A stretch of 64,000 nucleotides of DNA, taken from contig NZ_FOKF01000019.1 in assembly GCF_900111995.1 (NCBI RefSeq), positions 1 to 64,000 on the forward strand. The letters run 5' to 3'. The stretch's first letter is position 1, and every line of letters starts with the position of its first letter. The notes under the pieces are model-generated. The model searched no databases. It saw only the letters and a list, made by a program, of their open reading frames with translations, and was not told where the DNA came from. A program made the translations under genes and the position numbers. This document shows, in pieces, positions 1 to 64,000 of the stretch. The DNA is from Collimonas sp. OK607. Its GTDB lineage: Bacteria > Pseudomonadota > Gammaproteobacteria > Burkholderiales > Burkholderiaceae_D.

Positions 1-32
1 TACGTGCGCCGGGGGTAGCCCGGCAGCTAGTC

Positions 33-60
33 ACTTTTTCTTGCTTCGCCAAGAAAAAGT
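33..60. repeat. Perfect inverted repeat, terminator-like
   Basis: ACTTTTTCTTG and its exact reverse complement (11 bp each) flank a 6-base loop CTTCGC. The T-rich and A-rich arms could end transcription in either direction. It is the first part of a composite intergenic repeat that continues to about 280. Confidence 0.6.
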
Positions 61-111
61 AACCAAAAAGAAGGCGACCGCAAAGCCACTGCCTTCCCTC
101 CGGTCAGGTCC

Positions 112-205
112 CCAAATGTGGCGCGTATCAGTCGTGTGGAAAGACCAACTCGCTGCGCTCAAACATGTCTTCCCACAATTCCCGACTGACACGCACCACA
201 TTTGG
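112..205. repeat. Long imperfect inverted repeat
   Basis: CCAAATGTGG (112-121) and its complement CCACATTTGG (196-205) bound a 94-base imperfect palindrome. The arms keep pairing inwards through the GCGT / CAGTCG and CGACTGA / ACGC segments. No credible gene overlaps it. It looks like a dispersed repeat rather than a coding region. Confidence 0.6.
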
Positions 206-226
206 CAGCGTCCCAATGCGGAATGC

Positions 227-279
227 ACGTCAAAAACAACTGCAACGTCAAAAGCAGCTGCAACGTCAAAAGCGACGCA
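227..279. repeat. Short tandem repeat, 18-bp unit
   Basis: About three direct copies of ACGTCAAAAGCAGCTGCA lie head to tail at 227-244, 245-262 and 263-279; the last is truncated. They sit just downstream of the stop codon of the leftward VOC gene. Confidence 0.65.
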
Positions 280-300
280 GCCGCCCGGTTTCAACGCCGG

Positions 301-711
301 TCAGCTATCCTTCTCGCAGTTAACCATCCAAGGCGTACCAAACTGATCTTCCAGCATGCCGAAACCGGCGGCCCAAAACGTTTTTTCGTACGGCATTTTG
401 ACCTTGCCGTTCTTCGACAGTGCATCAAAGATACGTTTTCCCTCCGCAATCGTGTCGACATTAATCGACAGGACCATGCCTTGCATTTTCTCAAAATATT
501 CCGGTGGGCAGTCTGAACCCATCAAGACTCCACCATCCATTTCCAGCCGCATGTGCACGATTTTGTCTTGTCGATCAGGTGGCGTTTGTTCTGCCATCGG
601 TGATTCGGCGTTGGTTAATCTGAAGGCGATTTTCCCGCCCAGGACTTGTTGGTATAACTTGAACGCGGCGTCGCACTGGCCGTCGAAATTAAGATAGGCA
701 TTCAATAGCAT
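301..711 (-). CDS. VOC/PhnB-like glyoxalase-fold protein
   Basis: A 136-residue protein of the PhnB-like branch of the vicinal oxygen chelate superfamily. It begins MLLNAYLNFDGQCDAAF and has the family pattern of a single YLxF...A..FY-type strand followed by an internal MGSDCPPEYF segment. Members are small dimeric metal-binding proteins whose substrates are mostly unknown. The start is supported by AAGGAG eight bases upstream. The next two genes on the same strand (SRPBCC and YCII-related) form the trio often seen beside ECF sigma factors, though no sigma factor is present here. Its exact function is unknown. Confidence 0.8.
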   Translation of the reverse strand: MLLNAYLNFDGQCDAAFKLYQQVLGGKIAFRLTNAESPMAEQTPPDRQDKIVHMRLEMDGGVLMGSDCPPEYFEKMQGMVLSINVDTIAEGKRIFDALSKNGKVKMPYEKTFWAAGFGMLEDQFGTPWMVNCEKDS

Positions 712-777
712 AATGTTCTCCTTTATTACTGCGATTAGGGATGAAACCGCGCCGGGCTTGGCGCAATAGTGTCCGTC

Positions 778-1302
778 TTATTTTTCGACGGCGGTCTTCA
801 GGTTGGCAAGGCCTGTTTCAAAATCCTTGCCGATCATGCTGTCCATGCTGAAAAATAATCCCATCACCTTGCTGATATAAGGCGAGGGGCCATACATGGA
901 CCAGGTAACGTTGCTGCTGCCGCCTTGGGCGTCGACGCTAAATTCGGCAGTGTTGCTGCTTTTGAACGGCTTGCTGAAATCTAGCTTGATGAGGGTTTTC
1001 GATGGCGATGTGTCGCTGATCTCCATGCGCCCGGCGCCGACTTTGTCCGAACCTTCCCATGCATACGCAGCACCCTTGCCGCTGGCGGCGCCGCTGAAGG
1101 TTCTTTTCATCGCCGGATCCAGTTTTTCGTAAGGCGACCAGCTTCCCCATTCATGAAAATCGTTGACGCGGGCGAAAATCTTTTCCGGCGGCGCCTTGAT
1201 CGAAATCGTGCGCTGCACGCGGAAAGTGTCGGGCCGGGTGGCGGCATAGCCGAAGATGCCGGCCAGTACAACGACGACGATGATAACGATGGTTTTGATC
1301 AT
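778..1302 (-). CDS. SRPBCC family (polyketide cyclase/START-like) protein
   Basis: A 174-residue protein with one N-terminal hydrophobic segment (about residues 3-20). It is followed by a SRPBCC ligand-binding fold marked by IKAPPEKIFARVNDFHEWGSW, the typical START-like opening (P..vw..l.Dw..w..w.P). The fold makes a hydrophobic cavity for lipids or aromatic ligands, but no substrate can be read from the sequence. The hydrophobic N-terminus suggests membrane anchoring. It is co-oriented with the VOC and YCII-like genes on either side, with gaps of about 35-70 bases, so one operon is likely. Confidence 0.8.
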   Translation of the reverse strand: MIKTIVIIVVVVLAGIFGYAATRPDTFRVQRTISIKAPPEKIFARVNDFHEWGSWSPYEKLDPAMKRTFSGAASGKGAAYAWEGSDKVGAGRMEISDTSPSKTLIKLDFSKPFKSSNTAEFSVDAQGGSSNVTWSMYGPSPYISKVMGLFFSMDSMIGKDFETGLANLKTAVEK

Positions 1303-1336
1303 GGTTTCCTCTGTGTTGCCAGCGATATGACGTGGA

Positions 1337-1780
1337 TCAGGAGTTGGCGTTGTTGTGCTGGCCGGCGCTTTGCTGGCGTAAGCGTTCTTCGGTCTCTCTC
1401 AGTTCAGGCGTGAATTCGTCGCCGAAATCTTCCGCCTCGAATACCTGGCGCAGCTCCAGTTCGACCGCGCCGTCACCGTCAAGCGCTGGCCAGCGCTTGA
1501 CCCATTCAATGGCCTCCTGCCGCGATTGCACCTGGATCATGGTAAAGCCGGCGATCAATTCCTTGGTTTCGGCGAAAGGACCATCGAACACGGTCGGTTT
1601 GCCGCCCGAGAATTTGATGCGCGCGCCTTTGACGCTAGGTTGCAGGCCTTCGCCGGCCACCATGACGCCGGCTTGTACCATTTCTTCGTTGTATTTCATC
1701 ATGGCGGCGATCAGCTCTGTGCTGGGCATGGTACCCGCCTCGGTGTTCTTGTCTGCCTTGCGTATGATCATGAATCGCAT
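1337..1780 (-). CDS. YCII-related (DGPF-domain) protein
   Basis: A 147-residue YCII/DGPF-type protein. It has MRFMIIRKAD at the start, the signature FDGPFAETKELIAGF in the middle, and the family ending (EVRPV-like, here ELRQVFEAEDFGDEF). I placed the start at 1780 because GGAG precedes that ATG and the family begins M(R/K)(F/Y)MI. YCII-like proteins are small ferredoxin-like dimers. The DGPF subgroup is commonly co-transcribed with SRPBCC and VOC genes, as here. It is the first gene of the leftward trio. Confidence 0.8.
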   Translation of the reverse strand: MRFMIIRKADKNTEAGTMPSTELIAAMMKYNEEMVQAGVMVAGEGLQPSVKGARIKFSGGKPTVFDGPFAETKELIAGFTMIQVQSRQEAIEWVKRWPALDGDGAVELELRQVFEAEDFGDEFTPELRETEERLRQQSAGQHNNANS

Positions 1781-2177
1781 CGTGATATCTCCGTCTGGTT
1801 TCAATGGTTTGTACAGGGGACCGGCTGCAGCCGGGTTAAATCCGGGATCTGCTAATTAGTCGAACGGGCGGCAGAGAGATCGACAAACCACAGATTTTTT
1901 TTGAAATTATATTTGATAGGCGGACTTTGCTTGTTGAAATCGCAATTTCATTTGCTGTCATCTGACGGGCGTGATGGCTGCCGGTACTGAATCTGCCGGG
2001 ACGGATGGTGAAACTTAATGTGAGCCTCATAGTAAAGCTTAACTAGCTTAGGCAAGCCTGGCGCAAATTACAAACCGAGCGCTCGTTCAAGCGACACCTT
2101 TTTGCAGTGTGGATATGTACAGTGGGCAGACGTATCCGATGTTATTTGAACGCCGTTGCTCGCACAACATTAAGCAG

Positions 2178-2261
2178 GATAAAAAAATCCATATATATCA
2201 ACAACATAGCTAAAACACATTGGAGTTATCAACAGGACTATCCACAGTTTCTGTGGGTAAC
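2178..2261. repeat. Dispersed intergenic repeat with DnaA-box-like words, copy 1
   Basis: This segment lies in the gene-free stretch 1781-2294, where I see nothing else definite. It contains TTATCAACA, TATCCACAG and CTGTGGGTAA, close to the DnaA box TTATCCACA on both strands. CCACAG-TTT-CTGTGG makes a hairpin. Copies 2 and 3 are at 7101-7183 and 13268-13339. Confidence 0.65.
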
Positions 2262-2294
2262 TTTGACTGGAATGAAAATTCAATCAGGGAGGGT

Positions 2295-2612
2295 TTAGTC
2301 AATCACAACCGCCATGAAGACGGTGGACAGGCTCAGCAGAATCAAGCCAAAGATGAAGGCGATGTCAGCGTATTGCTCCAGCCGTGCGCTACGGCTTGAA
2401 CGCATGGCGGCATACGAGAGTATGCCGCTGGTCAGGAATACCAGGCTGTTCAGCGCCAGCAGATGGCTCAGCCAGATTGCCAGTCCGCTGAACCTGGCGA
2501 GTTTGATGATCGACAGGGCGGTAATGCAAACCCCGATCATCGTGGCGGAAGAGGGCAGGATGTGTTGCGATAGATTGTTGTTTTTGACCGGTTTGTTTAA
2601 CAGTTCAGTCAT
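2295..2612 (-). CDS. Small integral membrane protein, unknown function
   Basis: A 105-residue protein I do not recognise. Three hydrophobic spans can be seen: about residues 24-45 (MIGVCITALSIIKLARF), 46-66 (AIWLSHLLALNSLVFLTS) and 82-103 (IAFIFGLILLSLSTVFMAVV). A short basic loop (RSSRSAR) separates spans 2 and 3. It lies 28 bases downstream of the protease gene on the same strand and could be read through from it. No catalytic motif is evident. Confidence 0.65.
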   Translation of the reverse strand: MTELLNKPVKNNNLSQHILPSSATMIGVCITALSIIKLARFSGLAIWLSHLLALNSLVFLTSGILSYAAMRSSRSARLEQYADIAFIFGLILLSLSTVFMAVVID

Positions 2613-2640
2613 CGTAACCCCATCCTGCTGTGTTGGCGCG

Positions 2641-4128
2641 TTAGCCCAGATTCAAAGGCACAAAGATCTTATCCTTGTCGCGTTGCACCAGTAGCGCCAC
2701 GTTCTTGCCGGCCTTGCTTACCAATTGACGCAACTGCTCGACGCTGTTGACCGGCTTGCCGTTGAGCGACAGGATCACGTCGCCACGCTGGATGCCGGCC
2801 AGTGCCGACGGTCCGGTTGCATCTTCCACCACCAGCCCGCCGTGTGTGCCGACCTGTTGCTGTTCGTCCGGGGTGAGCTGGCGCAGCGCCAGCCCGAGCC
2901 GTGCTTGCGAACCGGCGCCAGTGTCGTTGCTGGCAGTTTTGAGCGCTTCCGCTTCGGTCGGCTTGACGGTCAGCGTCTTGGCCTGGCCGTTGCGCATCAC
3001 CTCGATCGTGCTGCTGGTGCCGGGTGCCGTGTCGGCCACCAGGCTCGGCAAGTCGGACGAATGATTGATCGGCTGGCCATTGAAACGCAGGATCACATCG
3101 CCGGTTTGGAGGCCGCCCTTGTCGGCCGGGCTGCCTTTGTCAACCGAGCTTACCAGCGCGCCGGCGGCAGTCTTCAAGCCGAAAGATTCCGCCAGTGCCT
3201 GGTTGACTTCTTGCACGCTGACGCCCAGATGGCTGCGGATGACCTTGCCATGCTTGACCAGTTGCTGCTCAACCTTGGTGGCGACATCGATCGGAATCGC
3301 AAAAGACAGCCCCTGATAGCCGCCGGTCTGGCTATAGATCTGCGAATTGATGCCGATCACTTCGCCTCTGATATTGAACAGCGGTCCACCCGAGTTGCCA
3401 GGATTGACGGCGACATCGGTCTGGATGAACGGCACGTAATTATCGTCCGGCAGGGAGCGCGACTTGGCGCTGACGATGCCGGCGGTAGCGGTGTTTTCAA
3501 AGCCGTAAGGCGAGCCGATCGCCAGTACCGGTTCGCCAACCTTGGTCAGCGCCGGATTGCCGATCTGCACCGTCGGCAGGTTTTTTGCGTCGATCCGTAT
3601 CACCGCGATATCGCTCTGTTTGTCGGAGCCCAGCACTTTGGCCTTGAATTCGCGGCGGTCGGTTAGCTTGACTGTCACTTCCTGGGCGCCGTCGACCACG
3701 TGGGCGTTGGTCAGTATCAGGCCGTCGGTGCTGATGATGAAGCCAGAGCCTTCGCCGCGCATGATTTGCGGATGGCTAGGGATTTGCAGCTGCGGGCCGA
3801 AACGCTTGAAAAATTGTGAGAACGGATCGTTAGGGTCGAGTTCGCCGGAGTCGTCCTGGTCGGCAACCGCACTCTGTTTCGCTTTGCCGGTGACGCTGAT
3901 GTTCACCACGGCAGGTCCGGAGCGTTCAACTATGCCGGAAAAATCGGTGGCCACAGCCACGGCCGGCGCAGTATTGCTTACCGGCGCCACAGCCTGCGCT
4001 GGTGCCACGATCGCCGCATTGGCGTTGTCGATACCGATATCGCCGTTCTTCGAATGCAGGTAGGCGCCGCCGGCCAACACCAGAACGGCGGCGGCGATGA
4101 TGCTGCGGGTAAAGGTCTGACTATTCAT
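2641..4128 (-). CDS. Periplasmic Do/DegP-HtrA family serine protease
   Basis: A 495-residue trypsin-like protease with two PDZ domains. After a cleavable or anchoring N-terminal hydrophobic segment (about residues 8-22) the protease domain shows all three catalytic residues: His in LTNAHVV, Asp in SDIAVI and Ser in NPGNSGGPL. PDZ1 (LGVSVQEVN...) and PDZ2 (LRQLTPDEQQQ...) follow. It acts in envelope quality control, degrading or holding misfolded periplasmic proteins. I chose the ATG at 4128 (MNSQTFTRS) because AGGAGCACAGC precedes it; an upstream ATG at 4170 adds 14 unlikely residues. The opposite-strand open frame here is a shadow. Confidence 0.93.
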   Translation of the reverse strand: MNSQTFTRSIIAAAVLVLAGGAYLHSKNGDIGIDNANAAIVAPAQAVAPVSNTAPAVAVATDFSGIVERSGPAVVNISVTGKAKQSAVADQDDSGELDPNDPFSQFFKRFGPQLQIPSHPQIMRGEGSGFIISTDGLILTNAHVVDGAQEVTVKLTDRREFKAKVLGSDKQSDIAVIRIDAKNLPTVQIGNPALTKVGEPVLAIGSPYGFENTATAGIVSAKSRSLPDDNYVPFIQTDVAVNPGNSGGPLFNIRGEVIGINSQIYSQTGGYQGLSFAIPIDVATKVEQQLVKHGKVIRSHLGVSVQEVNQALAESFGLKTAAGALVSSVDKGSPADKGGLQTGDVILRFNGQPINHSSDLPSLVADTAPGTSSTIEVMRNGQAKTLTVKPTEAEALKTASNDTGAGSQARLGLALRQLTPDEQQQVGTHGGLVVEDATGPSALAGIQRGDVILSLNGKPVNSVEQLRQLVSKAGKNVALLVQRDKDKIFVPLNLG

Positions 4129-4243
4129 GCTGTGCTCCTTTGCAGATGGACTAGAACTAGCACACAGCATAAATACTAAAAATTAAAGCAGACTTAAGAA
4201 TAAAAAAGAAGAAAACCAAGTGCTTATTTTTAAATCATCCGCT

Positions 4244-4516
4244 CTACCGGTGGCGGACTTTATCTAGCATTGCAGCCCGTAAGATGTCGTTCAAGCGGCT
4301 TTGATAACCTTTTCCTTCTTCCTTAAGCCATTCCACGACATCAGCGTCAATCCGTACCGTCAATTGTTGTTTGAGAGGGCGATAGAATTTTCCGCGGACC
4401 GCACCTTGCCAGTCTTGTCGGGTTGTAGCCGGGAGGTCGGAGAAATCGATATCGTTCTCCGACGTGGCGGCTAATGCTGCCAGTTCCTTGCGGATTGATT
4501 CAGGTACCTTGCTCAT
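4244..4516 (-). CDS. brnA: BrnA-type antitoxin
   Basis: A 90-residue antitoxin. The N-terminal half (DIDFSDLPATTRQDWQGAVRGKFYRPLKQQ) matches the BrnA_antitoxin family. The C-terminal VTVRID-like ribbon (LTVRIDADVVEWLKEEGKGYQSRLNDILRAAML) is the RHH-type DNA-binding and dimerisation part. It neutralises BrnT and represses the operon. The start at 4516 has AAGGAAAA upstream and overlaps the end of brnT by 17 bases, so the two are translationally coupled. Confidence 0.85.
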   Translation of the reverse strand: MSKVPESIRKELAALAATSENDIDFSDLPATTRQDWQGAVRGKFYRPLKQQLTVRIDADVVEWLKEEGKGYQSRLNDILRAAMLDKVRHR

Positions 4517-4784
4517 AGATTTTCCTTTCCAACTTTGTTGCACGCCGCGCTGAGATGATTCGAATATATTCTGAACCGCTCTCTGCTTCATGCCAGGTGT
4601 GGGCTACCAAAAGCAAGGCGATGCCGCCGACCATGCCAACTGTTTGCCACCGATGTTCGTAGTTTTCAACACGCTCTCGCCTGGTGATGTGCAGGGGGTC
4701 GTCAAAGACGAGCGCTGCGGTCTCAAAGCTGACGCCATGTTTACGCTGATTACCCTGGTTCTTGAGGTCATCCCATGAAAACAT
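4500..4784 (-). CDS. brnT: BrnT-type ribonuclease toxin
   Basis: A 94-residue BrnT toxin. The hallmark WDDLKNQGNQRKHGVSFETA opening (W...K...N..KHGvsF) is followed by the central DP and R...T and by a C-terminal IIsARrAtk.Er..Y segment, here IRIISARRATKLERKIYEQ. BrnT is a RelE-like RNase that blocks translation and is held by BrnA. GGAG precedes the ATG by six bases. The gene is first in the pair, the usual BrnT-BrnA order, and its promoter region holds an inverted repeat suited to autoregulation. Confidence 0.88.
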   Translation of the reverse strand: MFSWDDLKNQGNQRKHGVSFETAALVFDDPLHITRRERVENYEHRWQTVGMVGGIALLLVAHTWHEAESGSEYIRIISARRATKLERKIYEQGT

Positions 4785-4785
4785 T

Positions 4786-4809
4786 GTAACTCCAAATATG
4801 TAGTTACAT
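4786..4809. promoter_or_regulatory. Probable brnTA autoregulatory operator
   Basis: TGTAACT and AGTTACA form a perfect 7-bp inverted repeat with a 10-base spacer directly upstream of the brnT start codon, covering the ribosome-binding region. BrnA-type RHH antitoxins bind such palindromes. Assigning BrnA to this site is inference. Confidence 0.5.
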
Positions 4810-4986
4810 TATTGTAGTTTTAAATTGTTAATAAAATAGTAAGTAATTGGAGCATTTCGATGTTTTTTTGCAGCGCATTAATGACAAAGGGAGGCGGCAA
4901 AGGCGGGGAACGTCACAATCCGCGTTTATGCGCGGCAAATTACAAGTTCATCAGAGATGCCCTTAAAGAGCGCCTCGAATAATGCA

Positions 4987-6321
4987 TCAGGCCGCAAAGT
5001 GCACACTGACACGCAGCCCGTGCCCGGTATTTTCCAAATTGACGCTGGCGCGGTGGGCATCGGCAATCTGCTTGACGATCGCCAGCCCCAGGCCACTGCC
5101 ATGCGACTGCGTCTGGCTGTCGGCAGCGCGGTAGAAGCGATCGAATACGCGCTGCAAATCGGCATCTGGAATACCGGGGCCGTGATCTTCCACAGAAACC
5201 GTAACACCGGCGGCATCTGCGGCAAGCGAGACATCGATGCTGCTACCAGGCGGGCTGTGCCGCAGGGCGTTGTCGATCAAATTATTGAACAGAATGCGCA
5301 AGGCATCGGCGTTGCCGGTCAGGCTGGCCGGCATCTCGGTGCCGATGCCCAGATCGATCTGGCGCTCATGGGCGCTCAGGGCGAAGTCGCCGATTACGCT
5401 ATGCAGAAGGGCGCGCAAATCGAGTTCGACGTGGGCTTGTTCAAAGGCGCCGGGTTCCTGGCGTGCCAGCGTCAGCAATTGTTGCAGCAAATGCGTGGCG
5501 CGTTCCAGTCCTTGTTTCAGATCGCCGAAAGCTGCTTGCCGTTCACCGTCGTCGGTGGCGCGTTCAGCCAGCTGGACTTGCAGGCGCAGGGCGGTCAGCG
5601 GTGTGCGCAGTTCGTGCGCGGCGTCGGCAACGAACGCGCGTTGCGCATTGATGGATTGACCGAGGCGCGCCAGTAAATCGTTGAGCGCCTGGGTGAGCGG
5701 CCGGATTTCGCGCGGCAGCGTGGCATCGGGAATCGGCGACAAGGCGTGCATGTCCCGTGACTGGACTTCTGCCGCAGCGCGCCTGATCGGCGCCAGCCCG
5801 CGGCCGACGGCCACCCAGATCAATATGCCCAGCAAGGGAAACAGCAGCAGCAGTGGAGTGACGGTCTTGATCGCCATCTGTGCCGCAATCTGATTGCGCG
5901 CGCTTTGCGGTTGCGCGATCTGCACCACGGTATTGCCGATCTGTGCACTGTACACGCGCCACACGCCATTGCTCTGGCGGACATTGGTAAAGCCCAGTTC
6001 GGCTTGCAACGGCAAGTTTGCCTGCCCATGCGAATGATAAATGACGACGCCGGTGTTGTCCCAGATCTGGATCATGATCTGATCATCCAGTTCCGGCCCG
6101 CTATCGCCATTTTCTATCATCGGAGAAAACGCCTGGCGCGGCAGGGAGGCGACGATCTGCCGCATTTGATAATCGAATAATTCGTTGGCCTCGCCGCGCG
6201 CCTGGAAATACAGGGCGCCGCCGGCCACCAGGATGGCGCCGCTCAAACCGACTGCCAGCCATAGCAGCAAACTCTTCCGTATGGATGGGATTGATAGTCT
6301 TGACGATGATGTCGACGTCAT
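4987..6321 (-). CDS. QseC-like sensor histidine kinase
   Basis: A 444-residue membrane kinase. It has transmembrane span 1 at about residues 18-38, a periplasmic loop of about 120 residues, span 2 at about 157-175 (TPLLLLFPLLGILIWVAV) and then a HAMP-like linker. The H-box contains AHELRTPLTAL, followed by N-box NALRHSP, G1 DHGPGIPD and G2 GSGLGLAIV. It autophosphorylates on the His and passes phosphate to the adjacent regulator. The ligand is not readable; architecture and partner resemble QseC/TctE. Its start overlaps the regulator stop by 4 bases, showing co-translation. Confidence 0.9.
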   Translation of the reverse strand: MTSTSSSRLSIPSIRKSLLLWLAVGLSGAILVAGGALYFQARGEANELFDYQMRQIVASLPRQAFSPMIENGDSGPELDDQIMIQIWDNTGVVIYHSHGQANLPLQAELGFTNVRQSNGVWRVYSAQIGNTVVQIAQPQSARNQIAAQMAIKTVTPLLLLFPLLGILIWVAVGRGLAPIRRAAAEVQSRDMHALSPIPDATLPREIRPLTQALNDLLARLGQSINAQRAFVADAAHELRTPLTALRLQVQLAERATDDGERQAAFGDLKQGLERATHLLQQLLTLARQEPGAFEQAHVELDLRALLHSVIGDFALSAHERQIDLGIGTEMPASLTGNADALRILFNNLIDNALRHSPPGSSIDVSLAADAAGVTVSVEDHGPGIPDADLQRVFDRFYRAADSQTQSHGSGLGLAIVKQIADAHRASVNLENTGHGLRVSVHFAA

Positions 6322-6974
6322 TTGGCCACCATATAACCGATGCCGCGTACATTCTTGATGAAATTGCTGCCGAGTTTTTTACGCAAGGCGTGGATGTAGA
6401 CCTCCACCGCATTACTTTCAATGCTGTCATCCCATCCGTACATTTTTTCTTCCAGTTGCGCTCGCGACAGCACCACGCCAGGACGATCCAGGAAGGCGCG
6501 AAGCAACGCGAATTCGCGCGCCGAGAGATTGACCTGGCGGCCTTCCAGCAGCACCTCATGGGTAGCCGGATTGAGCGTCAACTGGCCCAGCTCGATCAAC
6601 GGTTCGGCACGTCCGGACTGGCGCCGCAGCAGGGCGCGAATCCGGGCCGCCAGTTCTTCCAGGTCAAACGGCTTGACCAGGTAGTCGTCGGCGCCGCCAT
6701 CCAGGCCGGCCACCCGGTCCGATACGGCATCGCGCGCAGTCAGTATCAGCACCGGAATCCGGTTGCCGCCGGCGCGCAGCGACTTCAGGACCTCCAGGCC
6801 GTTTTTTTTCGGTAAGCCGAGATCGAGCAGCAGTAACTGGTAATCCTCTTGGGCCAGCGCACTCAGCGCCGCAGCGCCGTCCTGCACCCAGTCGACGGCA
6901 AAACCGTCCTGGCGCAATCCCTTGCGCACGGCTTCGCCAACCATCAGATCGTCTTCTACCAACAGCAAACGCAT
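6318..6974 (-). CDS. OmpR/QseB-type response regulator
   Basis: A 218-residue regulator. The receiver domain (residues about 1-118) has acidic pocket EDD near the start, phosphoacceptor Asp in LLLLDLGLPKKNG, the conserved Thr in ILTARD and Lys in LVKPFDLEEL. The C-terminal winged helix (about 125-218) ends FIKNVRGIGYMVAK, typical of OmpR/PhoB proteins. AAGGAG lies upstream of the ATG. It is the first gene of a two-gene operon with the kinase. QseB-like by sequence style; its regulon cannot be deduced. Confidence 0.92.
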   Translation of the reverse strand: MRLLLVEDDLMVGEAVRKGLRQDGFAVDWVQDGAAALSALAQEDYQLLLLDLGLPKKNGLEVLKSLRAGGNRIPVLILTARDAVSDRVAGLDGGADDYLVKPFDLEELAARIRALLRRQSGRAEPLIELGQLTLNPATHEVLLEGRQVNLSAREFALLRAFLDRPGVVLSRAQLEEKMYGWDDSIESNAVEVYIHALRKKLGSNFIKNVRGIGYMVAK

Positions 6975-7100
6975 GGCACCAGCTCCTTAGCAACGGCAAA
7001 CAAAGATCGAAAACCGTCACAGTTTAGCCGGATTGAATTAAAGGATTCTTAAACGATTTTTAAACATTCTCAGGCTGGCCCCGCGGCAACTCTGTGCAGT

Positions 7101-7183
7101 GATAAAAAATTCATATATATCAACGACATAACTAAAACGCTCGGTAGTTATCAACAGGACTGTCCACAATTTCTGTGGGTAAC
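7101..7183. repeat. Dispersed intergenic repeat with DnaA-box-like words, copy 2
   Basis: About 80% identical by eye to the copy at 2178-2261 over its whole length. It includes the shared ATATATCAAC, GTTATCAACAGGACT, TCCACA and TTTCTGTGGGTAAC blocks. It lies between the leftward regulator gene and the rightward VF530-type gene. Confidence 0.65.
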
Positions 7184-7302
7184 CTGTATAGTTGTAATTT
7201 AGATAATGACAGAACTGCCGAAAACTTGAATACTGTGCCGTGTACAGTGCTGCAGGTTCATGTGGCCGTAGAATGTCAGCCTGAACCTTGATCGAGAAAC
7301 GC

Positions 7303-7527
7303 ATGACACAGAACACACATCATCATTTGCACGGCGTTACGCTGGAAGCGATGCTGACCGAACTGGTAGCCCATTACGGCTGGGATGGATTGGGGCAGCG
7401 GATCGACATCCGTTGTTTCAAGAGCGATCCCAGCATCAAATCCAGCCTGACATTTCTGCGCAAGACAGAATGGGCGCGCGAGAAGGTAGAAGCCATGTAC
7501 GTGGGTATGCGGCGCGCAATGAAATGA
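7303..7527 (+). CDS. VF530 family (DUF2132) small protein
   Basis: A 74-residue protein of the VF530 family, a compact fold suggested to bind DNA. Conserved stretches are [45 protein letters not shown] and [10 protein letters not shown]. The family is usually 70-80 residues. I start it at 7303 because the five extra residues from 7288 are not family-like. It stands alone, downstream of repeat copy 2. The biological role is not established. Confidence 0.85.
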
Positions 7528-7707
7528 GTTTTTGAAAAATGAGGTAAAGTTTTGTGGCGGTGGCTGTATTTGCACTCGCATTCGTAATCGTATTTACCCT
7601 GGCCCCGGCCCGGAAATTTTCTCAGTGCGCCATTCCTAAGTAGAATCCCTGGCGCTTGCTGACTTGATGCTTGACCTGATGATTTGCTAACAGCAGGAAG
7701 AACCAGC

Positions 7708-8100
7708 ATGCGCAATGTAATTTATAAAACGGTGGTCTTGAAGGCGCCCCCCGAGGCGTTGTTCGATATGTATATGGATCCGGTGATGCATCAGGCAATC
7801 ACCGGGCTGCCGGTCACCATTGGTGGCGAAGCCGGCGCTGAGTTTTCGGCGTTCGATGGCGCCCTGACCGGCGTCATGCTGCAGGTGGCCAAGCCCAGGC
7901 TGATCGTTCAGACCTGGCGTTCGACGGCGTTTGCCGCAGACGATCCGGATTCGGTCCTGATCCTGTCGTTTCATTCCCAAGGTGAGCATGGGCGCATAGA
8001 GCTTGTGCATCTGGACGTGCCAGACCAGGATTACGAGCAGGTCAAGATTGGCTGGCGTGAAAAATACTTTGAGCCGTGGCGCGAGTTTTTGGCGAATTGA
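7708..8100 (+). CDS. SRPBCC / AHSA1-like protein
   Basis: A 130-residue Aha1 C-terminal (AHSA1/SRPBCC) fold protein. It begins MRNVIYKTVVLKAPPEALFDMYMDPVMHQAITG and ends with WREKYFEPWREFL, the usual last helix. The pattern VxLxAPPExLFDxYxDPxxH is typical of stand-alone AHSA1 proteins, which bind small hydrophobic ligands. The start at 7708 follows AGGAAGAACCAGC and matches the family. A single gene with no operon partner. Confidence 0.8.
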   Translation: MRNVIYKTVVLKAPPEALFDMYMDPVMHQAITGLPVTIGGEAGAEFSAFDGALTGVMLQVAKPRLIVQTWRSTAFAADDPDSVLILSFHSQGEHGRIELVHLDVPDQDYEQVKIGWREKYFEPWREFLAN

Positions 8101-8292
8101 ACTGTCAGCCGGCGGCACTGCATTTGCCACCGACGATTAATAAAAAAGCATGAATTTAAATGTTGTCATAAATGATATGGCGGTCAAGGTACCTGATTTG
8201 TAAACCTGTTAAATCTGACAGGTGTGGCAGCTTCTGTTTGTCACTAGAATAAAGCTGTCTATCGGAGCCTATCCTCTCCTATGTTGATATTT

Positions 8293-8326
8293 AGCCCGCC
8301 GCCGTATGGCGGCGGGCTTTTTTTTT
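8293..8326 (+). terminator. Strong intrinsic terminator
   Basis: An 11-bp perfect stem AGCCCGCCGCC / GGCGGCGGGCT with loop GTAT, followed by a run of nine T. It ends whatever is transcribed across the gene-free stretch 8101-8488, possibly a small RNA. Confidence 0.8.
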
Positions 8327-8358
8327 CCGGTCTCCCTCCAGTGCCCCCCGCACCGGTT

Positions 8359-8392
8359 AACCGCGATCTCGCCATGAGAGCGCGGTTTTTTT
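8359..8392 (+). terminator. Second, tandem intrinsic terminator
   Basis: AACCGCG...TCTC-GCCAT-GAGA...CGCGGTT followed by seven T. It lies 33 bases after the previous terminator, so the lipoprotein gene downstream is well insulated. Confidence 0.65.
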
Positions 8393-8488
8393 ATGACGGT
8401 TGTCGAGATTGCATCCTCCTTGCACTTCCGCTTAAGATCTGCCATTGCCCGAATTGCTAAAGCGCGGCAAATCGCTACAGGGAAAAGA

Positions 8489-9751
8489 ATGCAAAAAATT
8501 AAAACCGTCCTATCTGTTTTTTTGTTGTTTGGCTGCGCGTTATTGCTCGCGGGGTGTGCATCTTTATCCACATCGATTTCGCAATTCGAAGGTGGCAACT
8601 ATGTCGCCAGCGTAAAGTCGACACTCGTCTATCTCGATGAAAAATACAAGAAAGCGGATTACGACGATAGCGATGAAAGAAATGGCATCCGCGAACGCAT
8701 GCGGATTATTGAAAGCAACTACGAAACCGCAATCAACAGCGCCAACCCTCTGGAGTACGACAAGAAAATAGCTGCCTGTTCGGCCTTGCTGGAAATCAGG
8801 ACCATGCTGGCCGAAAGGCGCTATTACGCAAGGTATACCGATTTGCCGGATCGCTATTCCGATGCGGTATTGCGGGAAAAACTGGCCGGGCAGTACTACC
8901 TGAAAGCTACGTCTGCCGTTGTCTACAAGGATGACCGCCAGGCAGCCATCAGCTTCGCAGCCGCTGCCGATGTTTATCAAAAGTACGGCGACTATAAAGA
9001 CGCCAGGAAGCAAGCCGGAAAATATAAATTTGCAGCTGATAACAAGGACGCTGCAGCGTATTACCAGCAAGGGCAGGATCTGGTAGCGCGCAATGCGCAA
9101 CGCAGCAGAGCCATGTATCGCGACGCCAGCCAGGCTTTTTATAACGCCTCTGACGTGTACCGCGATCACGGTGCTTATAAGGATGCGCAGCCGTTGTCGG
9201 AAAAATATCACGCCATGGGTACTGTCGTGCTGCAAATCAGCAGCAACGAACCGGAGGGCGATATCACCAGAAGCGTGCTGGGATTGTTTGATCTCGGTTT
9301 CACCCGGTTTCAATATCAAGGCGGCGCCAAAGCCGACCTAGGCATGTATCTGAATACCTCCTACATATACTACCCACCCAAATCCAGGCAATACGTAGAG
9401 GCGATGAGCGAAAACGTCGAATTCAAGAAACAGGACGGCTCGACGGCGGTGCGCACCTATCGTTTCAACCGTAAAGTCGTGGAGGAAGTAAATTCGATGC
9501 AGATCGTGCTGGATCTGTCCGTCACCAGGGCGCCGCCCCTTGATCTGCGTTATGACGAAGTTGCCGAAAGCCGCCGCACCACCATCAGCTACTATGGCGA
9601 CGTACCGGGTAACGGCCGCTATGGCTATCGAACCGAAGGTTATCTGATGGACCGGGATCAACTTTGGCGCGCGGCGCAAGCACAGTTGATCAACCGCCTC
9701 AACGGTGACAACCGGATCAGGATGATTCAGGACGACATACGGAATTTCTAG
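8489..9751 (+). CDS. Lipoprotein with helical repeat region, unknown function
   Basis: A 420-residue predicted lipoprotein. The signal peptide (residues 1-20) ends in lipobox LAGC, giving lipid-modified Cys. Residues about 120-240 hold several short A/Y-rich helical repeats (YLKATSAVVYKDDRQAAISFAAAADVYQKYGDYKDARK and similar), like TPR or Sel1-type pairs with a recurring Y.DYKDA motif. The C-terminal half (about 250-420) is beta-rich. The start at 8489 follows ACAGGGAAAAG; an upstream ATG at 8393 would hide the signal peptide. Probably an envelope assembly or surface lipoprotein. Confidence 0.75.
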   Translation: MQKIKTVLSVFLLFGCALLLAGCASLSTSISQFEGGNYVASVKSTLVYLDEKYKKADYDDSDERNGIRERMRIIESNYETAINSANPLEYDKKIAACSALLEIRTMLAERRYYARYTDLPDRYSDAVLREKLAGQYYLKATSAVVYKDDRQAAISFAAAADVYQKYGDYKDARKQAGKYKFAADNKDAAAYYQQGQDLVARNAQRSRAMYRDASQAFYNASDVYRDHGAYKDAQPLSEKYHAMGTVVLQISSNEPEGDITRSVLGLFDLGFTRFQYQGGAKADLGMYLNTSYIYYPPKSRQYVEAMSENVEFKKQDGSTAVRTYRFNRKVVEEVNSMQIVLDLSVTRAPPLDLRYDEVAESRRTTISYYGDVPGNGRYGYRTEGYLMDRDQLWRAAQAQLINRLNGDNRIRMIQDDIRNF

Positions 9752-9808
9752 GCACAATTTTCAGAGACAATCGCGGTAGAAAAATTCTCAAGCCATCCTG
9801 CTAAACTA

Positions 9809-9839
9809 ACGGATTGCTGTCAGTGCAATCCGTTTTTTT
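9809..9839 (+). terminator. Intrinsic terminator after lipoprotein gene
   Basis: ACGGATTGC and GCAATCCGT pair perfectly around a 7-base loop, followed by seven T. Confidence 0.8.
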
Positions 9840-9865
9840 CGATTTTTTATCTCAGATATTCACCT

Positions 9866-10813
9866 ATGACTTCGATTCGCGGGCCTTCCTTCCAGTTAGT
9901 CGACCAGATCGATGCCGAGCAGCTGCAACGCGAGGGCGGTTTCGGCGACCGTAACCGGCCTTTGCTGGTCAAGGGCGCGCTGCGTAACTGGCCGGCCCAG
10001 AAAAGCTGGTCGTTCGAGCAGATGGCGGCGCTGCGCCACAAGGATGGTTCTGAACCGCAGGTGAAATTCCAGAACGGCCTGGTGGAACAGGGGCAGACCC
10101 GGCATCGGCCGGTGATGCCGGTCAGCCCTTATCTGCAAGAGCTGGCGACGCTGGGCCGGCAAGGCCTGCCGGACGACGTTGGCTTGCTGCCAGACCGGCG
10201 CCGTCATCAACTGGCGGCCGGTGAGCGATTTTTTCTCGACTGGTCGCACATGCAATCGTTTCAACCAGATCGCATGTATCTGGCGCAATGGAATATCCTT
10301 GATGAATTCCCCGCGCTGCGCCATGACTTTTCGATTAAGGATCTGTGGCCGGGTCTGCGCTGGACCTGGGAGTATGTCTTCATGGGCCCGGCAAATACGG
10401 TGACCGGCCTGCACTACGATTTTCCGAATAACTGGTTTTGCCAGGTACGCGGCAGCAAGGAATTCATCCTGTTCCCGCCGGAACAAACGCCGCACATGTG
10501 TATTTCCGAGAAATACGACTGGGGTGCGATCCTGAGCGATATCAATATCTCTCGCCTCGACCAACAGCCGGACCAGCTCAAGGAATTTGAAAAGACGCAA
10601 GGCTTATATGCGCGGGTGGAGGCGGGCGATGCACTGTTCATTCCCAAACGCACCTGGCACGCGGTGGTGGCGCTGGAGCCGTCGATCAGCCTGGGCGTGT
10701 TTGGCCTGACCGCGCCCGAAGTGTTGTTTGGCGGCGTACCGAACGAGATTAAAAACGTTTTCCACAAAATGCATTTGTACCGCTGGGGCAACTGCACTTG
10801 TCATAAATTCTAG
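9866..10813 (+). CDS. Cupin-like / JmjC-fold Fe(II) 2-oxoglutarate oxygenase-like protein
   Basis: A 315-residue protein of the cupin-like (FIH/JmjC) group. The iron-binding HxD is visible in GLHYDFPNNWFCQV and the distal His in KRTWHAVVALEP. The segment GSKEFILFPPEQ is typical of the 2-oxoglutarate-binding strand region. The N-terminus contains the family motif RPLLVKGALRNWPA. Such enzymes hydroxylate protein side chains or small molecules; no substrate is evident. It has its own upstream terminator and appears monocistronic. Confidence 0.82.
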   Translation: MTSIRGPSFQLVDQIDAEQLQREGGFGDRNRPLLVKGALRNWPAQKSWSFEQMAALRHKDGSEPQVKFQNGLVEQGQTRHRPVMPVSPYLQELATLGRQGLPDDVGLLPDRRRHQLAAGERFFLDWSHMQSFQPDRMYLAQWNILDEFPALRHDFSIKDLWPGLRWTWEYVFMGPANTVTGLHYDFPNNWFCQVRGSKEFILFPPEQTPHMCISEKYDWGAILSDINISRLDQQPDQLKEFEKTQGLYARVEAGDALFIPKRTWHAVVALEPSISLGVFGLTAPEVLFGGVPNEIKNVFHKMHLYRWGNCTCHKF

Positions 10814-10942
10814 CCTGCTTATCTAGCCTGTTTAGCCGCCCTGGCACGGCGTCGCCCGAACTGAAAAAATGGAGGCTGCGCTCAAGCGCGAGGAAGAATG
10901 ATGGTCTAAGATAGTCGCATACAAAAAAAGACGGAGACCTTC

Positions 10943-11398
10943 ATGAACCAGCATTCGCAACCGGCAGCGGGCCGTTCTATAGACACGCTGCTGGACAAAT
11001 ACTCTGAAAGCCATCTGAATCCGGTGAATGAAGTGATCCATTTCATTTGCGTGCCGGTGATCGTTTTCACGTTGTTGGGTTTGCTGTGGGTGATCCATCC
11101 CTGGGTGGCGCTGGCGGCTGCGCTGGCCGCCATGTTTTACTATTTTTCACTGTCGACGCCGCTGGCAATCGGCATGTTGCTGATGTCGGGCGCGATGCTG
11201 GCGTTGCTCTATATCTTGCCGCCGGGCCTGGTGCTGCCGCTCTCGGTCAGCGTGTTTGTAATCGCCTGGATTGGGCAGTTTATCGGGCACAAGATCGAGG
11301 GTAAGAAGCCGTCGTTCTTTGACGATTTGCGCTTCCTGCTGATCGGCCCGTTGTTTGTCCTGGGCTTCTTGTATCGACGCCTGCATATCTCCTATTGA
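10943..11398 (+). CDS. Mpo1-like (DUF962) membrane protein
   Basis: A 151-residue DUF962/Mpo1 protein. It has the conserved opening LDKYSESHLNPVNEVIHFICVPVIV, the metal-binding His in NEVIHFICVP, and IGQFIGHKIEGKKPSFFDDL with the second His set. About four membrane spans separate these. Yeast Mpo1 is an Fe(II)-dependent dioxygenase of 2-hydroxy fatty acid oxidation; bacterial members are assumed similar. The stop codon overlaps an ATG of the panE-like reading frame, so the two may be co-translated. Confidence 0.85.
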   Translation: MNQHSQPAAGRSIDTLLDKYSESHLNPVNEVIHFICVPVIVFTLLGLLWVIHPWVALAAALAAMFYYFSLSTPLAIGMLLMSGAMLALLYILPPGLVLPLSVSVFVIAWIGQFIGHKIEGKKPSFFDDLRFLLIGPLFVLGFLYRRLHISY

Positions 11399-11424
11399 TG
11401 GCCGGCGATGTACAAAATGATGCA

Positions 11425-12426
11425 ATGAAAATCGCCGTTTTCGGCGCCGGTTCGATCGGTGTTTATATCGGCGCGTCGCTGCTGGCTGCGGGCGCCGATG
11501 TGGTGCTGGTAGGGCGGCCCCGCATGGGGCGCCAGATTGCCAGCCAGGGCGTGCTGCTGAGCGATCTGGAAGGTCGTCGGCAACACCTAGAGGGCGAGCA
11601 TGTGCCGTATCAGGAAAGTGCCGCCGCGTTGGCCGAGGCCGATCTGATCCTGGTTACCGTCAAGAGTGCCGATAGTGCCGCTGCGGCGAGCGCCATTGCA
11701 GAACATGCCAAGCCGTCGGCGCTGATCGTCAGTTTGCAAAATGGCGTTGGCAATGTCGATACCTTGCGCGGTCTGATGCCCGGCTGGCAGGTGCTGGCGG
11801 CCATGGTGCCGTTCAATGTGGTGCAGATGGAAGGCAATCGTTTTCATCGCGCCAGCGGCGGTGAGTTGATGATTGAGACATGCGCCGCGCTGGAACCCTG
11901 GCTGGCGTTCTTTCGCCAGGCCCATTTGCCGCTGCAGCAATGCGAGGATTTCGCGGCAATCCAGTGGGGCAAGCTGTTGTTGAATTTGAATAACGCAGTG
12001 AATGCGCTGTCCGGCCTGGCGCTCAAGAGCCAGTTGTCGCAGAGGGCCTACCGACGTTGCCTGGCCTTGCTGATTGCAGAGGCATTGGATGTGCTGCGCA
12101 CCGCCGGAATCCGGCCAGCCAGGATCGCCAAGGTCGGGCCGCAACTGCTGCCGGTCATATTGCGTTTACCTGATGTACTTTTCAAGCGAATTGCAGCGAC
12201 CATGCTGAAAATAGATCCCGAGGCGCGCTCATCCATGTGGCAAGACTTGCAAGCAGGGCGCTTGACGGAAGTGGATTATTTGAACGGTGCAATTGTCCGC
12301 CTGGCCGAATCGCTGGCACGCGACGCGCCCGCCAACCGGCGCGTAACAACGCTGATCCACGCCGCCGAACAGGGCAACCTGCAACTCTGGTCCGGCGCGG
12401 CGCTGTACCGGGCCTTAAGCGACTGA
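11425..12426 (+). CDS. panE: 2-dehydropantoate 2-reductase (ketopantoate reductase)
   Basis: A 333-residue member of the ApbA/PanE family, the NADPH-dependent reductase that makes pantoate for coenzyme A. The Rossmann motif MKIAVFGAGSIGVYIG is at the N-terminus. SLQNGVGN and WGKLLLNLNNAVNALSG are the family's central motifs, including the catalytic Lys region. EVDYLNGAIVRLA near the C-terminus is also conserved. I chose ATG 11425 because the family starts directly with MKIAVFGAG; an ATG at 11398 overlapping the Mpo1-like stop is also possible. Some homologues act on other 2-oxo acids. Confidence 0.85.
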   Translation: MKIAVFGAGSIGVYIGASLLAAGADVVLVGRPRMGRQIASQGVLLSDLEGRRQHLEGEHVPYQESAAALAEADLILVTVKSADSAAAASAIAEHAKPSALIVSLQNGVGNVDTLRGLMPGWQVLAAMVPFNVVQMEGNRFHRASGGELMIETCAALEPWLAFFRQAHLPLQQCEDFAAIQWGKLLLNLNNAVNALSGLALKSQLSQRAYRRCLALLIAEALDVLRTAGIRPARIAKVGPQLLPVILRLPDVLFKRIAATMLKIDPEARSSMWQDLQAGRLTEVDYLNGAIVRLAESLARDAPANRRVTTLIHAAEQGNLQLWSGAALYRALSD

Positions 12427-12503
12427 CTAAGAAGTTATTCGAAATGCCGTTGGCAATACCGAAGTTTTTTTACGGTAAATACGAAGAGAAGTACGAACTA
12501 ACC

Positions 12504-12555
12504 GGGGGCAGAGTGAACTTTCGCAGGCCCTATCGCGAAACTTCACTCTGCCCCC
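12504..12555. repeat. REP-like inverted repeat
   Basis: GGGGGCAGAGTGAA (12504-12517) is answered by its exact complement TTCACTCTGCCCCC (12542-12555), with an inner TTTCGC / GCGAAA pair. GGGGnCAGAGTnAA palindromes of this kind are known REP elements mobilised by RAYT transposases. No transposase is in this window. Confidence 0.6.
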
Positions 12556-12702
12556 GCTTAGTGGACCACGGAGCAGAAGCAGTAAAACCTAAAGAAGCAA
12601 ACAAGCGATAAGTGAACTGCCTTGCTCCGCCTCCACATCACTACGTTATCGATTCGCGTCAGAGATCGTCCTTGCTGATAAATTTATTACGAAAGGTCTG
12701 AT

Positions 12703-12963
12703 ATGAAGAAGCTTCTAGGCTTGCTGACGCTATCACTTGCATTCTCCTCTTTGGCTCAAGCGCAAAGCGAACCGATGCCGCGACCATACACGGGAGCAGT
12801 GCTGGAAGGGCATCCCGACGCCAAAAACGATCGGCATCCAGAATCGTTTTACGGTGGAGGTAATCACAACATGGGAACGCACAGCGTGATGCGTTGCAAG
12901 GATGGCACGATGCACAAGGCGCGTGCCGATGCATGCCGCGGTCATGATCACGAGCCAAAATGA
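12703..12963 (+). CDS. Small secreted protein, unknown function
   Basis: An 86-residue protein with a clear Sec signal peptide (MKKLLGLLTLSLAFSSLAQAQ, cleavage near residue 20). The mature part is short, polar and His-rich, with HPDAKNDRHPESFYGGGNHNMGTHSVMRCKDGTMHKA and two Cys. This composition resembles small periplasmic proteins sometimes labelled DUF3761-like, where a Cys pair forms a disulphide. I do not claim a function. It is monocistronic, with a terminator about 190 bases downstream. Confidence 0.7.
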   Translation: MKKLLGLLTLSLAFSSLAQAQSEPMPRPYTGAVLEGHPDAKNDRHPESFYGGGNHNMGTHSVMRCKDGTMHKARADACRGHDHEPK

Positions 12964-13154
12964 AAACTCGCTTTACTGACAAACGCATTCTCAGATTTGC
13001 AGGCACGTTCGTCGAGAAATACTACAGGCGATAAGCACACGGCCAAGATATATAAATATTGAATATCTGTTATCAGTTAAATAAAGCAGACATGCATGCT
13101 GCGTCGCCATATAGTTACACCTGTCTCCTCCAACACCTCCTAAGGTTTGGATTC

Positions 13155-13188
13155 AGCCCGCAACCGCAAGGTGAGCGGGCTTTTTTTT
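13155..13188 (+). terminator. Intrinsic terminator
   Basis: AGCCCGC and GCGGGCT pair across a 13-base loop and run into eight T. It is preceded by a CU-rich stretch with CTCCTCC and CACCTCCT, which resembles the 16S anti-Shine-Dalgarno end. Confidence 0.75.
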
Positions 13189-13267
13189 GCCTGTACAAAT
13201 CGCGTATCGGCTAATTGCACTTATCCAGGAGGGAATTTGATCCTGCTGCGAGCATCGTTTAAAAAAC

Positions 13268-13339
13268 GATATAAATCAATGGCTTGGATTTTTTACTGTG
13301 GAGTTATCAACAGGCTTGCGCACATTTTCTGTGGGTAAC
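13268..13339. repeat. Dispersed intergenic repeat with DnaA-box-like words, copy 3
   Basis: The most diverged of the three copies. GAGTTATCAACAGG and TTTCTGTGGGTAACTT are conserved, while the left part has drifted. It lies in the gene-poor stretch 12964-13429. Confidence 0.6.
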
Positions 13340-13373
13340 TTGGCAGTGGAGCGTAAAAAACTGTTTCGCGGGC

Positions 13374-13400
13374 AAAAAAAAGCCCCGCAAGCGGCGGGGC
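13374..13400 (-). terminator. Intrinsic terminator for the leftward small gene
   Basis: Read on the minus strand, GCCCCGC-CGCTT-GCGGGGC is followed by eight T. It lies 30 bases after the stop codon of the small gene at 13430-13609, which supports that gene being real. Confidence 0.75.
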
Positions 13401-13429
13401 TGGTGAGCGGTTCTTGCTGCGGTCCGTTT

Positions 13430-13609
13430 TCAGAAGCGCAGGTAACAGTCACTCATTCCTTCGTAAGGGGCGATCCAGGCACCCAGCAGCTTGTCCAGCA
13501 GACCGGGCTGCGACTTGGTCAGGTTCTTGTCATGGGAATGCATATCAGCGCGCGCCTGTGCTTGCATCGAAAGTGTTGACAGCGGCAGTGGAGGTGAGAT
13601 GCTAGACAT
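13430..13609 (-). CDS. Small hypothetical protein (59 aa)
   Basis: A 59-residue open frame, MSSISPPLPL... ending GMSDCYLRF. It is supported by AAAGGGAA before the ATG and a strong intrinsic terminator 30 bases after the stop. The centre is polar and His/Asp-rich (MHSHDKNLTKSQ); the second half (LLDKLLGAWIAPYEG) could be an amphipathic helix. No signal peptide or known motif. I do not recognise the family. Confidence 0.5.
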   Translation of the reverse strand: MSSISPPLPLSTLSMQAQARADMHSHDKNLTKSQPGLLDKLLGAWIAPYEGMSDCYLRF

Positions 13610-13891
13610 GATATTCCCTTTCAGTTGATCGTTTATGTTGCAATGCAGTATATGTAATCTGGAATGACTAATCCAATTTCGCTTTCACATACACGTCATA
13701 CGATTCATGAATATCAAGTCGATCCTCTTATGCGACTGCACTCGTATGTCGGCACCGCATAAGCATATAGCTCACATATTGGCAGCTGACAATTTTCGTG
13801 CTGTAATGCATCAGGCCGCATAATTGTTAATTAATGTTGTAATTGATGCGGTAACTAAAGCGGTAACCCCAATGTGGAAACGGAGAAAATC

Positions 13892-14188
13892 ATGAAAAAA
13901 CTGACAGGTCTTGCATTGCTCGCTTGCTGCTTTATTTTTAACCCGGCCTTTGCCGCAAATTCGCAGCAAGGCAAAATGGCATCGTGCAACAAGGATGCAA
14001 CCGGTAAAACCGGGGATGACCGCAAAGCGTTCATGAAGGATTGCCTGAGCGCGAAACCGGCTGCCGCTCCTGCCGCCCCAATGACACAGCAAGAGAAAAT
14101 GAAATCCTGTAATGCCAACGCCACCGATAAAAAGGGCGACGACCGCAAGGCATTCATGAAGCAATGCTTGTCAAAACCTAAAGCATAA
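13892..14188 (+). CDS. PsiF-repeat periplasmic protein
   Basis: A 98-residue secreted protein. After a signal peptide ending at about residue 22 (FNPAFAAN) there are two PsiF repeats, each of the form Q..KM.SCN..A..K.GDDRKAFMK.CL. The first is at residues about 25-55 and the second at about 70-95, joined by a P/A-rich linker. PsiF of E. coli is a phosphate-starvation-inducible periplasmic protein of unknown role. GGAG precedes the ATG; an upstream in-frame ATG at 13874 is less likely. Confidence 0.88.
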   Translation: MKKLTGLALLACCFIFNPAFAANSQQGKMASCNKDATGKTGDDRKAFMKDCLSAKPAAAPAAPMTQQEKMKSCNANATDKKGDDRKAFMKQCLSKPKA

Positions 14189-14220
14189 GAAAATCCTGCG
14201 GCACATCGTTGCCGTAGCCA

Positions 14221-14248
14221 AAAGCCCCGTCTCAGTCGGGGCTTTTTT
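14221..14248 (+). terminator. Intrinsic terminator after psiF-like gene
   Basis: AAAGCCCCG-TCTCAGT-CGGGGCTTTTTT, a 9-bp stem with a T run. Confidence 0.85.
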
Positions 14249-14338
14249 CATTTTGTTACCAAATTGCATACTCGCTACCGGAATTAATGTTTACTATGCA
14301 GAGTCGAAACAAAGCTCGCACTCTATAAGGAAATTCAC

Positions 14339-14764
14339 ATGAAAAAATTAGCGCTCACCCTTACTCTGGGGCTGGCTTGCGTCGTGGCACAGGCTGCAGC
14401 TGACTGGCAACCGGTCGGATCCAGCGATACCGCCGAGCTCAAGCTGGACCAGGCATCGATCAAGGAAAACAAAGGTATCCGGGAAGCCTGGTCGATGTGG
14501 AATTTCAAGGAACCGCGCAAGAACGATGGCGACGCTAAAGTATTGCCGACCTTCCAGTCGTATCAGGATTTCACTTTATACGATTGCAAAGCCAAGACTG
14601 TGCGACTGACGAAAGAGATTCTGTTTGCCGGGCTTGACGGCGCCGGCGCCAAGGTGGATCACAGCGACGCCTTGAAAAACTCGACTTATGTCAAACCGGC
14701 GGCCGATTCGATCGCCGAGGTCATGATGAATTTCGTTTGCGCATTCCCTATCGCTGCCAAGTAA
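14339..14764 (+). CDS. Surface-adhesin E-like exported protein
   Basis: A 141-residue protein with a Sec signal peptide (MKKLALTLTLGLACVVAQAAA). The mature domain matches the surface-adhesin E family pattern: WQPVG..D.aE..LD..SI....G.r.aW.mw.f, a central Tyr/Asp/Cys strand DFTLYDCKAKTVRL, and a C-terminal FVCAFP with the second Cys. In Haemophilus, protein E binds host plasma components; in environmental betaproteobacteria it is simply a periplasmic or surface protein of unknown use. It is the last host gene before the prophage. Confidence 0.78.
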   Translation: MKKLALTLTLGLACVVAQAAADWQPVGSSDTAELKLDQASIKENKGIREAWSMWNFKEPRKNDGDAKVLPTFQSYQDFTLYDCKAKTVRLTKEILFAGLDGAGAKVDHSDALKNSTYVKPAADSIAEVMMNFVCAFPIAAK

Positions 14765-14780
14765 CTGCAGCATCAAATCA

Positions 14781-14812
14781 GCAGCATAGCGGACTTTGGT
14801 CCGCTATGCTGC
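14781..14812 (+). terminator. Hairpin downstream of adhesin E-like gene
   Basis: A perfect 14-bp stem, GCAGCATAGCGGAC with its complement, loop TTTG. It lacks a clean T run, so it may act as a weak terminator or an mRNA 3' end stabiliser. Confidence 0.55.
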
Positions 14813-14931
14813 ACCAGTCTTTGCTATACTCTCGCCCAGACTGTCGGAGCTGATCTCCGCACACCTGATTGATATGGAATGTTGTGAAAGCCTTGCGTCA
14901 GTATTGCAAGCGCTGCATTCCTGTTCCAGTC

Positions 14932-14945
14932 CTCGCCATAGTTCA
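14932..14945 (+). other. attL core of the prophage
   Basis: CTCGCCATAGTTCA here is identical to the first 14 bases of the tRNA-Arg gene at 56870-56883. It lies in the 356-base gene-free stretch between the last host gene and the first prophage gene. An arm-type repeat follows 52 bases to the right. Confidence 0.72.
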
Positions 14946-14997
14946 CGGCGTGGAATGAGACTGAAACCCCGCACCAGTTCTGCCTCTCACTATTTGC

Positions 14998-15019
14998 TGT
15001 AGCAAATACGTAGCACTCA
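14998..15019 (+). repeat. Integrase arm-type site, left end
   Basis: Contains GTAGCA twice with 11-base spacing. It matches the segment at 56716-56737 at 18 of 22 positions, in the same orientation. In attP this would lie about 50 bases on one side of the core. Confidence 0.5.
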
Positions 15020-15120
15020 CGTTTAGTGAGCGCGGATATGATTCCCCATAGTCTCTGAATGCTCAACGCTGAAAAATCCACCCATTGCGCATGGGTGTTT
15101 CCGCCACTTCTACGGGGGCG

Positions 15121-15774
15121 TTAATATTTGGTGGCTTGGGAGGTTTTATCACCGATACGGAATTTTTCGCCGTGGTCGCCGATCAAGGCGCGTAATTCTT
15201 CGATAGAAATGCCGCTGGCCTCATGCAATCGAACTAACAACGTTGCGCCTACCTTCCTACGTCCACGGCGAATGTTGCTAATCTCTGGGGGGCTAATTCC
15301 CATCAGGCGACACAGTGCTACATCATTCTTCAATCGCAATTTATTGATCACTGCATCAATCAATTGGTTAGCGCCGTAGGGCACCAAGTCTTCAAGCTTT
15401 TCCTCCGCGTCTATGGGGGCGCTAATCTTTATTGGCTTGAGAGCTTTATCGTCGATACGGAATTTTTCGCCATAATCGCCCATCAAGGCGCGTAATTCTT
15501 TGATGGAAATACCGCTGGCCTCATGTATTACGATGAGCAGTGGCGCACTTACCGGGATTCGACGATGACGAATTTTACTAATTATTGGTGGTGAAATTTC
15601 GAGCAGACGGCACAGTTCGGCATCGTTGCTCAAGTGAAATTTTTCAATGAGAGCATCAAGCAATCGATTAGGGTCGTAGGTCAACCCTAGCTTCGCCAGA
15701 GTCACCTGCTCATCGATTTTTTTGCCCTTGGGATTATATGCGGAAGTTTTGGTGGTCACTATTATCAGAAACAA
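15121..15774 (-). CDS. Helix-turn-helix protein with internal duplication
   Basis: A 217-residue protein made of two homologous halves (residues about 25-120 and 125-212), each with a HTH-like core. The shared patterns are NxLxDAxIxKxxLxNDxxLCRLxxISPPxISxIRxxRxxV and LHEASGISIxELRALxGDxGEKFRI. The duplication is also clear in the DNA, so it is a tandem gene-internal duplication. Single-unit relatives are small phage or plasmid regulators. It lies nearest attL and reads towards it. Role unknown; a regulator is the reasonable guess. Confidence 0.7.
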   Translation of the reverse strand: MFLIIVTTKTSAYNPKGKKIDEQVTLAKLGLTYDPNRLLDALIEKFHLSNDAELCRLLEISPPIISKIRHRRIPVSAPLLIVIHEASGISIKELRALMGDYGEKFRIDDKALKPIKISAPIDAEEKLEDLVPYGANQLIDAVINKLRLKNDVALCRLMGISPPEISNIRRGRRKVGATLLVRLHEASGISIEELRALIGDHGEKFRIGDKTSQATKY

Positions 15775-15906
15775 AGATGCTATAAATTAACGCAGCAGCA
15801 TAAGCCTCAGTGGCTAATGTCACATGGCGATTCGTAATAAATTCCAAAGGCGTCGGTACAAATGCGACATCGCAATTGAGATTTCTCAATCCATTTAGCG
15901 GCTCTG

Positions 15907-16119
15907 CTATCCGCAGCACCCACGCTGCTGCTGAATCGGTGGACACTTCGCCGAACCGAACGAACAAAACACACAGCAGTCGCCGGGATTCGCCCGCAGT
16001 AACGTCTTGCATTTTCCGCACTCATAGTAGAACTGGCACGCGTCCGTGGGCATGGTTTCCCGCTTGGAAAAGCCGCAATGCGGACAGGTTAGAACGGATT
16101 CAAGAACGACAGCGCTCAT
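15907..16119 (-). CDS. GDCCVxC-domain mercury-associated protein
   Basis: A 70-residue Cys-rich protein. An N-terminal zinc-ribbon-like part (LTCPHCGFSK ... FYYECGKCKTLLRANPG) is followed by GDCCVFCSFGSAKCPPIQ and a terminal CC. This is the GDCCVxC family, found next to mer genes, in which some members carry selenocysteine; here all are Cys. It probably binds Hg(II) or passes it on. The start at 16119 overlaps the truncated merT stop by 4 bases (ATGA), and both are driven from the merR-divergent promoter. Confidence 0.82.
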   Translation of the reverse strand: MSAVVLESVLTCPHCGFSKRETMPTDACQFYYECGKCKTLLRANPGDCCVFCSFGSAKCPPIQQQRGCCG

Positions 16120-16247
16120 CGTGGCATATCTTCTGCGTAGTGGGCGGATAGAGCCAGTGGCACGAGCGGGCCGACACAGCACGCTGACACGCCGATAGCA
16201 GCCAATACGCCCGCGATCAGCATGTGTTTTCCTGTGATCTGCGCCAT
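16116..16247 (-). CDS. Truncated MerT-like mercuric transport peptide (43 aa)
   Basis: A 43-residue peptide matching only the first transmembrane helix of MerT. It keeps LIAGVLAAIGVSACCVGPLVPLAL and the vicinal Cys pair that takes Hg(II) from MerP. Full MerT has about 116 residues and three helices; the remainder is absent, and the frame stops at TGA inside the start of the next gene. AGGAGG precedes the ATG. It is either a decayed merT or a minimal one-helix partner for the GDCCVxC protein. Position directly under the mer promoter supports expression. Confidence 0.7.
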   Translation of the reverse strand: MAQITGKHMLIAGVLAAIGVSACCVGPLVPLALSAHYAEDMPR

Positions 16248-16280
16248 ACCTGCCTCCTGGACTCTATTTGCCAAAGTGTT

Positions 16281-16312
16281 ACTCTACATCCTGTACCTGA
16301 GTACGGAATCAA
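16281..16312 (-). promoter_or_regulatory. MerR-type promoter and operator
   Basis: On the minus strand, -35 TTGATT (16307-16312) and -10 TAGAGT (16281-16286) are 20 bases apart, the overlong spacing used by MerR activators. Between them lies the dyad CCGTACTCAGGTACAG (16291-16306), nearly the classical mer operator of Tn21/Tn501. It drives the merT-like and GDCCVxC genes; MerR reads away from the other side. Confidence 0.75.
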
Positions 16313-16322
16313 GGAGAATTTG

Positions 16323-16727
16323 ATGGCGGCAGAACTGACCATCGGTAAGTTGGCGAAAGAGGCCGGGGTGAGCATTGAGACAATCCGATATTATCAGCGG
16401 CTTGGTCTGCTGGATGAGCCGTTAAAGCCGGCGGGGGGCCATCGGCGCTACTCGGATGAAGAAGCCAAGCGCCTGCGCTTCGTCAAACGAGCGCAGGCAT
16501 TGGGCTTCACCTTGTCCGAGGTAGGAGGGCTACTAGCACTGGATGAGGCGTGTGCCTGTACCTGTACGAAGACGCGGGCGCTGGCCGCTGGCAAGCTGGC
16601 GTTAATCGAACAAAAAATGATCGACCTTGCCGCCATGCATCAGGTGTTGGCGGGATTAGTACAACAGTGCGATGTCCGCCACGGAGGGGCTAACTGTCCA
16701 ATCATTGACGTGCTGGCGGGGGAATAA
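16323..16727 (+). CDS. merR: MerR-family Hg(II)-responsive regulator
   Basis: A 134-residue MerR protein. The N-terminal winged HTH (LTIGKLAKEAGVSIETIRYYQRLGLL...GGHRRY) and the dimerisation helix are complete. Metal-binding Cys are placed as in mercury MerR: a Cys-rich start of the long helix (DEACACTCTK), QQCDVRHGG and ANCPII. The extra Cys in CACTC differ from Tn501 MerR. AAGGAG precedes the ATG. It is divergent from the short mer operon and sits beside a mer-type operator. It senses Hg(II) and activates the leftward promoter. Confidence 0.85.
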   Translation: MAAELTIGKLAKEAGVSIETIRYYQRLGLLDEPLKPAGGHRRYSDEEAKRLRFVKRAQALGFTLSEVGGLLALDEACACTCTKTRALAAGKLALIEQKMIDLAAMHQVLAGLVQQCDVRHGGANCPIIDVLAGE

Positions 16728-16961
16728 TGACTAAATAAAAAAGCCGTAGCTATCTGTGTAATGGACAGAGCGAACTTTGAGTAGGGAACACTGTTACAAA
16801 CAGCGTCGGATTGGTGGCGCTCGCCATCATAAAAATTTTTAGCGGATATTTTATTGAAAATTAGGTAATATTTGCCGCATTGCATGCATTGGGCTCATAT
16901 TTCTGGAAGTCAACAATTATCCAACGGAAATAGTGGCACGTTTTAAAGACAAGGAAACTTT

Positions 16962-18089
16962 CTGAAATACCAAAGCTCTAAATTTGCCACTTACCAGAAG
17001 ATTCGGCATAAACGCTCTCGATATGAATTGGAACGCCGTCGTCGCTTTCTCAAGAGAGGGAAGACACGTAAGTTGTTCGCCCTTACCCCAAGGTTGGGCC
17101 TACACAACCAATACACACACGATGACGAAATTGCGGTCCCGGAAGTCTTGGACCTTGAAGATCATCGCGGCGAGGTTCTCGCTTTAGCGCGGCAATGCCG
17201 AGTTAATACGTTCTCAACGTTCAGGAGATTGATACTGAATTTTGAAAATACAAGGCGGATTTCCTCAACTGCTATCCTGTATCTTGCAGCTGAAATTTAT
17301 CGTTGCCGTGAAATAGGTGGGAAGAGAAGTGTTACAGGGACTTACCCTAAAGACAAAGCCCTTCATAAGCAGATGCGTGATAGCGGCTTTTTCGATGTGC
17401 TTGGCGTCCCTTCAAATATGGAGGGGCCGACGGAAAGAATTTACCCGTTGGAGTATATTAAAGTAATGGCAGGCGTTGGCGCACAAGGGCAGCTTGCCAT
17501 TGAGCTCCGTAAGAAGCTATTGGGACAATATGCTGATGAGATGAAACCTCAGACGCCGGAAGCTTTTTTTCGCGGACTGTCGGAGGCCATGACTAATGTA
17601 GCGCAGCATGCCTACCCAGAAGGCCATAGATTCCATAAAGTGAAACCTATAGCTAAGGGTTGGTGGATGATTGGGCATATTAACAAGCCCAAAAAAGAAC
17701 TGAAGATTATTATCGTTGACCAAGGTATTGGGATACCGCGCAGTTTGCCGCTAAAGTACCCGGCCGAGTTTGTACAAGAATTATTGTCCCTATTCGGTGT
17801 AATTAAGCCAACCGACGGGGACTTAATTAGTGCAGCCATGATGATTGGGCGGTCCCGTATGAATGCTTCAAATCGTGGCAAAGGATTGAACGATTTGCGG
17901 AAAATCATTGATTTATGTGGCTCTGGAACTCTCCGAATCTTGAGTAATCGCGGGGAGTACAAATATACTAATGGCCAAAAGGAAGTAATTTCAACATTTG
18001 AAGATTCGTTATGCGGAACTCTGATAGAGTGGGCCGTACCCTTACACACTGTATTAAACCTAGAGATGGACAATGTCCAAAATGATTAA
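16962..18089 (+). CDS. GHKL ATP-binding protein with N-terminal STAS-like region
   Basis: About 375 residues if it starts at CTG 16962, which has AAGGAAA six bases upstream; a TTG at 17028 would give 353. An N-terminal STAS-like region (LILNFENTRRISSTAILYLAAEI) precedes a Bergerat ATPase. N-box EAMTNVAQHAYPEG, G1 DQGIGIP and G2 SNRGKGLNDL are present; no histidine phosphoacceptor is seen, so it is not a classical kinase. It heads a three-gene operon with 17-base overlaps. It is placed in the P2 old/tin-equivalent region, where anti-phage genes are common. A switch-type anti-sigma-like or defence ATPase is possible; function is unknown. Confidence 0.72.
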   Translation: MKYQSSKFATYQKIRHKRSRYELERRRRFLKRGKTRKLFALTPRLGLHNQYTHDDEIAVPEVLDLEDHRGEVLALARQCRVNTFSTFRRLILNFENTRRISSTAILYLAAEIYRCREIGGKRSVTGTYPKDKALHKQMRDSGFFDVLGVPSNMEGPTERIYPLEYIKVMAGVGAQGQLAIELRKKLLGQYADEMKPQTPEAFFRGLSEAMTNVAQHAYPEGHRFHKVKPIAKGWWMIGHINKPKKELKIIIVDQGIGIPRSLPLKYPAEFVQELLSLFGVIKPTDGDLISAAMMIGRSRMNASNRGKGLNDLRKIIDLCGSGTLRILSNRGEYKYTNGQKEVISTFEDSLCGTLIEWAVPLHTVLNLEMDNVQND

Positions 18090-18390
18090 AATTGCTACGG
18101 ATTTTTCTGAGGCGCCAGCTGGTCGCTTCTACGATGACGGCCCATTTCCTGGGGCAAAATTTCGTGACGAGATCCTGGTACCGGCAATACGGGAATACGA
18201 GTCAGTCCTAATTGATCTGGATGGGACTGCTGGCTACGGTTCTTCTTTCTTGGAAGAGGCGTTTGGCGGGGCTGTACGACTCATGAAACTTTCCGTGGCA
18301 GCGGCTTCAGCAGCCATTAAATTCAAGAGCAGCGACGAGTCGCTAGTTATGGAGATTCAAACATACATTCGCGATGCTGCTGCCAGCTAA
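18073..18390 (+). CDS. STAS-like (DUF4325) protein
   Basis: A 105-residue DUF4325-type protein. It has ARGRFYDDGPFPGAKFRDE-like opening, then a strand-helix unit VLIDLDGTAGYGSSFLEEAFGGAVR that defines the family (D.dg..g..ssFl.EaFg). DUF4325 proteins resemble anti-sigma-factor antagonists and usually pair with an ATP-binding partner. That is so here: its ATG lies 17 bases inside the ATPase gene. An ATG at 18082 is an alternative start. It presumably forms a regulatory pair with the ATPase. Confidence 0.78.
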   Translation: MSKMIKIATDFSEAPAGRFYDDGPFPGAKFRDEILVPAIREYESVLIDLDGTAGYGSSFLEEAFGGAVRLMKLSVAAASAAIKFKSSDESLVMEIQTYIRDAAAS

Positions 18391-18877
18391 CTGGGGGTTC
18401 TCCGAGGGAGACGAGAAACTCATAGTTCAAGTGGCAGGAACGATTATTACTTGGACATTGGTATTTGGTGGTTGGTTTGTAAACAACCGACAGAATGCAA
18501 AGCGAGATGAGCGAAAAGAGCTTCGTGAGCGAATCGATAATTTGATACAAGAAGCGTGGGCTATCGAAGAATTGTGCATCGCATATCTTGCTGAAGCAAC
18601 GGAAGAAAAGAATGTCCCTTCTTATTGGCTCGTCGTTTCCAAATTGGCGCGCCTTACTTCCGCAGTCTCTGGATTAAAACAGACTCACGGAATAGATGCG
18701 CAAATGTCATGCATTGCCCTCCGACAAGCCATCACCACAAAGGCAATTCAAGGCCCACAAAGAAAAACGATAAAACCATCAGATCCATTGCTAGGAAGAA
18801 TATCGGCGTCAACGAATGCACTGGCAGACGCATTGGATAAGGCATTTTTTGCGCGGTATCTAAAAATAAAATCTTGA
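18374..18877 (+). CDS. Single-span membrane protein of the ATPase/DUF4325 operon
   Basis: A 167-residue protein. It has one hydrophobic span (about residues 17-36, LIVQVAGTIITWTLVFGGWF), then a basic stretch NNRQNAKRDERKELRERID and an all-helical cytoplasmic domain of about 120 residues. It again overlaps the preceding gene by 17 bases, so the three proteins are co-translated. I know of no family name. A membrane effector or anchor for the ATPase/STAS-like pair would fit, but this is inference. Confidence 0.62.
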   Translation: MLLPANWGFSEGDEKLIVQVAGTIITWTLVFGGWFVNNRQNAKRDERKELRERIDNLIQEAWAIEELCIAYLAEATEEKNVPSYWLVVSKLARLTSAVSGLKQTHGIDAQMSCIALRQAITTKAIQGPQRKTIKPSDPLLGRISASTNALADALDKAFFARYLKIKS

Positions 18878-18905
18878 GCTACCATGATTTTAGATTGCAG
18901 GATAA

Positions 18906-19217
18906 TCAATGAGCCCTGTGGAATGCCTCGTAGATCATCGAAAACGCACAAGCAATGGCACCTGATTTTCCAAAATCCACGGGGTCGTCGTTCAACGGGT
19001 ATTTGAAAACGCCAGAATGCTTAATCAAATTGATATAAGCCGGCTGTAGGTCGTTCGAACGAGTCAATTCGGTCAAAACTTCACTTTCAATCGAATGGAT
19101 TAGCCGCCAGGTGAGCGGCAATCCTGAGGTCCGATGGCGGGCGACTATCGTGTGGATAATTGGCTCTGCGCGGGCAATTACCGCGTCAAATTCGTTAATG
19201 TCGGTGAGGCGCATCAT
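18906..19217 (-). CDS. SOS-controlled small prophage protein, possible antirepressor
   Basis: A 103-residue protein I do not recognise (MMRLTDINEFDAVIARAEPII...). The centre is helical (PLTWRLIHSIESEVLTELTRS). The C-terminal half is DPVDFGKSGAIACAFSMIYEAFHRAH. A textbook LexA box lies 21 bases upstream. Start at 19217 or 19214; GGAG is just upstream. In phage 186, a P2 relative, the LexA-controlled tum gene makes the antirepressor that triggers induction. The prophage repressor here lacks a self-cleavage domain, so an analogous role is attractive but unproven. Confidence 0.6.
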   Translation of the reverse strand: MMRLTDINEFDAVIARAEPIIHTIVARHRTSGLPLTWRLIHSIESEVLTELTRSNDLQPAYINLIKHSGVFKYPLNDDPVDFGKSGAIACAFSMIYEAFHRAH

Positions 19218-19237
19218 GATCTCCAAAGGCAAATATA

Positions 19238-19253
19238 CTGTATGTATATACAG
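19238..19253. promoter_or_regulatory. LexA (SOS) box
   Basis: CTGTATGTATATACAG matches the LexA consensus CTGT-N8-ACAG with an alternating A/T centre and flanking TA on both sides. It sits directly upstream of the leftward gene at 18906-19217. Confidence 0.8.
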
Positions 19254-19397
19254 TATAAACGCTTATTGGATTTCTGCTGAAATTCCGCGCAAAGTGCGTC
19301 ATTTTGCGTTACGGCGATGCAACCATTTCCCTTGTGAACCCCGCGAGGTCTGGACGCCTGGCGTTTTTGCCAACTGCGTTAAAAGCAGTGCATTTAA

Positions 19398-19425
19398 CGG
19401 GGCGGGCAGGCGTGGGGGGACTGCG
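19398..19425. other. Candidate cos site
   Basis: GGGGCGGGCAGGCGTGGGG followed by GGACTGCG resembles the P2 cos core (GGCGAGGCGGGG...CTGCG). It lies in the gene-free stretch 19254-19556 next to the portal/terminase genes, where cos is expected. Similarity was judged by eye. Confidence 0.4.
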
Positions 19426-19481
19426 ATTGAAAGGTCGGAGTCGACAGCCTTTTTAATGACAAGACAACATTTCCAGGGCGT

Positions 19482-19504
19482 AAAAAAAGCCGCGTACAGC
19501 GGCT
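19482..19504 (-). terminator. Intrinsic terminator for the leftward Q operon
   Basis: On the minus strand, AGCCGC-TGTAC-GCGGCT is followed by seven T. It ends the P-Q-zinc finger transcript. Confidence 0.75.
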
Positions 19505-19556
19505 TGAGACGATGCAGGCGCTGCCGTAATAACATGGTAGCGGGGCAGGTATACCG

Positions 19557-19766
19557 TCAGCGTCCGGCGCGCCTGAGCGCCGCCTGTTCCTTTTCGTAGT
19601 CATCCCGGCAATCCGTATTGCAGAACAGCACTCCATGGGCGACATGCTCATCGCAATAGTGGCAATGCCCGTCCGCCTCAAGCTGTAGCGTTCGACTTGC
19701 ATGCGCCCTGCTGACTTGGATGTCGTGGGCAATGCGCCAGTCGGCACGGTCGGCTACGTCGCTCAT
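19557..19766 (-). CDS. Small zinc-finger protein downstream of portal gene
   Basis: A 69-residue protein. An N-terminal helical part (DWRIAHDIQVSRAHASR) is followed by a likely treble-clef or zinc-ribbon: CHYCDEHVAHGVLFCNTDCRDDYEKE, four Cys in CxxC...CxxxC spacing. Similar small zinc proteins follow gene Q in many betaproteobacterial P2-like phages; the function is not known. It overlaps the portal gene by 4 bases, so it belongs to the same leftward late operon. Confidence 0.7.
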   Translation of the reverse strand: MSDVADRADWRIAHDIQVSRAHASRTLQLEADGHCHYCDEHVAHGVLFCNTDCRDDYEKEQAALRRAGR

Positions 19767-20827
19767 GCTGCCGTCCCTTCCATGTTCCCTAACGTGTATT
19801 CATCAAATCTCACGACTTCTTCTCCCATCCATTCGTTGATCATTAAAAATTGTGATTGCAGCGGCACCAGTTCGTTGCGGGCGAATACGCGGGCCGCCGG
19901 CTCGACCGCGCCGAAGCCGCCGGCATTGCTCGGCATGATCCCCATAAGTTGCGGTGGCACGCGGTGCGCAGCCAGCAGGTCGTCCCTGGTCACGCCCTTG
20001 ATGTTGAAAAATTCGTCCTTGGCGGCGACCTCGGAAACCGGCAGGATCTGGATGCCATCTTTCTTGCCCCCTGGGGCGTACATGAAGACGTTCCGAAAAT
20101 TACCCGGCCCTTTGCTGTCGCGCAGCGCCGTGCGCAGGTTGTCCACGTCCTTGATGTTCTGGGCGGCGTCGGTCATGTACAGGATGAAGCCCGCGTGAGA
20201 GCCGTTCTTGTAATACTTGCGCCGGAACAGCGTGGCCGACTCATTGAGCCAGGCCGACTGCAAGGCAGACAGGTATTGCGGCAGGCCGTACACTTCTTGG
20301 TTCACATCCGGGTCCATCAAGTGAAATACGGCGCCCTTGGCAAACTCATGCTCTTGCTGCCAGCCGGACACAAAGTAATAGGTGTCGAGATCCTTCCCGC
20401 GCCGCATGTACTTGGCTAAGGCATGCGCCAGTTGCAATGTCTTGCCGGTCCGGCTGGCGCGTTTTTCCAGATAGGCGTTACCAAAGGTCAGGAAGTCCAG
20501 CGCGAACCGCTTAAAGGCATCCCGCGACAGGTATTTGTTGGGTGCTAAGGTCGAGGTCAGAATGTTGGCCTTGAAGTGGATCGCACTGCTGTGGTGGACG
20601 CTGGCGTTAAACGACTTTGCCAGCCCTTGCCAACTGACAGGCGGTTCGTACCACTTGCCATTGAGCCAGCACTCCAGGCTTTCCATGATGTCGGCGTGAT
20701 CCAACACCGGCGTCGGGTCGCCAAACGAAAACGCTTCGACGGATGGCGTGGCCTGTGGTGCTGGCACGATGGCCGCCGGCGGCGCCGTCGCGTGCTGTCG
20801 TGCCTGTTTAAAACGCTGTTTCTTCAT
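19763..20827 (-). CDS. Q: Phage portal protein (P2 gpQ)
   Basis: A 354-residue PBSX/P2-family portal. Family landmarks include EAFSFGDPTPVLDHADIMESLECWLNGKWYEPPVSW, the ILTSTLAPNKYLSRDAFKRFALDFLTFGNAYLE block and the DDLLAAHRVPPQLMGIMP motif near the C-terminus. Twelve copies form the head vertex through which DNA enters. It lies immediately after the terminase gene on the same strand, with a 4-base overlap. Confidence 0.95.
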   Translation of the reverse strand: MKKQRFKQARQHATAPPAAIVPAPQATPSVEAFSFGDPTPVLDHADIMESLECWLNGKWYEPPVSWQGLAKSFNASVHHSSAIHFKANILTSTLAPNKYLSRDAFKRFALDFLTFGNAYLEKRASRTGKTLQLAHALAKYMRRGKDLDTYYFVSGWQQEHEFAKGAVFHLMDPDVNQEVYGLPQYLSALQSAWLNESATLFRRKYYKNGSHAGFILYMTDAAQNIKDVDNLRTALRDSKGPGNFRNVFMYAPGGKKDGIQILPVSEVAAKDEFFNIKGVTRDDLLAAHRVPPQLMGIMPSNAGGFGAVEPAARVFARNELVPLQSQFLMINEWMGEEVVRFDEYTLGNMEGTAA

Positions 20828-22659
20828 GCTGTAAAAATCTCCATAAATGAGGTGGTGCTTTCCGATACGCCTTCTATCGGTTCGTGATCGAGCGCGTGCA
20901 TACAGGCCCAGGCCAAGTCGGCGTGACCTGTCTCGGCGGTACGTCCAGCGTCGAACGTGACTTGCCGCCCGCTGGCGGTGATGGTTTTACGGATTGCCAT
21001 GAAAGCCGCCGACAGGTCCGTAGCGCCGGCGTCGAATTCGAGCCGGCCCTTGCTGATGACGTCCTTGGCTTTTAAAACCATGCGGGTTTTGACCTCGGGC
21101 GAATAGTTGATCGCGGTGGCGCCAGGGAAAAACTGCCTGACAATCGGAAACACGCCGATCCCCATGCCGGTGGTGTCGATGCCGATGTACTCGACGTGAT
21201 AGCGCAATGTCATTTGCCGGATAGCTTCGGCCTGGGCGGCAAAGTCCATGCCGCGCCATTGGTGACGCTCCAGCACGCGGAACTTGCCACCGGCGACCAA
21301 CGGTGGCGCCAGGACCACGCAGCCGGCGCTGTCGCCTGACAATGACGGGTCGTAGCCAATCCAGACAGGTCGATAACCGAACGGGCGCGCCGCAAACGGT
21401 TTCACATCCTCCCAAGCGTCCCAGGCATCGACCATGCAGCGCTGTAATTCCGCCTGCGGAAATATCGACTTGGTGTCGTCGATAAAATTACACATTAAGA
21501 GGTTGTCGAATTGGTCGGGGCCGTATTCGTAGTCGCGTAGTTGATCCAGGTCGAACAGGTTGCAGCCGCCGGCCTCGGCATCTAGGATCGTGACGATCTG
21601 TCGCCAGATCTTGTCCTCACCCGTAAAGCCGCTCGACAGCCGCAAATGCGAGATATCGATTTTTGCCTTTTGCGCCTTTTGCAGACGGTCACTAAAGTCC
21701 TTGCCGGTCCAGAACGGGTACGCCTGGTGATTGACCGATGACGGCGTCGAAAAATAGGTCTTGCGCCATTTCTTCTGAATCGCCATCCCGGACGCCACTT
21801 TGTTCAGCTCGGTAAAATTATGGGTCCAGAAGAATTCGTCAAAGTAGAAATTGCCGTGATAGCCCTGGGCGGTTCTGGCGCTGGTTCCCAAGAAGTACAG
21901 GTGCGCGCCGTTCGGCAGCACAATCGGGTCGCCCGCCAATTCGACGCCGGCCGCGTCCTTGGCGAATTGCACGATGTATTGTTTGAACACATGCGCTTGC
22001 GCCTTAGACGCCGACAGGAAAATCTGATTGCGGCCGGTTGCCAGCGCATCGGCCAGCGCCTCGCGGGCGAAGTACCAGGTCGCGCCGATCTGACGCGATT
22101 TCAGAATGATCCGGGTGCGTTCATGGCCGTTGCGATACCAGACCTTCTGGTAGTCGAACAACGAATCGCGGAAGGCATCGAGTAACTGGCTTTGCTGCTC
22201 TTCGCTGAATTCGTTACGGGTCGGTTTCTTCTTCGGCCCGGCGTTACGGTTGTCCAGGTTCGGATTGAGGTCCGCCTCATTGCCTCCGCCGTCGTACCGG
22301 CGCTTGCGTGACATTTGCACCAGGGAGCGTGTGAGTAGATCGATTTCCTTAAAGTCGCTGCCGGTCTTCACTTCCTTGCTGACCAACTGGACCATGCGTG
22401 CTTCTATCTGACCTTCCACGCGATCGATCGCCGTCGACAAATGCCATTTGTCGCGCTCTTTCCAGCTGGCGACGGTGCTGCGTTTGATTTTTAGATGCTT
22501 GGCAATCGAGGAGATACGCCAACCCTGCCAGTACAGGCTGCGGGCGGCGTCGCGCATGGCAGCAGGATCATTCGCAACGGCGGCCAGCTTTGCAAGCGTG
22601 CCTGGCGCGCGCGTGGCGCTGCGCTTGGCTGGTTTGGATTGGACGGGTTTTATTAACAT
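20824..22659 (-). CDS. P: Terminase large (ATPase) subunit (P2 gpP)
   Basis: A 611-residue P2-type terminase ATPase. The N-terminal HTH (ARSLYWQGWRISSIAKHLKIKRSTVASW) is characteristic of gpP. The packaging ATPase core contains KSRQIGATWYFAREAL as Walker A-like and YFDEFFW as Walker B. The nuclease region starts at GYRPVWIGYDPSLSGDSAG. I place the start at 22659 (MLIKPVQSK), because the longer frame to 22827 overlaps the divergent O gene. It drives DNA into proheads with gpM. Confidence 0.95.
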   Translation of the reverse strand: MLIKPVQSKPAKRSATRAPGTLAKLAAVANDPAAMRDAARSLYWQGWRISSIAKHLKIKRSTVASWKERDKWHLSTAIDRVEGQIEARMVQLVSKEVKTGSDFKEIDLLTRSLVQMSRKRRYDGGGNEADLNPNLDNRNAGPKKKPTRNEFSEEQQSQLLDAFRDSLFDYQKVWYRNGHERTRIILKSRQIGATWYFAREALADALATGRNQIFLSASKAQAHVFKQYIVQFAKDAAGVELAGDPIVLPNGAHLYFLGTSARTAQGYHGNFYFDEFFWTHNFTELNKVASGMAIQKKWRKTYFSTPSSVNHQAYPFWTGKDFSDRLQKAQKAKIDISHLRLSSGFTGEDKIWRQIVTILDAEAGGCNLFDLDQLRDYEYGPDQFDNLLMCNFIDDTKSIFPQAELQRCMVDAWDAWEDVKPFAARPFGYRPVWIGYDPSLSGDSAGCVVLAPPLVAGGKFRVLERHQWRGMDFAAQAEAIRQMTLRYHVEYIGIDTTGMGIGVFPIVRQFFPGATAINYSPEVKTRMVLKAKDVISKGRLEFDAGATDLSAAFMAIRKTITASGRQVTFDAGRTAETGHADLAWACMHALDHEPIEGVSESTTSFMEIFTA

Positions 22660-22796
22660 GCCGCCAGCGTAGAGGGCAACGCTTGCAAAAGCCCTTGGCA
22701 AGAAGTCAGTAAAGTTGTTATCAACCCGCTGCCGATTGTTTCCACGCGCAGCACCGCCCACCATGACGGTATTCGAACTTCCCCAATACCGACACC

Positions 22797-23651
22797 ATGG
22801 CAAAGCCGACCCCAACCGCTCCAACAAAATCGAAATTCTTCCGTGTTGCCGTCGAAGGCGCCACCACCGATGGCCGCGTCATCGACCGCGCCTTCATTGC
22901 GCAAATGGCCGCTAACTTCGATCCGCAGGTATATGGCGCCCGCATCTGGATGGAACATCTGCGCAGCACCTGGTCGGCAGGCGAATTTAAAGCCTATGGC
23001 GACGTAACTGCCGTCAAAGCCGAGGAGGTCGAGCTGGGCGGCGTCAAGAAATTGGCCTTGTTCGCCCAGATCTCGCCCACGCCGGAACTGGTGGCCATGA
23101 ACAAGGCGCGCCAAAAGATCTACACCAGCATCGAAATCAATCCGAAGTTTGCCGATACCGGCGAAGCCTACCTGGTCGGCCTGGCCGTCACCGACAGCCC
23201 CGCCAGCCTCGGCACCGAGGTTTTATCGTTCGCCGCCCAACACCCTGAATCGAATCCGTTTGCAGCCCGCAAGCAATCGCCCGACAACCTGTTCACCGCA
23301 GCAGAGGAAACCGCGCTGGAATTCGAGGATGCCCCTCAACCTGAATCCGAAGGAATCAAATTGTCCGACACCATCAAAAATCTGTTGAAACGCTTCTCTA
23401 CCAAGACTGCCGGCGACGATGCGCGCTTCGGTGAACTGGTCGACGCCGTCGAGACCCTGGCAACGCATGCGAATCTGAGCGCGGATGAATTTGCGGAAGA
23501 AAAGAAACGCGTCGACACGTTGGAAGCAGCTTTGCAAAAGTCGAATGAGGAATTCGCAGCATTCCGTCAGCAGGTCGAAACGACCGATGCGAACCCTTCG
23601 CACCGGCCAACGGCTGCCGGTGGCGATGGCCTGGCGGAAACCGATTTTTAA
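22797..23651 (+). CDS. O: Capsid scaffolding protein with protease (P2 gpO)
   Basis: A 284-residue GPO-family scaffold. The N-terminal domain (SKFFRVAVEGATTDGRVIDRAFIAQMAANFDP...ARIWMEHLRS) is the serine protease part, with the H in WMEHLRS and the S in YLVGLAVTDSPASLG. The C-terminal coiled coil (about residues 215-270, ADEFAEEKKRVDTLEAALQKSNEEFAAFRQQV) scaffolds the prohead. First gene of the rightward head operon, divergent from P. Confidence 0.95.
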   Translation: MAKPTPTAPTKSKFFRVAVEGATTDGRVIDRAFIAQMAANFDPQVYGARIWMEHLRSTWSAGEFKAYGDVTAVKAEEVELGGVKKLALFAQISPTPELVAMNKARQKIYTSIEINPKFADTGEAYLVGLAVTDSPASLGTEVLSFAAQHPESNPFAARKQSPDNLFTAAEETALEFEDAPQPESEGIKLSDTIKNLLKRFSTKTAGDDARFGELVDAVETLATHANLSADEFAEEKKRVDTLEAALQKSNEEFAAFRQQVETTDANPSHRPTAAGGDGLAETDF

Positions 23652-23711
23652 TCGGCGCCGGCCGTCCCGCCCTAACACGATTACCGCCCCATACAACCAG
23701 GAGTCACCCGT

Positions 23712-24719
23712 ATGAAAAAAATCACCCGCGTCGCCTTCGATAAATACACGGCCCGCCTGGCGCAACTGAACGACACCGGCAACGTGGCCAGCATGTTCAG
23801 CGTGACGCCGAGTGTGCAGCAAAAGCTGGAAACCAAGATTCAGGAATCCAGCGATTTTCTGAGCAAGATCAATATTTACGGCGTCACAGAGCAAGAAGGC
23901 GAAAAGATTGGCCTGGGCATTTCCGGCCCGATTGCCGGTCGCACCAATACCGACAAGGGCGATCGCAAGACCCGCGATCTGACGGCTCTCGATAACCGTG
24001 GCTATCGCTGCGAAAAAACGAATTTCGATACGCACATCAAGTATCAGACGCTGGATGCCTGGGCCAAGTTTGCCGATTTCCAGCAACGCATTGCGAACGC
24101 CATCCTCGCCCGCCAGGCGCTGGACCGGATGATGATCGGCTTTAATGGCCGTTCCGTGGCGGCGGACACCGACATCGAAAAAAATCCGCTACTACAAGAC
24201 GTCAATAAGGGCTGGTTGCAGCACTACCGGGAACAGGCGCCGGAACGCGTCATGCATGAAGGTGTGAAGGATTCCGGCAAGGTATTGGTCGGCGCTGGTG
24301 GCGACTACGAGAATCTGGATGCAGTTGTATTTGACGCCATCACCTTGCTGGATCCCTGGTATCAGAAAGATGCCGGCCTGGTGGTGATCGTCAGTCGCAA
24401 CCTGTTGCACGACAAGTATTTCCCATTGGTCAATACCAAGCAGGCACCGACCGAGACGCTGGCCACCGACATCGTCATTAGCCAGAAACGGATCGGCGGC
24501 CTGCAAGCGATTGCCGTGCCGTTCTTCCCGGACAATACGATCCTGATTACCCGACTGGATAACCTGTCGATCTACTGGCAAGAGTCGGCCCGCCGGCGCC
24601 GCGTGGTCGACGAAGCCAAGCGCGACCGTATCGAAAACTACGAATCGTCTAACGACGCGTATGTGATCGAGGATCTGGGTCTCGGCGCCCTGATCGAAAA
24701 TATTGCGCTGGCTGCCTGA
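23712..24719 (+). CDS. N: Major capsid protein (P2 gpN)
   Basis: A 335-residue P2-family capsid protein. Family blocks SVTPSVQQKLETKIQESSDFLSKIN, GLGISGPIAGRTNTD, DARLKYQTLDAWAKF-like HIKYQTLDAWAKFADFQ, and IDYxx-like ENYESSNDAYVIEDLG at the end are all present. Length is close to P2 N (357). AGGAG precedes the ATG. It is followed after one base by gene M. Confidence 0.96.
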   Translation: MKKITRVAFDKYTARLAQLNDTGNVASMFSVTPSVQQKLETKIQESSDFLSKINIYGVTEQEGEKIGLGISGPIAGRTNTDKGDRKTRDLTALDNRGYRCEKTNFDTHIKYQTLDAWAKFADFQQRIANAILARQALDRMMIGFNGRSVAADTDIEKNPLLQDVNKGWLQHYREQAPERVMHEGVKDSGKVLVGAGGDYENLDAVVFDAITLLDPWYQKDAGLVVIVSRNLLHDKYFPLVNTKQAPTETLATDIVISQKRIGGLQAIAVPFFPDNTILITRLDNLSIYWQESARRRRVVDEAKRDRIENYESSNDAYVIEDLGLGALIENIALAA

Positions 24720-24720
24720 C

Positions 24721-25434
24721 ATGGCGGATCTTTCCCCCGCTCAGCGCCATAAAACCCGCATCCTGGCCGAACGCGCTGCCGCCGACGCTGCCCCTGGCGG
24801 CATTACTGGCGGCAGTGCCTACGAAATGATGCTCTACAAGTTGGCCAACGACCGCCGCAGCTTGAGCAGCATCCAGTCGATGGAACGCAAGATCGAGGTC
24901 AAGGCCACATTGCTGCCTGAGTATCAGGACTGGATTGACGGTGTGCTGTCCAAAGGTCAAGGCGGCCAGGACGATGTGTTTACCGCGCTCCTGGTGTGGC
25001 ATATCGACTGCGGCGAGTATGTGAGAGCGGTCGATATGGCGCGCTATGCCGTTGCCCACAAGCTGACCTTGCCGGACCAGTTCAACCGCGATATTCCGAC
25101 GATGCTGCTGGATGAGTTTTCCGCCGCTTTCCTGAAGGGCAAGCTGGCCGGCGACCCGGTCGGCGCCGTCGCCATTTTGGCCCAGGTGCAGCAAATGACT
25201 GAACACTGCGACGCCCCGGACCAGGCACGCGCCAAGCTGTTGAAGGCGATCGCTTACGCGATGCTGGCCCTCCTTGAGCAGGATGGTTCCGAGCTGCTGA
25301 AAGCGTCGCAGCTACCCCAGGCGGAGGCTGCCCACCAGCTCATGGAACGCGCAGTTCAGTTATTTCCCGGCGTGGGCGTTAAACCGACGATGGAACGTCT
25401 GCGCACTCGCATAGTAAAAGCCGTCCCTGGCTAA
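24721..25434 (+). CDS. M: Terminase small (endonuclease) subunit (P2 gpM)
   Basis: A 237-residue gpM. It begins MADLSPAQRHKTRILAERAAADA and has YEMMLYKLANDRRSLSSIQSMERKIEVKATLLPEYQDWIDGVL, the conserved gpM block. gpM recognises and cuts cos, working with gpP. Start chosen at 24721 directly after the N stop. Length fits P2 M (247). Confidence 0.95.
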   Translation: MADLSPAQRHKTRILAERAAADAAPGGITGGSAYEMMLYKLANDRRSLSSIQSMERKIEVKATLLPEYQDWIDGVLSKGQGGQDDVFTALLVWHIDCGEYVRAVDMARYAVAHKLTLPDQFNRDIPTMLLDEFSAAFLKGKLAGDPVGAVAILAQVQQMTEHCDAPDQARAKLLKAIAYAMLALLEQDGSELLKASQLPQAEAAHQLMERAVQLFPGVGVKPTMERLRTRIVKAVPG

Positions 25435-25547
25435 ACAAGCACCCCCTGGCGCACGGCGGCGCGGGTCGATGACTGACTCATTGCGATTTCTTTCTGACGC
25501 CCGCCCACCGCCGATTTATTTACGGATGACTTTTCACTGTTAACCCA

Positions 25548-26042
25548 ATGAGCTTTATTGCTATCGCGCCACCTTCCGCCGGCGCCGGCGCTCCATTGCC
25601 GGAAGTCGGGTGCGTCGAAAACGACGGCTTTTATCCCGATATCGTGCTGCAGGCCATGCGTGACACCATGCGCCTGGACGGCACCGTCACCAGTCCGCGA
25701 CTGATACAGGCAATTGTTGCCGCAGTGCTGCATGTCAATGCGGAGCTGCGCGACTGGAAGCTAGGGCAAATTGCCGCCGGCTTCGCGTCCGTGGCCGCCG
25801 TGCCGGCGGACCGGGTCAATCGGGAAAGCATCCTCAATGCTCACTATCGGCGCGCCGTCTACTGCTGGGCCAAGGCGGATCTCATCGAGCATTACCGCGA
25901 CTACGACAGCACAGCCTCGTCCATGTCCGACAAAAAGATGATGGAAGCGCTGGATAACGCCCCGGCAGAACAGCGTCGTAATGCCCATTGGGCCATCGCC
26001 GACATCATTGGACGACCGCACGTCACGGTGGAACTGATCTGA
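25548..26042 (+). CDS. L: Head completion/stabilisation protein (P2 gpL)
   Basis: A 164-residue gpL. Conserved features are the FYPDIVLQAMRDTMRLDGTVTSPRL block and the C-terminal RRNAHWAIADIIGRPHVTVELI. It seals the filled head at the portal. Its stop overlaps the ATG of gene X. Confidence 0.94.
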   Translation: MSFIAIAPPSAGAGAPLPEVGCVENDGFYPDIVLQAMRDTMRLDGTVTSPRLIQAIVAAVLHVNAELRDWKLGQIAAGFASVAAVPADRVNRESILNAHYRRAVYCWAKADLIEHYRDYDSTASSMSDKKMMEALDNAPAEQRRNAHWAIADIIGRPHVTVELI

Positions 26043-26251
26043 TGCAGGTGCGCGCCCAACAGCATGACACGCTGGACCTGCTGTGCTGGCGTCACTTGGG
26101 CGCCACCGCCAACGTGGTCGAGGCGGCGCTTGAACTTAATCCAGGCCTGGCTGACTACGGGCCGATTCTGCCGCACGGCCTCCTGATCAACCTGCCGGAA
26201 CCTACCGCAACCCCTACTAAAACCGCCCAGGTCGTGAGCCTGTGGGACTAA
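26042..26251 (+). CDS. X: Tail protein X (P2 gpX)
   Basis: A 69-residue LysM-like gpX. It starts MQVRAQQHDTLDLLCWRHLG and ends with the typical ILPHGLLINLPE and VSLWD. It is needed for tail assembly. Start coincides with the L stop (TGATG). Confidence 0.94.
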   Translation: MQVRAQQHDTLDLLCWRHLGATANVVEAALELNPGLADYGPILPHGLLINLPEPTATPTKTAQVVSLWD

Positions 26252-26265
26252 TTGGAGAATCACCT

Positions 26266-26622
26266 ATGGCAGAACCCAGCACCACTACCCTGGTCGTCAC
26301 CACAGCCGCCGGCATCGGTCTGTCGTCGTTGTTCCCTGGTATTGACGGTAACGCACTGATCGGCGCCTTTGCCGGCGCCACACTGGTGGCGATCTCCAGC
26401 AAGAACCTGCCAGTCCTGCAACGCCTGGCCTATATGGTCATTTCCCTGGCGATTGGCTACCTGGCCGCGCCGGAGGTCATCAGCAACACGCCGCTGAAAC
26501 AATCGGGCGTGGCGGCCTTCTTTGCGTCGGCGGCGGCCATTGCGTTGACGCTGCACGGCATCGACCTGATTAAAACCATCGAACTGCCGGCCTGGCTGCG
26601 CAAAGGCGGCAGCCATGACTAA
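26266..26622 (+). CDS. Holin-like membrane protein, lysis cassette
   Basis: A 118-residue protein with about three hydrophobic spans. These are residues about 12-50 (VVTTAAGIGLSSLFPGI ... LIGAFAGATLVAIS), 58-77 (LAYMVISLAIGYLAAPEV) and 86-108 (GVAAFFASAAAIALTLHGIDLI). Proteins of this type precede a second holin-family protein in many beta P2-like phages and are annotated as putative holin. TTGGAGAA precedes the ATG. Confidence 0.75.
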   Translation: MAEPSTTTLVVTTAAGIGLSSLFPGIDGNALIGAFAGATLVAISSKNLPVLQRLAYMVISLAIGYLAAPEVISNTPLKQSGVAAFFASAAAIALTLHGIDLIKTIELPAWLRKGGSHD

Positions 26623-26884
26623 AACCCTGACCATGCTCGCTTTGCTCTCCTACGCCAACACCTGCCTGCGGCTGCTGTGTTACCGGCGTGGCCTGGCAAA
26701 TCACCGCTTGCATGTTTCCCTGGTGGCATGGCTGCTGATTGTCGCTACCGGCACCAGCGCCCTGAAGATCGCTCTGGGCCACGGTAGCCCCTCCATCGGG
26801 CAAACCTGTATCGCCCTTACTTTGTGTGTCCTGGTGCATCGCGCCCAGGGCAACGTCGCCAACATCATCCGAGGATTTCAATGA
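26615..26884 (+). CDS. Phage holin family protein (DUF754-like)
   Basis: An 89-residue protein with two to three hydrophobic spans (ALLSYANTCLRLLCY, HVSLVAWLLIVATGTSALKIAL and QTCIALTLCVLVH). It matches the pattern of the small holin next to the M15 endolysin in P2-like phages. It overlaps both neighbours by 4-8 bases, so the lysis genes are translated as a block. Holin or antiholin roles of this and the preceding gene cannot be told apart by sequence. Confidence 0.78.
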   Translation: MTKTLTMLALLSYANTCLRLLCYRRGLANHRLHVSLVAWLLIVATGTSALKIALGHGSPSIGQTCIALTLCVLVHRAQGNVANIIRGFQ

Positions 26885-27348
26885 CCACCATCACCACACC
26901 ACTGACCGCGCATTTCACCCTGGAAGAATTCACCCGCAGCGACAAGGCGCGGATCCTCTCCATCGACAACACGCCGACGCCGGCCATCGTCGCCAACCTG
27001 CGGCGCCTGGCGAAATTTAACGAACTGGTGCGCCTGGAACTGAGCGGCGCGGCCATGCTCATTTCCAGCGGCTATCGCTGCCAGTCATTGAACCGCGTGG
27101 TCGGCGGCGCCGCCAATAGCGCCCACGTGGACGGCCTGGCCTGCGACTTCACAGCACCGGCATTCGGCACGTCGATGGCCATCTGCCAGGCACTGGAAAA
27201 ATCCTATCTGCAATTCGACCAGTTGATCTATGAGCGCGCCAACGGCGCGGTATGGGTTCACCTGGGCATTGCGGTTGAAGGCAAGACGCCGCGCCGCCAG
27301 GTATTGACCATCGACAGCCGCGGCACCCGGATCGGCCTATGGAATTGA
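26881..27348 (+). CDS. Endolysin, M15 family peptidase
   Basis: A 155-residue peptidase_M15_3 protein. HFTLEEFTRSDKA is the family's first motif. SSGYRCQSLNRVVGGAANSAHVDGLACDF holds the zinc ligands His and Asp of the SxHxxGxAxD signature. WVHLGI contains the third ligand. It cuts the L-Ala-D-Glu or D-Ala peptide bonds of peptidoglycan at lysis. No signal peptide, so it depends on a holin. Confidence 0.92.
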   Translation: MTTITTPLTAHFTLEEFTRSDKARILSIDNTPTPAIVANLRRLAKFNELVRLELSGAAMLISSGYRCQSLNRVVGGAANSAHVDGLACDFTAPAFGTSMAICQALEKSYLQFDQLIYERANGAVWVHLGIAVEGKTPRRQVLTIDSRGTRIGLWN

Positions 27349-27761
27349 TCGTCAAAAGCCTGATAGCTTCCTTGGCAGTCGGCGCGTTGTGCGTGGTGAT
27401 TTACGTCCAGCGCGACGGTCTAGCCGCTGCCAGGGAACGCGCCGAGCGGGCCGAGCAGGAGATCGGCCAGCGCGACACCGTCATCACCGCACTGACGGAC
27501 GCCGCGACCAGGAACGGCAAAGCGGCTGCCAAGCTGCAAACCGCCCATGATCGCATTAGCGCCACCCTTACCGAACGAGAAAACCTGATTGAAAGCCTGC
27601 TACATGACGATCCTACGCTACGCAACTGGGCCGACACTGCTTTGCCTGACGCTGTTGCCCGCCTGCGGGAGCATCCCGCCGCCACCGGCGCCGATGATTA
27701 CCGCCAACGCCTGCCCAGCGATCACCCGTTGCAGCCTGCCGGCGACGGCGCCCAGGACTAA
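27339..27761 (+). CDS. lysB: Rz-like inner-membrane spanin subunit
   Basis: A 140-residue i-spanin (LysB/Rz-like). A single N-terminal transmembrane helix (LIASLAVGALCVVIYVQ) precedes a long periplasmic coiled coil (about residues 28-90: AAARERAERAEQEIGQRDTVITAL...). It links with the Rz1-like lipoprotein encoded within it to breach the outer membrane in the last lysis step. It overlaps the endolysin gene by 10 bases. Confidence 0.88.
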   Translation: MELIVKSLIASLAVGALCVVIYVQRDGLAAARERAERAEQEIGQRDTVITALTDAATRNGKAAAKLQTAHDRISATLTERENLIESLLHDDPTLRNWADTALPDAVARLREHPAATGADDYRQRLPSDHPLQPAGDGAQD

Positions 27762-27882
27762 CGGCGCCTTGCTGCTTGCCCTGGAACGCTCCGAAGCCGC
27801 GTGGGCGATATGCGCGGCCAAGGTGGACGCCGTTGTGGATTGTCAGGGGGATGCCGAGCATGTACAAACCAAAAAGCCTTAG
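27604..27882 (+). CDS. lysC: Rz1-like outer-membrane spanin lipoprotein, embedded in lysB frame
   Basis: A 92-residue small lipoprotein. The signal peptide ends in lipobox LLPAC, followed by a Pro-rich segment GSIPPPPAPM typical of Rz1/LysC. It is read in a different frame from, and starts inside, the Rz-like gene, the classical nested arrangement. Start at ATG 27604 gives a clean signal peptide. It runs 22 bases into gene R. Confidence 0.85.
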   Translation: MTILRYATGPTLLCLTLLPACGSIPPPPAPMITANACPAITRCSLPATAPRTNGALLLALERSEAAWAICAAKVDAVVDCQGDAEHVQTKKP

Positions 27883-28348
27883 AGCGCATCTGACTGCCGT
27901 CAGCGCCGAGTTGCGGCAGAATCCCGATAAGTTGCTGATCTTTGCGGAGAGCGGCAACACCGTGGCGACCGGCACCGCCTCGCTGTCGTTTGAATACCGA
28001 TATAAGCTCAATATCATCATTACCGATTACAGCGGCAGCGAAGATGCGATGATGGTCCCGTTACTGGCCTGGGTGCAATTGCATCAGCGCGACTTGCTGG
28101 ACCATCCGGAGTTGCGCAAAACCGGTATCGGCTTTGATGTGGATTACAACAATCACACCTCGATCGATCTGGCGATCACGCTAGCGCTCACTGAGCGCGT
28201 GGTGGTGAAGCCCGCCGGCGCCGGTCGACTGGAAGTTGTACACCTGGCCGAGCCGCAACCGACGCCGGCCTATACCGACGAGTTCTGGCAAGCCTATGCG
28301 GGCGACGCGTTGCTGGCCGAATGGCATACACCGGCCAACCCGCAATGA
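27860..28348 (+). CDS. R: Tail completion protein R (P2 gpR)
   Basis: A 162-residue gpR. It starts MYKPKSLRAHLTAVSAELRQNPDKLLIF and has YRYKLNIIITDYSG, the conserved block of P2 R. GGGGG nine bases upstream supports ATG 27860. It acts with gpS in finishing the tail before head joining. Confidence 0.92.
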   Translation: MYKPKSLRAHLTAVSAELRQNPDKLLIFAESGNTVATGTASLSFEYRYKLNIIITDYSGSEDAMMVPLLAWVQLHQRDLLDHPELRKTGIGFDVDYNNHTSIDLAITLALTERVVVKPAGAGRLEVVHLAEPQPTPAYTDEFWQAYAGDALLAEWHTPANPQ

Positions 28349-28812
28349 GCGACGATCTCTCTACCCTGGAAGCCTGGGCCGGCGCACTGCTGGCCCAGCT
28401 TCAACCGGGTCAGCGTCGCGTCATCACACGCCGCATTGCGCAAGACTTGCGCCGCAGCCAGGTGCAACGTATCGCCAGCCAGCAGGCGCCGGATGGCGCG
28501 CCCTTCGCGGCACGCAAGCAACGCAAGAGCCTACGCGGTAAAAAAGGAAGAATCAAACGGCAGAAAGCCTCGATGTTTGAGAGGATCCGCACGCAAAAAA
28601 ATCTGAAAATCGAGCAGGACGAAAACCAGTTATCGGTTGGGTTCTTTGGGCGCGTGGCGCGCATTGCCCGTGTGCACCAGGAAGGATTAACCGACAAGGT
28701 CGCAAAAAAAGGGCCGGAATATCGCTATCCGGCCCGGCCTCTACTTGGTTTCAGCGCTACCGATCAAACATTGATTCGAGATTCGCTATTGCGTCATCTG
28801 GATGGATTTTAA
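28345..28812 (+). CDS. S: Tail completion / virion morphogenesis protein S (P2 gpS)
   Basis: A 155-residue gpS. It has the opening LSTLEAWAGALLAQLQPGQRRVITRRIAQDLRRSQVQRI and the conserved C-terminal part QLSVGFFGRVARIARVHQEGLTDKV ... YPARPLLGFSATDQTLIRDSLLRHL. It overlaps R by 4 bases. Two decayed copies of its 3' half occur further right (29426-29524 and 31000-31252), which mark cargo boundaries in the adjacent moron region. Confidence 0.94.
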   Translation: MSDDLSTLEAWAGALLAQLQPGQRRVITRRIAQDLRRSQVQRIASQQAPDGAPFAARKQRKSLRGKKGRIKRQKASMFERIRTQKNLKIEQDENQLSVGFFGRVARIARVHQEGLTDKVAKKGPEYRYPARPLLGFSATDQTLIRDSLLRHLDGF

Positions 28813-28917
28813 TGTGATGGTCTAATGTCTTTTCCAACGTTTTCCTTGACCTGTTCTGACGTTGAACAATGTCCGCAAAGACAGTGAAATACAGTTTTGA
28901 ATAATTTCAATAAAAAA

Positions 28918-29196
28918 TTACAGCCGGGCATCGCCAGTGATGTCTTGAATGCTGACGATGTCGCCCCCACGCTTTGTCATTTCTCGATGACACATGGCGA
29001 CGAGTGCATTGAAATCTACACCTTCTGCCGCACCATCAAGATTATCTTTTATCCACTCGGGGCTAATTGTCCCAGAGTGTCCAACGCGTAGCGCTGTGCC
29101 AATGTATGAGGCGCTGTAAGCACCGCCCTGTTGTTTTTCTGTGACCAGGAACGTAAAAATGACATAAGTGGTTTCGATGAGATATGTCTTGTGCAT
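28918..29196 (-). CDS. Small moron protein, unknown function
   Basis: A 92-residue protein I do not recognise. It begins MHKTYLIETTYVIFTFLVTEKQQGGAYSASYIGTALRV and ends SIQDITGDARL. GAGGAAA nine bases upstream fixes the start. It reads leftward between S and the first S remnant, the opposite direction to the late operon, as morons usually do. The sequence looks like a small globular alpha/beta protein without membrane spans. Confidence 0.55.
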   Translation of the reverse strand: MHKTYLIETTYVIFTFLVTEKQQGGAYSASYIGTALRVGHSGTISPEWIKDNLDGAAEGVDFNALVAMCHREMTKRGGDIVSIQDITGDARL

Positions 29197-29425
29197 GTTG
29201 ATTTCCTCGATCTGTTCCGACGTTGAATGACAGCCCTCAACAGGCGGTCGAATCATCGGAATAACCCACATCTGGGTTACGTCATTTGGCACGAGAGTGA
29301 CTCGATTTTGGATAGTTCCCGCATAAAATAATCATTGCGTATATTTGATGGATTGCATCATGGTCACCTAAATATTGATAGGTACAGGTCCGGTCCCGCG
29401 AGCGCAGGCATTCCATACAAGATGG

Positions 29426-29524
29426 AAAAAAGGGCCGGAAGATTACTATCCAGTCCGGCCCTTACTCGCTTTCCCCCCGCCATGAAGCGTTGATTCGAGA
29501 TTCTTTGTTACGTTATCTTGACTG
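29426..29524 (+). pseudogene. Remnant of the 3' end of gene S (S')
   Basis: About 100 bases aligning with 28705-28800 of gene S. GGGCCGGA, CTATCC, CCGGCC, ACTCG-CTTT and TTGATTCGAGATTC are kept in order. It ends at the same point as S, just before the next cargo gene. No reading frame remains upstream. Confidence 0.75.
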
Positions 29525-29941
29525 CTAGTGTTGCAGCTTGGCACGAAATAGAATATCTCTCAAAATGTGGTCGTCATCGAAAACGATTTTTAACGCGTGG
29601 CCCAACACCGTCAAACTCGTAGTCGTTCCGGAAATTAAAAATAGGTTGGTGTTTGACTCGAAAATGACTTCATTGGCCAGTTGCGGAAATCGTTCCGCGA
29701 TGACTGCTTGCGCAACGGCGTTCCAGTCGCAGCCGTTGCCGGTCCAACCTTCTTCAGCCCGCTCCTTAAATATGTGTGCTTTTTCCTCAAAATGTGAGTC
29801 GAATAAAACTAATACTTTGAAGTCGCCGTCAATAAGTATGAACGGCCAAAACGTTGTAATGTCGACTGACTCATTTTTTCCTCGTGGAGTATCAGCTCTC
29901 GGTGAGCTAGAGGCCAAGCTTGCTATTGGGTCGACCTTCAT
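29525..29941 (-). CDS. Imm51-family immunity protein
   Basis: A 138-residue protein matching the Imm51 polymorphic-toxin immunity pattern. It has an N-terminal FWPFILIDGDFKVLVLFD strand pair, then EEGWTGNGCDWNAVAQAVIAERFPQLANEVIFESNTNLFLISG, equal to the family's G(Y/W).GNG.DW..la....., E..fd.e..mF. I start it at 29941, where GAGAGG precedes the ATG; an ATG at 29986 is possible. No toxin gene is adjacent. As an orphan immunity gene in a prophage it could protect the lysogen from toxins of rivals. Confidence 0.72.
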   Translation of the reverse strand: MKVDPIASLASSSPRADTPRGKNESVDITTFWPFILIDGDFKVLVLFDSHFEEKAHIFKERAEEGWTGNGCDWNAVAQAVIAERFPQLANEVIFESNTNLFLISGTTTSLTVLGHALKIVFDDDHILRDILFRAKLQH

Positions 29942-30159
29942 TGAATGCCTCTCTTTCAACGCGGTTGGACGCAAAAACTTGCTCATGCGTCGCCGTGTGA
30001 TTTAATTAGACGCATACCGAAGCATCTAAATAATAGGAAATCTGACAGTGCAATACATTAATAAAATACAACTTTGAGGAAAATATTTCGACCTCAAGCA
30101 GAAATAGATAATGGATCGCAACTTTGTAAAATCGCGCCATAGCGTTTTCCCGGAAAGGT

Positions 30160-30230
30160 TAAAAAGTTGCGTCACGACATTCGCATTCCAGGTTGTAATC
30201 ACGAGTTTGCGGCTCACACATTGGCTGCCG
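30160..30230 (-). pseudogene. Remnant of the 3' end of the dam gene (dam')
   Basis: On the minus strand it still encodes VSRKLVITTWNANVV-TQLFN, against VSRELVITNWNADVMTQLF at the C-terminus of the intact methyltransferase. Upstream codons are unrelated. It is part of the gene-free stretch 29987-30489, in which I see nothing else. Confidence 0.75.
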
Positions 30231-30489
30231 TCGTTATCAGTTGCGTACCATCGACGGCTCACCAACTCACGTTGGACAGCCGTTACCGTGGCCTGTTCGA
30301 AGCACATTTTGTTTTTAATCACCTTGTATTTTCTGACTAATGATGCGTTGTTGTTATACGTAAATACTCACGTGGGAATTGCGCAACAGCATAGTTAAAT
30401 GGTCTCAATTGTTAGCTTTTTTACTAGTTTATTTGCCATAGACGATTTAATATCAAATCGTCTCCATACAAAAAAAAAGAGGTGACGAC

Positions 30490-30774
30490 ATGGGATGGTT
30501 TAACAAATTGGCGGCCAAATATATTCTGACCCCGGAAAAGCTGGCGGAAAATGAATTACGCGATACACGCTTGGCCTTGTATCAATCAGAACGGCAGTTG
30601 CTGGAAGCGCAAATGCGAGTCGATTATTACTGCAATATTCTGACCTTCCTCGAAGCCATTACCGTCGACGGCGTAGAAAGTGTCGCCGAATCGCAGAGAC
30701 CAAAACTGTCCTCACAAACGCCAGTACCGCAGCGGCGCGCACCAGATCTGAGTTCTTACCGAGGCGGAGCCTGA
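30490..30774 (+). CDS. Small coiled-coil protein in moron array, unknown function
   Basis: A 94-residue protein. The middle (residues about 15-55, KLAENELRDTRLALYQSERQLLEAQMRVDYY) is a strongly predicted helix or coiled coil. The C-terminal third is Pro/Ser-rich and disordered. GAGGTGACGAC before the ATG is a good ribosome-binding site. It reads in the late-operon direction between dam' and S''. I cannot name a function. Confidence 0.6.
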   Translation: MGWFNKLAAKYILTPEKLAENELRDTRLALYQSERQLLEAQMRVDYYCNILTFLEAITVDGVESVAESQRPKLSSQTPVPQRRAPDLSSYRGGA

Positions 30775-30999
30775 CCTCAGACTCGCATGGGTTTCATGCG
30801 GCGCAAACGATCAGGCATGGATCGCTGTTTATGCTTATTCGTTTTCGCCGCAACTCGTGCCGCAACTCCCGCGACGGATGAAGTAAAGAACTGATTACAC
30901 GTCTCAAGCAAGCTTGATTGCGGTCGGCCAGCGTACCCATTGCGAAACGGTAGCTCGCGTCGTCACGCCTAGGGCCGCACGCCTGCCACGCGTTTGTAC

Positions 31000-31252
31000 T
31001 CCCAAAATCGGAAGGCTGCGGTGTTTGAGAAAATTCGCACAAAAAATAAATCTCAAGACCCTGCAGAACGAAAATCAGCTGTCGGTCGGTTTCTTCGGGC
31101 GAGTGGCACGCATCGCTCGCGTGCACCAGGAGGGGTTAACGGATAAGGTCGCAAAAAAGGACCGGCATATCACTATCCGGCCCGGCCTTTACTCGGCTTT
31201 GGCGTCTCTGATCAATCATTGATTCGTGAATCTCTACTGCGGCATTTCGATG
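31000..31252 (+). pseudogene. Remnant of the 3' half of gene S (S'')
   Basis: Aligns over about 245 bases with 28562-28803. The translation still reads NENQLSVGFFGRVARIARVHQEGLTDKVAKK, identical to S for over 25 residues in total, before a frameshift destroys the C-terminus. It lacks the N-terminal half and a start. The stretch 30775-31469 holds nothing else clear. Confidence 0.85.
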
Positions 31253-31469
31253 TAGTAATCACGACTTGATCTGACATGACATGCTCGAACGTGAATGTCT
31301 CGATTCGACGGCGGATCCGAAGCGAATCCAGGACAACACACACATTGGGGTGATTGGGGTTGATGAGGCGCTGGAAAAATTTAACGCGAGGGAATATATG
31401 CCGATATACTTGATGCACGGATCAACGTTATTTAACGTTGACGTCAAAAATTTAAGATGACAGGTCTAC

Positions 31470-31586
31470 ATGAAATATAAACTTGTGCCAAAGAAAAATT
31501 TAATGCCTCGTGTATCTCCATGGTGCAGTTTGTGTGGCGCGCGAGGGCCTGATGATTGCCATTGTGACGTCTCTGACTGCACCTGA
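31470..31586 (+). CDS. Tiny Cys-rich protein (38 aa)
   Basis: A 38-residue frame with CSLCGARGPDDCHC and a final DC: five Cys arranged CxxC...CxC...C, suggesting a small zinc knuckle. AGG five bases upstream of the ATG, and an intrinsic terminator 14 bases after the stop, support it being a real transcription unit. It lies between S'' and dam''. Family unknown. Confidence 0.45.
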   Translation: MKYKLVPKKNLMPRVSPWCSLCGARGPDDCHCDVSDCT

Positions 31587-31599
31587 ATGACATCTCCCG

Positions 31600-31624
31600 C
31601 CGCCAGCATCCTGGCGGTTTTTTT
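31600..31624 (+). terminator. Intrinsic terminator
   Basis: CCGCCAG-CATC-CTGGCGG followed by seven T, directly after the tiny Cys-rich gene. Confidence 0.8.
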
Positions 31625-31708
31625 ACCAAGTAGGGGGTGGGCAAGGGTCAAGGGCCAGGCCGCAGCCCGACCGAAGGGAGGGACCGGGCGAGGACTGGGG
31701 CGAAGCCG

Positions 31709-31818
31709 AATCACTAGTTCGCGGCTCACGCCAAGTTGACCATACGTCCTGCCGATACTGTACTTAATGTCTAACCCCATGTCCGTAAAACCGTCGAACA
31801 CCCGGCGAATATCTGGAG
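31709..31818 (-). pseudogene. Remnant of the 3' end of the dam gene (dam'')
   Basis: The minus-strand frame reads PDIRRVFDGFTDMGLDIKYS and then GVSRELVI, nearly identical to residues about 216-256 of the intact methyltransferase. It then runs into unrelated codons. The rest of 31625-32029 holds no gene that I can support. Confidence 0.85.
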
Positions 31819-32029
31819 CGATTAGCCGACTAGCATGACGTCTAATCAGTGACCGCGTCGTGCATGGCGGGCAGCAGGCCATACCTTCACCATGTCTCGT
31901 CGATGGTTAACCTTACTTCACGCTACGTCATCGGCGGCTTTATCAAGCTGAGCCAAGATGGTGGTTTGGCTTAAACGAACTACAGGGAAAAAGTGCCGCG
32001 CCGCAGGCATTCCCGAAGCACGGCTGATT

Positions 32030-33418
32030 TCAGCTTAGAGTGGCGGATTCAGTGACTTGTCCCGCAGGGATGAACGCAGCATTGGGATCCGTGAATGTAT
32101 TGGTGGCGATGATTACATTCAGAAGACGGTCACCCATTTCGTCTGGAACGTCCATTGGTAAGATGCCGTAACGTGCGGGGGGACTCTTCAACAGGTAGTC
32201 ATGGAGTTTGGGGTTAATATACCGGGAAACGACAATGGGAGCCATGAAGCCAGTACCGCTCGAGAAGTTGATGTACAACTTCTCCATGTCGGGGTCTGCT
32301 CGTGCCTCGTCCAATACGGGCTTCATGTATACATCGAATTTTGTGTCGACGTTGAACCCGGAATAGGACTTATACTCGTCTTGGATTCGTAGGGTCACAC
32401 CCCAATGGTTCGTGTGCGTTTCAGTAGAATTTTGTGGCCAAAGTGCACCACTGGCGTCAATCCCTCCGACATCCGCGTTCCCTGGATAATGTTCAAATCG
32501 TCGTAGAAGGACGATCTTGCCGCGCACATCACGCAAATGTGGTATCGATGTGCCTGTCGAAATCCTGCCTGCATCGGCAAACGGCTGCAGGGTGGGCAGA
32601 ATCAATCTCTCAAGTTTTTCTCTATCGTCATTTTCATCTTTCACAGACATGATTATGCATTCGGACGGGTTCGCAGCCAGAAAATCTGAACACATCTGCA
32701 ATGCCTGGCTGAAGGTCAGATTCAGGTGAACCCCCAGGGGATCCGCCCCGTGACTGAACCAAAGGCTTTGTGTTCCTTCGAAAAAAAGGCCTACGTGAAG
32801 GCGGAAGTCGAGAAATCGGACCCCGCGTTCGAGTTGCTGCTGGATGTCGATCTGTTGACATTGCGCCAGTGACATGTCCGTCAGATACGTTGCCGTGTCA
32901 TGTGTTCCAGGGATCGTTAAGGCGGACAGGAGCTTATTCTCGTTAACATAATGCATCCAGTTCTTGCCGCTATAAGGGTAGATGAATCCATTTTCCTTGT
33001 TATCTTCATTGACGAACCCGAAAGTACCGGGGTGGTCCATGGCCGGAGTGGTGGTAAGCAAATGCACACCAGTTGCATGCTTGTACCATCGAGATAGGTG
33101 AACGGCATCTCGCGGTTTATGGTCCGGTGCGAAGACGTACCCTTCGATCCTCTCAAACACGTACCCCGCTTTCGCCGCGTCTTCGGCCTCATTAGATGTA
33201 TAGAGGTGGAGAAGATACGGCTTCTCTCGCCGATATCGTAGCAGCGGCTTCAAGCCCGGCGCAGGCGAACTGAATATGTATCCAATTGGTGTCAACTCTA
33301 CGTATTCCGGACCGAAGCCTTCAGTATGCGTTGTAGTTGTATAGAAATAGTCGCCGGTAGAATAGTGTTGAAATCGGCGTAACAGTTTCAGATGGGAAAA
33401 CACTTCCTCTGGCAACAT
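32030..33418 (-). CDS. PI-PLC-like phosphodiesterase with N-terminal DUF5648-like domain
   Basis: A 462-residue two-domain protein. Residues about 1-150 contain repeated short aromatic strands (HYSTGDYFYTTT, PYLLHLYTS, GVHLLTTT), like the DUF5648 beta-propeller/lectin-like unit. Residues about 155-440 are a bacterial PI-PLC X domain. Its catalytic His is at 173 (IPGTHDT), followed by DFRLH (Arg206) and second His at 223 (FSHGAD). It would cleave phosphatidylinositol or glycosyl-PI. No signal peptide is evident, so delivery is unclear. A phospholipase as prophage cargo suggests lysogenic conversion or a host-interaction effector. Confidence 0.82.
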   Translation of the reverse strand: MLPEEVFSHLKLLRRFQHYSTGDYFYTTTTHTEGFGPEYVELTPIGYIFSSPAPGLKPLLRYRREKPYLLHLYTSNEAEDAAKAGYVFERIEGYVFAPDHKPRDAVHLSRWYKHATGVHLLTTTPAMDHPGTFGFVNEDNKENGFIYPYSGKNWMHYVNENKLLSALTIPGTHDTATYLTDMSLAQCQQIDIQQQLERGVRFLDFRLHVGLFFEGTQSLWFSHGADPLGVHLNLTFSQALQMCSDFLAANPSECIIMSVKDENDDREKLERLILPTLQPFADAGRISTGTSIPHLRDVRGKIVLLRRFEHYPGNADVGGIDASGALWPQNSTETHTNHWGVTLRIQDEYKSYSGFNVDTKFDVYMKPVLDEARADPDMEKLYINFSSGTGFMAPIVVSRYINPKLHDYLLKSPPARYGILPMDVPDEMGDRLLNVIIATNTFTDPNAAFIPAGQVTESATLS

Positions 33419-33580
33419 GATAGCTTTCTCCTATTGAATGCGAAGGCGGAAATTTCCGCATGGCAATATTAGCAAATTTCGAAGAACTCAGCTTATTCAC
33501 TTGAATAAGCTCGTATGCCATCTCTGCCCTATCGTGGGGTATTCACTTGGAGCTATGCCCCAGGTGATAAGCACGTAGAC

Positions 33581-34387
33581 CTAGAAAAGCTGTGTCATCA
33601 CGTCCGCATTCCAATTGGTAATCACCAGCTCGCGGCTCACGCCTGGCTGTCCATGCGTGCTCCCGATGCTGTATTTGATGTCCAGTCCCATCATCGTAAA
33701 TCCATCAAACACCCTGCGAATGTCGGGATGGTCGTTGATGCTGACCATCACGCGGCCCTTACAGGTCCGCATGAATTCCGCCATCTGCTCGTATTGTTCG
33801 ATCCCAAAATCCACGCCATAGCCCGCCATCTGCCAATACGGCGGATCCAGGTAAAAGAACGTGTGCTCCCGGTCGTAGCGCTTCATGCATTCCAACCAGG
33901 GCAGGTTTTCCACATAGGTACCAGCCAAGCGCAAGCGGGCAGCTCGCAGATTTTCTTCAATCCGGGTCAGATCGATGGCCGGCCCGGTGGTGGCGGTGCC
34001 GAAATTTTGCCCGGCGACCTTGCCGCTGAAGGCGTGCTGCTGTAGGTAGTAAAACCGGGCGGCTCGCTGAATGTCGGTCAATATCTCCGGTCGGGCATCC
34101 TGATGCCATTTGAATAGATCCCGGCTGCTGAACGCCCACTCGAACTGCCGCACGAATTCGGCCATGTGGTGTTGCACGACCCTGTACAGGTTGACCAGTT
34201 CACCGTTAATGTCGTTGATGACCTCGGTGCGTGCTGGCACACGTCGCAGGAAATACAGCGCGGCGCCGCCGCAGAATACCTCGACATAGCATTCATGCGG
34301 CGGGAATAAAGGGATGAGTTTATCGGCCAGGCGGCGTTTGCCACCCATCCAGGGAATGATCGGACTTGCTTGCACGTACTGCTCCAC
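33581..34387 (-). CDS. dam: DNA N6-adenine methyltransferase (D12/Dam class)
   Basis: A 268-residue D12-class enzyme. SAM-binding motif I appears as WMGGKRRLADKL and YVEVFCGGAALYFLRR, the acidic motif as INDINGELVNLY, and the catalytic motif as DPPY in FFYLDPPYWQ. It methylates adenine, probably to protect phage DNA or tune host gene expression; specificity cannot be read. It is preceded by an overlapping com-like gene. Two decayed copies of its 3' end lie to the left, so this locus has been a repeated recombination point. Confidence 0.92.
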   Translation of the reverse strand: MEQYVQASPIIPWMGGKRRLADKLIPLFPPHECYVEVFCGGAALYFLRRVPARTEVINDINGELVNLYRVVQHHMAEFVRQFEWAFSSRDLFKWHQDARPEILTDIQRAARFYYLQQHAFSGKVAGQNFGTATTGPAIDLTRIEENLRAARLRLAGTYVENLPWLECMKRYDREHTFFYLDPPYWQMAGYGVDFGIEQYEQMAEFMRTCKGRVMVSINDHPDIRRVFDGFTMMGLDIKYSIGSTHGQPGVSRELVITNWNADVMTQLF

Positions 34388-34532
34388 TGTCAGATGCTCG
34401 ATGGCATGCTGGTACGGGGCGCGTGGCTCTCAGATGATTTAATGTGCCGCAACGGGGGCATTTTATGGACAGGGTGATGTATTCACCTTGCCCGAGTTTG
34501 CGGGAACAACTTCCACAACGAATATCTTGCAT
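34320..34532 (-). CDS. com: Com-family zinc-finger translational activator
   Basis: A 70-residue Com-like protein: MQDIRCGSCSRKLGQGEYITLSIKCPRCGTLNHLRA, with two CxxC pairs as in Mu Com. In Mu, Com binds the mom mRNA and opens its start codon. Here com overlaps the start of the methyltransferase gene by 68 bases in another frame, so the same coupling to dam is likely. ATG 34532 is chosen because the zinc finger begins right after it. Confidence 0.8.
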   Translation of the reverse strand: MQDIRCGSCSRKLGQGEYITLSIKCPRCGTLNHLRATRPVPACHRASDSGAVRASKSDHSLDGWQTPPGR

Positions 34533-34780
34533 TTGGGTATACCTGCGCGAATATGATAGCCTTCGGCCTACCTGTACAGGTGGCGCGGCCTTGGCCTTGC
34601 TTGCAGCCGTATTCTGCTGGCACGGTGGCGTGGTCAGTGCCTCAATCACTGATTGCGTCGCCGCGTTCTTTTTCCAGACCGGCACTGTAGTACGCCACCT
34701 CGCAACAAAACATCCCTTGGCAGTTGGTAACGCGGATATCAACCCGCTACCAGGTGCGCCGATTCAGGTGACGCGGCAAC

Positions 34781-35455
34781 ATGCAACGCATGACTGCCGA
34801 CTACTCCGACCTGCTGCGTTTAATCCTGAATCTGATTCGATTCGGTACCATTGCCGACATCAATCACGACACCCACCGCGTGCGCGTCAAGGTCGGTGAG
34901 AACGTCACCACATGGCGCCCGTGGATCACGTTACGGGCTGGCGATGCGCAGACCTGGTTTCCACCCTCCATGGGCGAACAAGTCATTGTGCTGTCACCCG
35001 AGGGCGATTTCGCCAATGCTGCGATTCTGCCGGCAATCTATTCCGACAAATTTAAATCGCCGTCCACTAACCCAGCACACCACACCACCCGCTATGTGGA
35101 CGGGACCGTGGTCCAGTACGACAGCGCGGCGCGCACCTTGACGGCGACACTGCAAGATGGCACCAGCGTCACGCTCGCGCCTGGCAAAGTGACCTCGAAC
35201 GCTGAAGACACAGAATGCACCGGCAACCTGCTGGTGCAAAAGAATCTGGTCGTCAACCAGAACCTGACGGTCAACGGTCTTTCGGCTTTAAATTCCGGCA
35301 TGAACGTCCAAGCAGGCAAGACTGGCGGCCCCGCCGCCGTGGTGCAAGGCATCATCCAAGCTACCATGGACGTGGTCGCTGCCGGCATCAGCTTGGTAAA
35401 ACATCCGCACGGCGGCGTAAAGCAGGGCGACGACGACACCGGTGGCCCGAAATGA
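34781..35455 (+). CDS. V: Baseplate spike protein V (P2 gpV)
   Basis: A 224-residue gpV. It has the OB-fold part (FGTIADINHDTHRVRVKVGENVTTWRPWITLRAGDAQTWFPPSMGEQVIVLSPEGDF), beta-helix repeats (NLLVQKNLVVNQNLTVNG) and the iron-binding tip HxH in VKHPHGGVK. It forms the trimeric needle that pierces the outer membrane. First gene of the tail operon after the moron array. An ATG at 34790 is an alternative start. Confidence 0.95.
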   Translation: MQRMTADYSDLLRLILNLIRFGTIADINHDTHRVRVKVGENVTTWRPWITLRAGDAQTWFPPSMGEQVIVLSPEGDFANAAILPAIYSDKFKSPSTNPAHHTTRYVDGTVVQYDSAARTLTATLQDGTSVTLAPGKVTSNAEDTECTGNLLVQKNLVVNQNLTVNGLSALNSGMNVQAGKTGGPAAVVQGIIQATMDVVAAGISLVKHPHGGVKQGDDDTGGPK

Positions 35456-35796
35456 GCGGCATGAATGCCCGTACGGGCCGCGCCATGTCCCGCCTGGCAC
35501 ACATCCGCCAGTCTCTGGCTGACATCCTCACCACGCCTATCGGTTCCCGCGTCATGCGCCGTGCGTATGGATCGGAAGTGCCGGAATTGATCGACCAGCC
35601 CTTGAACGGCGCTACGGTCCTGCGCATCTATGCCGCCACGGCTTACGCTGTGCTGCGCTGGGAGCATCGCATTGCCTTGACCGGCGTCCAACTGCAACGC
35701 GGTGCTGACGGACAGGCCACGTTGATCCTAGACGGCATCACCAATGAGCAGAGCGTCCAATTGGAAGTACCTGTTGGCTCCGGGGCGGCAGGATGA
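35452..35796 (+). CDS. W: Baseplate wedge protein W (P2 gpW, gp25-like)
   Basis: A 114-residue GPW/gp25 protein. ILTTPIGSRVMRRAYGSEVPELID contains the family's TP.GsR...p.fG motif. The start overlaps the V stop by 4 bases and the stop overlaps J. It is a structural baseplate component. Confidence 0.95.
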   Translation: MSGMNARTGRAMSRLAHIRQSLADILTTPIGSRVMRRAYGSEVPELIDQPLNGATVLRIYAATAYAVLRWEHRIALTGVQLQRGADGQATLILDGITNEQSVQLEVPVGSGAAG

Positions 35797-36683
35797 GCGC
35801 CGCTATCGACCTGTCGCAATTGCCTGCGCCAAATGTCATCGAACCACTGGACTACGAGATCATCCTGGCTGCCCACCTGGTTGACCTGGATGCGGAAGGT
35901 GTCGATCTTGACGAGCTGACGGAATCTGACCCGGCGATCAAGGTGGTGCAGTTGAGCGCCTACCGTGAATTGAAGTTGCGCCAGCGCATCAACGAAGCCG
36001 CCCGTGCCCTGATGCTGGCTTACGCGCTCGGCACCGACCTGGATCAGATCGGCGCCAACATGGATGTCCCGCGTTTACAGATCTGGCCGGCAGATCCCGA
36101 CAAGGGAATTGCTGCCGTCATGGAGGCCGATGACGACTACCGCCGGCGCATCCAGCTGGCGCCACAAGGCATGTCCGTCGCGGGTCCAGAAGGCGCCTAT
36201 ATTTTCCATGCCTTAAGTAGCGACGGACGCGTGCGCAACGCGACAGCGACCAGCCCATCACCTGGTCAGGTAGTGGTCACCATCTTGTCGCATGAAGGCG
36301 ACGGCACCCCCTCACAGGAGCTGCTGGATATTGTTGCCGAGCGCATGGCGGAAGATGGCATTCGTCCGCTGACCGACTATGTCCTGATTAACCCTGCGCA
36401 AGTCATCCACTATCAGGTGCATGCCAAGCTGTATAGCTTCTCCGGCCCAGACCCGACGGTGGTGCTAGCCGAAGCGACCAAACGCATGCAGAACTATGCG
36501 AAGGACGCGCACCAGCTGGGTCGCGTGCCTACCCATTCCGGTATCGATGCAGCGGTCCATGTGCCTGGCGTCGAGCGCGTCATCCTGGTTACACCGACCG
36601 AGGATCCAGAAATCTCCAAGCTGGTGGCGTATTACTGCGATGACGTACAGATCGAGTACGCCGGCATTTGGGGCAAGTCATGA
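35793..36683 (+). CDS. J: Baseplate protein J (P2 gpJ)
   Basis: A 296-residue baseplate_J-like protein. It has LSQLPAPNVIEPLDYE, RINEAARALMLAYALGTDLDQIGANMDVPR and DDDYRRRIQLAPQGMSVAGPEGAYIFHALS, all hallmark blocks. It forms the baseplate wedge with W and I. Confidence 0.95.
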   Translation: MSAAIDLSQLPAPNVIEPLDYEIILAAHLVDLDAEGVDLDELTESDPAIKVVQLSAYRELKLRQRINEAARALMLAYALGTDLDQIGANMDVPRLQIWPADPDKGIAAVMEADDDYRRRIQLAPQGMSVAGPEGAYIFHALSSDGRVRNATATSPSPGQVVVTILSHEGDGTPSQELLDIVAERMAEDGIRPLTDYVLINPAQVIHYQVHAKLYSFSGPDPTVVLAEATKRMQNYAKDAHQLGRVPTHSGIDAAVHVPGVERVILVTPTEDPEISKLVAYYCDDVQIEYAGIWGKS

Positions 36684-37234
36684 ACAAGAAAATCAAATCC
36701 CTGTTGCCGCCGAACTCCACGCCGCTGGAGCGGGCGCTAGAAGCGGCTACAGCACGAATCTCCGATGTGCCGGTCCCGCTTCGCACGCTCCACAATCCGG
36801 ACGCCATCGATATTGAACTATTGCCCTGGTTAGCCTGGCACTGGTCGGTCGACAGTTGGAAATCCTATTGGACGGAAGAGGTCAAACGCGCCCGCGTGCG
36901 CAATGCCATGAAGATCCACCGGCAGAAGGGAACCGCCAAGGCGGTCAAGGACGTGGTGGCCGCCTTTGGCGGCGCCATCCTGCTGCGTGAGTGGTGGCAA
37001 AAAACGCCGATGGGCGAGCCGTACACGTTCGACCTGGTGATGACGCTGTCCGGCGCCGGCGGCCAATCCGCGACCGCTGAATTTGTCGACGATGTGATCG
37101 CCGAGGTCAATCGTACGAAATCGATTCGTAGCCATTTTACGTTTACCCAGGGAGTCGAAACGCAAGCCGCGATTGCCGTGGCAGCGACTGCCCGACCTGT
37201 GATTTATGCCCGCTTAAATTTGACTGAAGCCTAA
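36680..37234 (+). CDS. I: Tail protein I (P2 gpI)
   Basis: A 184-residue phage_tail_I protein: LLPPNSTPLERALEAATARISDVPVPLRTLHNPDAIDIELLPWLAWHWSVDSW matches the family N-terminus. Start overlaps J by 4 bases. Baseplate component to which the fibre attaches. Confidence 0.94.
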   Translation: MNKKIKSLLPPNSTPLERALEAATARISDVPVPLRTLHNPDAIDIELLPWLAWHWSVDSWKSYWTEEVKRARVRNAMKIHRQKGTAKAVKDVVAAFGGAILLREWWQKTPMGEPYTFDLVMTLSGAGGQSATAEFVDDVIAEVNRTKSIRSHFTFTQGVETQAAIAVAATARPVIYARLNLTEA

Positions 37235-37238
37235 CCCT

Positions 37239-38780
37239 ATGCCTGGACTCCAAATCATCATCACCAAGGCCGGCCGCGCCGCCTTGGTCAATGCCGAACA
37301 CAACGGTACGGCGCCGCTCAAGATATCGGAGATCGGCATTACTGCAGCCGTCTTTACGGCCAATGAAGACACGACCGCCTTGCCAGGCGAGATAAAACGC
37401 ATCAAGACCATTTCCGGCGAAGTTGTGGCGCCCGATACATTGCACGTCACTATCCGCGACGATGGCACCGACACCTATACGATGCGCGGCATTGGTTATT
37501 GGCTAAGCAATGGCGTCTTGCTGGGCGTCTACAGTCAGCCAGATCCGATTTTACAAAAGTCCACGCAGTCGATGATGCTGCTGGCCGCTGACGTGGTGTT
37601 TGCCAATATCAAAGCCAGCTCCCTAACATTTGGCGATGCCAACTTTACCAATCCGCCGGCAACGGTGGATCGCCAGGGGGTCGTTGAACTTGCAACCGTC
37701 GAAGAAACCAAGGCCGGGAAAGACGCTACGCTGGCGATCACGCCGGCAGGTTTGGTGCCGGCCATGGATCAGGCCATCGCCAATCACAGGGCGGACGCTG
37801 ACCCGCATAAGCAATATTTGACATCGGACCGCGCAAACGCGCTGTATTTCCGCAGGCTCCCGGCATATGCCAGCAGCGACACCGACTGCGACACCTTGCT
37901 GGAAACGGGCGTGCGTGATGTCTCTGTCGCCAATGATCGCGGCATTACAGAAGCAACGCATTTGCCGGCTGGTGGTGACGGCTACGGTAGCTTGCTGACA
38001 TTTAACGGCGGAGGCTTTGTGCGTCAGGTCTATACCGAAGGCGGTGTCACCCAACGCACTTGGGAGCGTTCCGGCTACATAGACCAAACGCCGCCGTTCA
38101 AAGCCCGTGTCTGGAAGCTGCTGTGGGATTCGGTGACGTTTGATCCCGCATCGAAGCAAAACAAGCTTGGCTTTACGCCGGTTCAGCAGGGCGGCGGTAT
38201 TGGGCAGACGAACAACACGGTACGGATGGGCTGGTCAGGCAACGGGCTGAAGGTCACTGTAGATTCCTTAGATCTAGGCACTGTCGTTTTCGGGGACAGA
38301 GCTATGCGTTTGAACTGGAGCGGTTTTGGCGGTCAGCCGTCGTGGCTGTTTGGCGGCAATTCGCCCGACGCCGTCAACGTCTACAACCCCTCCAACTTCA
38401 GCGTCAATTATGCCAACAGCGCCAGCTATGCAACAAATGCCGGCAACGCCGACAAAGTCGGCGGCGTCCCGATGCGATGGGCGGAAAATCCTGGGGTACA
38501 GCCTTACTACTTGTACGGCGTCGTTGCCGGCAATCAGGAGATGACGCTGTTTAGCCGCACCCAGGTTGCAGTCGGCTCTTGCACGAGCGCGATGTATGCC
38601 AATCAGCTATCGGGCCAAGGCTTGTGGCACGGCGGCATCGGGGGCTACATCTTGAACAAGAACCACACCTCCCCCGAGATCGCGGGTGCGTGGGAATTAC
38701 GCGGGCACGCCTACGACTACGGGTCGGGTGGCGACGGCGGTATCGGTACACGAACAGCCTTATGGCAAAGGGTAGCCTAA
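37239..38780 (+). CDS. H: Tail fibre protein (P2 gpH-like)
   Basis: A 513-residue tail-collar fibre protein. The N-terminal about 150 residues (LQIIITKAGRAALVNAEHNGTAPLKISEIGI...MRGIGYWLSNGVLLGVY) are the conserved baseplate-binding part. The centre has VELATVEETKAGKDATLAITPAGL, a common phage tail repeat. The C-terminal part (NYANSASYATNAGNADKVGG ...) carries N/A/S-rich shaft repeats and the receptor-binding tip, which is usually variable. Host range is set here. Confidence 0.9.
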   Translation: MPGLQIIITKAGRAALVNAEHNGTAPLKISEIGITAAVFTANEDTTALPGEIKRIKTISGEVVAPDTLHVTIRDDGTDTYTMRGIGYWLSNGVLLGVYSQPDPILQKSTQSMMLLAADVVFANIKASSLTFGDANFTNPPATVDRQGVVELATVEETKAGKDATLAITPAGLVPAMDQAIANHRADADPHKQYLTSDRANALYFRRLPAYASSDTDCDTLLETGVRDVSVANDRGITEATHLPAGGDGYGSLLTFNGGGFVRQVYTEGGVTQRTWERSGYIDQTPPFKARVWKLLWDSVTFDPASKQNKLGFTPVQQGGGIGQTNNTVRMGWSGNGLKVTVDSLDLGTVVFGDRAMRLNWSGFGGQPSWLFGGNSPDAVNVYNPSNFSVNYANSASYATNAGNADKVGGVPMRWAENPGVQPYYLYGVVAGNQEMTLFSRTQVAVGSCTSAMYANQLSGQGLWHGGIGGYILNKNHTSPEIAGAWELRGHAYDYGSGGDGGIGTRTALWQRVA

Positions 38781-39343
38781 TGGCAAAAATTAAAACAAAG
38801 CAGGCAATCGAACCGGTAGCTGAGAATCCCATCGGGGAGTCAGGAGAGACCACTCAGGTGTTGCCAATCATTATCGATCCGACTCCGATTCCGCCGGCAC
38901 CGCCGAAGTCTGCCAACCCATTTGCCTTTTCCGATATCAAGGACGTCGTCCGGGTGGCGGCCGGTTTTCAGTGCGCAGTGAAATTTAATCACCATGATGA
39001 CTATCTTGCCTATCTGGCTTGCGCCGAGGACGTGGAAGAGCATGGCCGGGCCATCCATGCGGCATGCGTTGCCCGGGCATCGGATGGTGTGCCGGACTAT
39101 TTTCCGACCGATGCCGAACTATTGGAGGCGGTACAGGACCGCGCCAGCCGCGAACTGCGGCGCGCCACTAGCGAAGTGACCAAATACCAGGACCGCGTCG
39201 ATATTGACGACGCCAGCGAAGCCGATATCGCCATGTTACGCGCCTGGAAAACCTACCGCGCCGGCCTCAACCGCCTACCGGACCAGGTGGACTATCCGCA
39301 TCACCTCACGTGGCCAGTCGCACCCGACAGGTCGGCTCTTTAA
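38780..39343 (+). CDS. G: Tail fibre assembly protein (P2 gpG-like)
   Basis: A 187-residue protein. The C-terminal segment (IAMLRAWKTYRAGLNRLPDQVDYPHHLTWPVAP) carries the tail fibre assembly motif L..WK.YR..Ln.l..q..yp....WP. The N-terminal half is Pro-rich and variable. Start overlaps the H stop by one base. It chaperones fibre trimerisation. Confidence 0.85.
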   Translation: MAKIKTKQAIEPVAENPIGESGETTQVLPIIIDPTPIPPAPPKSANPFAFSDIKDVVRVAAGFQCAVKFNHHDDYLAYLACAEDVEEHGRAIHAACVARASDGVPDYFPTDAELLEAVQDRASRELRRATSEVTKYQDRVDIDDASEADIAMLRAWKTYRAGLNRLPDQVDYPHHLTWPVAPDRSAL

Positions 39344-39369
39344 TCCATCACCAATCAACAGGAGGCCAA

Positions 39370-40542
39370 ATGGCAACTGATTACCACCATGGCGTGCGCG
39401 TCATTGAAATTAACGAGGGAACACGCCCAATTCGTACCGTTAGCACCGCCGTCATCGGGCTGGTCGCCACCGCTGAGGATGCCGACCCGCTCACCTTCCC
39501 GCTGGACACACCGGTATTGCTGACCAATGTGATCGCCGCCTTGGGTAAAGCCGGAACGACGGGAACGTTGCGCCGGACGTTGGAAGCCATCGGCGCCCAA
39601 ACCAAGCCATTTACGATTGTGGTGCGCGTAGCCGAAGGTGCCGACGAAGACGAAACCACGTCTAACGTGATTGGCACCACCACCGCCAGCGGCAAATACA
39701 CCGGCATCAAAGCCTTGTTGGCGGCGCAAGGCAAGCTTGGCATCAAGCCGCGGATCCTGGGCGCGCCAGGGTTGGACACCAAGGCAGTGACGAACGCGCT
39801 GGTGAGCGTGGCGCAGCAGTTGCGCGGCTTTGTCTATGCGTCGGCGACCGGTTGCCTGACGAAAGAAGACGCCGTCCTGTATCGCAAGGATTTCGGGCAG
39901 CGCGAGCTGATGCTGATCTGGCCGGATTTCGTCAATTGGAATATCGCCACCAATGCCGAGGCCAGCATCCCAGCTGTCGCCTATGCCTTGGGCCTGCGTG
40001 CCAAGATCGATGAGGAAATCGGTTGGCACAAGACGCTGTCGAACATGCCGGTGAACGGCCCGACCGGCATCTCCAGCGACGTGTTCTGGGATCTGCAAGA
40101 TCCGGCTACCGACGCCGGCTTTCTGAACGGGAAGGAGGTCACGACCTTGATTAACAACGGCGGCTTCCGTTTCTGGGGCTCCCGCACTTGCGAAGTGCCG
40201 GAATTTTTCTTTTTCGAGAACTACACGCGCACCGCCCAGGTGCTGGCCGACACCATCGCCGAGGCGCATTTTACGTATGTCGATAAGCCGTTGCACCCGT
40301 CCCTGGTCAAGGATCTGATTGAAAGCATCAATTCCAAGTTCCGTGAATTGAAGGCGCAAGGCTACATCATCGACGGCAGTGCCTGGTATGACGAAGCATT
40401 CAACAGCAAGGAAACATTGAAGGCCGGCAAGCTGGCAATCGATTACGACTACACACCGGTTCCGCCGCTGGAAAATCTCGTCTTCCAGCAACGCATTACC
40501 GACCGCTACCTGACCGATTTCGCTACCGCCGTCAACGCTTAA
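39370..40542 (+). CDS. FI: Tail sheath protein (P2 gpFI)
   Basis: A 390-residue contractile sheath protein. It begins MATDYHHGVRVIEINEGTRPIRTVSTAVIGLVATAEDAD and ends with LENLVFQQRITDRYLTDFATAVNA, the family C-terminus. GGAGG is upstream of the ATG. Highly conserved length. Confidence 0.96.
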   Translation: MATDYHHGVRVIEINEGTRPIRTVSTAVIGLVATAEDADPLTFPLDTPVLLTNVIAALGKAGTTGTLRRTLEAIGAQTKPFTIVVRVAEGADEDETTSNVIGTTTASGKYTGIKALLAAQGKLGIKPRILGAPGLDTKAVTNALVSVAQQLRGFVYASATGCLTKEDAVLYRKDFGQRELMLIWPDFVNWNIATNAEASIPAVAYALGLRAKIDEEIGWHKTLSNMPVNGPTGISSDVFWDLQDPATDAGFLNGKEVTTLINNGGFRFWGSRTCEVPEFFFFENYTRTAQVLADTIAEAHFTYVDKPLHPSLVKDLIESINSKFRELKAQGYIIDGSAWYDEAFNSKETLKAGKLAIDYDYTPVPPLENLVFQQRITDRYLTDFATAVNA

Positions 40543-40563
40543 CCATTTATAGGAGCCTCCCGC

Positions 40564-41073
40564 ATGGGCATGCCAAAGAAACTCAAGGCCTTTAATCTTT
40601 TCGATAACGGCAATTCGTATCACGGTGAGGTGGACGAAATCACCTTGCCGAAACTCTCCCGCAAGATGGAGGAATACCGCGCCGGCGGCATGACCGGTCC
40701 GGTATCGGTGGATTTCGGCAACGAAGCCATCACACTGGAATGGACTGCCGGCGGCCTCATCCTGGAAGCCTTGCTGCAGTACGGCGCCAGAAGCCACAAC
40801 GCGACGCAGTTGCGCTTTTCCGGTGCGTATGAAAACGACGACGATGGCACCGTGTCCACAGTGGAAATTGTCGTACGTGGCCGCCACAAGGAAATCGACA
40901 TGGGCAACGCCAAGGCCACCGAAGACACCAAACAAAAATATACGACCGCTTGCAGCTACTACAAGCTGACTGTCGATAACCGGACGATTTACGAATTCGA
41001 TTTCATTAATGGCGTCGAGAACATTGGCGGCCAGGATCGTAACGCATCGATCCGACGCGCTATCGGTCTGTAA
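40564..41073 (+). CDS. FII: Major tail tube protein (P2 gpFII)
   Basis: A 169-residue tube protein: GMPKKLKAFNLFDNGNSYHGEVDEITLPKLSRKMEEYRAGGM is the family N-terminus. It forms the inner tube inside the sheath. AGGAG precedes the ATG. Confidence 0.96.
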   Translation: MGMPKKLKAFNLFDNGNSYHGEVDEITLPKLSRKMEEYRAGGMTGPVSVDFGNEAITLEWTAGGLILEALLQYGARSHNATQLRFSGAYENDDDGTVSTVEIVVRGRHKEIDMGNAKATEDTKQKYTTACSYYKLTVDNRTIYEFDFINGVENIGGQDRNASIRRAIGL

Positions 41074-41138
41074 GCAAGATCACGAACAACCCTAACCCCT
41101 TTCTTTTTTTACTTGTACAACCCTGACTTCACACTCTT

Positions 41139-41489
41139 ATGAAAAACGCCACCATGAACAAGCAAGAAAACACCTCCCCGGACGCCACCGATTCCGGCAT
41201 GTATAAAACCGTTCCCCTGGACGAACCCCTGACCCGTGGCGACACCCTGATCACCGAGGTGCAGATCAGAAAGCCCGTGGCGGGAGAACTGCGCGGCGTG
41301 TCCTTGATGGATCTGGGCAATCTGGACGTGGTTGCCTTGCAGCGCGTCCTGCCGCGTATCACCCTGCCGACCTTGACGCCCCATGATGTGGCGAAGTTGG
41401 ATCTCGCGGATCTGATGTCCCTGGGCGCCGAGGTGGCCGTTTTTTTGCTGAAGAAAGCGGATCGCCCAGTGGTCTACCCGAATTCGTAG
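41139..41489 (+). CDS. E: Tail assembly protein E (P2 gpE)
   Basis: A 116-residue phage_TAC_7-type chaperone. The conserved part is YKTVPLDEPLTRGDTLITEVQIRKPVAGELRGVSLMDL. An ATG at 41154 is an alternative start. Near the end, codons GTT TTT TTG contain heptamer TTTTTTG (41441-41447). A -1 slip there leaves the frame open into E', producing the longer E+E' chaperone that P2 needs for tape-measure assembly. Confidence 0.92.
   Translation: MKNATMNKQENTSPDATDSGMYKTVPLDEPLTRGDTLITEVQIRKPVAGELRGVSLMDLGNLDVVALQRVLPRITLPTLTPHDVAKLDLADLMSLGAEVAVFLLKKADRPVVYPNS
41441..41447 (+). promoter_or_regulatory. Programmed -1 frameshift heptamer (E to E+E')
   Basis: T TTT TTG in the correct phase for a tandem -1 slip. 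The -1 frame continues without stop through GAA GAA AGC ... GAA GAT CCC and joins the E' frame at 41498. Confidence 0.8.
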
Positions 41490-41497
41490 AAGATCCC

Positions 41498-41614
41498 ATG
41501 GCCGATATTGCGACGGTGTTTCACTGGCCGCCGCAGGCCATGGACGATTTACCCATAGCGGAATTGATGGCCTGGCGCGAACGCGCCAGGGTGCGCAGTG
41601 GCGCGGAAGAATAG
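41498..41614 (+). CDS. E': GpE' small tail protein / frameshift extension of E
   Basis: A 38-residue GpE-family peptide (MADIATVFHWPPQAMDDLPIAELMAWRERAR), where VF.W.p..m..l.l.El..Wr..A is the family pattern. It is in the -1 frame relative to E and is reached by the heptamer at 41441; the ATG may not be used independently. It lies just before the tape measure gene, as in P2. Confidence 0.88.
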   Translation: MADIATVFHWPPQAMDDLPIAELMAWRERARVRSGAEE

Positions 41615-41628
41615 GATGACAATAAAAA

Positions 41629-44349
41629 ATGAGCGACAAGCAATTGCGGTTACAGGTGGTCTTTGCGGCGCTGGACAAGCTGACCGGCCCGCTCAAGAAG
41701 ATCACAGGCGAATCGTCCACCCTGGGTAAAGCCATCAAATCCAATAGCGACCGGCTGAAGGAATTGAACGCCCAACAGAAGGATGTGGGGCGCTTCCGCG
41801 AGTTGGGTGCCGGCCTGCAAGCCAGCGCCAGTAAATTGCGCGAGACGCAGCAGCAGATTGCCGCCCTGGCGCAAAGGATGCAGCAGACGACCCAGCCTAC
41901 GCGGGCCATGGCCCGCGAATTCAATGCTGCCGTCAAATCCGCCGGTGCGCTGAAACAGGCCAGCCAGCAGCAAGGCGAACAAATGCAGATTCTGCGCACA
42001 CGCTTGTCCGGCGCCGGTATCGATACGCGAAAGCTGGGTTCGGCACAAACCTGGTTGAAAGACAGCATCGCCTTTACCAATGCCGAATTGACAGCCCAGC
42101 AGAAGAAACTGGCGGCGGTCGGTGCGCAGCAGTTGAGGGTCAGCGCTGCCCGCCAACATGCCGACAAGCTGCGCACCACCGCCGGCAACGTGGCCGCCGC
42201 CGGCATCGGTTCGACCGTCGCCGGCGCAGCTGTCGGCGCGCCTATCGTCAAAGGATTGCAGGAGGCGAAGCATTACCAAACCGAGCAAGCGCGTGTTACC
42301 GCCCTGGGTCTTGGTCCCAAGATCAGCGCCGACGCCGAGAGCTACGCCCGCAGCATGAAAACCTACGGCACCAGCCACGCCGAGAACCTGGAACTGGTGC
42401 GCGACAGCATGTCCGTTTTCGGGGATCTTCCGCATGCGCAGATGGTGGCGCCCATGCTGGCTAAGATGAAATTCGCCAACAAGGCGTTCTATGGGGAAGA
42501 AGCCGGCGGCGAGAATGAGCGCAAGTTCATGGACATGCTGAAAGTCATCGAGGTGCGCGGCGGCACCACCAGTTCGGCCAAATTCCACGAACAGGCCAAC
42601 ATGGTGCAGAAGGTCATTTCCGCCACGGGCGGCCGCGTCGGTCCCACCGAGTGGCTGAACCTGATCAAGACCGGCGGCATCGCGGCCAAGGGCATGGACG
42701 AAAAATCCTTCTACTACGAGCTGGAACCGCTGGTGCAGGAGCTGGGCGGCTTTGGCGTCGGTAACGGTTTGATGTCGAGCTATAACAATCTCTACCAGGG
42801 ACGCACCAGCAAGCGGGCCGCGATGAATCTGGACAAGCTGGGCCTGATTGGCGATCACACCAAAGTGAAACACGACAAAGTCGGGCAGACTGCCCAGCTG
42901 GATCCTGGTGCGCTGCTGGGCGCTGATCTGTTCAAGAAAAGCCAGTTTGAGTGGATGGAACAGATCCTGTTGCCGCAGTTGGCGAAGAATGGCATTGCCA
43001 GCAAGGACAAGATCCTCGACACCATCGGGAGCCTGTACACCAACCGCAAGGCCGGCGACCTGATGGCGAACATGTACTTGCAACGCCAGCAGATCCATAA
43101 GAACCGGAAATTGAACGAAGGCGCTTACGATGTGGACCAGCTTGAACCGCTGGGCCGGGAACAGGCCGGCGGCAAAGAAATGGAAACATTGGCCAAACTG
43201 GCGGATCTCAAGTTAACCATGGGCGAGAGGATCCTGCCGCTGTATTCCCGTGCCATCGAGTCCGCGACCACTGCCCTGGAGTGGTTGAACGGCTTCATGG
43301 AGCGCAATCCGGTCACGGCAAAAGCCATGATTATCGGATTCGGCAGCCTGGCGGCCATCCTGGTGGTGCTGGGTCCGCTGATGTTGGGCCTAGCAGCCTT
43401 GATCGGTCCCTATGCCATGTTGCATGTGTTGTTTGCCAAGATGGGCGTCAGCGGCGGCGTGCTGACACCGATTCTGCGGGGCGTTGGCACCGCCTTTTTG
43501 TGGCTGGGGCGCATCCTACTGTTTGTCGGTCGGGCCTTCCTGATGAATCCAATCGGGCTGGTGGTGGCCGCCATTGCGCTGGCCGCATACCTGATCTACC
43601 AATATTGGGAACCGATCAAAGGGTTTTTTACCGACCTTTGGGACGGTGTTGGCAACGTGTTTACTCGTGCCTGGGCAGCTATCAAGGGATTCGCCGGCGG
43701 GCTATGGGCGGACGTGCAGCAGGCATTCGCCGGGGGTATCAGCGGTGTCACGGCGCTGTTGCTGAACTGGTCCCCGCTCGGCTTGTTCTACCAAGTGTTC
43801 GCCGGCGTGATGAATTGGCTCGGCATCAAGCTACCTGCCAAATTTAGCGATTTCGGCCTGAACATCATGCAAGGGCTGGCGAACGGCATCACTGGTGCCC
43901 TCGGGACAGTCAAGATGGCTATCGGCGGCGCCAGTGATAGTGTCGTTGGCTGGTTTAAGGAAAAGCTGGGCATCCATAGCCCAAGCCGAGTATTTGCCGA
44001 GCTGGGCGATTTCACGATGCAAGGGCTGGCGATTGGTTTGCAGCGCAGCCAGGACAGCCCTATCCAGCAGGTCGGTGGCCTTGCCAAGCGGCTAACAGGG
44101 CTTGGCGTCGGCATCGCCATCGGCGCGGCCACCATGCCGGCGCTGGCCTTCGACACGCGGTCACCGATAGCACCACGTGCCGCCGGCGGTGGCATCGTTG
44201 TCCAAGGCGACACGATCACGATCTCCGTCACTGCGGCGCCCGGCATGGATGAGCAAGCCATTGCCCGCGCTGTGATGCTGGCGATCGAGCAGCGCGACAG
44301 GCAGAAGGCGGCACGGATGCGTTCCAGCCTGTCCGACAATCACTACTAA
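41629..44349 (+). CDS. T: Tail tape measure protein (P2 gpT)
   Basis: A 906-residue tape measure. Long coiled-coil N-terminus (residues about 20-170), the phage tail TMP core around residues 195-420 (KGLQEAKHYQTEQARVTALGLG...), and several hydrophobic segments at about 560-690 (AMIIGFGSLAAILVVLGPLMLGLAALIGPY). Then repeats of the LGIKLPAKFSDFGLNIMQGLANGI and LGIHSPSRVFAELGDFTMQGLAIGL type. It sets tail length. The long opposite-strand frame is a shadow. Confidence 0.95.
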   Translation: MSDKQLRLQVVFAALDKLTGPLKKITGESSTLGKAIKSNSDRLKELNAQQKDVGRFRELGAGLQASASKLRETQQQIAALAQRMQQTTQPTRAMAREFNAAVKSAGALKQASQQQGEQMQILRTRLSGAGIDTRKLGSAQTWLKDSIAFTNAELTAQQKKLAAVGAQQLRVSAARQHADKLRTTAGNVAAAGIGSTVAGAAVGAPIVKGLQEAKHYQTEQARVTALGLGPKISADAESYARSMKTYGTSHAENLELVRDSMSVFGDLPHAQMVAPMLAKMKFANKAFYGEEAGGENERKFMDMLKVIEVRGGTTSSAKFHEQANMVQKVISATGGRVGPTEWLNLIKTGGIAAKGMDEKSFYYELEPLVQELGGFGVGNGLMSSYNNLYQGRTSKRAAMNLDKLGLIGDHTKVKHDKVGQTAQLDPGALLGADLFKKSQFEWMEQILLPQLAKNGIASKDKILDTIGSLYTNRKAGDLMANMYLQRQQIHKNRKLNEGAYDVDQLEPLGREQAGGKEMETLAKLADLKLTMGERILPLYSRAIESATTALEWLNGFMERNPVTAKAMIIGFGSLAAILVVLGPLMLGLAALIGPYAMLHVLFAKMGVSGGVLTPILRGVGTAFLWLGRILLFVGRAFLMNPIGLVVAAIALAAYLIYQYWEPIKGFFTDLWDGVGNVFTRAWAAIKGFAGGLWADVQQAFAGGISGVTALLLNWSPLGLFYQVFAGVMNWLGIKLPAKFSDFGLNIMQGLANGITGALGTVKMAIGGASDSVVGWFKEKLGIHSPSRVFAELGDFTMQGLAIGLQRSQDSPIQQVGGLAKRLTGLGVGIAIGAATMPALAFDTRSPIAPRAAGGGIVVQGDTITISVTAAPGMDEQAIARAVMLAIEQRDRQKAARMRSSLSDNHY

Positions 44350-44361
44350 GGATTTTTTATC

Positions 44362-44889
44362 ATGATGATGGCCCTGGGCATGTTTGTCTTCAGCCTGCCA
44401 ACCCTGGCTTACCAGGAGTTACAACGCAAAACCGAGTGGAAGCATCCGAGTACGTCACGGGTCGGCGCCCGCAATGCCCGTCAGTTCACCGGCAAGGGCG
44501 ACGACACGATTACGCTGTCAGGCTGGATCGCGCCGGAATTGACAGGCAGCGTGTATTCGCTGGATGCATTGCGTCTGATGGCCGATACCGGCAAGTCGTG
44601 GATACTCATCGCTGGTACAGGGCGCATCCTGGGGTCTTACATCATTACAGGCATGACCGAGGGCCGTACGGTGCTTGGGCAGGATGGCGATGCCGGCAAG
44701 CTCGATTTCTCCATCACGCTGGAACGTACCGACGAATCCGTGCTGGGCTTATTGAATACCCTGGGTGACCTGGGCAACATCAAGAACATGCTGAGCCTGG
44801 AGGGAATCAGCAATAGTGTCAACAATGCCATCAATACCAGCGTATCGACGTTTAACAATGTCGCCAACAGCGTGGGAAGCCTGTTCTGA
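44362..44889 (+). CDS. U: Tail protein U (P2 gpU)
   Basis: A 175-residue gpU: MMALGMFVFSLPTLAYQELQRKTEWKHPSTSRVGARNARQFTGKGDDTITLSG is the family N-terminus. Its stop overlaps the D start by one base. It caps the tail tube. Confidence 0.95.
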   Translation: MMMALGMFVFSLPTLAYQELQRKTEWKHPSTSRVGARNARQFTGKGDDTITLSGWIAPELTGSVYSLDALRLMADTGKSWILIAGTGRILGSYIITGMTEGRTVLGQDGDAGKLDFSITLERTDESVLGLLNTLGDLGNIKNMLSLEGISNSVNNAINTSVSTFNNVANSVGSLF

Positions 44890-46163
44890 TGTATTACCCT
44901 ATTCCTGCTTTCAAGATTACGCTGGACGGCCACGACATTACCGGAAAATTTGCGCCACGCCTGATTAGTCTCAATCTAACCGAGTGCCGCAGCGACAACG
45001 CCGACGAGCTGAGCATTACCCTGTCGGATACGGATGGCCAACTCGCGCTGCCTGCCAAAGGCGCCAGGATCAACGTGCAGATCGGGTGGCAAGAATCAGG
45101 TTTGATAGATAAGGGCGTGTTTACGGTCGATGAAATCGAGCATAGCGGTGCGCCGGACGTACTGACCTTGCGGGCCAGGACCGCCAGCCTGATCGATACT
45201 TTCCGGCAGCCGGTGGAACGTAGTTTCCACGACACCACGCTCGGGGCGGTGATTGAGGTGATCGCGTTTCAGCACGAGCTGAAAGTTGGCATTGCCGAGG
45301 CGCTACAGGGTGTAAAGATTGCGCATTTGGACCAGACCCGCGAGAGCAGTGCAGCGTTCCTGCGCCGTCTTGGAAAGAAATACGACGCTACCGCGACTGT
45401 GAAAAATGACACGCTGCTTTTTATGCCAGCAGGTCGCAGCAAGACCGCGTCGGGTCGCAACCTGCCCGTGATCCGCATAGCACGCAATCTGGGTGACCGG
45501 CACCGCTACCATAGCGCCGAGCGCGACAGCTACAGCGGCGTGCGCGTGTTCTGGCATGACGATCGGCACGGCATACGTCGCAGCGTCGTGGCCGGCATGC
45601 CTGGCAACAGCAAGCGGCTGCGCACGACCTACGCCGGCGAGGCCGACGCCCGCGCTGCCGCTGTCGCAGAGTGGCAACGAATACAACGCGGCGCCGCTAC
45701 GCTGGAATTGTCGCTGGCGCTCGGTAATCCTGCATTGATGCCGCAATCACCCGTGATGGTCGACGGATTCAAATCCGAAATCGATCACCAGGATTGGTTG
45801 ACCGCCAAGGTTACGCACAGCATTAGCGACGCCGGCTTTACCAGCGGCATCGAGCTGGAGACGCGGACCGAGGAGGCAGAGGTTGAGCGCAAGGATGAGG
45901 TCGACCCAGATCCGGGCATAACGGGCGTGTTCGCCAAGTGGCGCAACGTTGTCACGAAGAAGACCGGCCAGGAGTTCGCGCCATCGACGGGCAAGGTCAA
46001 ACATGCCACGCCGGCGGCCGGCGCGACGGCCACTACAAAAACACTCCAGCACGTCTACGCCAACAAACAAACCGCCGCACGCGCTGCAAAACTGGAATGG
46101 GAAAAGATACGGGAGCGTCGAGAAATCATCAAAGAGAATAGCGGCTTAGGGCTGTCGAACTAA
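44889..46163 (+). CDS. D: Tail protein D / late control protein (P2 gpD)
   Basis: A 424-residue phage late control D protein. It has PAFKITLDGHDITGKFAPRLISLNLTECRSDNADELSITLSD and the DGxxKTxSGxxLPxxxI-like RSKTASGRNLPVIRI block. It forms the hub of the tail baseplate (gp27-like). The last about 60 residues are basic and extended. Last gene of the tail operon, followed by an oppositely oriented moron. Confidence 0.94.
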   Translation: MYYPIPAFKITLDGHDITGKFAPRLISLNLTECRSDNADELSITLSDTDGQLALPAKGARINVQIGWQESGLIDKGVFTVDEIEHSGAPDVLTLRARTASLIDTFRQPVERSFHDTTLGAVIEVIAFQHELKVGIAEALQGVKIAHLDQTRESSAAFLRRLGKKYDATATVKNDTLLFMPAGRSKTASGRNLPVIRIARNLGDRHRYHSAERDSYSGVRVFWHDDRHGIRRSVVAGMPGNSKRLRTTYAGEADARAAAVAEWQRIQRGAATLELSLALGNPALMPQSPVMVDGFKSEIDHQDWLTAKVTHSISDAGFTSGIELETRTEEAEVERKDEVDPDPGITGVFAKWRNVVTKKTGQEFAPSTGKVKHATPAAGATATTKTLQHVYANKQTAARAAKLEWEKIRERREIIKENSGLGLSN

Positions 46164-46227
46164 CCAGCTGAAAAATTAATATTTGAATCCTGCGCGGGTT
46201 CTAACGCAGGATTCGTGGAGTATATGG

Positions 46228-47988
46228 TTATGAATCTACGTCAATGCCATACATTACTTTGGCACGTTTCTGATTTATGCTACTTTCAGATGCAATCTTT
46301 CTTATAGCGGCACGCACGTTCCCATAGATCAGTTTATGTTTCTTTGTAGCGTCGGGGTCACTGCTTTGAAGGTCGCCAAAAAACAGGAGTCCAGATCGAA
46401 GTTTAGTAGACAAATCAGTTGGATTTGTTTTTATCCACGCCACAAACTCATCTTGAGTGACTGAACACAGAAAATCGATGTCCTCCGGATTCCAGCCTTG
46501 AGTAGTAGCGATCTTCATACACACTTGGTCAATGTCTTGATCGTTCCGAGGCGCTTGAATTGTTTTAATACGGTCTATGAGCGGTTTATAGGAAACTCTG
46601 CGCGCAACCGACGTGTCATGCCGATCCATATTTACGAATTGTGTTTCATGAAGTGTTACATAGTTTTCCATCAATTCGTCAACGTCCTCTCCCAGTTCAG
46701 ACAGCATTTCGAGTGCGGATGCATACTCACTTAAATTGAGTTTGTCGGCCTCCTTCGAGAGAACAGATTTAAACGTACGAACGATTTCAACCTGATTGTC
46801 GGCGAATGATTCCGAATACAGAGACCAAACGTCACTTAGCGCCTTTTGAGCACGATTGACATCTATTTTCTTGGAGAGTTCTTGAATTGCCGTCTTGGCT
46901 TCCGAGACGTCCACATAACCCCGGACGAGATAGTGAATTATATATTTATCAAATATTGATGGAGACAGTCGCAGTGTTGATGCTATTGAACGGTATCGTT
47001 TCTCATCTGAGGAAACCTCTTTATCTTTTTCGCCGAAGTAAGAAGACCAATAACTATCTTCCAACCGTACTTTCAGGAAATCAAACGACACTGCAGTGCC
47101 CCTCAAATAATAGGACCAACATAGCACTGCTGCATGGTTAATGAACTCGCTAACTATCAGATCACTTGAGTTTTCCAGTTCGGACCAGAACGTGTCAATC
47201 ACGCCCTTTAGTTTCTTTATGACTCGGATATTTTTCAAATCCAAGGCAACAATAACAGTTTCGATTGTTGCGAATAGGCGATGATTGGAAGAGAATACAC
47301 ATTCTAGATTTTGTTTATGGGTCGGATTGTGATCCAGCTCGGCATCAACAACTTTCTCCCGATATGACTCGAACTCTTGTTTGTCTTTTTCTTCTGAAAA
47401 TGAGTTGTCATTAAATATAAGAACAACCTTGCAGTTCTTTCGACGGGCCAGTTCATCAGTCAAGCCCATTATTTCTCGAACCGACAATGAGCCGCCTTTT
47501 CGCTCCATATCATCAAAACATATGACATAGTTTGCAACCAAACTATATTCCATCGACGCAATAATTCCTGCAAATTTATCTGTGTAGGGTGCGGAACGTG
47601 CAAAATTCGTAAACCACTTAACGAATGGTGCCTTTTCTTTTGCTATGTTCATGGCTCCGCGCACCCAAGGTGCTCTACTCAAGAGACTTGTACTGTCCTC
47701 AAGCTGTTGATCAAAGTGAGCATCGATTTTCGCATTTGAGGATATTGCCTTTGCTGATTGAAATATCGACGCGCGTACGTCCGCAAGGGATGTCTTACCA
47801 AAGAGAGAAACGTAGCTGTATGCAACTTGCTTGATATCTTTCTTCGCGATTCGATCTTTAATGTACGAATTCCAAAGATATGTCTTGCCAACTCCCCAAG
47901 CGCCTTTGATGACGATAACCTGATCATCGCTATTGAAAAAAGAATCGAGTGATTTTATGGATGGATGCATGAGCGAAGGGAGAGTCAT
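46228..47988 (-). CDS. KAP-type P-loop NTPase, possible defence protein
   Basis: A 586-residue KAP-family-like ATPase. Walker A at residues about 29-36 (KGAWGVGKTY). The Walker B is in VICFDDMERKGGSLSVREIMGLTDELA, followed by VVLIFNDNSF as sensor strand. The large C-terminal region is helical with no membrane span visible. A+T content is higher than in the flanking tail genes and it reads against them, typical of a moron. KAP NTPases occur in several anti-phage systems, so superinfection defence is a fair inference; an alternative start is ATG 47970. Confidence 0.75.
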   Translation of the reverse strand: MTLPSLMHPSIKSLDSFFNSDDQVIVIKGAWGVGKTYLWNSYIKDRIAKKDIKQVAYSYVSLFGKTSLADVRASIFQSAKAISSNAKIDAHFDQQLEDSTSLLSRAPWVRGAMNIAKEKAPFVKWFTNFARSAPYTDKFAGIIASMEYSLVANYVICFDDMERKGGSLSVREIMGLTDELARRKNCKVVLIFNDNSFSEEKDKQEFESYREKVVDAELDHNPTHKQNLECVFSSNHRLFATIETVIVALDLKNIRVIKKLKGVIDTFWSELENSSDLIVSEFINHAAVLCWSYYLRGTAVSFDFLKVRLEDSYWSSYFGEKDKEVSSDEKRYRSIASTLRLSPSIFDKYIIHYLVRGYVDVSEAKTAIQELSKKIDVNRAQKALSDVWSLYSESFADNQVEIVRTFKSVLSKEADKLNLSEYASALEMLSELGEDVDELMENYVTLHETQFVNMDRHDTSVARRVSYKPLIDRIKTIQAPRNDQDIDQVCMKIATTQGWNPEDIDFLCSVTQDEFVAWIKTNPTDLSTKLRSGLLFFGDLQSSDPDATKKHKLIYGNVRAAIRKIASESSINQKRAKVMYGIDVDS

Positions 47989-48070
47989 AACGGTTGAGGT
48001 GAGCGGCCAACAACGGTCCGCAGATGGTGACGGTGCAAGAAAACATGCCCCGTCGTTGTGCTATTACAAT

Positions 48071-48343
48071 TTAGTGAAGGCGTGACCTTTCGATCTCGTG
48101 CCAATACGGCGCGGCGCCACTGCTTTGGCTTAGGCACTCGCGAATCTCGCCTGTTAGCATCCTCTTCGCACTGCCGACGGAATACATTTTATCGTCCGCA
48201 TAACAATGCAATTGCTCCTTCATCGTTGACGCGCTAACGTCTGGTGGTATCTGATACAACGACCAGCCGCATACGCTGGTCATGGCAAGCAGAGCGACGG
48301 ATAACTGCTTGTGAAGGCTGCGGGCCTGATGCACATCGCCCAT
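48071..48343 (-). CDS. Small membrane-anchored or exported protein, unknown
   Basis: A 90-residue protein. A hydrophobic stretch near residues 14-30 (LSVALLAMTSVCGWSLY) is followed by a polar domain with two Cys (LHCYADDKMYSVGSAKRML, IRECLSQ). It lies between the KAP-like gene and the repressor on the same strand. Superinfection-exclusion proteins of lysogens often look like this, but I have no direct evidence. Confidence 0.5.
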   Translation of the reverse strand: MGDVHQARSLHKQLSVALLAMTSVCGWSLYQIPPDVSASTMKEQLHCYADDKMYSVGSAKRMLTGEIRECLSQSSGAAPYWHEIERSRLH

Positions 48344-48408
48344 GACAACTTGCCCTATGCTCCCTTCAAATTCTGTATTCGCTTTTCGCCACCAATCTCG
48401 CTTTATTC

Positions 48409-48840
48409 CTAGATACTTTTTTTCTTTTTCTTGTCAGTCATGTGGAAGGTCATCGGGGCATTAACCGTTTGATCTCCATCCACAACCTGACTGACATTGC
48501 CGCTAAATTTCGTGCCACTGGCAGCCTTTACGGTCGTGCTCATGCCATCTATCAAGCCTAATACGCCAGCCTTTCCGCGAACATCGAGGTTGCGGTAGCT
48601 AGCTAATAGTTCGCTTTCTTCCAGCGTTAGCGCTGTCGCAGACACCTGACCGGTCATTACGTACCAGACGTCGACACCAATTTCCAATAGCGCACATAAA
48701 TAAGCGGCATCGGGCGATCTTTCGTCTTTCTCATAGGAAATTTGAGCGCGTTTCTTCACTCCGCCAACCTCAGCAAAATCGTCCTGATTCATTCCAAGGC
48801 GCTGGCGTTCCTTCTTTAAGCGTGCTCCAAACATGTCCAT
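48409..48840 (-). CDS. Prophage repressor (XRE/CI-like)
   Basis: A 143-residue regulator. The HTH_3 domain (MFGARLKKERQRLGMNQDDFAEVGGVKKRAQISYEKDERSPDAAYLCAL) occupies residues 3-65. The rest is helical and ends in a Lys-rich tail, with no LexA-type Ser/Lys peptidase domain. It is therefore not SOS-cleavable, and induction must work another way, for example by an antirepressor. It is transcribed away from the early promoter, whose spacer holds a palindrome. Start taken as ATG 48840; 48834 is also possible. Confidence 0.82.
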   Translation of the reverse strand: MDMFGARLKKERQRLGMNQDDFAEVGGVKKRAQISYEKDERSPDAAYLCALLEIGVDVWYVMTGQVSATALTLEESELLASYRNLDVRGKAGVLGLIDGMSTTVKAASGTKFSGNVSQVVDGDQTVNAPMTFHMTDKKKKKSI

Positions 48841-48855
48841 ATTCACATTTATATG

Positions 48856-48884
48856 TTGACTAGTGCGTTTTTGAGCACTATAGT
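48856..48884 (+). promoter_or_regulatory. Early promoter with repressor-type operator
   Basis: -35 TTGACT (48856-48861), 17-base spacer, -10 TATAGT (48879-48884), near consensus. TAGTGC-N8-GCACTA, a perfect inverted repeat at 48861-48880, lies within the spacer, ideal for blocking RNA polymerase. It drives the rightward control and replication genes. Confidence 0.75.
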
Positions 48885-48919
48885 TACGCCATCCCATAGC
48901 GATTACACATCATAACATC

Positions 48920-49117
48920 ATGGAAACATTGCCCAAAGTCAGGCGTATCTCCAAGGGAGCGACCTCGCAGCCGCTTGGCGCCCGCCTCATGCCCGCTGAA
49001 AAAGATGAGGTCGAGCGGTACGCCTTCCGATTACAACGGTCCCGCGCCTGGTTTCTACGCTTTTTGATTTTGCGTGGCCTTGCCGACTACAAACGCGAAC
49101 TTGCCTCTCATCAATAA
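48920..49117 (+). CDS. Small early-operon protein, first gene after early promoter
   Basis: A 65-residue protein (METLPKVRRISKGATSQPLGARLMPAEKDEVERYAFRL...). Basic N-terminus and a helical body with ARLMPAEKDEVERYAFRLQRSRAWFLRFLILRGL, resembling a ribbon-helix-helix DNA binder. Position equals that of cox in P2, but I see no clear Cox signature. A regulator of the lysis-lysogeny switch is plausible. Confidence 0.6.
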   Translation: METLPKVRRISKGATSQPLGARLMPAEKDEVERYAFRLQRSRAWFLRFLILRGLADYKRELASHQ

Positions 49118-49134
49118 CAGTTAAGGACGCCACC

Positions 49135-49332
49135 ATGTATCCCGACACCAAGCGTATCCGCACTAATCGCCTGACTCTCCGGTTTGACGACTACGAACAC
49201 GATCTGATCAAGGCGCTGGCTAACTATCAAGGCGAACAACCGTCAACGCTGTTGCGTCAATTGGTGCTGCGGGAAGCGGCAGCAGCGTTGGGCGTCAGCG
49301 ACAGTGAAATAGTAGACTCAAAAGCTGCATAA
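49135..49332 (+). CDS. Small RHH-like early protein
   Basis: A 65-residue protein: NRLTLRFDDYEHDLIKALANYQGEQPSTLLRQLVLREAAA, a beta strand followed by two helices, the layout of ribbon-helix-helix DNA-binding proteins. It follows the previous small gene after 17 bases. Function unknown, probably regulatory. Confidence 0.6.
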   Translation: MYPDTKRIRTNRLTLRFDDYEHDLIKALANYQGEQPSTLLRQLVLREAAAALGVSDSEIVDSKAA

Positions 49333-49371
49333 GCCTAGACCGCAATAAGCAGATTAAGAGCCGACGAAAAG

Positions 49372-49560
49372 ATGCCAGTCCAAGAAATCACCCTAACCGA
49401 TGCAGAAAACGACTTACTGGAGCGCGTGCGCCAGCAGCAAGGTCTGGATTCGGTGCAACAGGCAGCGGAATGGCTTGCAAAATCGCGTTTGCGCAAGCAG
49501 TCGCGTCAAATATCCGGCAGAGGCCGTGCCTTGTATCCAGTAGACAGGAAGCCAGCATGA
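49372..49560 (+). CDS. Small helical early protein
   Basis: A 62-residue protein: VQEITLTDAENDLLERVRQQQGLDSVQQAAEWLAKSRLRKQ, again RHH-like in layout, with a basic C-terminus. Its stop overlaps the start of the Ogr-like gene by 4 bases, so it is co-translated with it. Confidence 0.58.
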   Translation: MPVQEITLTDAENDLLERVRQQQGLDSVQQAAEWLAKSRLRKQSRQISGRGRALYPVDRKPA

Positions 49561-49808
49561 GAGTCATCAGTATTCCTTGTCCACATTGTCATCATCGTGT
49601 GCGCGCCGCGAAGAGCCGCACCATGTCGCACATGATGAAAGAGATCACCTACATGTGCCAGAACCCCGATTGCGGTCACGTTTTTGTCGCCAGCTTGGAA
49701 GTGTTGCGCACGTTGTCGATGTCGGCACTGCCTAATCCCGAAGTACGTATCCACGTGTCCCAACATGTCCGCAACGCTTGTGCAAATCAGCTTGCGCTAA
49801 AACTGTGA
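49557..49808 (+). CDS. ogr: Ogr/Delta-like zinc-finger late-gene activator
   Basis: An 83-residue Ogr/Delta protein. CPHCHHRVRAAKSRTMSHMMKEITYMCQNPDCGHVFVASLEVLRTLSMSALPNP contains the four zinc Cys in CxxC...CxxxxC spacing and the family's SR.ms....e.y..C.N..CgH.F. Ogr turns on the late promoters of Q/P, O and the tail operons. Unlike P2, it lies in the early operon rather than after D. Confidence 0.88.
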   Translation: MRVISIPCPHCHHRVRAAKSRTMSHMMKEITYMCQNPDCGHVFVASLEVLRTLSMSALPNPEVRIHVSQHVRNACANQLALKL

Positions 49809-49941
49809 GCTGCACATGACGATGACACTTCACAACCTAGCGCCGCCGTAGTCTCCAGCTAGTTTGCATCCATTCCCGTTGTTACCTGCAACGTCTGTTT
49901 TCAGACGTGCGGGATTCGCTCACCCTGAAGAAAGGTAAATC

Positions 49942-50160
49942 ATGTCAAACCGCATGTATTTGGACCAACTAAAACGGATCACTGTGAAGCCTGTAAAAGC
50001 GCACCGCCATCCAGACGCATCTATTGGAATTTTCTACACTCAGGAAATCGTGTTCCATTGTGAGGGTGGCAGTAAACAAGAATTGACGCTGGGGCTGGAA
50101 GCTGGCGTGCACGCTCTCGCGTTGGGCGACTTGGTCACTAACGAGCAGGTGACAATATGA
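49942..50160 (+). CDS. Hypothetical early protein (72 aa)
   Basis: A 72-residue protein (MSNRMYLDQLKRITVKPVKAHRHPDASIGIFYTQEIVFHCEGGSKQELTLGLEAG...). Beta-rich, no motif that I recognise. GAAAGG precedes the ATG and the stop overlaps the start of a tiny membrane protein by 4 bases, so it is a genuine operon member. Confidence 0.55.
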   Translation: MSNRMYLDQLKRITVKPVKAHRHPDASIGIFYTQEIVFHCEGGSKQELTLGLEAGVHALALGDLVTNEQVTI

Positions 50161-50264
50161 AACGATTGAAAAATTTCCTGTTTGATTTCGCCGTAATGAC
50201 GCTCGGCTGTCTCCTAATGATGGCAGGTCCGTTGTTGCAAGCCACGGGCATCATTGGAGGATAA
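50157..50264 (+). CDS. Tiny membrane protein (35 aa)
   Basis: A 35-residue frame, MKRLKNFLFDFAVMTLGCLLMMAGPLLQATGIIGG, with a single hydrophobic helix. It overlaps the preceding stop (ATGA), and the next gene's Shine-Dalgarno GGAGG lies over its last codons. Tight packing argues for a real gene. Role unknown. Confidence 0.5.
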   Translation: MKRLKNFLFDFAVMTLGCLLMMAGPLLQATGIIGG

Positions 50265-50267
50265 GCC

Positions 50268-50606
50268 ATGGCTAGTCAATCTCAACACGCGCACCAGGAC
50301 ATCGCACAGATGCATCTGGAACACGCCTACATCGTGCTGGCCGGCGACAAGGAAAGCGTGCGCGCCGCCCGCTGGAATGGCATCCCGCCGCGTGATCGGC
50401 AAATGCTGGCCCACATGTCAGGCATCGGCAGCAAGAAAGGTGACGTCCCTCTGCAATCACTGAACGCCTTGGAGCGCGGCAAGATGCACTGCGAAGCCCG
50501 CCGGTTGCTCAAGCAACTGCAAACCGTCCTGCGCTGTGCGCAAGGCGGCGAACTACCTAGCCAGTTTCCGGCTGCCAGTCACGAATCGGACGGGATCGCC
50601 GCATGA
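50268..50606 (+). CDS. Hypothetical early protein upstream of replication gene
   Basis: A 112-residue helical protein (HLEHAYIVLAGDKESVRAARWNGIPPRDRQMLAHMSGIGSKKGDVPLQSLNALERGKMHCEARRLLKQL). GGAGG six bases before the ATG. Its stop overlaps the replication gene start by 4 bases. It may be the functional equivalent of P2 gpB, the helicase loader, but I see no sequence signature for that. Confidence 0.55.
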   Translation: MASQSQHAHQDIAQMHLEHAYIVLAGDKESVRAARWNGIPPRDRQMLAHMSGIGSKKGDVPLQSLNALERGKMHCEARRLLKQLQTVLRCAQGGELPSQFPAASHESDGIAA

Positions 50607-52570
50607 GCTACCACTTCTACTCCACCGACGCCATCACCAGTCTACCGAAACGCATGGGCCGCGCCCTGCGCGATCTGTTCACCCGCGAAGGCATGGACAA
50701 GCACGAACACAAGATCGACGTCATCGACGAAATCTGGTCAGCCGATCATTATTTGCTGCCGCTTGATGCCCCTGATGAAGCGCTCTATCGCGCCGCCGAC
50801 AGTGCCGCCCGCGAGTGCTATCAGTTCTGTGCCGACTTGCAATCCCTGGATGCGATCCTGTCCGCAATTCACCATCTCTGTGAACGCCTTACCGTCGCGC
50901 CACCAGCAGGCGAAGAAGATAATGAAATCATCCGTCGCGCCTTGGACAAAGCCTGGTGGCTGCGTGGCATCCGCAAGGCGCATGCACGTCGCTGCGAACA
51001 TATGGCGATCCGCCTGGGGTTCACCAGCTACAATACCGGCCCCTATGTCAGCAACGAAACGGCTTATCGTCAGCAACGCCGCAATAAGCAGAACGCCAAG
51101 CTGTTGGCCTCCATCGAGCTACAGAACGAAAACGGCCAGATCTACAGCTTGGACGCCTTGGCCGCACTTGGCCTGGCGAACAAATCCAATCGGCGCGGCG
51201 AACTGATGACGCGAATACGCGGCTTTGAGGAAATCGCATTTGACCTGGGCCATGTCGGTCTGTTTGCGACGATCACGGCGCCAAGTAAGTATCACGCTGT
51301 ACTGAGCAAGAGCGGTGAATCGAACCCAAAATATATCGAGTTTGGAGAACCCACGCCACGCGATGCCCAGTTGTATCTGTGCGACGTATGGAAACGGATC
51401 CGCTCCAAGCTGCACCGCGACGGCATCCACGCTTACGGCTTCCGCATTGCTGAACCGCATCACGATGGCTGTCCCCACTGGCACATGCTGATGTTTGTGC
51501 CGCCTGAGCACCAGGAGCGCTACGAGGCGATCATCACGGCTTATGCACTGATCGAAGACGGCGACGAACGCGGTGCCGATAAGAATCGGGTCAAACTGGT
51601 CCGCATTGAAGCCGACAAAGGCACTGCCGCAGGCTACATCGCTAAGTACATCGCCAAGAACATCGACGGCGAACATGTTGGCGATCACCACATGCGAGAA
51701 GACGGTCGTACCTATATCGTGACCGACGATCTGGCCGGCGACGAATTGCTGACGCCTAGTCAACGCGTGTGCTACTGGGCGCAGACCTGGGGCATCCGGC
51801 AATTCCAGCAGGTCGGTGGCGCACCTATTGGTCCGTGGCGCGAATTGCGTCGCGTCAAGAGCGAAAGCATCGTCAACGCGCCGGATGCCGTTAAAACTGC
51901 TTGGCAAGCTGCCCAGACCATCAGGGCAACGGAAACCAACATCGTAGACGGTAAGCGCGTCGAAACCGTCAAGACGATCAAACAAGCGTCCTACAGCGAC
52001 TACCTACGGGCGCAGGGCGGCCCGCTGGTCGGACGCAAGGGGCTGGTCAAGATCGCCACGCGCAGCACCCTGGTCGAAGGCAAGTACGCGACCTATGAGA
52101 CGGAAAAGCCATGCGGCATCTATCACGCATGGAATCCACGCGCAGTCTACGAATCCGTCCGTTATCAGTGGACGGTCGTCGGCGCCGCCAAGGCTGTGGC
52201 TTTTGATCTTCCTTGGACTGGTGTAAATAACTGTACGCAAAAATCTAAAAAGAAGGTTCCCACTTCTGTTTTGACTCCCGAGGAATCAGCAGCAATTGCA
52301 GTTCGGCTTGCGGATTTCATCGAAAAAAATCCACAGCCGGCATATCAGCCCACCGACTGGTCGACGATAGAACAAAAATCCAGAGACCTGGAGCGGAATA
52401 CCAAAGATTTTGCAGATGCGATGAACATGCAATGCGAAAACACGCGCCGGCAGGAAGTGGCCGCGTATGAAAACCACGATATGGCTGCACGCAAACGCCT
52501 TGTCACGACCTGGGCAGCTATTGGCGCCTGCCCTTATCCACGAATTTTTATTACTGAGATAGACCTATGA
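50603..52570 (+). CDS. A: Replication initiation endonuclease (P2 gpA, HUH)
   Basis: A 655-residue GPA-family rolling-circle nickase. The metal-binding HUH motif is in HHDGCPHWHMLMFVP. The two catalytic Tyr lie in the helix GYIAKYIAKNID (YxxxY). AYGFRIAEPHHDG and the DEIWSADHYLL block are also family-like. It nicks the phage origin, which usually lies within the A gene itself. Same strand and operon as the preceding small genes. Confidence 0.93.
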   Translation: MSYHFYSTDAITSLPKRMGRALRDLFTREGMDKHEHKIDVIDEIWSADHYLLPLDAPDEALYRAADSAARECYQFCADLQSLDAILSAIHHLCERLTVAPPAGEEDNEIIRRALDKAWWLRGIRKAHARRCEHMAIRLGFTSYNTGPYVSNETAYRQQRRNKQNAKLLASIELQNENGQIYSLDALAALGLANKSNRRGELMTRIRGFEEIAFDLGHVGLFATITAPSKYHAVLSKSGESNPKYIEFGEPTPRDAQLYLCDVWKRIRSKLHRDGIHAYGFRIAEPHHDGCPHWHMLMFVPPEHQERYEAIITAYALIEDGDERGADKNRVKLVRIEADKGTAAGYIAKYIAKNIDGEHVGDHHMREDGRTYIVTDDLAGDELLTPSQRVCYWAQTWGIRQFQQVGGAPIGPWRELRRVKSESIVNAPDAVKTAWQAAQTIRATETNIVDGKRVETVKTIKQASYSDYLRAQGGPLVGRKGLVKIATRSTLVEGKYATYETEKPCGIYHAWNPRAVYESVRYQWTVVGAAKAVAFDLPWTGVNNCTQKSKKKVPTSVLTPEESAAIAVRLADFIEKNPQPAYQPTDWSTIEQKSRDLERNTKDFADAMNMQCENTRRQEVAAYENHDMAARKRLVTTWAAIGACPYPRIFITEIDL

Positions 52571-52755
52571 AAATACTCATGCACGCATGCCTAAATTCGC
52601 TAATGGCGTTCGCCATTCTTGGCATCGCCGAAACAATCCAACCGGTGTTTAAGCGCTTCCAAATCCGCTACCACGGCGCACTGTCGGCCTTCGTGGCCCT
52701 GGTCATTGTCATCAGCCTGGTAGTCGGCTTACTCCTGGAGGCTTTCCGTGAATAA
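52567..52755 (+). CDS. Small two-span membrane protein
   Basis: A 62-residue protein with hydrophobic spans at about residues 8-24 and 40-58 (ALSAFVALVIVISLVVGLLLEAF). It overlaps the A gene by 4 bases and the next gene by 8. No known family recognised. Confidence 0.58.
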   Translation: MKILMHACLNSLMAFAILGIAETIQPVFKRFQIRYHGALSAFVALVIVISLVVGLLLEAFRE

Positions 52756-53074
52756 GGTAGATCAACCACTCAGCGTGAAGGTGCGCGATCGCGTCACATT
52801 CGACACCGACGAAGGCATCCAGGCCGGTTACGTCAACGACCTGCGGCGCGACCTTGGCAACGGCGAGTTGCACGCCTGGATTGAGGTGGAACACCAATTG
52901 CCTGGCTGCTTCCGCGCCGTGCCTTTATCAGACATCCTCACATCCGACGAAGTGGAACCACCGTTGGCAGTGTACTTTGGATTAGACCCGAGGAAAGGTG
53001 TCAGGGAGTTTGAGTGCTTATATTCCTGTAATTTTGAAACATTGGCAAACTGTACGGGGGAGGGCGCACAGTGA
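52748..53074 (+). CDS. Hypothetical prophage protein (108 aa)
   Basis: A 108-residue protein. The N-terminal half, VKVRDRVTFDTDEGIQAGYVNDLRRDLGNGELHAWIEVEHQLPGCFRAVPLSDI, looks like a small SH3-like beta barrel. Its last codons overlap the GTG start of the HTH gene. Unknown function. Confidence 0.58.
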   Translation: MNKVDQPLSVKVRDRVTFDTDEGIQAGYVNDLRRDLGNGELHAWIEVEHQLPGCFRAVPLSDILTSDEVEPPLAVYFGLDPRKGVREFECLYSCNFETLANCTGEGAQ

Positions 53075-53337
53075 GTCTTCTAACACAAGCATACATATTA
53101 GAAAATTTCGGACTTCGGCTGAACCTTCCGCAGTTGGCAAAGTTGCTTGATATTAAAGAGGGGACAATCCGCAATCAGATCAGCGCCGGTTCCTTTCCGA
53201 TAATCACCTATACTGAAGGCGCGCGCCGTTTTGCCAGCTATCAAGCGGTATCAGAGTACCTCGATAGCCAACATCTCATTGCGCGCAGCAATCAGGCGGT
53301 CGCGGCAGGACGCGCCAGTGCTCCAGCAAATATGTAA
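53071..53337 (+). CDS. Excisionase/pyocin-activator-like HTH protein
   Basis: An 88-residue protein with a MerR-like HTH: LNLPQLAKLLDIKEGTIRNQISAGSFPIITYTEGARRFASYQAVSEYLD. This is the layout of excisionases and pyocin activator proteins (L....a..l.i...TirN.i..G.fPi.....g..rr......v..yl). GTG start at 53071 overlaps the preceding stop. Likely the directionality factor partnering the integrase, though it could be a transcription factor. A decayed second copy lies at 54486-54668 across the nuclease moron. Confidence 0.65.
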   Translation: MSLLTQAYILENFGLRLNLPQLAKLLDIKEGTIRNQISAGSFPIITYTEGARRFASYQAVSEYLDSQHLIARSNQAVAAGRASAPANM

Positions 53338-53400
53338 TGTTGATCATTATGAGACATCATGCTTGAAAATCACATTTGTTCCACCTCATGGCTTTGAAAG

Positions 53401-54438
53401 TCAGAACGTGAGTATTGACATTGGTAAGCGGAAGTGCAAACAACGATCTCGCTCTTCTTGCATCCATTCACCCGTTAATGTGTCTCTAAAATGCTGTACT
53501 ACTCCTGGTCGCCGAAACGTGTTGAGATCAAGAGGGTTGGCAGCGAAAGGGTTGTGAAATATCTGCAATCCGTCTTCCAGCGTTTCGTTGTGGCGCGCTC
53601 TGCTAACTTGTTGGCGACGAGGCTTTCCGCCGGGTCCGCCCCAAGAGGAAGAAATGGTGCATGGTCTCGGTGAATCTTGAGTTAGTGCCTCAACTTTTCC
53701 CCATGTCGCGGCGCAGGAAAAAATCACTGCGCTTATTGCTCGATATTTCTCGTTACAGAAAAGGCCAAGCGGAACGCTAGTTCCATTACTTTTGGTGATT
53801 TCACCCAATTTAATGCCTGGTGGGCCGTCCGGATATTGTGTTGGATTTTCATGGTACGCATCTTCGTCGACGTAGTAGTCGTATAGGAGGGCCATGATTG
53901 CGCGATCATATTGGTATTGGAAGTCTGGTTGTTCAAATGGTGCGATGGCCAGCACGAACGGCTTTTGATTCGTGTGGGGAAGCTTAGAATAGGAATCGTT
54001 GAATTTCCTGAATTTTGCGCTAAAGGCATTGGAGAGACGAATCATCGCCTCACGATTGATTTTGCCAAATCGTTTATATCGAACATCTTGGCTGATGAGT
54101 TCCGGTTTCCTCCACTCCTCCAAGTTGCCGCTGGCTGAGTTGGCGGTGACTGCTTCAACGACGAAATCTCTCCCATTTCCATTTACATGGAAATCGGGCA
54201 TTGCATGCGACCAATTCATCTCAAATCCATACTCACAAAAAACCGCGTAAAGATAGATTTCCCAAAAGGATGAGTTGAAGGTCGTTTGAAATTCTATGGC
54301 GAATTTATTATCTCGATCTGGGAACCCCGATGCCCACCGAGCAAGCTCGGTGCGTTCGGGCAGCAGAAGAGGATGCATTATTGATCGGAAATTCGGATGC
54401 TGTTTTTCTGTTGCAACGAGCGGACTGAACAAATCCAT
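53401..54438 (-). CDS. PD-(D/E)XK-like nuclease moron, candidate defence effector
   Basis: A 345-residue protein. Residues 55-97 show a restriction-nuclease-like core: Glu60 in SSFWEIYLYAVFCEYGF, Asp82 in MPDFHV, and Glu95 in VVEAVTAN, spaced as E...(PD)...ExV, although the usual Lys is a Val. The rest (FVLAIAPFEQPDF, ISAVIFSCAATWGKVEAL) recalls the large uncharacterised family sometimes auto-named glycosaminoglycan attachment protein. It reads against the early operon, is relatively A+T-rich, and is bordered by a duplicated HTH-gene fragment, so it was acquired separately. Confidence 0.65.
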   Translation of the reverse strand: MDLFSPLVATEKQHPNFRSIMHPLLLPERTELARWASGFPDRDNKFAIEFQTTFNSSFWEIYLYAVFCEYGFEMNWSHAMPDFHVNGNGRDFVVEAVTANSASGNLEEWRKPELISQDVRYKRFGKINREAMIRLSNAFSAKFRKFNDSYSKLPHTNQKPFVLAIAPFEQPDFQYQYDRAIMALLYDYYVDEDAYHENPTQYPDGPPGIKLGEITKSNGTSVPLGLFCNEKYRAISAVIFSCAATWGKVEALTQDSPRPCTISSSWGGPGGKPRRQQVSRARHNETLEDGLQIFHNPFAANPLDLNTFRRPGVVQHFRDTLTGEWMQEERDRCLHFRLPMSILTF

Positions 54439-54485
54439 GATTATTTCCTTCGGTTGTAAGCGGGCGTTAAATTGGTAAGGGGATC

Positions 54486-54668
54486 ATGTTCCGTTACAAC
54501 TGGTCGGCGAAGCACGATCACTATATCCGTAGTCAGTTCAGAGTCGGCGCCTTTTCAATCACTACCTATATCGAGGGAATGCGTCGCTTTGTCAGTTTCA
54601 ACGCGGTGTCACAATATTTGGATAGTCAGCATTTGAGGATTTGTAAGTGCCGTCGCGACTTGGCTTGA
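54486..54668 (+). pseudogene. Degenerate copy of the excisionase-like HTH gene
   Basis: Its 60-residue frame reads VGAFSITTYIEGMRRFVSFN and then AVSQYLDSQHL, against AGSFPIITYTEGARRFASYQ and AVSEYLDSQHL in the gene at 53071. The DNA also aligns. The N-terminal HTH region is largely lost. It mirrors the S and dam remnants in the moron array. Confidence 0.78.
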
Positions 54669-54694
54669 AGGGAGGGGCGTCGGTCGTTCACTAG

Positions 54695-55579
54695 CTAGAC
54701 ATTTTGCTTTTGTTGTGTGATCGCATTCAACGTCACAAAAATGAGATGGGCATACGTCATTAAAAGACCAGTCAATGTGTCAAAAGGGCTGTGTTCAATG
54801 ACCAACGGCAGTAGGGATTTTTGTCTAGTTTCGAGTAAGGCAATCGTATTTTTGTATTCGCCTGCCCCAAAGGAGCCATCGATAATTGCTGTGTGTTCAG
54901 CGCTAGGTTTTCCGTTCCTGAACAACCCGGCTTTCTCCAATACTTGTTTCGAAAATTTGACTCTGTCACTGGCTACTCCGCCTTTATGAACGATAAGATG
55001 CCTCAAATGTTCTATGAGAGTAAGTGCAAAGTCGAGATTGGCGTTGCATGCGTTATTAAATGCTAGTTCGCCGATCTCTGGAAATTTTCTTTTGAATTGA
55101 GCAAGAATACTATGTGGAACTTCTTTCTTATTTCGTGCGCGCTCCAAATGCCATGCCCAATCTTTGGAGCCCAGATCCGCTAGCGAAATGTTTCCATAGT
55201 CAGCTAGCGGCCAGAAATTTGGATCATCCAGGGCAACGCTTGCGTATGCCATCTCGACGAAGTCTGAGAACTCCTCATATGCCTCGGCCAATAGCCATTG
55301 ATATTGTTTGTTTTGGTGAAGCGCGACAGCTAATTCCATTTCTTTGATGGACCTGCTTGTCTGTCCAAAAAGTACAAGAGTTCCTGTTTTGGCGTCACGC
55401 AAGACCATGTTGTCCATATTCACGGCCAATCCTGTGAGGTCTGGGTTTTCTTCAAGCTCTCTTGCGTCTGCATAGAGTTTTTTTCGTTCGCGGGTATGTA
55501 AGTCTTTCACAGCCCTTTGATATAACGAAATTTGAGTCATCTTGTCAGAAAATGCATTAAATATTTCGGCAATGTTCAC
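54695..55579 (-). CDS. HEPN-motif protein, candidate abortive infection RNase
   Basis: A 294-residue all-helical protein. Near residue 205, LIEHLRHLIVHKGGV contains RxxxxH, the catalytic motif of HEPN ribonucleases, within a helix and after a long amphipathic region. A further pair of hydrophobic helices at the C-terminus (LTGLLMTYAHLIFVTLNAIT) could mediate dimerisation. No partner antitoxin is adjacent. It lies between the nuclease moron and int, reads leftward, and has higher A+T than the virion genes. Abortive infection is an inference from motif and location only. Confidence 0.55.
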   Translation of the reverse strand: MNIAEIFNAFSDKMTQISLYQRAVKDLHTRERKKLYADARELEENPDLTGLAVNMDNMVLRDAKTGTLVLFGQTSRSIKEMELAVALHQNKQYQWLLAEAYEEFSDFVEMAYASVALDDPNFWPLADYGNISLADLGSKDWAWHLERARNKKEVPHSILAQFKRKFPEIGELAFNNACNANLDFALTLIEHLRHLIVHKGGVASDRVKFSKQVLEKAGLFRNGKPSAEHTAIIDGSFGAGEYKNTIALLETRQKSLLPLVIEHSPFDTLTGLLMTYAHLIFVTLNAITQQKQNV

Positions 55580-55633
55580 ATAGACCCCAGGGCTGATTTT
55601 TATTGCGAGCGGTGGTTTAAGGGCGGATAGCTA

Positions 55634-56686
55634 TTATGATGACGCCCAGGCGGCTTTGTTTGGAAAGATGATCACTCGACCTTTTTCCGCAATATCTTCG
55701 GGCTTAAGATTAGTGTAACGTTTTAGGTTGCGCCAATCTTTGTGCCCGGTAACAGCTGCCACTTCCGGTATCTCCCATCCGGCTTCAAACAATGCGCTGG
55801 CAGCTTCATGGCGCAGATCGTGCATATGAAGGTCAACAATTTTTGATGCGTCACACGCCCATTTAAAATACTTGCTGGCGGTTCCTGCTTCATAGGGGAA
55901 AATTCGCTTGTCGCTCCGCGGCTGGCGCATTACAACTTCGAACGCATCAGCGATAAGAGGCACCCATTCGTCATTTCCCTTTTTCATGCGAGGATGTTTT
56001 CTATCCCGTACCATTACCATGCGCGATGCTTCGTCCAGATCGTCCCAAGTGATTCTAAAAATCTCACCTCGCCGAAATCCCGACCGTAGCAATACCGTCA
56101 CGATGTCGATCATTGGTAGTCCGTATTGCGGATTTTCGGCGAACCAGCTCAAGATCGCCGTGAGCTCAGTGCTAGTTGGCCGACGCTCCCTGGTTTTTCC
56201 AGCTTCGACCAGGTGTAGATGCTTCAGCATAGGGCGGGCCTTTGTAACTGCGTCCGGAATATTGACGTCCAGCATACCGGCCATGTGACGAAGGATTGTA
56301 CCGAGCTTCGATAGCTCCATCTCCACGGTGTAGCCGCCCACGCCGTCTTCCGTGCGCCGGGCCTGGGCATAACCCACAATGTCTTGTGTTGTCAGTTCGG
56401 CAGCGATCTTGTCGCCCAACTTAAGCGTCAAGCGCTTCATCATGTAATGTTCGTTCGACGTTGGGCTGACAGGGCGTGCTGATTTTTGTCGGACGAGTTG
56501 ATAATCAGCAATGAGCGTTGCGAGGTCCGTTTTCAGCGCGCTGGCATTCCCGGACTCGACGTCAATTTCGGTGGCACGTGCCCATCTTTCAGCTTCTGAC
56601 TTTGTCCGGAAGGTTTTTGTTATACTCCTGCCTTTAGTGCGAACTTGAGCGCGCCAGCGTTTGCCGATTGCTAGTATGGATGCCAT
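55634..56686 (-). CDS. int: Phage tyrosine recombinase (integrase)
   Basis: A 350-residue site-specific integrase. It has an N-terminal AP2-like arm-binding part (GKRWRAQVRTKGRSITKTFRTKSEAERWA), a SAM-like core-binding domain, and the catalytic set: Arg in RSGFRRGEIFRITWDDL, HxxR in HDLRHEAASALFEAG, His in VTGHKDWRNLKRY, and the nucleophile Tyr in that same segment. It is next to attR and reads away from it. It catalyses integration at the tRNA-Arg gene. Confidence 0.95.
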   Translation of the reverse strand: MASILAIGKRWRAQVRTKGRSITKTFRTKSEAERWARATEIDVESGNASALKTDLATLIADYQLVRQKSARPVSPTSNEHYMMKRLTLKLGDKIAAELTTQDIVGYAQARRTEDGVGGYTVEMELSKLGTILRHMAGMLDVNIPDAVTKARPMLKHLHLVEAGKTRERRPTSTELTAILSWFAENPQYGLPMIDIVTVLLRSGFRRGEIFRITWDDLDEASRMVMVRDRKHPRMKKGNDEWVPLIADAFEVVMRQPRSDKRIFPYEAGTASKYFKWACDASKIVDLHMHDLRHEAASALFEAGWEIPEVAAVTGHKDWRNLKRYTNLKPEDIAEKGRVIIFPNKAAWASS

Positions 56687-56715
56687 GTAATTCCCTCTGT
56701 TTTGTCTCCGGGGAT

Positions 56716-56737
56716 TGTAGCAAATCTGTAGCAGTCA
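56716..56737 (+). repeat. Integrase arm-type site, right end
   Basis: Contains GTAGCA twice with 11-base spacing and matches the segment at 14998-15019 at 18 of 22 positions. It lies about 130 bases left of the core, next to the int start. Confidence 0.5.
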
Positions 56738-56807
56738 GAACGTTTACTCGCATGATTTCGCGTTAACGGGAATGATAGGGGAGGGATTCTAAATCGCTCG
56801 TAAGTTA

Positions 56808-56836
56808 TTGAATTTGCTGGGTATATCCCATAAAAT
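56808..56836 (+). promoter_or_regulatory. Prophage-supplied promoter for tRNA-Arg
   Basis: TTGAAT (56808-56813), spacer of exactly 17, TAAAAT (56831-56836). It lies on the prophage side of attR and 33 bases upstream of the tRNA. Since integration cut the tRNA from its original upstream sequence, this promoter presumably keeps the gene expressed. Confidence 0.65.
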
Positions 56837-56869
56837 CAAAGACTTATTCCTCCCATTGATTTACCCCGT

Positions 56870-56883
56870 CTCGCCATAGTTCA
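56870..56883 (+). other. attR core of the prophage
   Basis: CTCGCCATAGTTCA, identical to attL at 14932-14945. It forms the acceptor 5' strand and the start of the D arm of the tRNA. Confidence 0.72.
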
Positions 56884-56944
56884 ATGGATAGAACGAGTGC
56901 CTCCTAAGCGCTAGATACAGGTCCGATTCCTGTTGGCGGGACCA
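56870..56944 (+). tRNA. tRNA-Arg (anticodon CCT)
   Basis: 75 bases forming a full cloverleaf. Acceptor CTCGCCA pairs with TGGCGGG (one T-G wobble). The D arm is GTTCAATGGATAGAAC, the anticodon arm AGTGC-CTCCTAA-GCGCT with CCT. The T arm is ACAGG-TCCGATT-CCTGT, with discriminator A and encoded CCA. Reads AGG codons. It remains intact although the prophage is joined to its 5' end. Confidence 0.93.
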
Positions 56945-57143
56945 AATCCCCTATAAAAAACCAGTAAGTCACCGTAAGCCCCGTATTTCTCTTCAATGCC
57001 AAGCCAAGCCGCAGAAGCCGGCCGCGGCTACGGGAGGTATGTGGTATATATTGATTATGGGAATGTTTGTTTCTCAAATCAAAAAATGAAACAAAATCAC
57101 TTCGCATCGATCCAATAGAATCAGCCACCAACAGAAAGCGGCT

Positions 57144-58211
57144 ATGTCTAAGAAAAACGAAGCAATTTGCAGTTTCGCGCTGGCATGCACGTTTCTTTGC
57201 TGGCATCCCCTCGCTCAGGCAGATGACGCCAAGGCTTTACCACCGTTAGCACCAGCGCCTGACAACAGCTACGTCTCGGCCGCGCTCGGTAACGGCATAC
57301 TTTACGGCACCAGCCTGGACACCCAGAAGCCGATGCGTTGGCGTGCCGCGGAAATCAGGTTCGGGCCGGTTATCGATCTGTTTGGACTGTCTGCCGGCGG
57401 ACATCTGCCGGCCGGCGGCAGCACACGGCTTGACTACGTGTACTACAACGAGGGCCATCCCGATAACAATCATCGCGATGGTTACGCAGCCCAGATGGTC
57501 TACCGCCAAAAACTGCAGCCAAGTTTTGATCTTGAACTGGGCGCCGGTCCGTATTTCAGCATGAACAGAACCACCGTCAATGGCACGGAAATAGACGACA
57601 GGCGCCTGGGCGGTTTGTTTTCCGTGGCGCTGCTGGCGCGTCTGGATCAGTTCTCACCCGGTCTCAGCATCCGGCTGGCGTACAACCACGTGCTGACGCC
57701 TGGCGCGCCGTCGTCGGATGGCTTTCTGGTCGGCATCGGCAAGGAACTCGGCGCAACGCACGTGAGCGCGCCAGATGAGGGAGGCGATCGCGGATTATGG
57801 CTGGCGGCGCTGGGCGGTTTTGCCCAGACCAATCAATCGGGGCCAGGCAAACGGTTTAGCTACGCATTGGAAGCTAAAAAATATTACGGACCATGGGCCG
57901 CTTCGGTTTCCGCGATAGAAGAAGGGGATGATGGCGTGCGCGTGAATCGGCACGGGATTGCCGCAGAAGGCTGGTATGTGCAGCCGATTGCCGAACATTG
58001 GAATATCAGTGCCGGCGCCGGACCCTATCTGGCAGTCAATAAACGCGATTCGGACAACTGGAAAGTAAATGGCTTGATCAGCTTGCAGGTTGGTCGTGAT
58101 CTGGGCCACGGCATGAGAGGTTTCGCCGACTTCGGCCGGGTGGTCACTTTCAAGAACAAGAATGACGCCGATCTGATGACGATCGGCATCATGAAGCGTT
58201 TTGACATGTAG
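57144..58211 (+). CDS. Outer-membrane beta-barrel protein, unknown function
   Basis: A 355-residue protein with an N-terminal signal peptide (CSFALACTFLCWHPLAQA). It has repeated amphipathic strands with Tyr/Phe-rich tips (LDYVYYNEG, LELGAGPYFSM, GPYLAVNKRDS) and a C-terminal strand ending MKRFDM, consistent with a barrel closing on Phe. It resembles OmpV/MipA or PagL-like barrels only in general shape. The start at 57144 gives the signal peptide directly. First host gene right of the prophage. Confidence 0.65.
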   Translation: MSKKNEAICSFALACTFLCWHPLAQADDAKALPPLAPAPDNSYVSAALGNGILYGTSLDTQKPMRWRAAEIRFGPVIDLFGLSAGGHLPAGGSTRLDYVYYNEGHPDNNHRDGYAAQMVYRQKLQPSFDLELGAGPYFSMNRTTVNGTEIDDRRLGGLFSVALLARLDQFSPGLSIRLAYNHVLTPGAPSSDGFLVGIGKELGATHVSAPDEGGDRGLWLAALGGFAQTNQSGPGKRFSYALEAKKYYGPWAASVSAIEEGDDGVRVNRHGIAAEGWYVQPIAEHWNISAGAGPYLAVNKRDSDNWKVNGLISLQVGRDLGHGMRGFADFGRVVTFKNKNDADLMTIGIMKRFDM

Positions 58212-58253
58212 CGTGACGCCGCGAATGGCGAAGCGTCACGACTACGGCCTCGC

Positions 58254-59018
58254 TCAACGCAAGGTTTCCGCCAGCTTGTTTTCGTCCATGCTGCGCCCCA
58301 GCACCACCCAGAAAATGCACAGGGACAGCAAGCCGGCGACCGCATAGACCGAAACGTCGAGGTAATTGCCGCCGATTTTCAGCGGGATCAGCGGGGCGTC
58401 GCTGGTGCAGATCATGTTGGCGGCAAACATGCCGACGTAGTGCATGCTGCAGACCGCCAGCGCCATCACCAGCGCCGCTATCACCCTATGCAACAGCCGG
58501 GTCAGATTGAAAGCCAGCCATAACGCAGCAGAGGCGGCGGCAATCGCTATGACTATCGAAATCACGACGATGCGCGGATTGAGCAGCATGGTGGCGCGCA
58601 GGTTCATCGCATACATGCCCATGTAATGCATCACGCATACCCCTACTCCTGCAAGCATGCTTCCCGCCAGCCAGCCGGATACCTTGAACTTGCCATGGCC
58701 GCCGGCCAGGTAAAGCGCGATGCCGGAAATTATGATCGCAGCCAGCAACGATGCCGCGGTGAGCACCACATCGTAGGCGATCGGCACGGTCAGGCGATAC
58801 GCTTGCATGGCGAGGAAATGCATCGACCAGATGCCGATACCGCCAAGCGAGGCGGCGGCGCAGATAGTCATGCCGAAATCCAGCGTACCATCTTTGCGAA
58901 ACATGGATTTGGCGCATTGCAGGGCTAGCAATGCGCCCCAGAATGAGATCATGTATGACAGTAAAACCAATGGCGCGTCATATTTTGGTATCAGTAGCTG
59001 CCCTAGTAGTGGGTCCAT
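58254..59018 (-). CDS. MHYT-domain membrane sensor
   Basis: A 254-residue integral membrane protein with about seven spans. Three MHYT-type motifs can be seen: GIWSMHFLAMQAY, VGVCVMHYMGMYAM and LAVCSMHYVGMFA, each at the outer end of a span. The family is proposed to bind copper and sense gases such as O2, CO or NO. Here the domain stands alone with no attached output domain, so it would signal through another protein. Confidence 0.9.
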   Translation of the reverse strand: MDPLLGQLLIPKYDAPLVLLSYMISFWGALLALQCAKSMFRKDGTLDFGMTICAAASLGGIGIWSMHFLAMQAYRLTVPIAYDVVLTAASLLAAIIISGIALYLAGGHGKFKVSGWLAGSMLAGVGVCVMHYMGMYAMNLRATMLLNPRIVVISIVIAIAAASAALWLAFNLTRLLHRVIAALVMALAVCSMHYVGMFAANMICTSDAPLIPLKIGGNYLDVSVYAVAGLLSLCIFWVVLGRSMDENKLAETLR

Positions 59019-59422
59019 GGTTTTCTCCCTGTTATATGCATGTGAGAGGCAAAAGGCTGCGTGCGCTTTGCCCTTGTCTTTACAGTGATATTATTTTTCT
59101 AAAATCAGGTCAGATTACCTACGCCATGGCACAGCGCCAGCTCGAAGATGGATGTTTCCAGGTGGAAATAATATAGGTCTCAAATTTCTTTTTGGCAATG
59201 TATTTTCATAAATATTTTGTAACGCCACATTGCAGGACAAAAAGGCCCGTGAGCAGGGAGCAGCAGCCCGGTGAGGGTGTCGGGTTTGACAAATATACGA
59301 CCAGATCTCCGAGGTTAGGTACAATGTGCGGTTCATTCATCCAATTGACTGCGTGATGCCGCTTATGTAGCCATCTGGCGTAGCGCTCCGCAGATCTTTC
59401 TTTTTCTGGTTTCATCCAAATT

Positions 59423-61315
59423 ATGGCTGTCATTTCTATCTCCAATGCGCAACTCGCCTTTGGTCACGTTGCATTGCTGGATCGCGCGGAATTTTCCCTC
59501 GAATCGGGGGAGCGGGTCGGCCTGATCGGCCGTAATGGCACCGGCAAATCGTCGTTGCTGAAAACCATCGCGGGTGTGTCCAAGCTGGACGATGGCTTGA
59601 TGGTGATGCAGCAAGGTATCAAGATCGCCTATGTCGATCAGGAACCGCATTTCGAATCCGAGATGTCGGTGTTCGACGCAGTTGCATCCGGCATGGGCGA
59701 AATGCAGGCATTGCTGAACGAATACGATTCACTGACCGGCCAGTTCGGCGGCGATAACGACGACGCCCTTTTGGAGCGCATGCACGAGATACAGAGCAAG
59801 CTCGATGCCGCCGACGCCTGGAGCCTGAGCAACAAGGTCGAGACCACGCTGGATCGCTTGAACCTGGATAAGAATCTGCTGATGGGGCAACTCTCGGGCG
59901 GTATGCAAAAGCGCGTCGCGCTGGCCTGCGCCCTGGTGAGCGCGCCCGATGTCTTGCTGCTTGACGAACCGACCAACCATCTGGATTTCAGCTCGATCAT
60001 GTGGCTCGAGGGTTTGCTGCGCGACTATAAAGGTAGCGTGCTGTTTATTACCCATGATCGTAGTTTCCTGGACAACGTCGCGACGCGCATCATCGAACTG
60101 GATCGCGGCCGCATCCTGTCTTTCCCCGGCAATTTCACGGCGTATCAGGTGCGTAAGGCTGAGCAGCTGGAAAACGAAGAAGTCGAGAACGCCAAGTTCG
60201 ACAAATTCCTGGCGCAAGAAGAAATCTGGATCCGTAAGGGCGTGCAAGCGCGCCGCACACGCGACGAAGGCCGCGTCAGGCGCCTGGAAGCTTTGCGGGT
60301 TGCGCGTAGTGTACGGCGCGATCAACAAGGCCAGGTCAAGCTGGATGTGTCGTCGGGCGAGCGCTCCGGCAAGATCGTCGCCGAGCTGACCGATGTCAAC
60401 AAATCCTATGGTGAAAGAGCGATCGTACGCGACTTTACCGCCACCATTTTGCGTGGCGACAAGGTTGGTCTGATCGGCCAGAACGGCGCCGGCAAGACCA
60501 CTTTGCTGAAGCTGATTCTTGGCGAAGATCAGCCGGATAGCGGCGCGATCAAGCAGGGCACCAAATTGCAGATCGCGTATTTCGACCAGATGCGCGCGCA
60601 GCTGAACGAAGACGCCAGCCTGGCCGACACCATCGCGCCGGGTAGCGACTGGGTTGAGATCAACGGCCAGCGCAAGCATGTAATGACTTATCTGAACGAT
60701 TTCCTGTTTGCGCCGGAACGTGCGCGTTCGCCGGTGAAATCGCTGTCCGGTGGCGAGCGTAATCGTCTGCTGCTGGCGCGTTTGTTTGCCAAGCCGGCCA
60801 ACGTGCTGGTGCTGGACGAGCCGACCAACGATCTGGATATCGATACGCTGGAATTGCTGGAAGAGTTACTGGAAGACTACAACGGCACCGTGTTCCTGGT
60901 CAGCCATGACCGTACCTTCCTCGACAACGTGGTGACCCAGGTGATTGCCGCTGAAGGCGATGGTATGTGGCGTGAATATGTCGGTGGCTATACCGATTGG
61001 GAACGTGTGCGTCCGACCCAATCGGCAGTGATTGCCAAAGCCAAGGCCGAAGCGAAAGCTGAACCGGTTCAAGCTGCAGCCAAGCAGAAAAAACTCAGTT
61101 ATAAAGAGCAGCGTGAGCTGGAAGAATTGCCGTTGCTGATCGCCAAGCTGGAAGCGGAACAAAAAGCCATTTCAAGCCAACTGGCCGATCCTGATCTGTA
61201 CAAGCAAAAACCGGACGAAGTGAAGCGCCTCAACGACAGGTTCGCTGAAATCGACGGCTTGCTGCTAGAGAGCCTGGAAAAGTGGGAAGTGATCGAGGCG
61301 CGTACCAAGGGCTAA
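59423..61315 (+). CDS. uup: ABC-F ATPase Uup
   Basis: A 630-residue ABC-F protein with two ATP-binding cassettes. The first has Walker [10 protein letters not shown], signature LSGGMQKR and Walker [13 protein letters not shown]. The second has [17 protein letters not shown] and [13 protein letters not shown] linker of about 80 residues separates them. The C-terminal extension (about residues 540-630) is the coiled-coil Uup domain ([28 protein letters not shown]). It acts at ribosomes or branched DNA; loss raises transposon excision in E. coli. The stretch 59019-59422 before it holds no gene. Confidence 0.95.
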
Positions 61316-61402
61316 CCCGACAAGCCGTGGCGGCAGGCGGGAAGGCAGTGACGCATTCAATCAGGATTTCTAGGTAACCTTTTATTCAAGGGCGTAGTTT
61401 TA

Positions 61403-61990
61403 ATGAGCGAAACAACAGCTTTCCCCTTTATCCAGACCGAACGCCTGCTGTTACGCGAGATAGTCGAACGCGATGCAGAGCAGATATTCGCCATGCACGG
61501 CGACCCTGATCTGATGCGTTGGTTCGGCAACGATCCATTAAAAGACCTGGCAGCTGCGCAGGGCTTGATCAAGCGATTTTCCAGCTGGCGCCTGGATGAA
61601 AATCCGGGCGCGCGCTGGGGAATTCAAGCCCGTGAACGGGACCAGTTGCTAGGCACATGTGGTTTGTTCAAGTGGGACAGGAACTGGCGCAAATGCATGA
61701 TCGGCTATGAACTCTCTGCACATGCCCAGAAACAGGGATTCATGCGGGAGACATTGGCGGCAGTCATGACCTGGGGTTTCGCACATATGGCGCTGAATCG
61801 CATTGAAGCCATGGTGCATCCGGATAACCTGGCTTCTCTCAAGCTGCTGCGCCAACTCGGTTTTGTCGATGAAGGCCGCCTGCGCCAGGTTGGTTACTGG
61901 GGCGGCCAATACCATGACATGCTGCAGCTATCGCTCCTACGCAGCGAGTGGCCGGCCGCCAATGCCCAGGTAACTAATTCAAACTACTAA
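61403..61990 (+). CDS. GNAT N-acetyltransferase, RimJ/RimL-like
   Basis: A 195-residue GNAT protein: the start FIQTERLLLREIVERDAEQIFAMHGDPDLMRWFG is the RimJ/RimL opening. IGYELSAHAQKQGFMRETLAAVMTWGF is motif A for acetyl-CoA binding. NRIEAMVHPDNLASLKLLRQLGF is motif B. Substrate may be a ribosomal protein N-terminus or a small amine. It lies 87 bases after uup and may be separately transcribed. Confidence 0.88.
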   Translation: MSETTAFPFIQTERLLLREIVERDAEQIFAMHGDPDLMRWFGNDPLKDLAAAQGLIKRFSSWRLDENPGARWGIQARERDQLLGTCGLFKWDRNWRKCMIGYELSAHAQKQGFMRETLAAVMTWGFAHMALNRIEAMVHPDNLASLKLLRQLGFVDEGRLRQVGYWGGQYHDMLQLSLLRSEWPAANAQVTNSNY

Positions 61991-61999
61991 TTCGAACAA

Positions 62000-62851
62000 C
62001 TAATTCAAACGCCGGCACGCCTCGCGCAATTCGATGGCTTGCTGGTACAGAGCAGCCGCATCAGATGCGTGCGGCCGTTGCGCCAGATAATTTTCCAGAT
62101 CTTCCAATGCTGCTTGCGGGCAATCCAGCTGCGCGAACGCTAGTCCGCGGTCGCGCCGTTCTACGGCATCGCCGGGCAACAGGATCAAGATCCGTTGCTG
62201 TACTTCCAACAGCCGTTGCCAGTGATTGCTTTGCTGGTAGATAGCTTTCAGATTACGCAACATGCGGACCAGGATGTCGTGCGGGTGGGCGATCTGCAGA
62301 TAGCTGATCAGCGAGAGCCGGCTGGCCGCTCTTTCTTCCTCGTTTTCCGTAGGCAGATATGGCTCCAGCCGTTCTTCCAGTTCTTCGCGCGACAGGCTGG
62401 CGCCATTGCTCGGATCGATCATGATGTCGCCGGAAGGCACCGTGAGTTTCATCAGGAAATGGCCAGGGAAGGATACGCCTTTTACCGGCAAGCCGATCTG
62501 CTGCGCCAGTTCCAAGTAAATCACTGCCAGCGAAATCGGAATACCGCGTCGCTTGGCGATAACCCGGTGCAGATAGCTGTTGTCAGTGTCGTAATAATGA
62601 TTGACGTTGATCGCGAATCCCAGCTCCTGGTAGAAGAACTGATTCAGCTGACGTAGTTTCTGGATTGCCGAAGCGTCCGACGGCAAGCGCTGGCGCAAGG
62701 TCTTGGCCAGCCGGTCCAGCTCATCCTGGGGCGCGTTGAAATCCAGTTTGGGATAGGCATCCTGCGCGATCGCCAGTGCTGCTTCGAACAAAGGAACATC
62801 ATTGGCTTGTTGCACCAGCGCAGTAAAGTAATCTAAGGATGTGGTCGTCAT
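62000..62851 (-). CDS. SirB1-like transglutaminase-fold/TPR protein
   Basis: A 283-residue SirB1 family protein. The transglutaminase-like domain (residues about 30-160) has NQFFYQELGFAINVNHYYDTDNSYLHRVIAKRRGIPISLAVIYLELAQQIGLPVKGVSFPGHFLMKL, where the family keeps Ser in place of the catalytic Cys. A C-terminal tetratricopeptide region (about 190-275) follows. Function is unknown in spite of wide conservation. Convergent with the acetyltransferase gene, 10 bases apart. Confidence 0.88.
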   Translation of the reverse strand: MTTTSLDYFTALVQQANDVPLFEAALAIAQDAYPKLDFNAPQDELDRLAKTLRQRLPSDASAIQKLRQLNQFFYQELGFAINVNHYYDTDNSYLHRVIAKRRGIPISLAVIYLELAQQIGLPVKGVSFPGHFLMKLTVPSGDIMIDPSNGASLSREELEERLEPYLPTENEEERAASRLSLISYLQIAHPHDILVRMLRNLKAIYQQSNHWQRLLEVQQRILILLPGDAVERRDRGLAFAQLDCPQAALEDLENYLAQRPHASDAAALYQQAIELREACRRLN

Positions 62852-62971
62852 GACTCTATCCTAGCAAACTATTTTCTCCAGTGCGATAGGAGAAACCGTG
62901 GCCGGCTGTTCCACTCGTTCCGATTTTGCATGTTGTCATGCGGAATTATTTTGACATCGTCCTAGAAAAAC

Positions 62972-63448
62972 TCAGGCGTCCAGATTGTTTTTCAAACGAT
63001 TCAAGAGCGCCAGCAGTTCGCGCTGTTCTTCCTGCTGCATGCCTTGTACCGCTTTAGCATTGAGCCGCCTGGCTTGCTGTTGCAGAGCGCGTTGTACCGA
63101 CTGTCCGGCATCGGAAAGCGTCAGCCTGGTGTTGCGCCGGTCGGTTTCGTCGGCCTCGCCATCGAGTAGCCCACGGTCGCGCAAGCCCTTTATCAGCCGC
63201 GCCAACTGTGCCTTGTCGCGTCCAGTCTTGCGTGCCAGATCACTTTGCGTTGCTCCGGGGTGATGGCCGAAATAGCTCAATACCTTCCATTCCATGTGAG
63301 TGACGTCGTGCGGACCGTCGCGTAGCGTCTGGAACTGTTGCGAACGGTATTGATGCATGACGGTGTGAATCAGATCCAGCACGCCTTCTTCCGGATTTTT
63401 TTCTAAATGGTTGACTTTGTCATTTGATTTGCGCATTATAGGAGACAT
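62972..63448 (-). CDS. MarR-family regulator
   Basis: A 158-residue winged-helix regulator. The core is THMEWKVLSYFGHHPGATQSDLARKTGRDKAQLARLIKGLRDRGLLDGEADETDRRNTRLTLSDAG, with the wing D.rD.R ... LT..G conserved. No clear Shine-Dalgarno; start at 63448 is a best guess (63454 and 63436 also possible). It is divergent from the siderophore-interacting protein gene with only 26 bases between, so it probably controls that gene and itself. Whether iron or a siderophore is the ligand is unknown. Confidence 0.85.
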   Translation of the reverse strand: MSPIMRKSNDKVNHLEKNPEEGVLDLIHTVMHQYRSQQFQTLRDGPHDVTHMEWKVLSYFGHHPGATQSDLARKTGRDKAQLARLIKGLRDRGLLDGEADETDRRNTRLTLSDAGQSVQRALQQQARRLNAKAVQGMQQEEQRELLALLNRLKNNLDA

Positions 63449-63474
63449 TATCAATCAATTCTAAGGATGGTCAC

Positions 63475-64000
63475 ATGATTATAGACCCGCCCGTCAGCCG
63501 CGTACAACGACTACGCCATGAGATCAAGCGACGTGACCTGCAAGTAGTGCGGGTCGCATCTGTCAGTCCGCATTTTCGCAGTGTCACATTCGCCGGCGAG
63601 TCCCTGGGCGATTTCATCAGCGCGTCGTTCGACGACCACGTCAAACTGATTCTGAACCCAGACGGCGATACCAAAGATTGGCGCGACTATACGCCACGGC
63701 ACTACGATGCCGCCGCCGGCGAACTGACGCTGGAATTCGCGCTGCACGGCGACGGCCCCGCCGCCAGCTGGGCGGCGCAGGCGAGCGTGGGCCAGCTTGC
63801 CACCATTGCCGGGCCGCGCGGCTCGTTTGTGATTCCGCTAGACTACGACTGGCATCTTCTGTGCGGCGACGAGACGGCTTTGCCGGCAGTTGCGCGGCGA
63901 CTGGAAGAGCTTCCTGCCAATACCTACGCCATCGTGGTGATGCTGGTGCCCGATGTCAGCGACCGCCGTGTCTTGCAAAGTGCGGCGACCGTCGATATAC
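63475..64000 (+). CDS. Siderophore-interacting protein (FAD/NAD(P)H ferric reductase), partial
   Basis: The first 175 residues of a SIP-family protein that runs off the end of the window. It has VSPHFRSVTFAGESLGDF, the FAD-binding DYTPRHYD (RxYTxR-like), IAGPRGSFVIP, and LLCGDETALPAVARRLEELP, the NAD(P)H-binding motif of the ViuB/YqjH type. These enzymes reduce ferric siderophores in the cytoplasm. Divergent from the marR-like gene. Confidence 0.9.
   Translation, partial: MIIDPPVSRVQRLRHEIKRRDLQVVRVASVSPHFRSVTFAGESLGDFISASFDDHVKLILNPDGDTKDWRDYTPRHYDAAAGELTLEFALHGDGPAASWAAQASVGQLATIAGPRGSFVIPLDYDWHLLCGDETALPAVARRLEELPANTYAIVVMLVPDVSDRRVLQSAATVDI

What the first reader, a model, noticed from the sequence alone, without database searches (positions are those of the whole stretch)
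28812..34387. Moron array punctuated by decayed copies of the flanking genes S and dam
Between gene S and gene V there are several cargo genes. In between lie two degenerate copies of the 3' end of S (29426-29524 and 31000-31252, + strand) and two of the 3' end of dam (30160-30230 and 31709-31818, - strand). They alternate S, cargo, S', Imm51 gene, dam', coiled-coil gene, S'', Cys-rich gene, dam'', PI-PLC, dam. Each copy ends at the same point as its parent. The simplest reading is that new cargo arrives with a fresh S-end or dam-end and the old copy is left behind as a scar, so the locus records successive exchanges. This suggests a defined cargo-swapping mechanism at this site.
Basis: partly seen in the sequence, partly recalled or inferred. 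Interest (0 to 1): 0.82.

Follow-up and report, generated by a model that had tools for sequence, protein, structure and literature searches.

The report
Phage cargo carrying borrowed gene-end terminators
In viruses of the soil bacterium Collimonas, the tail end of a structural gene (S) hides a backwards "stop" signal for the neighbouring passenger gene, and broken copies of that gene end lie scattered among the passengers, apparently because some of them still serve as stop signals.

Summary
The window is a Collimonas P2-like prophage. The four S/dam copies are real (blastn E 8e-53 to 1.6e-7), but dam'' stops 39 nt short of its parent's end. They do not look like decayed copies of the resident genes: mismatches favour third codon positions in three of four, S'' matches another prophage's S better and runs about 40 nt past its stop, and parts of the array recur in another prophage and a relict. 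Broken S ends occur across the genus. Their 5' edges vary and one dam-S fusion shares only 3 nt: illegitimate joining of S-cargo-dam intervals, not a defined swapping system. The new point: the S 3' end carries, antisense, an intrinsic terminator (28704-28735) for the leftward cargo gene. It passes a strict rule in 22 of 25 Collimonas-type S genes against 0.44-0.85 expected from synonymous codons, and a looser rule in 4 of 64 other S genes. Of eight Imm51 loci, six keep an S end after Imm51, one trimmed to the hairpin; two have an unrelated terminator there. Some S "scars" thus look like moron terminators; many have decayed, and the dam ends look like plain scars.

The parts
28321..28812 (+). 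gene S (P2 gpS-like tail completion protein), intact
   Evidence: Pfam PF05069 E 6.5e-37
28704..28735 (-). antisense intrinsic terminator inside S: GGGCCGGA-9 nt loop-TCCGGCCC then T7, S positions 391-415 plus T run
   Evidence: only such hairpin antisense to 18,174 nt of this prophage's late genes
28918..29292 (-). cargo gene of unknown family, convergent with S
   Evidence: homologues in 7 of 100 genomes, own included, all of the same genus
29414..29529 (+). S' remnant (S model 371-490)
   Evidence: nhmmer E 2e-16; 74.5% to resident S
29426..29462 (-). terminator hairpin kept in S', in a shifted pairing register, 8-9 pairs plus T run; lies 60-100 nt after the Imm51 stop
   Evidence: more stable than randomly placed changes, p 0.008
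29525..29986 (-). Imm51-family immunity-like gene
   Evidence: Pfam PF15595 E 1e-11
30161..30228 (-). dam' remnant (dam model 738-804), stop codon lost
   Evidence: nhmmer E 3e-5, blastn E 1.6e-7
30259..30960 (+). segment resembling Collimonas chromosomal DNA, with the coiled-coil gene 30490-30774; relatives of this gene in 14 of the 15 Collimonas genomes searched, own included
   Evidence: 89.8% to L231
31009..31294 (+). S'' remnant (S model 241-486) plus about 40 nt of an L144-type S-dam spacer
31153..31183 (-). terminator hairpin kept in S'' (7 pairs, one G-U possible only in the minus-strand RNA, T6)
   Evidence: p 0.10
31470..31586 (+). 38-codon Cys-rich ORF, followed by its own rightward terminator-like hairpin at 31599-31618
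   Evidence: read from sequence; hairpin
31709..31817 (-). dam'' remnant (dam model 660-768), lacks last 39 nt
   Evidence: blastn E 5e-20
32030..33418 (-). PI-PLC-X plus DUF5648 cargo gene
   Evidence: Pfam
33581..34387 (-). dam-type N6-adenine methylase, intact
   Evidence: Pfam PF02086 E 1e-25
34781..35455 (+). gene V (baseplate), right border of the cargo interval
   Evidence: Pfam PF04717

Best explanation
The S-V gap is the P2 'orf30' cargo slot. In Collimonas phages a leftward cargo gene (in the simplest case dam) runs head-on into S and is terminated by an intrinsic terminator written on the antisense strand of the S coding sequence (structure, conservation and neighbourhood shown; termination itself inferred). 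Now and then two such S-cargo-dam intervals become joined in tandem by homology-poor recombination between dam of one copy and S of another, between two genomes or by deletion between tandem prophages (junctions shown in L162 and L164, route inferred). The incoming interval keeps the S end because that end is the terminator of its cargo. The rest of S is trimmed; the dam end, which has no terminator, decays. Blocks made this way are then inherited and shuffled between phages and relict prophages. The window array is such a composite: S-orf28918 / S'-Imm51-dam' / host-like segment with the coiled-coil gene / S''-Cys-rich-dam'' / PI-PLC-dam.
For: Terminator in S: strict rule met in 22 of 25 in-frame Collimonas-type S genes vs 0.44 (codon usage) or 0.85 (own codons shuffled) expected; looser rule met inside S in 4 of 64 distinct S genes outside this group; 1 hit in 18,174 nt antisense of late genes, namely S; among imperfect pairs those allowed in the minus-strand RNA prevail, 11 G-U vs 2 A-C in full genes and 28 vs 14 in remnants; synonymous differences lower in codons 129-140 (0.26 vs 0.40). 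Use by cargo: of 8 Imm51 loci, 6 have an S end after Imm51, one of them cut down to the hairpin region (L231, S 361-426), and the 2 without have an unrelated strong terminator there. Hairpins in remnants are more stable than randomly placed changes would leave them: Fisher P 7e-4 over 28, with WIN S', L142_6307 and L148_7479, all next to Imm51, at p 0.008, 0.004 and 0.001. Tandem joins: L164 dam527|S312 with 3-nt overlap, L162 dam725 facing S375 within about 10 nt. Imports and shared blocks.
Against: Many remnants have lost the hairpin: only 4 of 28 are individually significant and several score worse than random (L148_5729, L149, L169_6363); in the S391-415 register 44 of 224 pair cells in remnants, and 18 of 232 in full genes, are plain mismatches. 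Beside Imm51, L159's S end has no usable hairpin (p 0.60) and those in L146 (p 0.12) and L148 have only about 4 T. Three of the 8 Imm51 copies hold stop codons in the aligned part (L142 four, L148 and L231 one each), so two of the three best-kept hairpins and the trimmed one stand beside genes that may be dead. S'' has no clear leftward gene after it. The direct dam|S fusion is absent from the window (about 780 nt of other DNA lies between dam' and S''). The S'' tree position is unresolved. Most fam104 members have no S-end hairpin after them. Loci share ancestry, so the P values are optimistic. No transcription data.
Confidence: 0.62

Rival explanations
1. Portable homology arms: S ends and dam ends beside cargo let blocks be exchanged by ordinary homologous recombination between prophages, relicts and incoming phages; the hairpin is incidental.
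For: Blocks with S ends are shared between distinct phages and relicts at different identities (73.5% and 86% in neighbouring parts of L159), which suggests mosaic exchange; relicts with S ends are common.
Against: Recombination within matching S ends would leave one hybrid S and no remnant; the S end in L231 is trimmed to the hairpin region, which is poor homology; does not explain the antisense terminator in intact S genes.
Confidence: 0.3
2. Pure scars: S and dam ends are passive leftovers of illegitimate recombination and hairpins persist only because S itself has one.
For: 24 of 28 remnants show no individually significant hairpin retention; dam ends have no antisense terminator, yet they also persist; some hairpins stand beside Imm51 copies with stop codons.
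Against: L231 keeps only the hairpin region, L148_7479 has a 15-pair stem more stable than in any of the 29 full S genes folded, and the Imm51 loci without an S end carry another terminator at the same place; combined test P 7e-4.
Confidence: 0.25
3. One reading: a defined cargo-swapping mechanism leaves successive scars of the resident S and dam ends, so that the locus is a time-ordered record.
For: Alternating order of S and dam ends; most S copies run to the S end (33 of 39 distinct remnant hits reach model position 468 or beyond).
Against: Variable 5' edges, 3-nt junction; S'' not nearest to the resident S; divergence not ordered with distance; shared blocks.
Confidence: 0.08
4. Gene-level attC analogue: the S-end hairpin is a recombination site recognised by an unseen recombinase.
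For: Hairpin near the 3' end of cargo genes, recurring across the genus.
Against: No recombinase family among the interval proteins scanned; T-run and synonymous conservation fit a terminator; unrelated terminators replace it; the L164 breakpoint is not at the hairpin.
Confidence: 0.04

Closest known systems
P2 orf30 / S-V variable locus of P2-like phages (PMC3091744, passages seen; P2 record NC_001895)
   Same: Cargo between S and V; leftward gene convergent with S; this locus is named there as one of three common places for foreign genes in P2-like phages
   Different: In P2 the hairpin lies after S (annotated O-operon terminator 9397-9433); here it is inside the S coding sequence and travels with cargo as S-end copies
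Morons of temperate phages (recalled concept: extra gene with its own promoter and terminator)
   Same: Independent cargo genes with terminator
   Different: The terminator is borrowed from the antisense strand of a structural gene and carried as a truncated gene end
P2/P4 defence hotspots next to cos (PMC9122126, passages seen)
   Same: Small variable locus of P2-like phages with defence genes; L034 carries a PDC-S06 defence candidate here
   Different: Different site (S-V, not cos-proximal); no gene-end copies mentioned in the passages seen
Gene-end duplications left by tRNA-targeting integrative elements (recalled)
   Same: 3' ends of a conserved gene repeated beside cargo
   Different: No fixed core site; 5' edges vary; no recombinase among the interval proteins scanned

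Membership tests
P2-like phage S-V cargo locus | R-S-variable cargo-V gene order | tested here: met
   Pfam of R, S, V; 38 intact intervals
P2-like phage S-V cargo locus | leftward cargo gene convergent with S | tested here: met
   orf28918 in the window; dam in L144; P2 orf30
Intrinsic terminator | GC-rich stem followed by a T run | tested here: met
Intrinsic terminator | stops transcription | not testable with these tools
   no RNA data
Moron | cargo gene has its own terminator | tested here: met
   Imm51 in the window; 5 of 8 Imm51 loci pass the rule, 3 S-derived and 2 unrelated
Moron | cargo gene has its own promoter and is expressed in the lysogen | tested here: inconclusive
   10 promoter-like sites vs 7.5 (sd 2.9) in shuffles; expression not testable
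Site-specific cassette exchange | fixed breakpoint | tested here: not met
   5' edges vary
Site-specific cassette exchange | dedicated recombinase at the locus | tested here: not met
   none among the interval proteins scanned; trans-acting enzymes not excluded

The most novel reading that the evidence does not exclude
The S end is a portable module in its own right: an antisense terminator that doubles as a homology arm, so that leftward cargo plus S end is a self-insulated cassette that phages and relict prophages of a whole genus trade and stack, an integron-like cassette logic without an integrase.
Probability: 0.24. Interest if true: 0.78.

Novelty: new variant of a known kind. Interest (0 to 1): 0.6.

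Why it matters
It gives a concrete reason why pieces of a structural gene stay beside cargo genes: they hold the cargo's transcription terminator. This makes testable how temperate phages add a gene without disturbing late transcription, and how coding sequence and an antisense signal are selected together. It also offers a marker, the S end, for finding S-V cargo arrays in relict prophages.

Tried and rejected
Rejected: local decay of resident duplicates (codon-position pattern and nearest-source comparison; weakest for S' by codon position and for dam' by nearest source); age-ordered accretion; an antisense terminator in the dam 3' end (none in the dam copies listed except that window dam'' lies near the Cys-rich ORF's own hairpin; a sense-strand hit with one mismatch occurs in L144-type dam); a general P2-like property (4 of 64). 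The built-in terminator scan missed the S hairpin because its loop is 9 nt (limit 8), so I wrote my own rule. Tree of S'' with 29 S genes and 5 other remnants: unresolved. No direct or inverted repeat of 16 nt or more between the tRNA-Arg region and 14-20.5 kb was found, so I do not claim the attachment site. S against named phage records: no DNA match; 251 protein matches, all under 60% identity. Literature: searches gave no listing whose title or abstract start describes S-end copies or an antisense terminator in gpS; I saw passages only of PMC9122126 and PMC3091744; Nilsson et al. 2004 was seen only as a citation.

Rows dropped: 4 of 29 distinct S sequences were left out because the extraction lost the frame. 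In the looser two of these had a clean hairpin (L005, L024), one had a mismatch (L146) and one had none (L045). In one search, 28 of 39 distinct remnant hits were tested, namely those that cover the hairpin (41 hits, two of them in L043, a duplicate of L146). In one search near-duplicate loci were skipped beforehand, but L063 and L115 look alike and were both kept. The remnant profile is built from Collimonas-type S genes, so remnants in the 15 other intervals may be missed.

Full report
WHAT IS THERE. The window lies in a Collimonas genome (the nearest named loci are Collimonas) and holds a P2-like prophage (portal, terminase, gpD and integrase families; R, S, V). Between S (28321-28812) and V (34781-35455) lie cargo genes and four broken gene ends. 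Blastn of S and of dam against the whole window finds exactly these four above noise: S'' E 8e-53, S' 4e-12, dam'' 5e-20, dam' 1.6e-7; every other hit is at E 0.15 or worse. Pfam confirms R, S, V, dam, Imm51 and PI-PLC.

NOT DECAYED LOCAL DUPLICATES. Mismatches to the resident gene fall mostly on third codon positions in S'' (29 of 45), dam'' (18 of 24) and dam' (9 of 14), though not in S' (10 of 24). This is the mark of genes that diverged while working and were broken later. S'' is 84.6% identical over 285 aligned columns to the S of another Collimonas prophage (L144/L005), including about 40 nt after the S stop, against 78.6% over 243 columns to the resident S. A tree of S'' is unresolved, so the exact source is open; for dam' the resident dam is the nearest of those compared, and for dam'' it is about as near as any. 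The stretch from the end of S' through Imm51, dam' and the coiled-coil gene is shared with a second prophage (L043/L146, 75.6% over 1,495 columns) and in parts with a relict array (L159, 73.5% and 86%). The blocks are therefore older than this prophage's present form. The more diverged copy, S', lies nearest to S, so position does not give age.

GENUS-WIDE. With S as query, 21 of 148 genomes (own included) have matches, among them 12 of the 15 Collimonas genomes counting this one, many only to the S 3' end. I fetched 40 regions. Of 39 distinct remnant hits, 33 run to model position 468 or beyond, the S stop being near 489-492, while their 5' edges vary from 73 to 404. In 19 of the 40 regions no other gene of this prophage was found by tblastn within the 14-kb or so fetched. 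Some lie near tRNA genes; in L142, L154 and L159 tRNA-Arg(cct) is within about 1.1 kb, the tRNA that stands beside this prophage's integrase gene. I read these as relict prophages. In intact prophages remnants are rarer: 4 of 23 intervals whose S is at least 70% identical to this one, and 1 of 15 others.

THE ANTISENSE TERMINATOR. The simplest intact interval is S, about 360 nt, dam (leftward), V (L144), the same plan as P2, where orf30 runs leftward into S. In the Collimonas type the hairpin lies inside S at positions 391-415: on the minus strand GGGCCGGA-loop-TCCGGCCC followed by T7 (28704-28735). A strict rule (at least 7 pairs, at least 6 of them G-C, at least 5 T in 7) is met in 22 of 25 in-frame S genes. 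Resampling synonymous codons by prophage usage predicts 0.44 genes in all, shuffling each gene's own codons 0.85 (4 of 29 sequences were left out because the frame was lost). Outside the group a looser rule is met inside S in 4 of 64 distinct S genes; P2 has its hairpin 33-62 nt after S. In 18,174 nt antisense to this prophage's late genes the only hit is the one in S, and in 41 kb upstream of S in six relatives there is one hit. Imperfect pairs are more often those allowed in the minus-strand RNA: 11 G-U against 2 A-C in full genes, 28 against 14 in remnants; plain mismatches are 18 of 232 and 44 of 224 pair cells. Synonymous codon differences are lower in codons 129-140 (0.26 against 0.40), though windows starting at codons 1-3 and 46 are as low or lower; the first overlaps gene R.

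DO THE REMNANTS STILL USE IT? S' keeps a perfect hairpin in a shifted register just downstream of the Imm51 stop, S'' a 7-pair stem. I compared each remnant with its nearest S and placed the same number of changes at random. Over the 28 remnants that cover the hairpin the structures are more stable than expected (Fisher P 7e-4, ignoring shared ancestry), but only 4 of 28 are significant alone and several have plainly decayed. Three of those four stand after Imm51: window S' 0.008, L142 0.004 and L148 0.001; the two other Imm51-side ends tested, L146 and L159, give 0.12 and 0.60. The Imm51 family offers a natural experiment. A search of 100 genomes finds 8 places, all inspected. In 6 an S end follows Imm51. 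In one of these (L231) only the hairpin region of S (361-426) is left. In the 2 without an S end an unrelated strong hairpin with T run sits in its place. By my rule 5 of 8 have a terminator (3 S-derived, 2 unrelated; L231 has a second, unrelated one further on), L146 and L148 have S-derived hairpins with only about 4 T, and L159 has none. Against this, three of the 8 Imm51 copies hold stop codons in the aligned part (L142 four, L148 and L231 one each), so some of these genes may be dead. Another leftward family (called fam104 here) shows the S-end hairpin downstream in L041, L151 and L160, but most of its other members do not.

HOW ARRAYS FORM. The order S-cargo-dam / S-cargo-dam is what joining intervals in tandem gives. 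In L164 a dam piece (from model position 527) is fused to an S piece (from 312) with 3 nt in common; in L162 dam 725 faces S 375 within about 10 nt. L170, from another genus of the family, has two near-full S copies in tandem, the second preceded by an R 3' end. A crossover between two genomes, or a deletion between tandem prophages, would both do. In the window and in L159 about 780 nt lie between dam' and S''. Most of it (30259-30960) resembles Collimonas DNA outside the prophage, with a small coiled-coil gene whose relatives are in 14 of 15 Collimonas genomes, so host DNA seems to have been captured there. The dam ends hold no antisense terminator and look like plain scars.

NOVELTY. That the S-V (orf30) slot of P2-like phages takes foreign genes is known (passages of PMC3091744), as are other variable loci of such phages (passages of PMC9122126). 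I found no description of an antisense terminator in gpS or of S-end copies as moron terminators in searches of a library that lacks most subscription papers. I rate this a new variant of a known kind. Shown: the copies, their distribution, the hairpin and its conservation, the Imm51 neighbourhood, two dam|S joins. Inferred: that the hairpin terminates transcription, that this is why S ends are kept, and the recombination route.

Noticed in passing
window 32030-33418: PI-PLC-X plus DUF5648 cargo protein (462 aa); among 100 genomes the only matches outside the window are three weak ones (33-35% identity) outside the genus.
   Followed up: partly
window 46228-47988: Leftward KAP-NTPase-family protein (Pfam E 3e-9) matching PADLOC candidate family PDC-S49 (E 6e-22), right after the gpD gene: perhaps a second cargo site of the prophage.
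   Followed up: partly
L034 8548-11169: 873-aa protein matching candidate defence family PDC-S06 (1070 bits) between S and dam, its stop about 55 nt after S.
   Followed up: partly
L138, just after the Imm51 stop: A stretch that by eye looks like a tRNA 3' end lies beside the relict cargo, perhaps an attachment-site remnant; ARAGORN reports no whole tRNA there.
   Followed up: no
L170 6279-7950: Two near-full-length S copies in tandem, both matching S in two frames, with an R 3' end before the second (another genus of the family): a possible early stage of the same process.
   Followed up: partly
window 30259-30960: Host-like segment with a small coiled-coil gene found 1-3 times in 14 of the 15 Collimonas genomes searched; function unknown.
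   Followed up: partly
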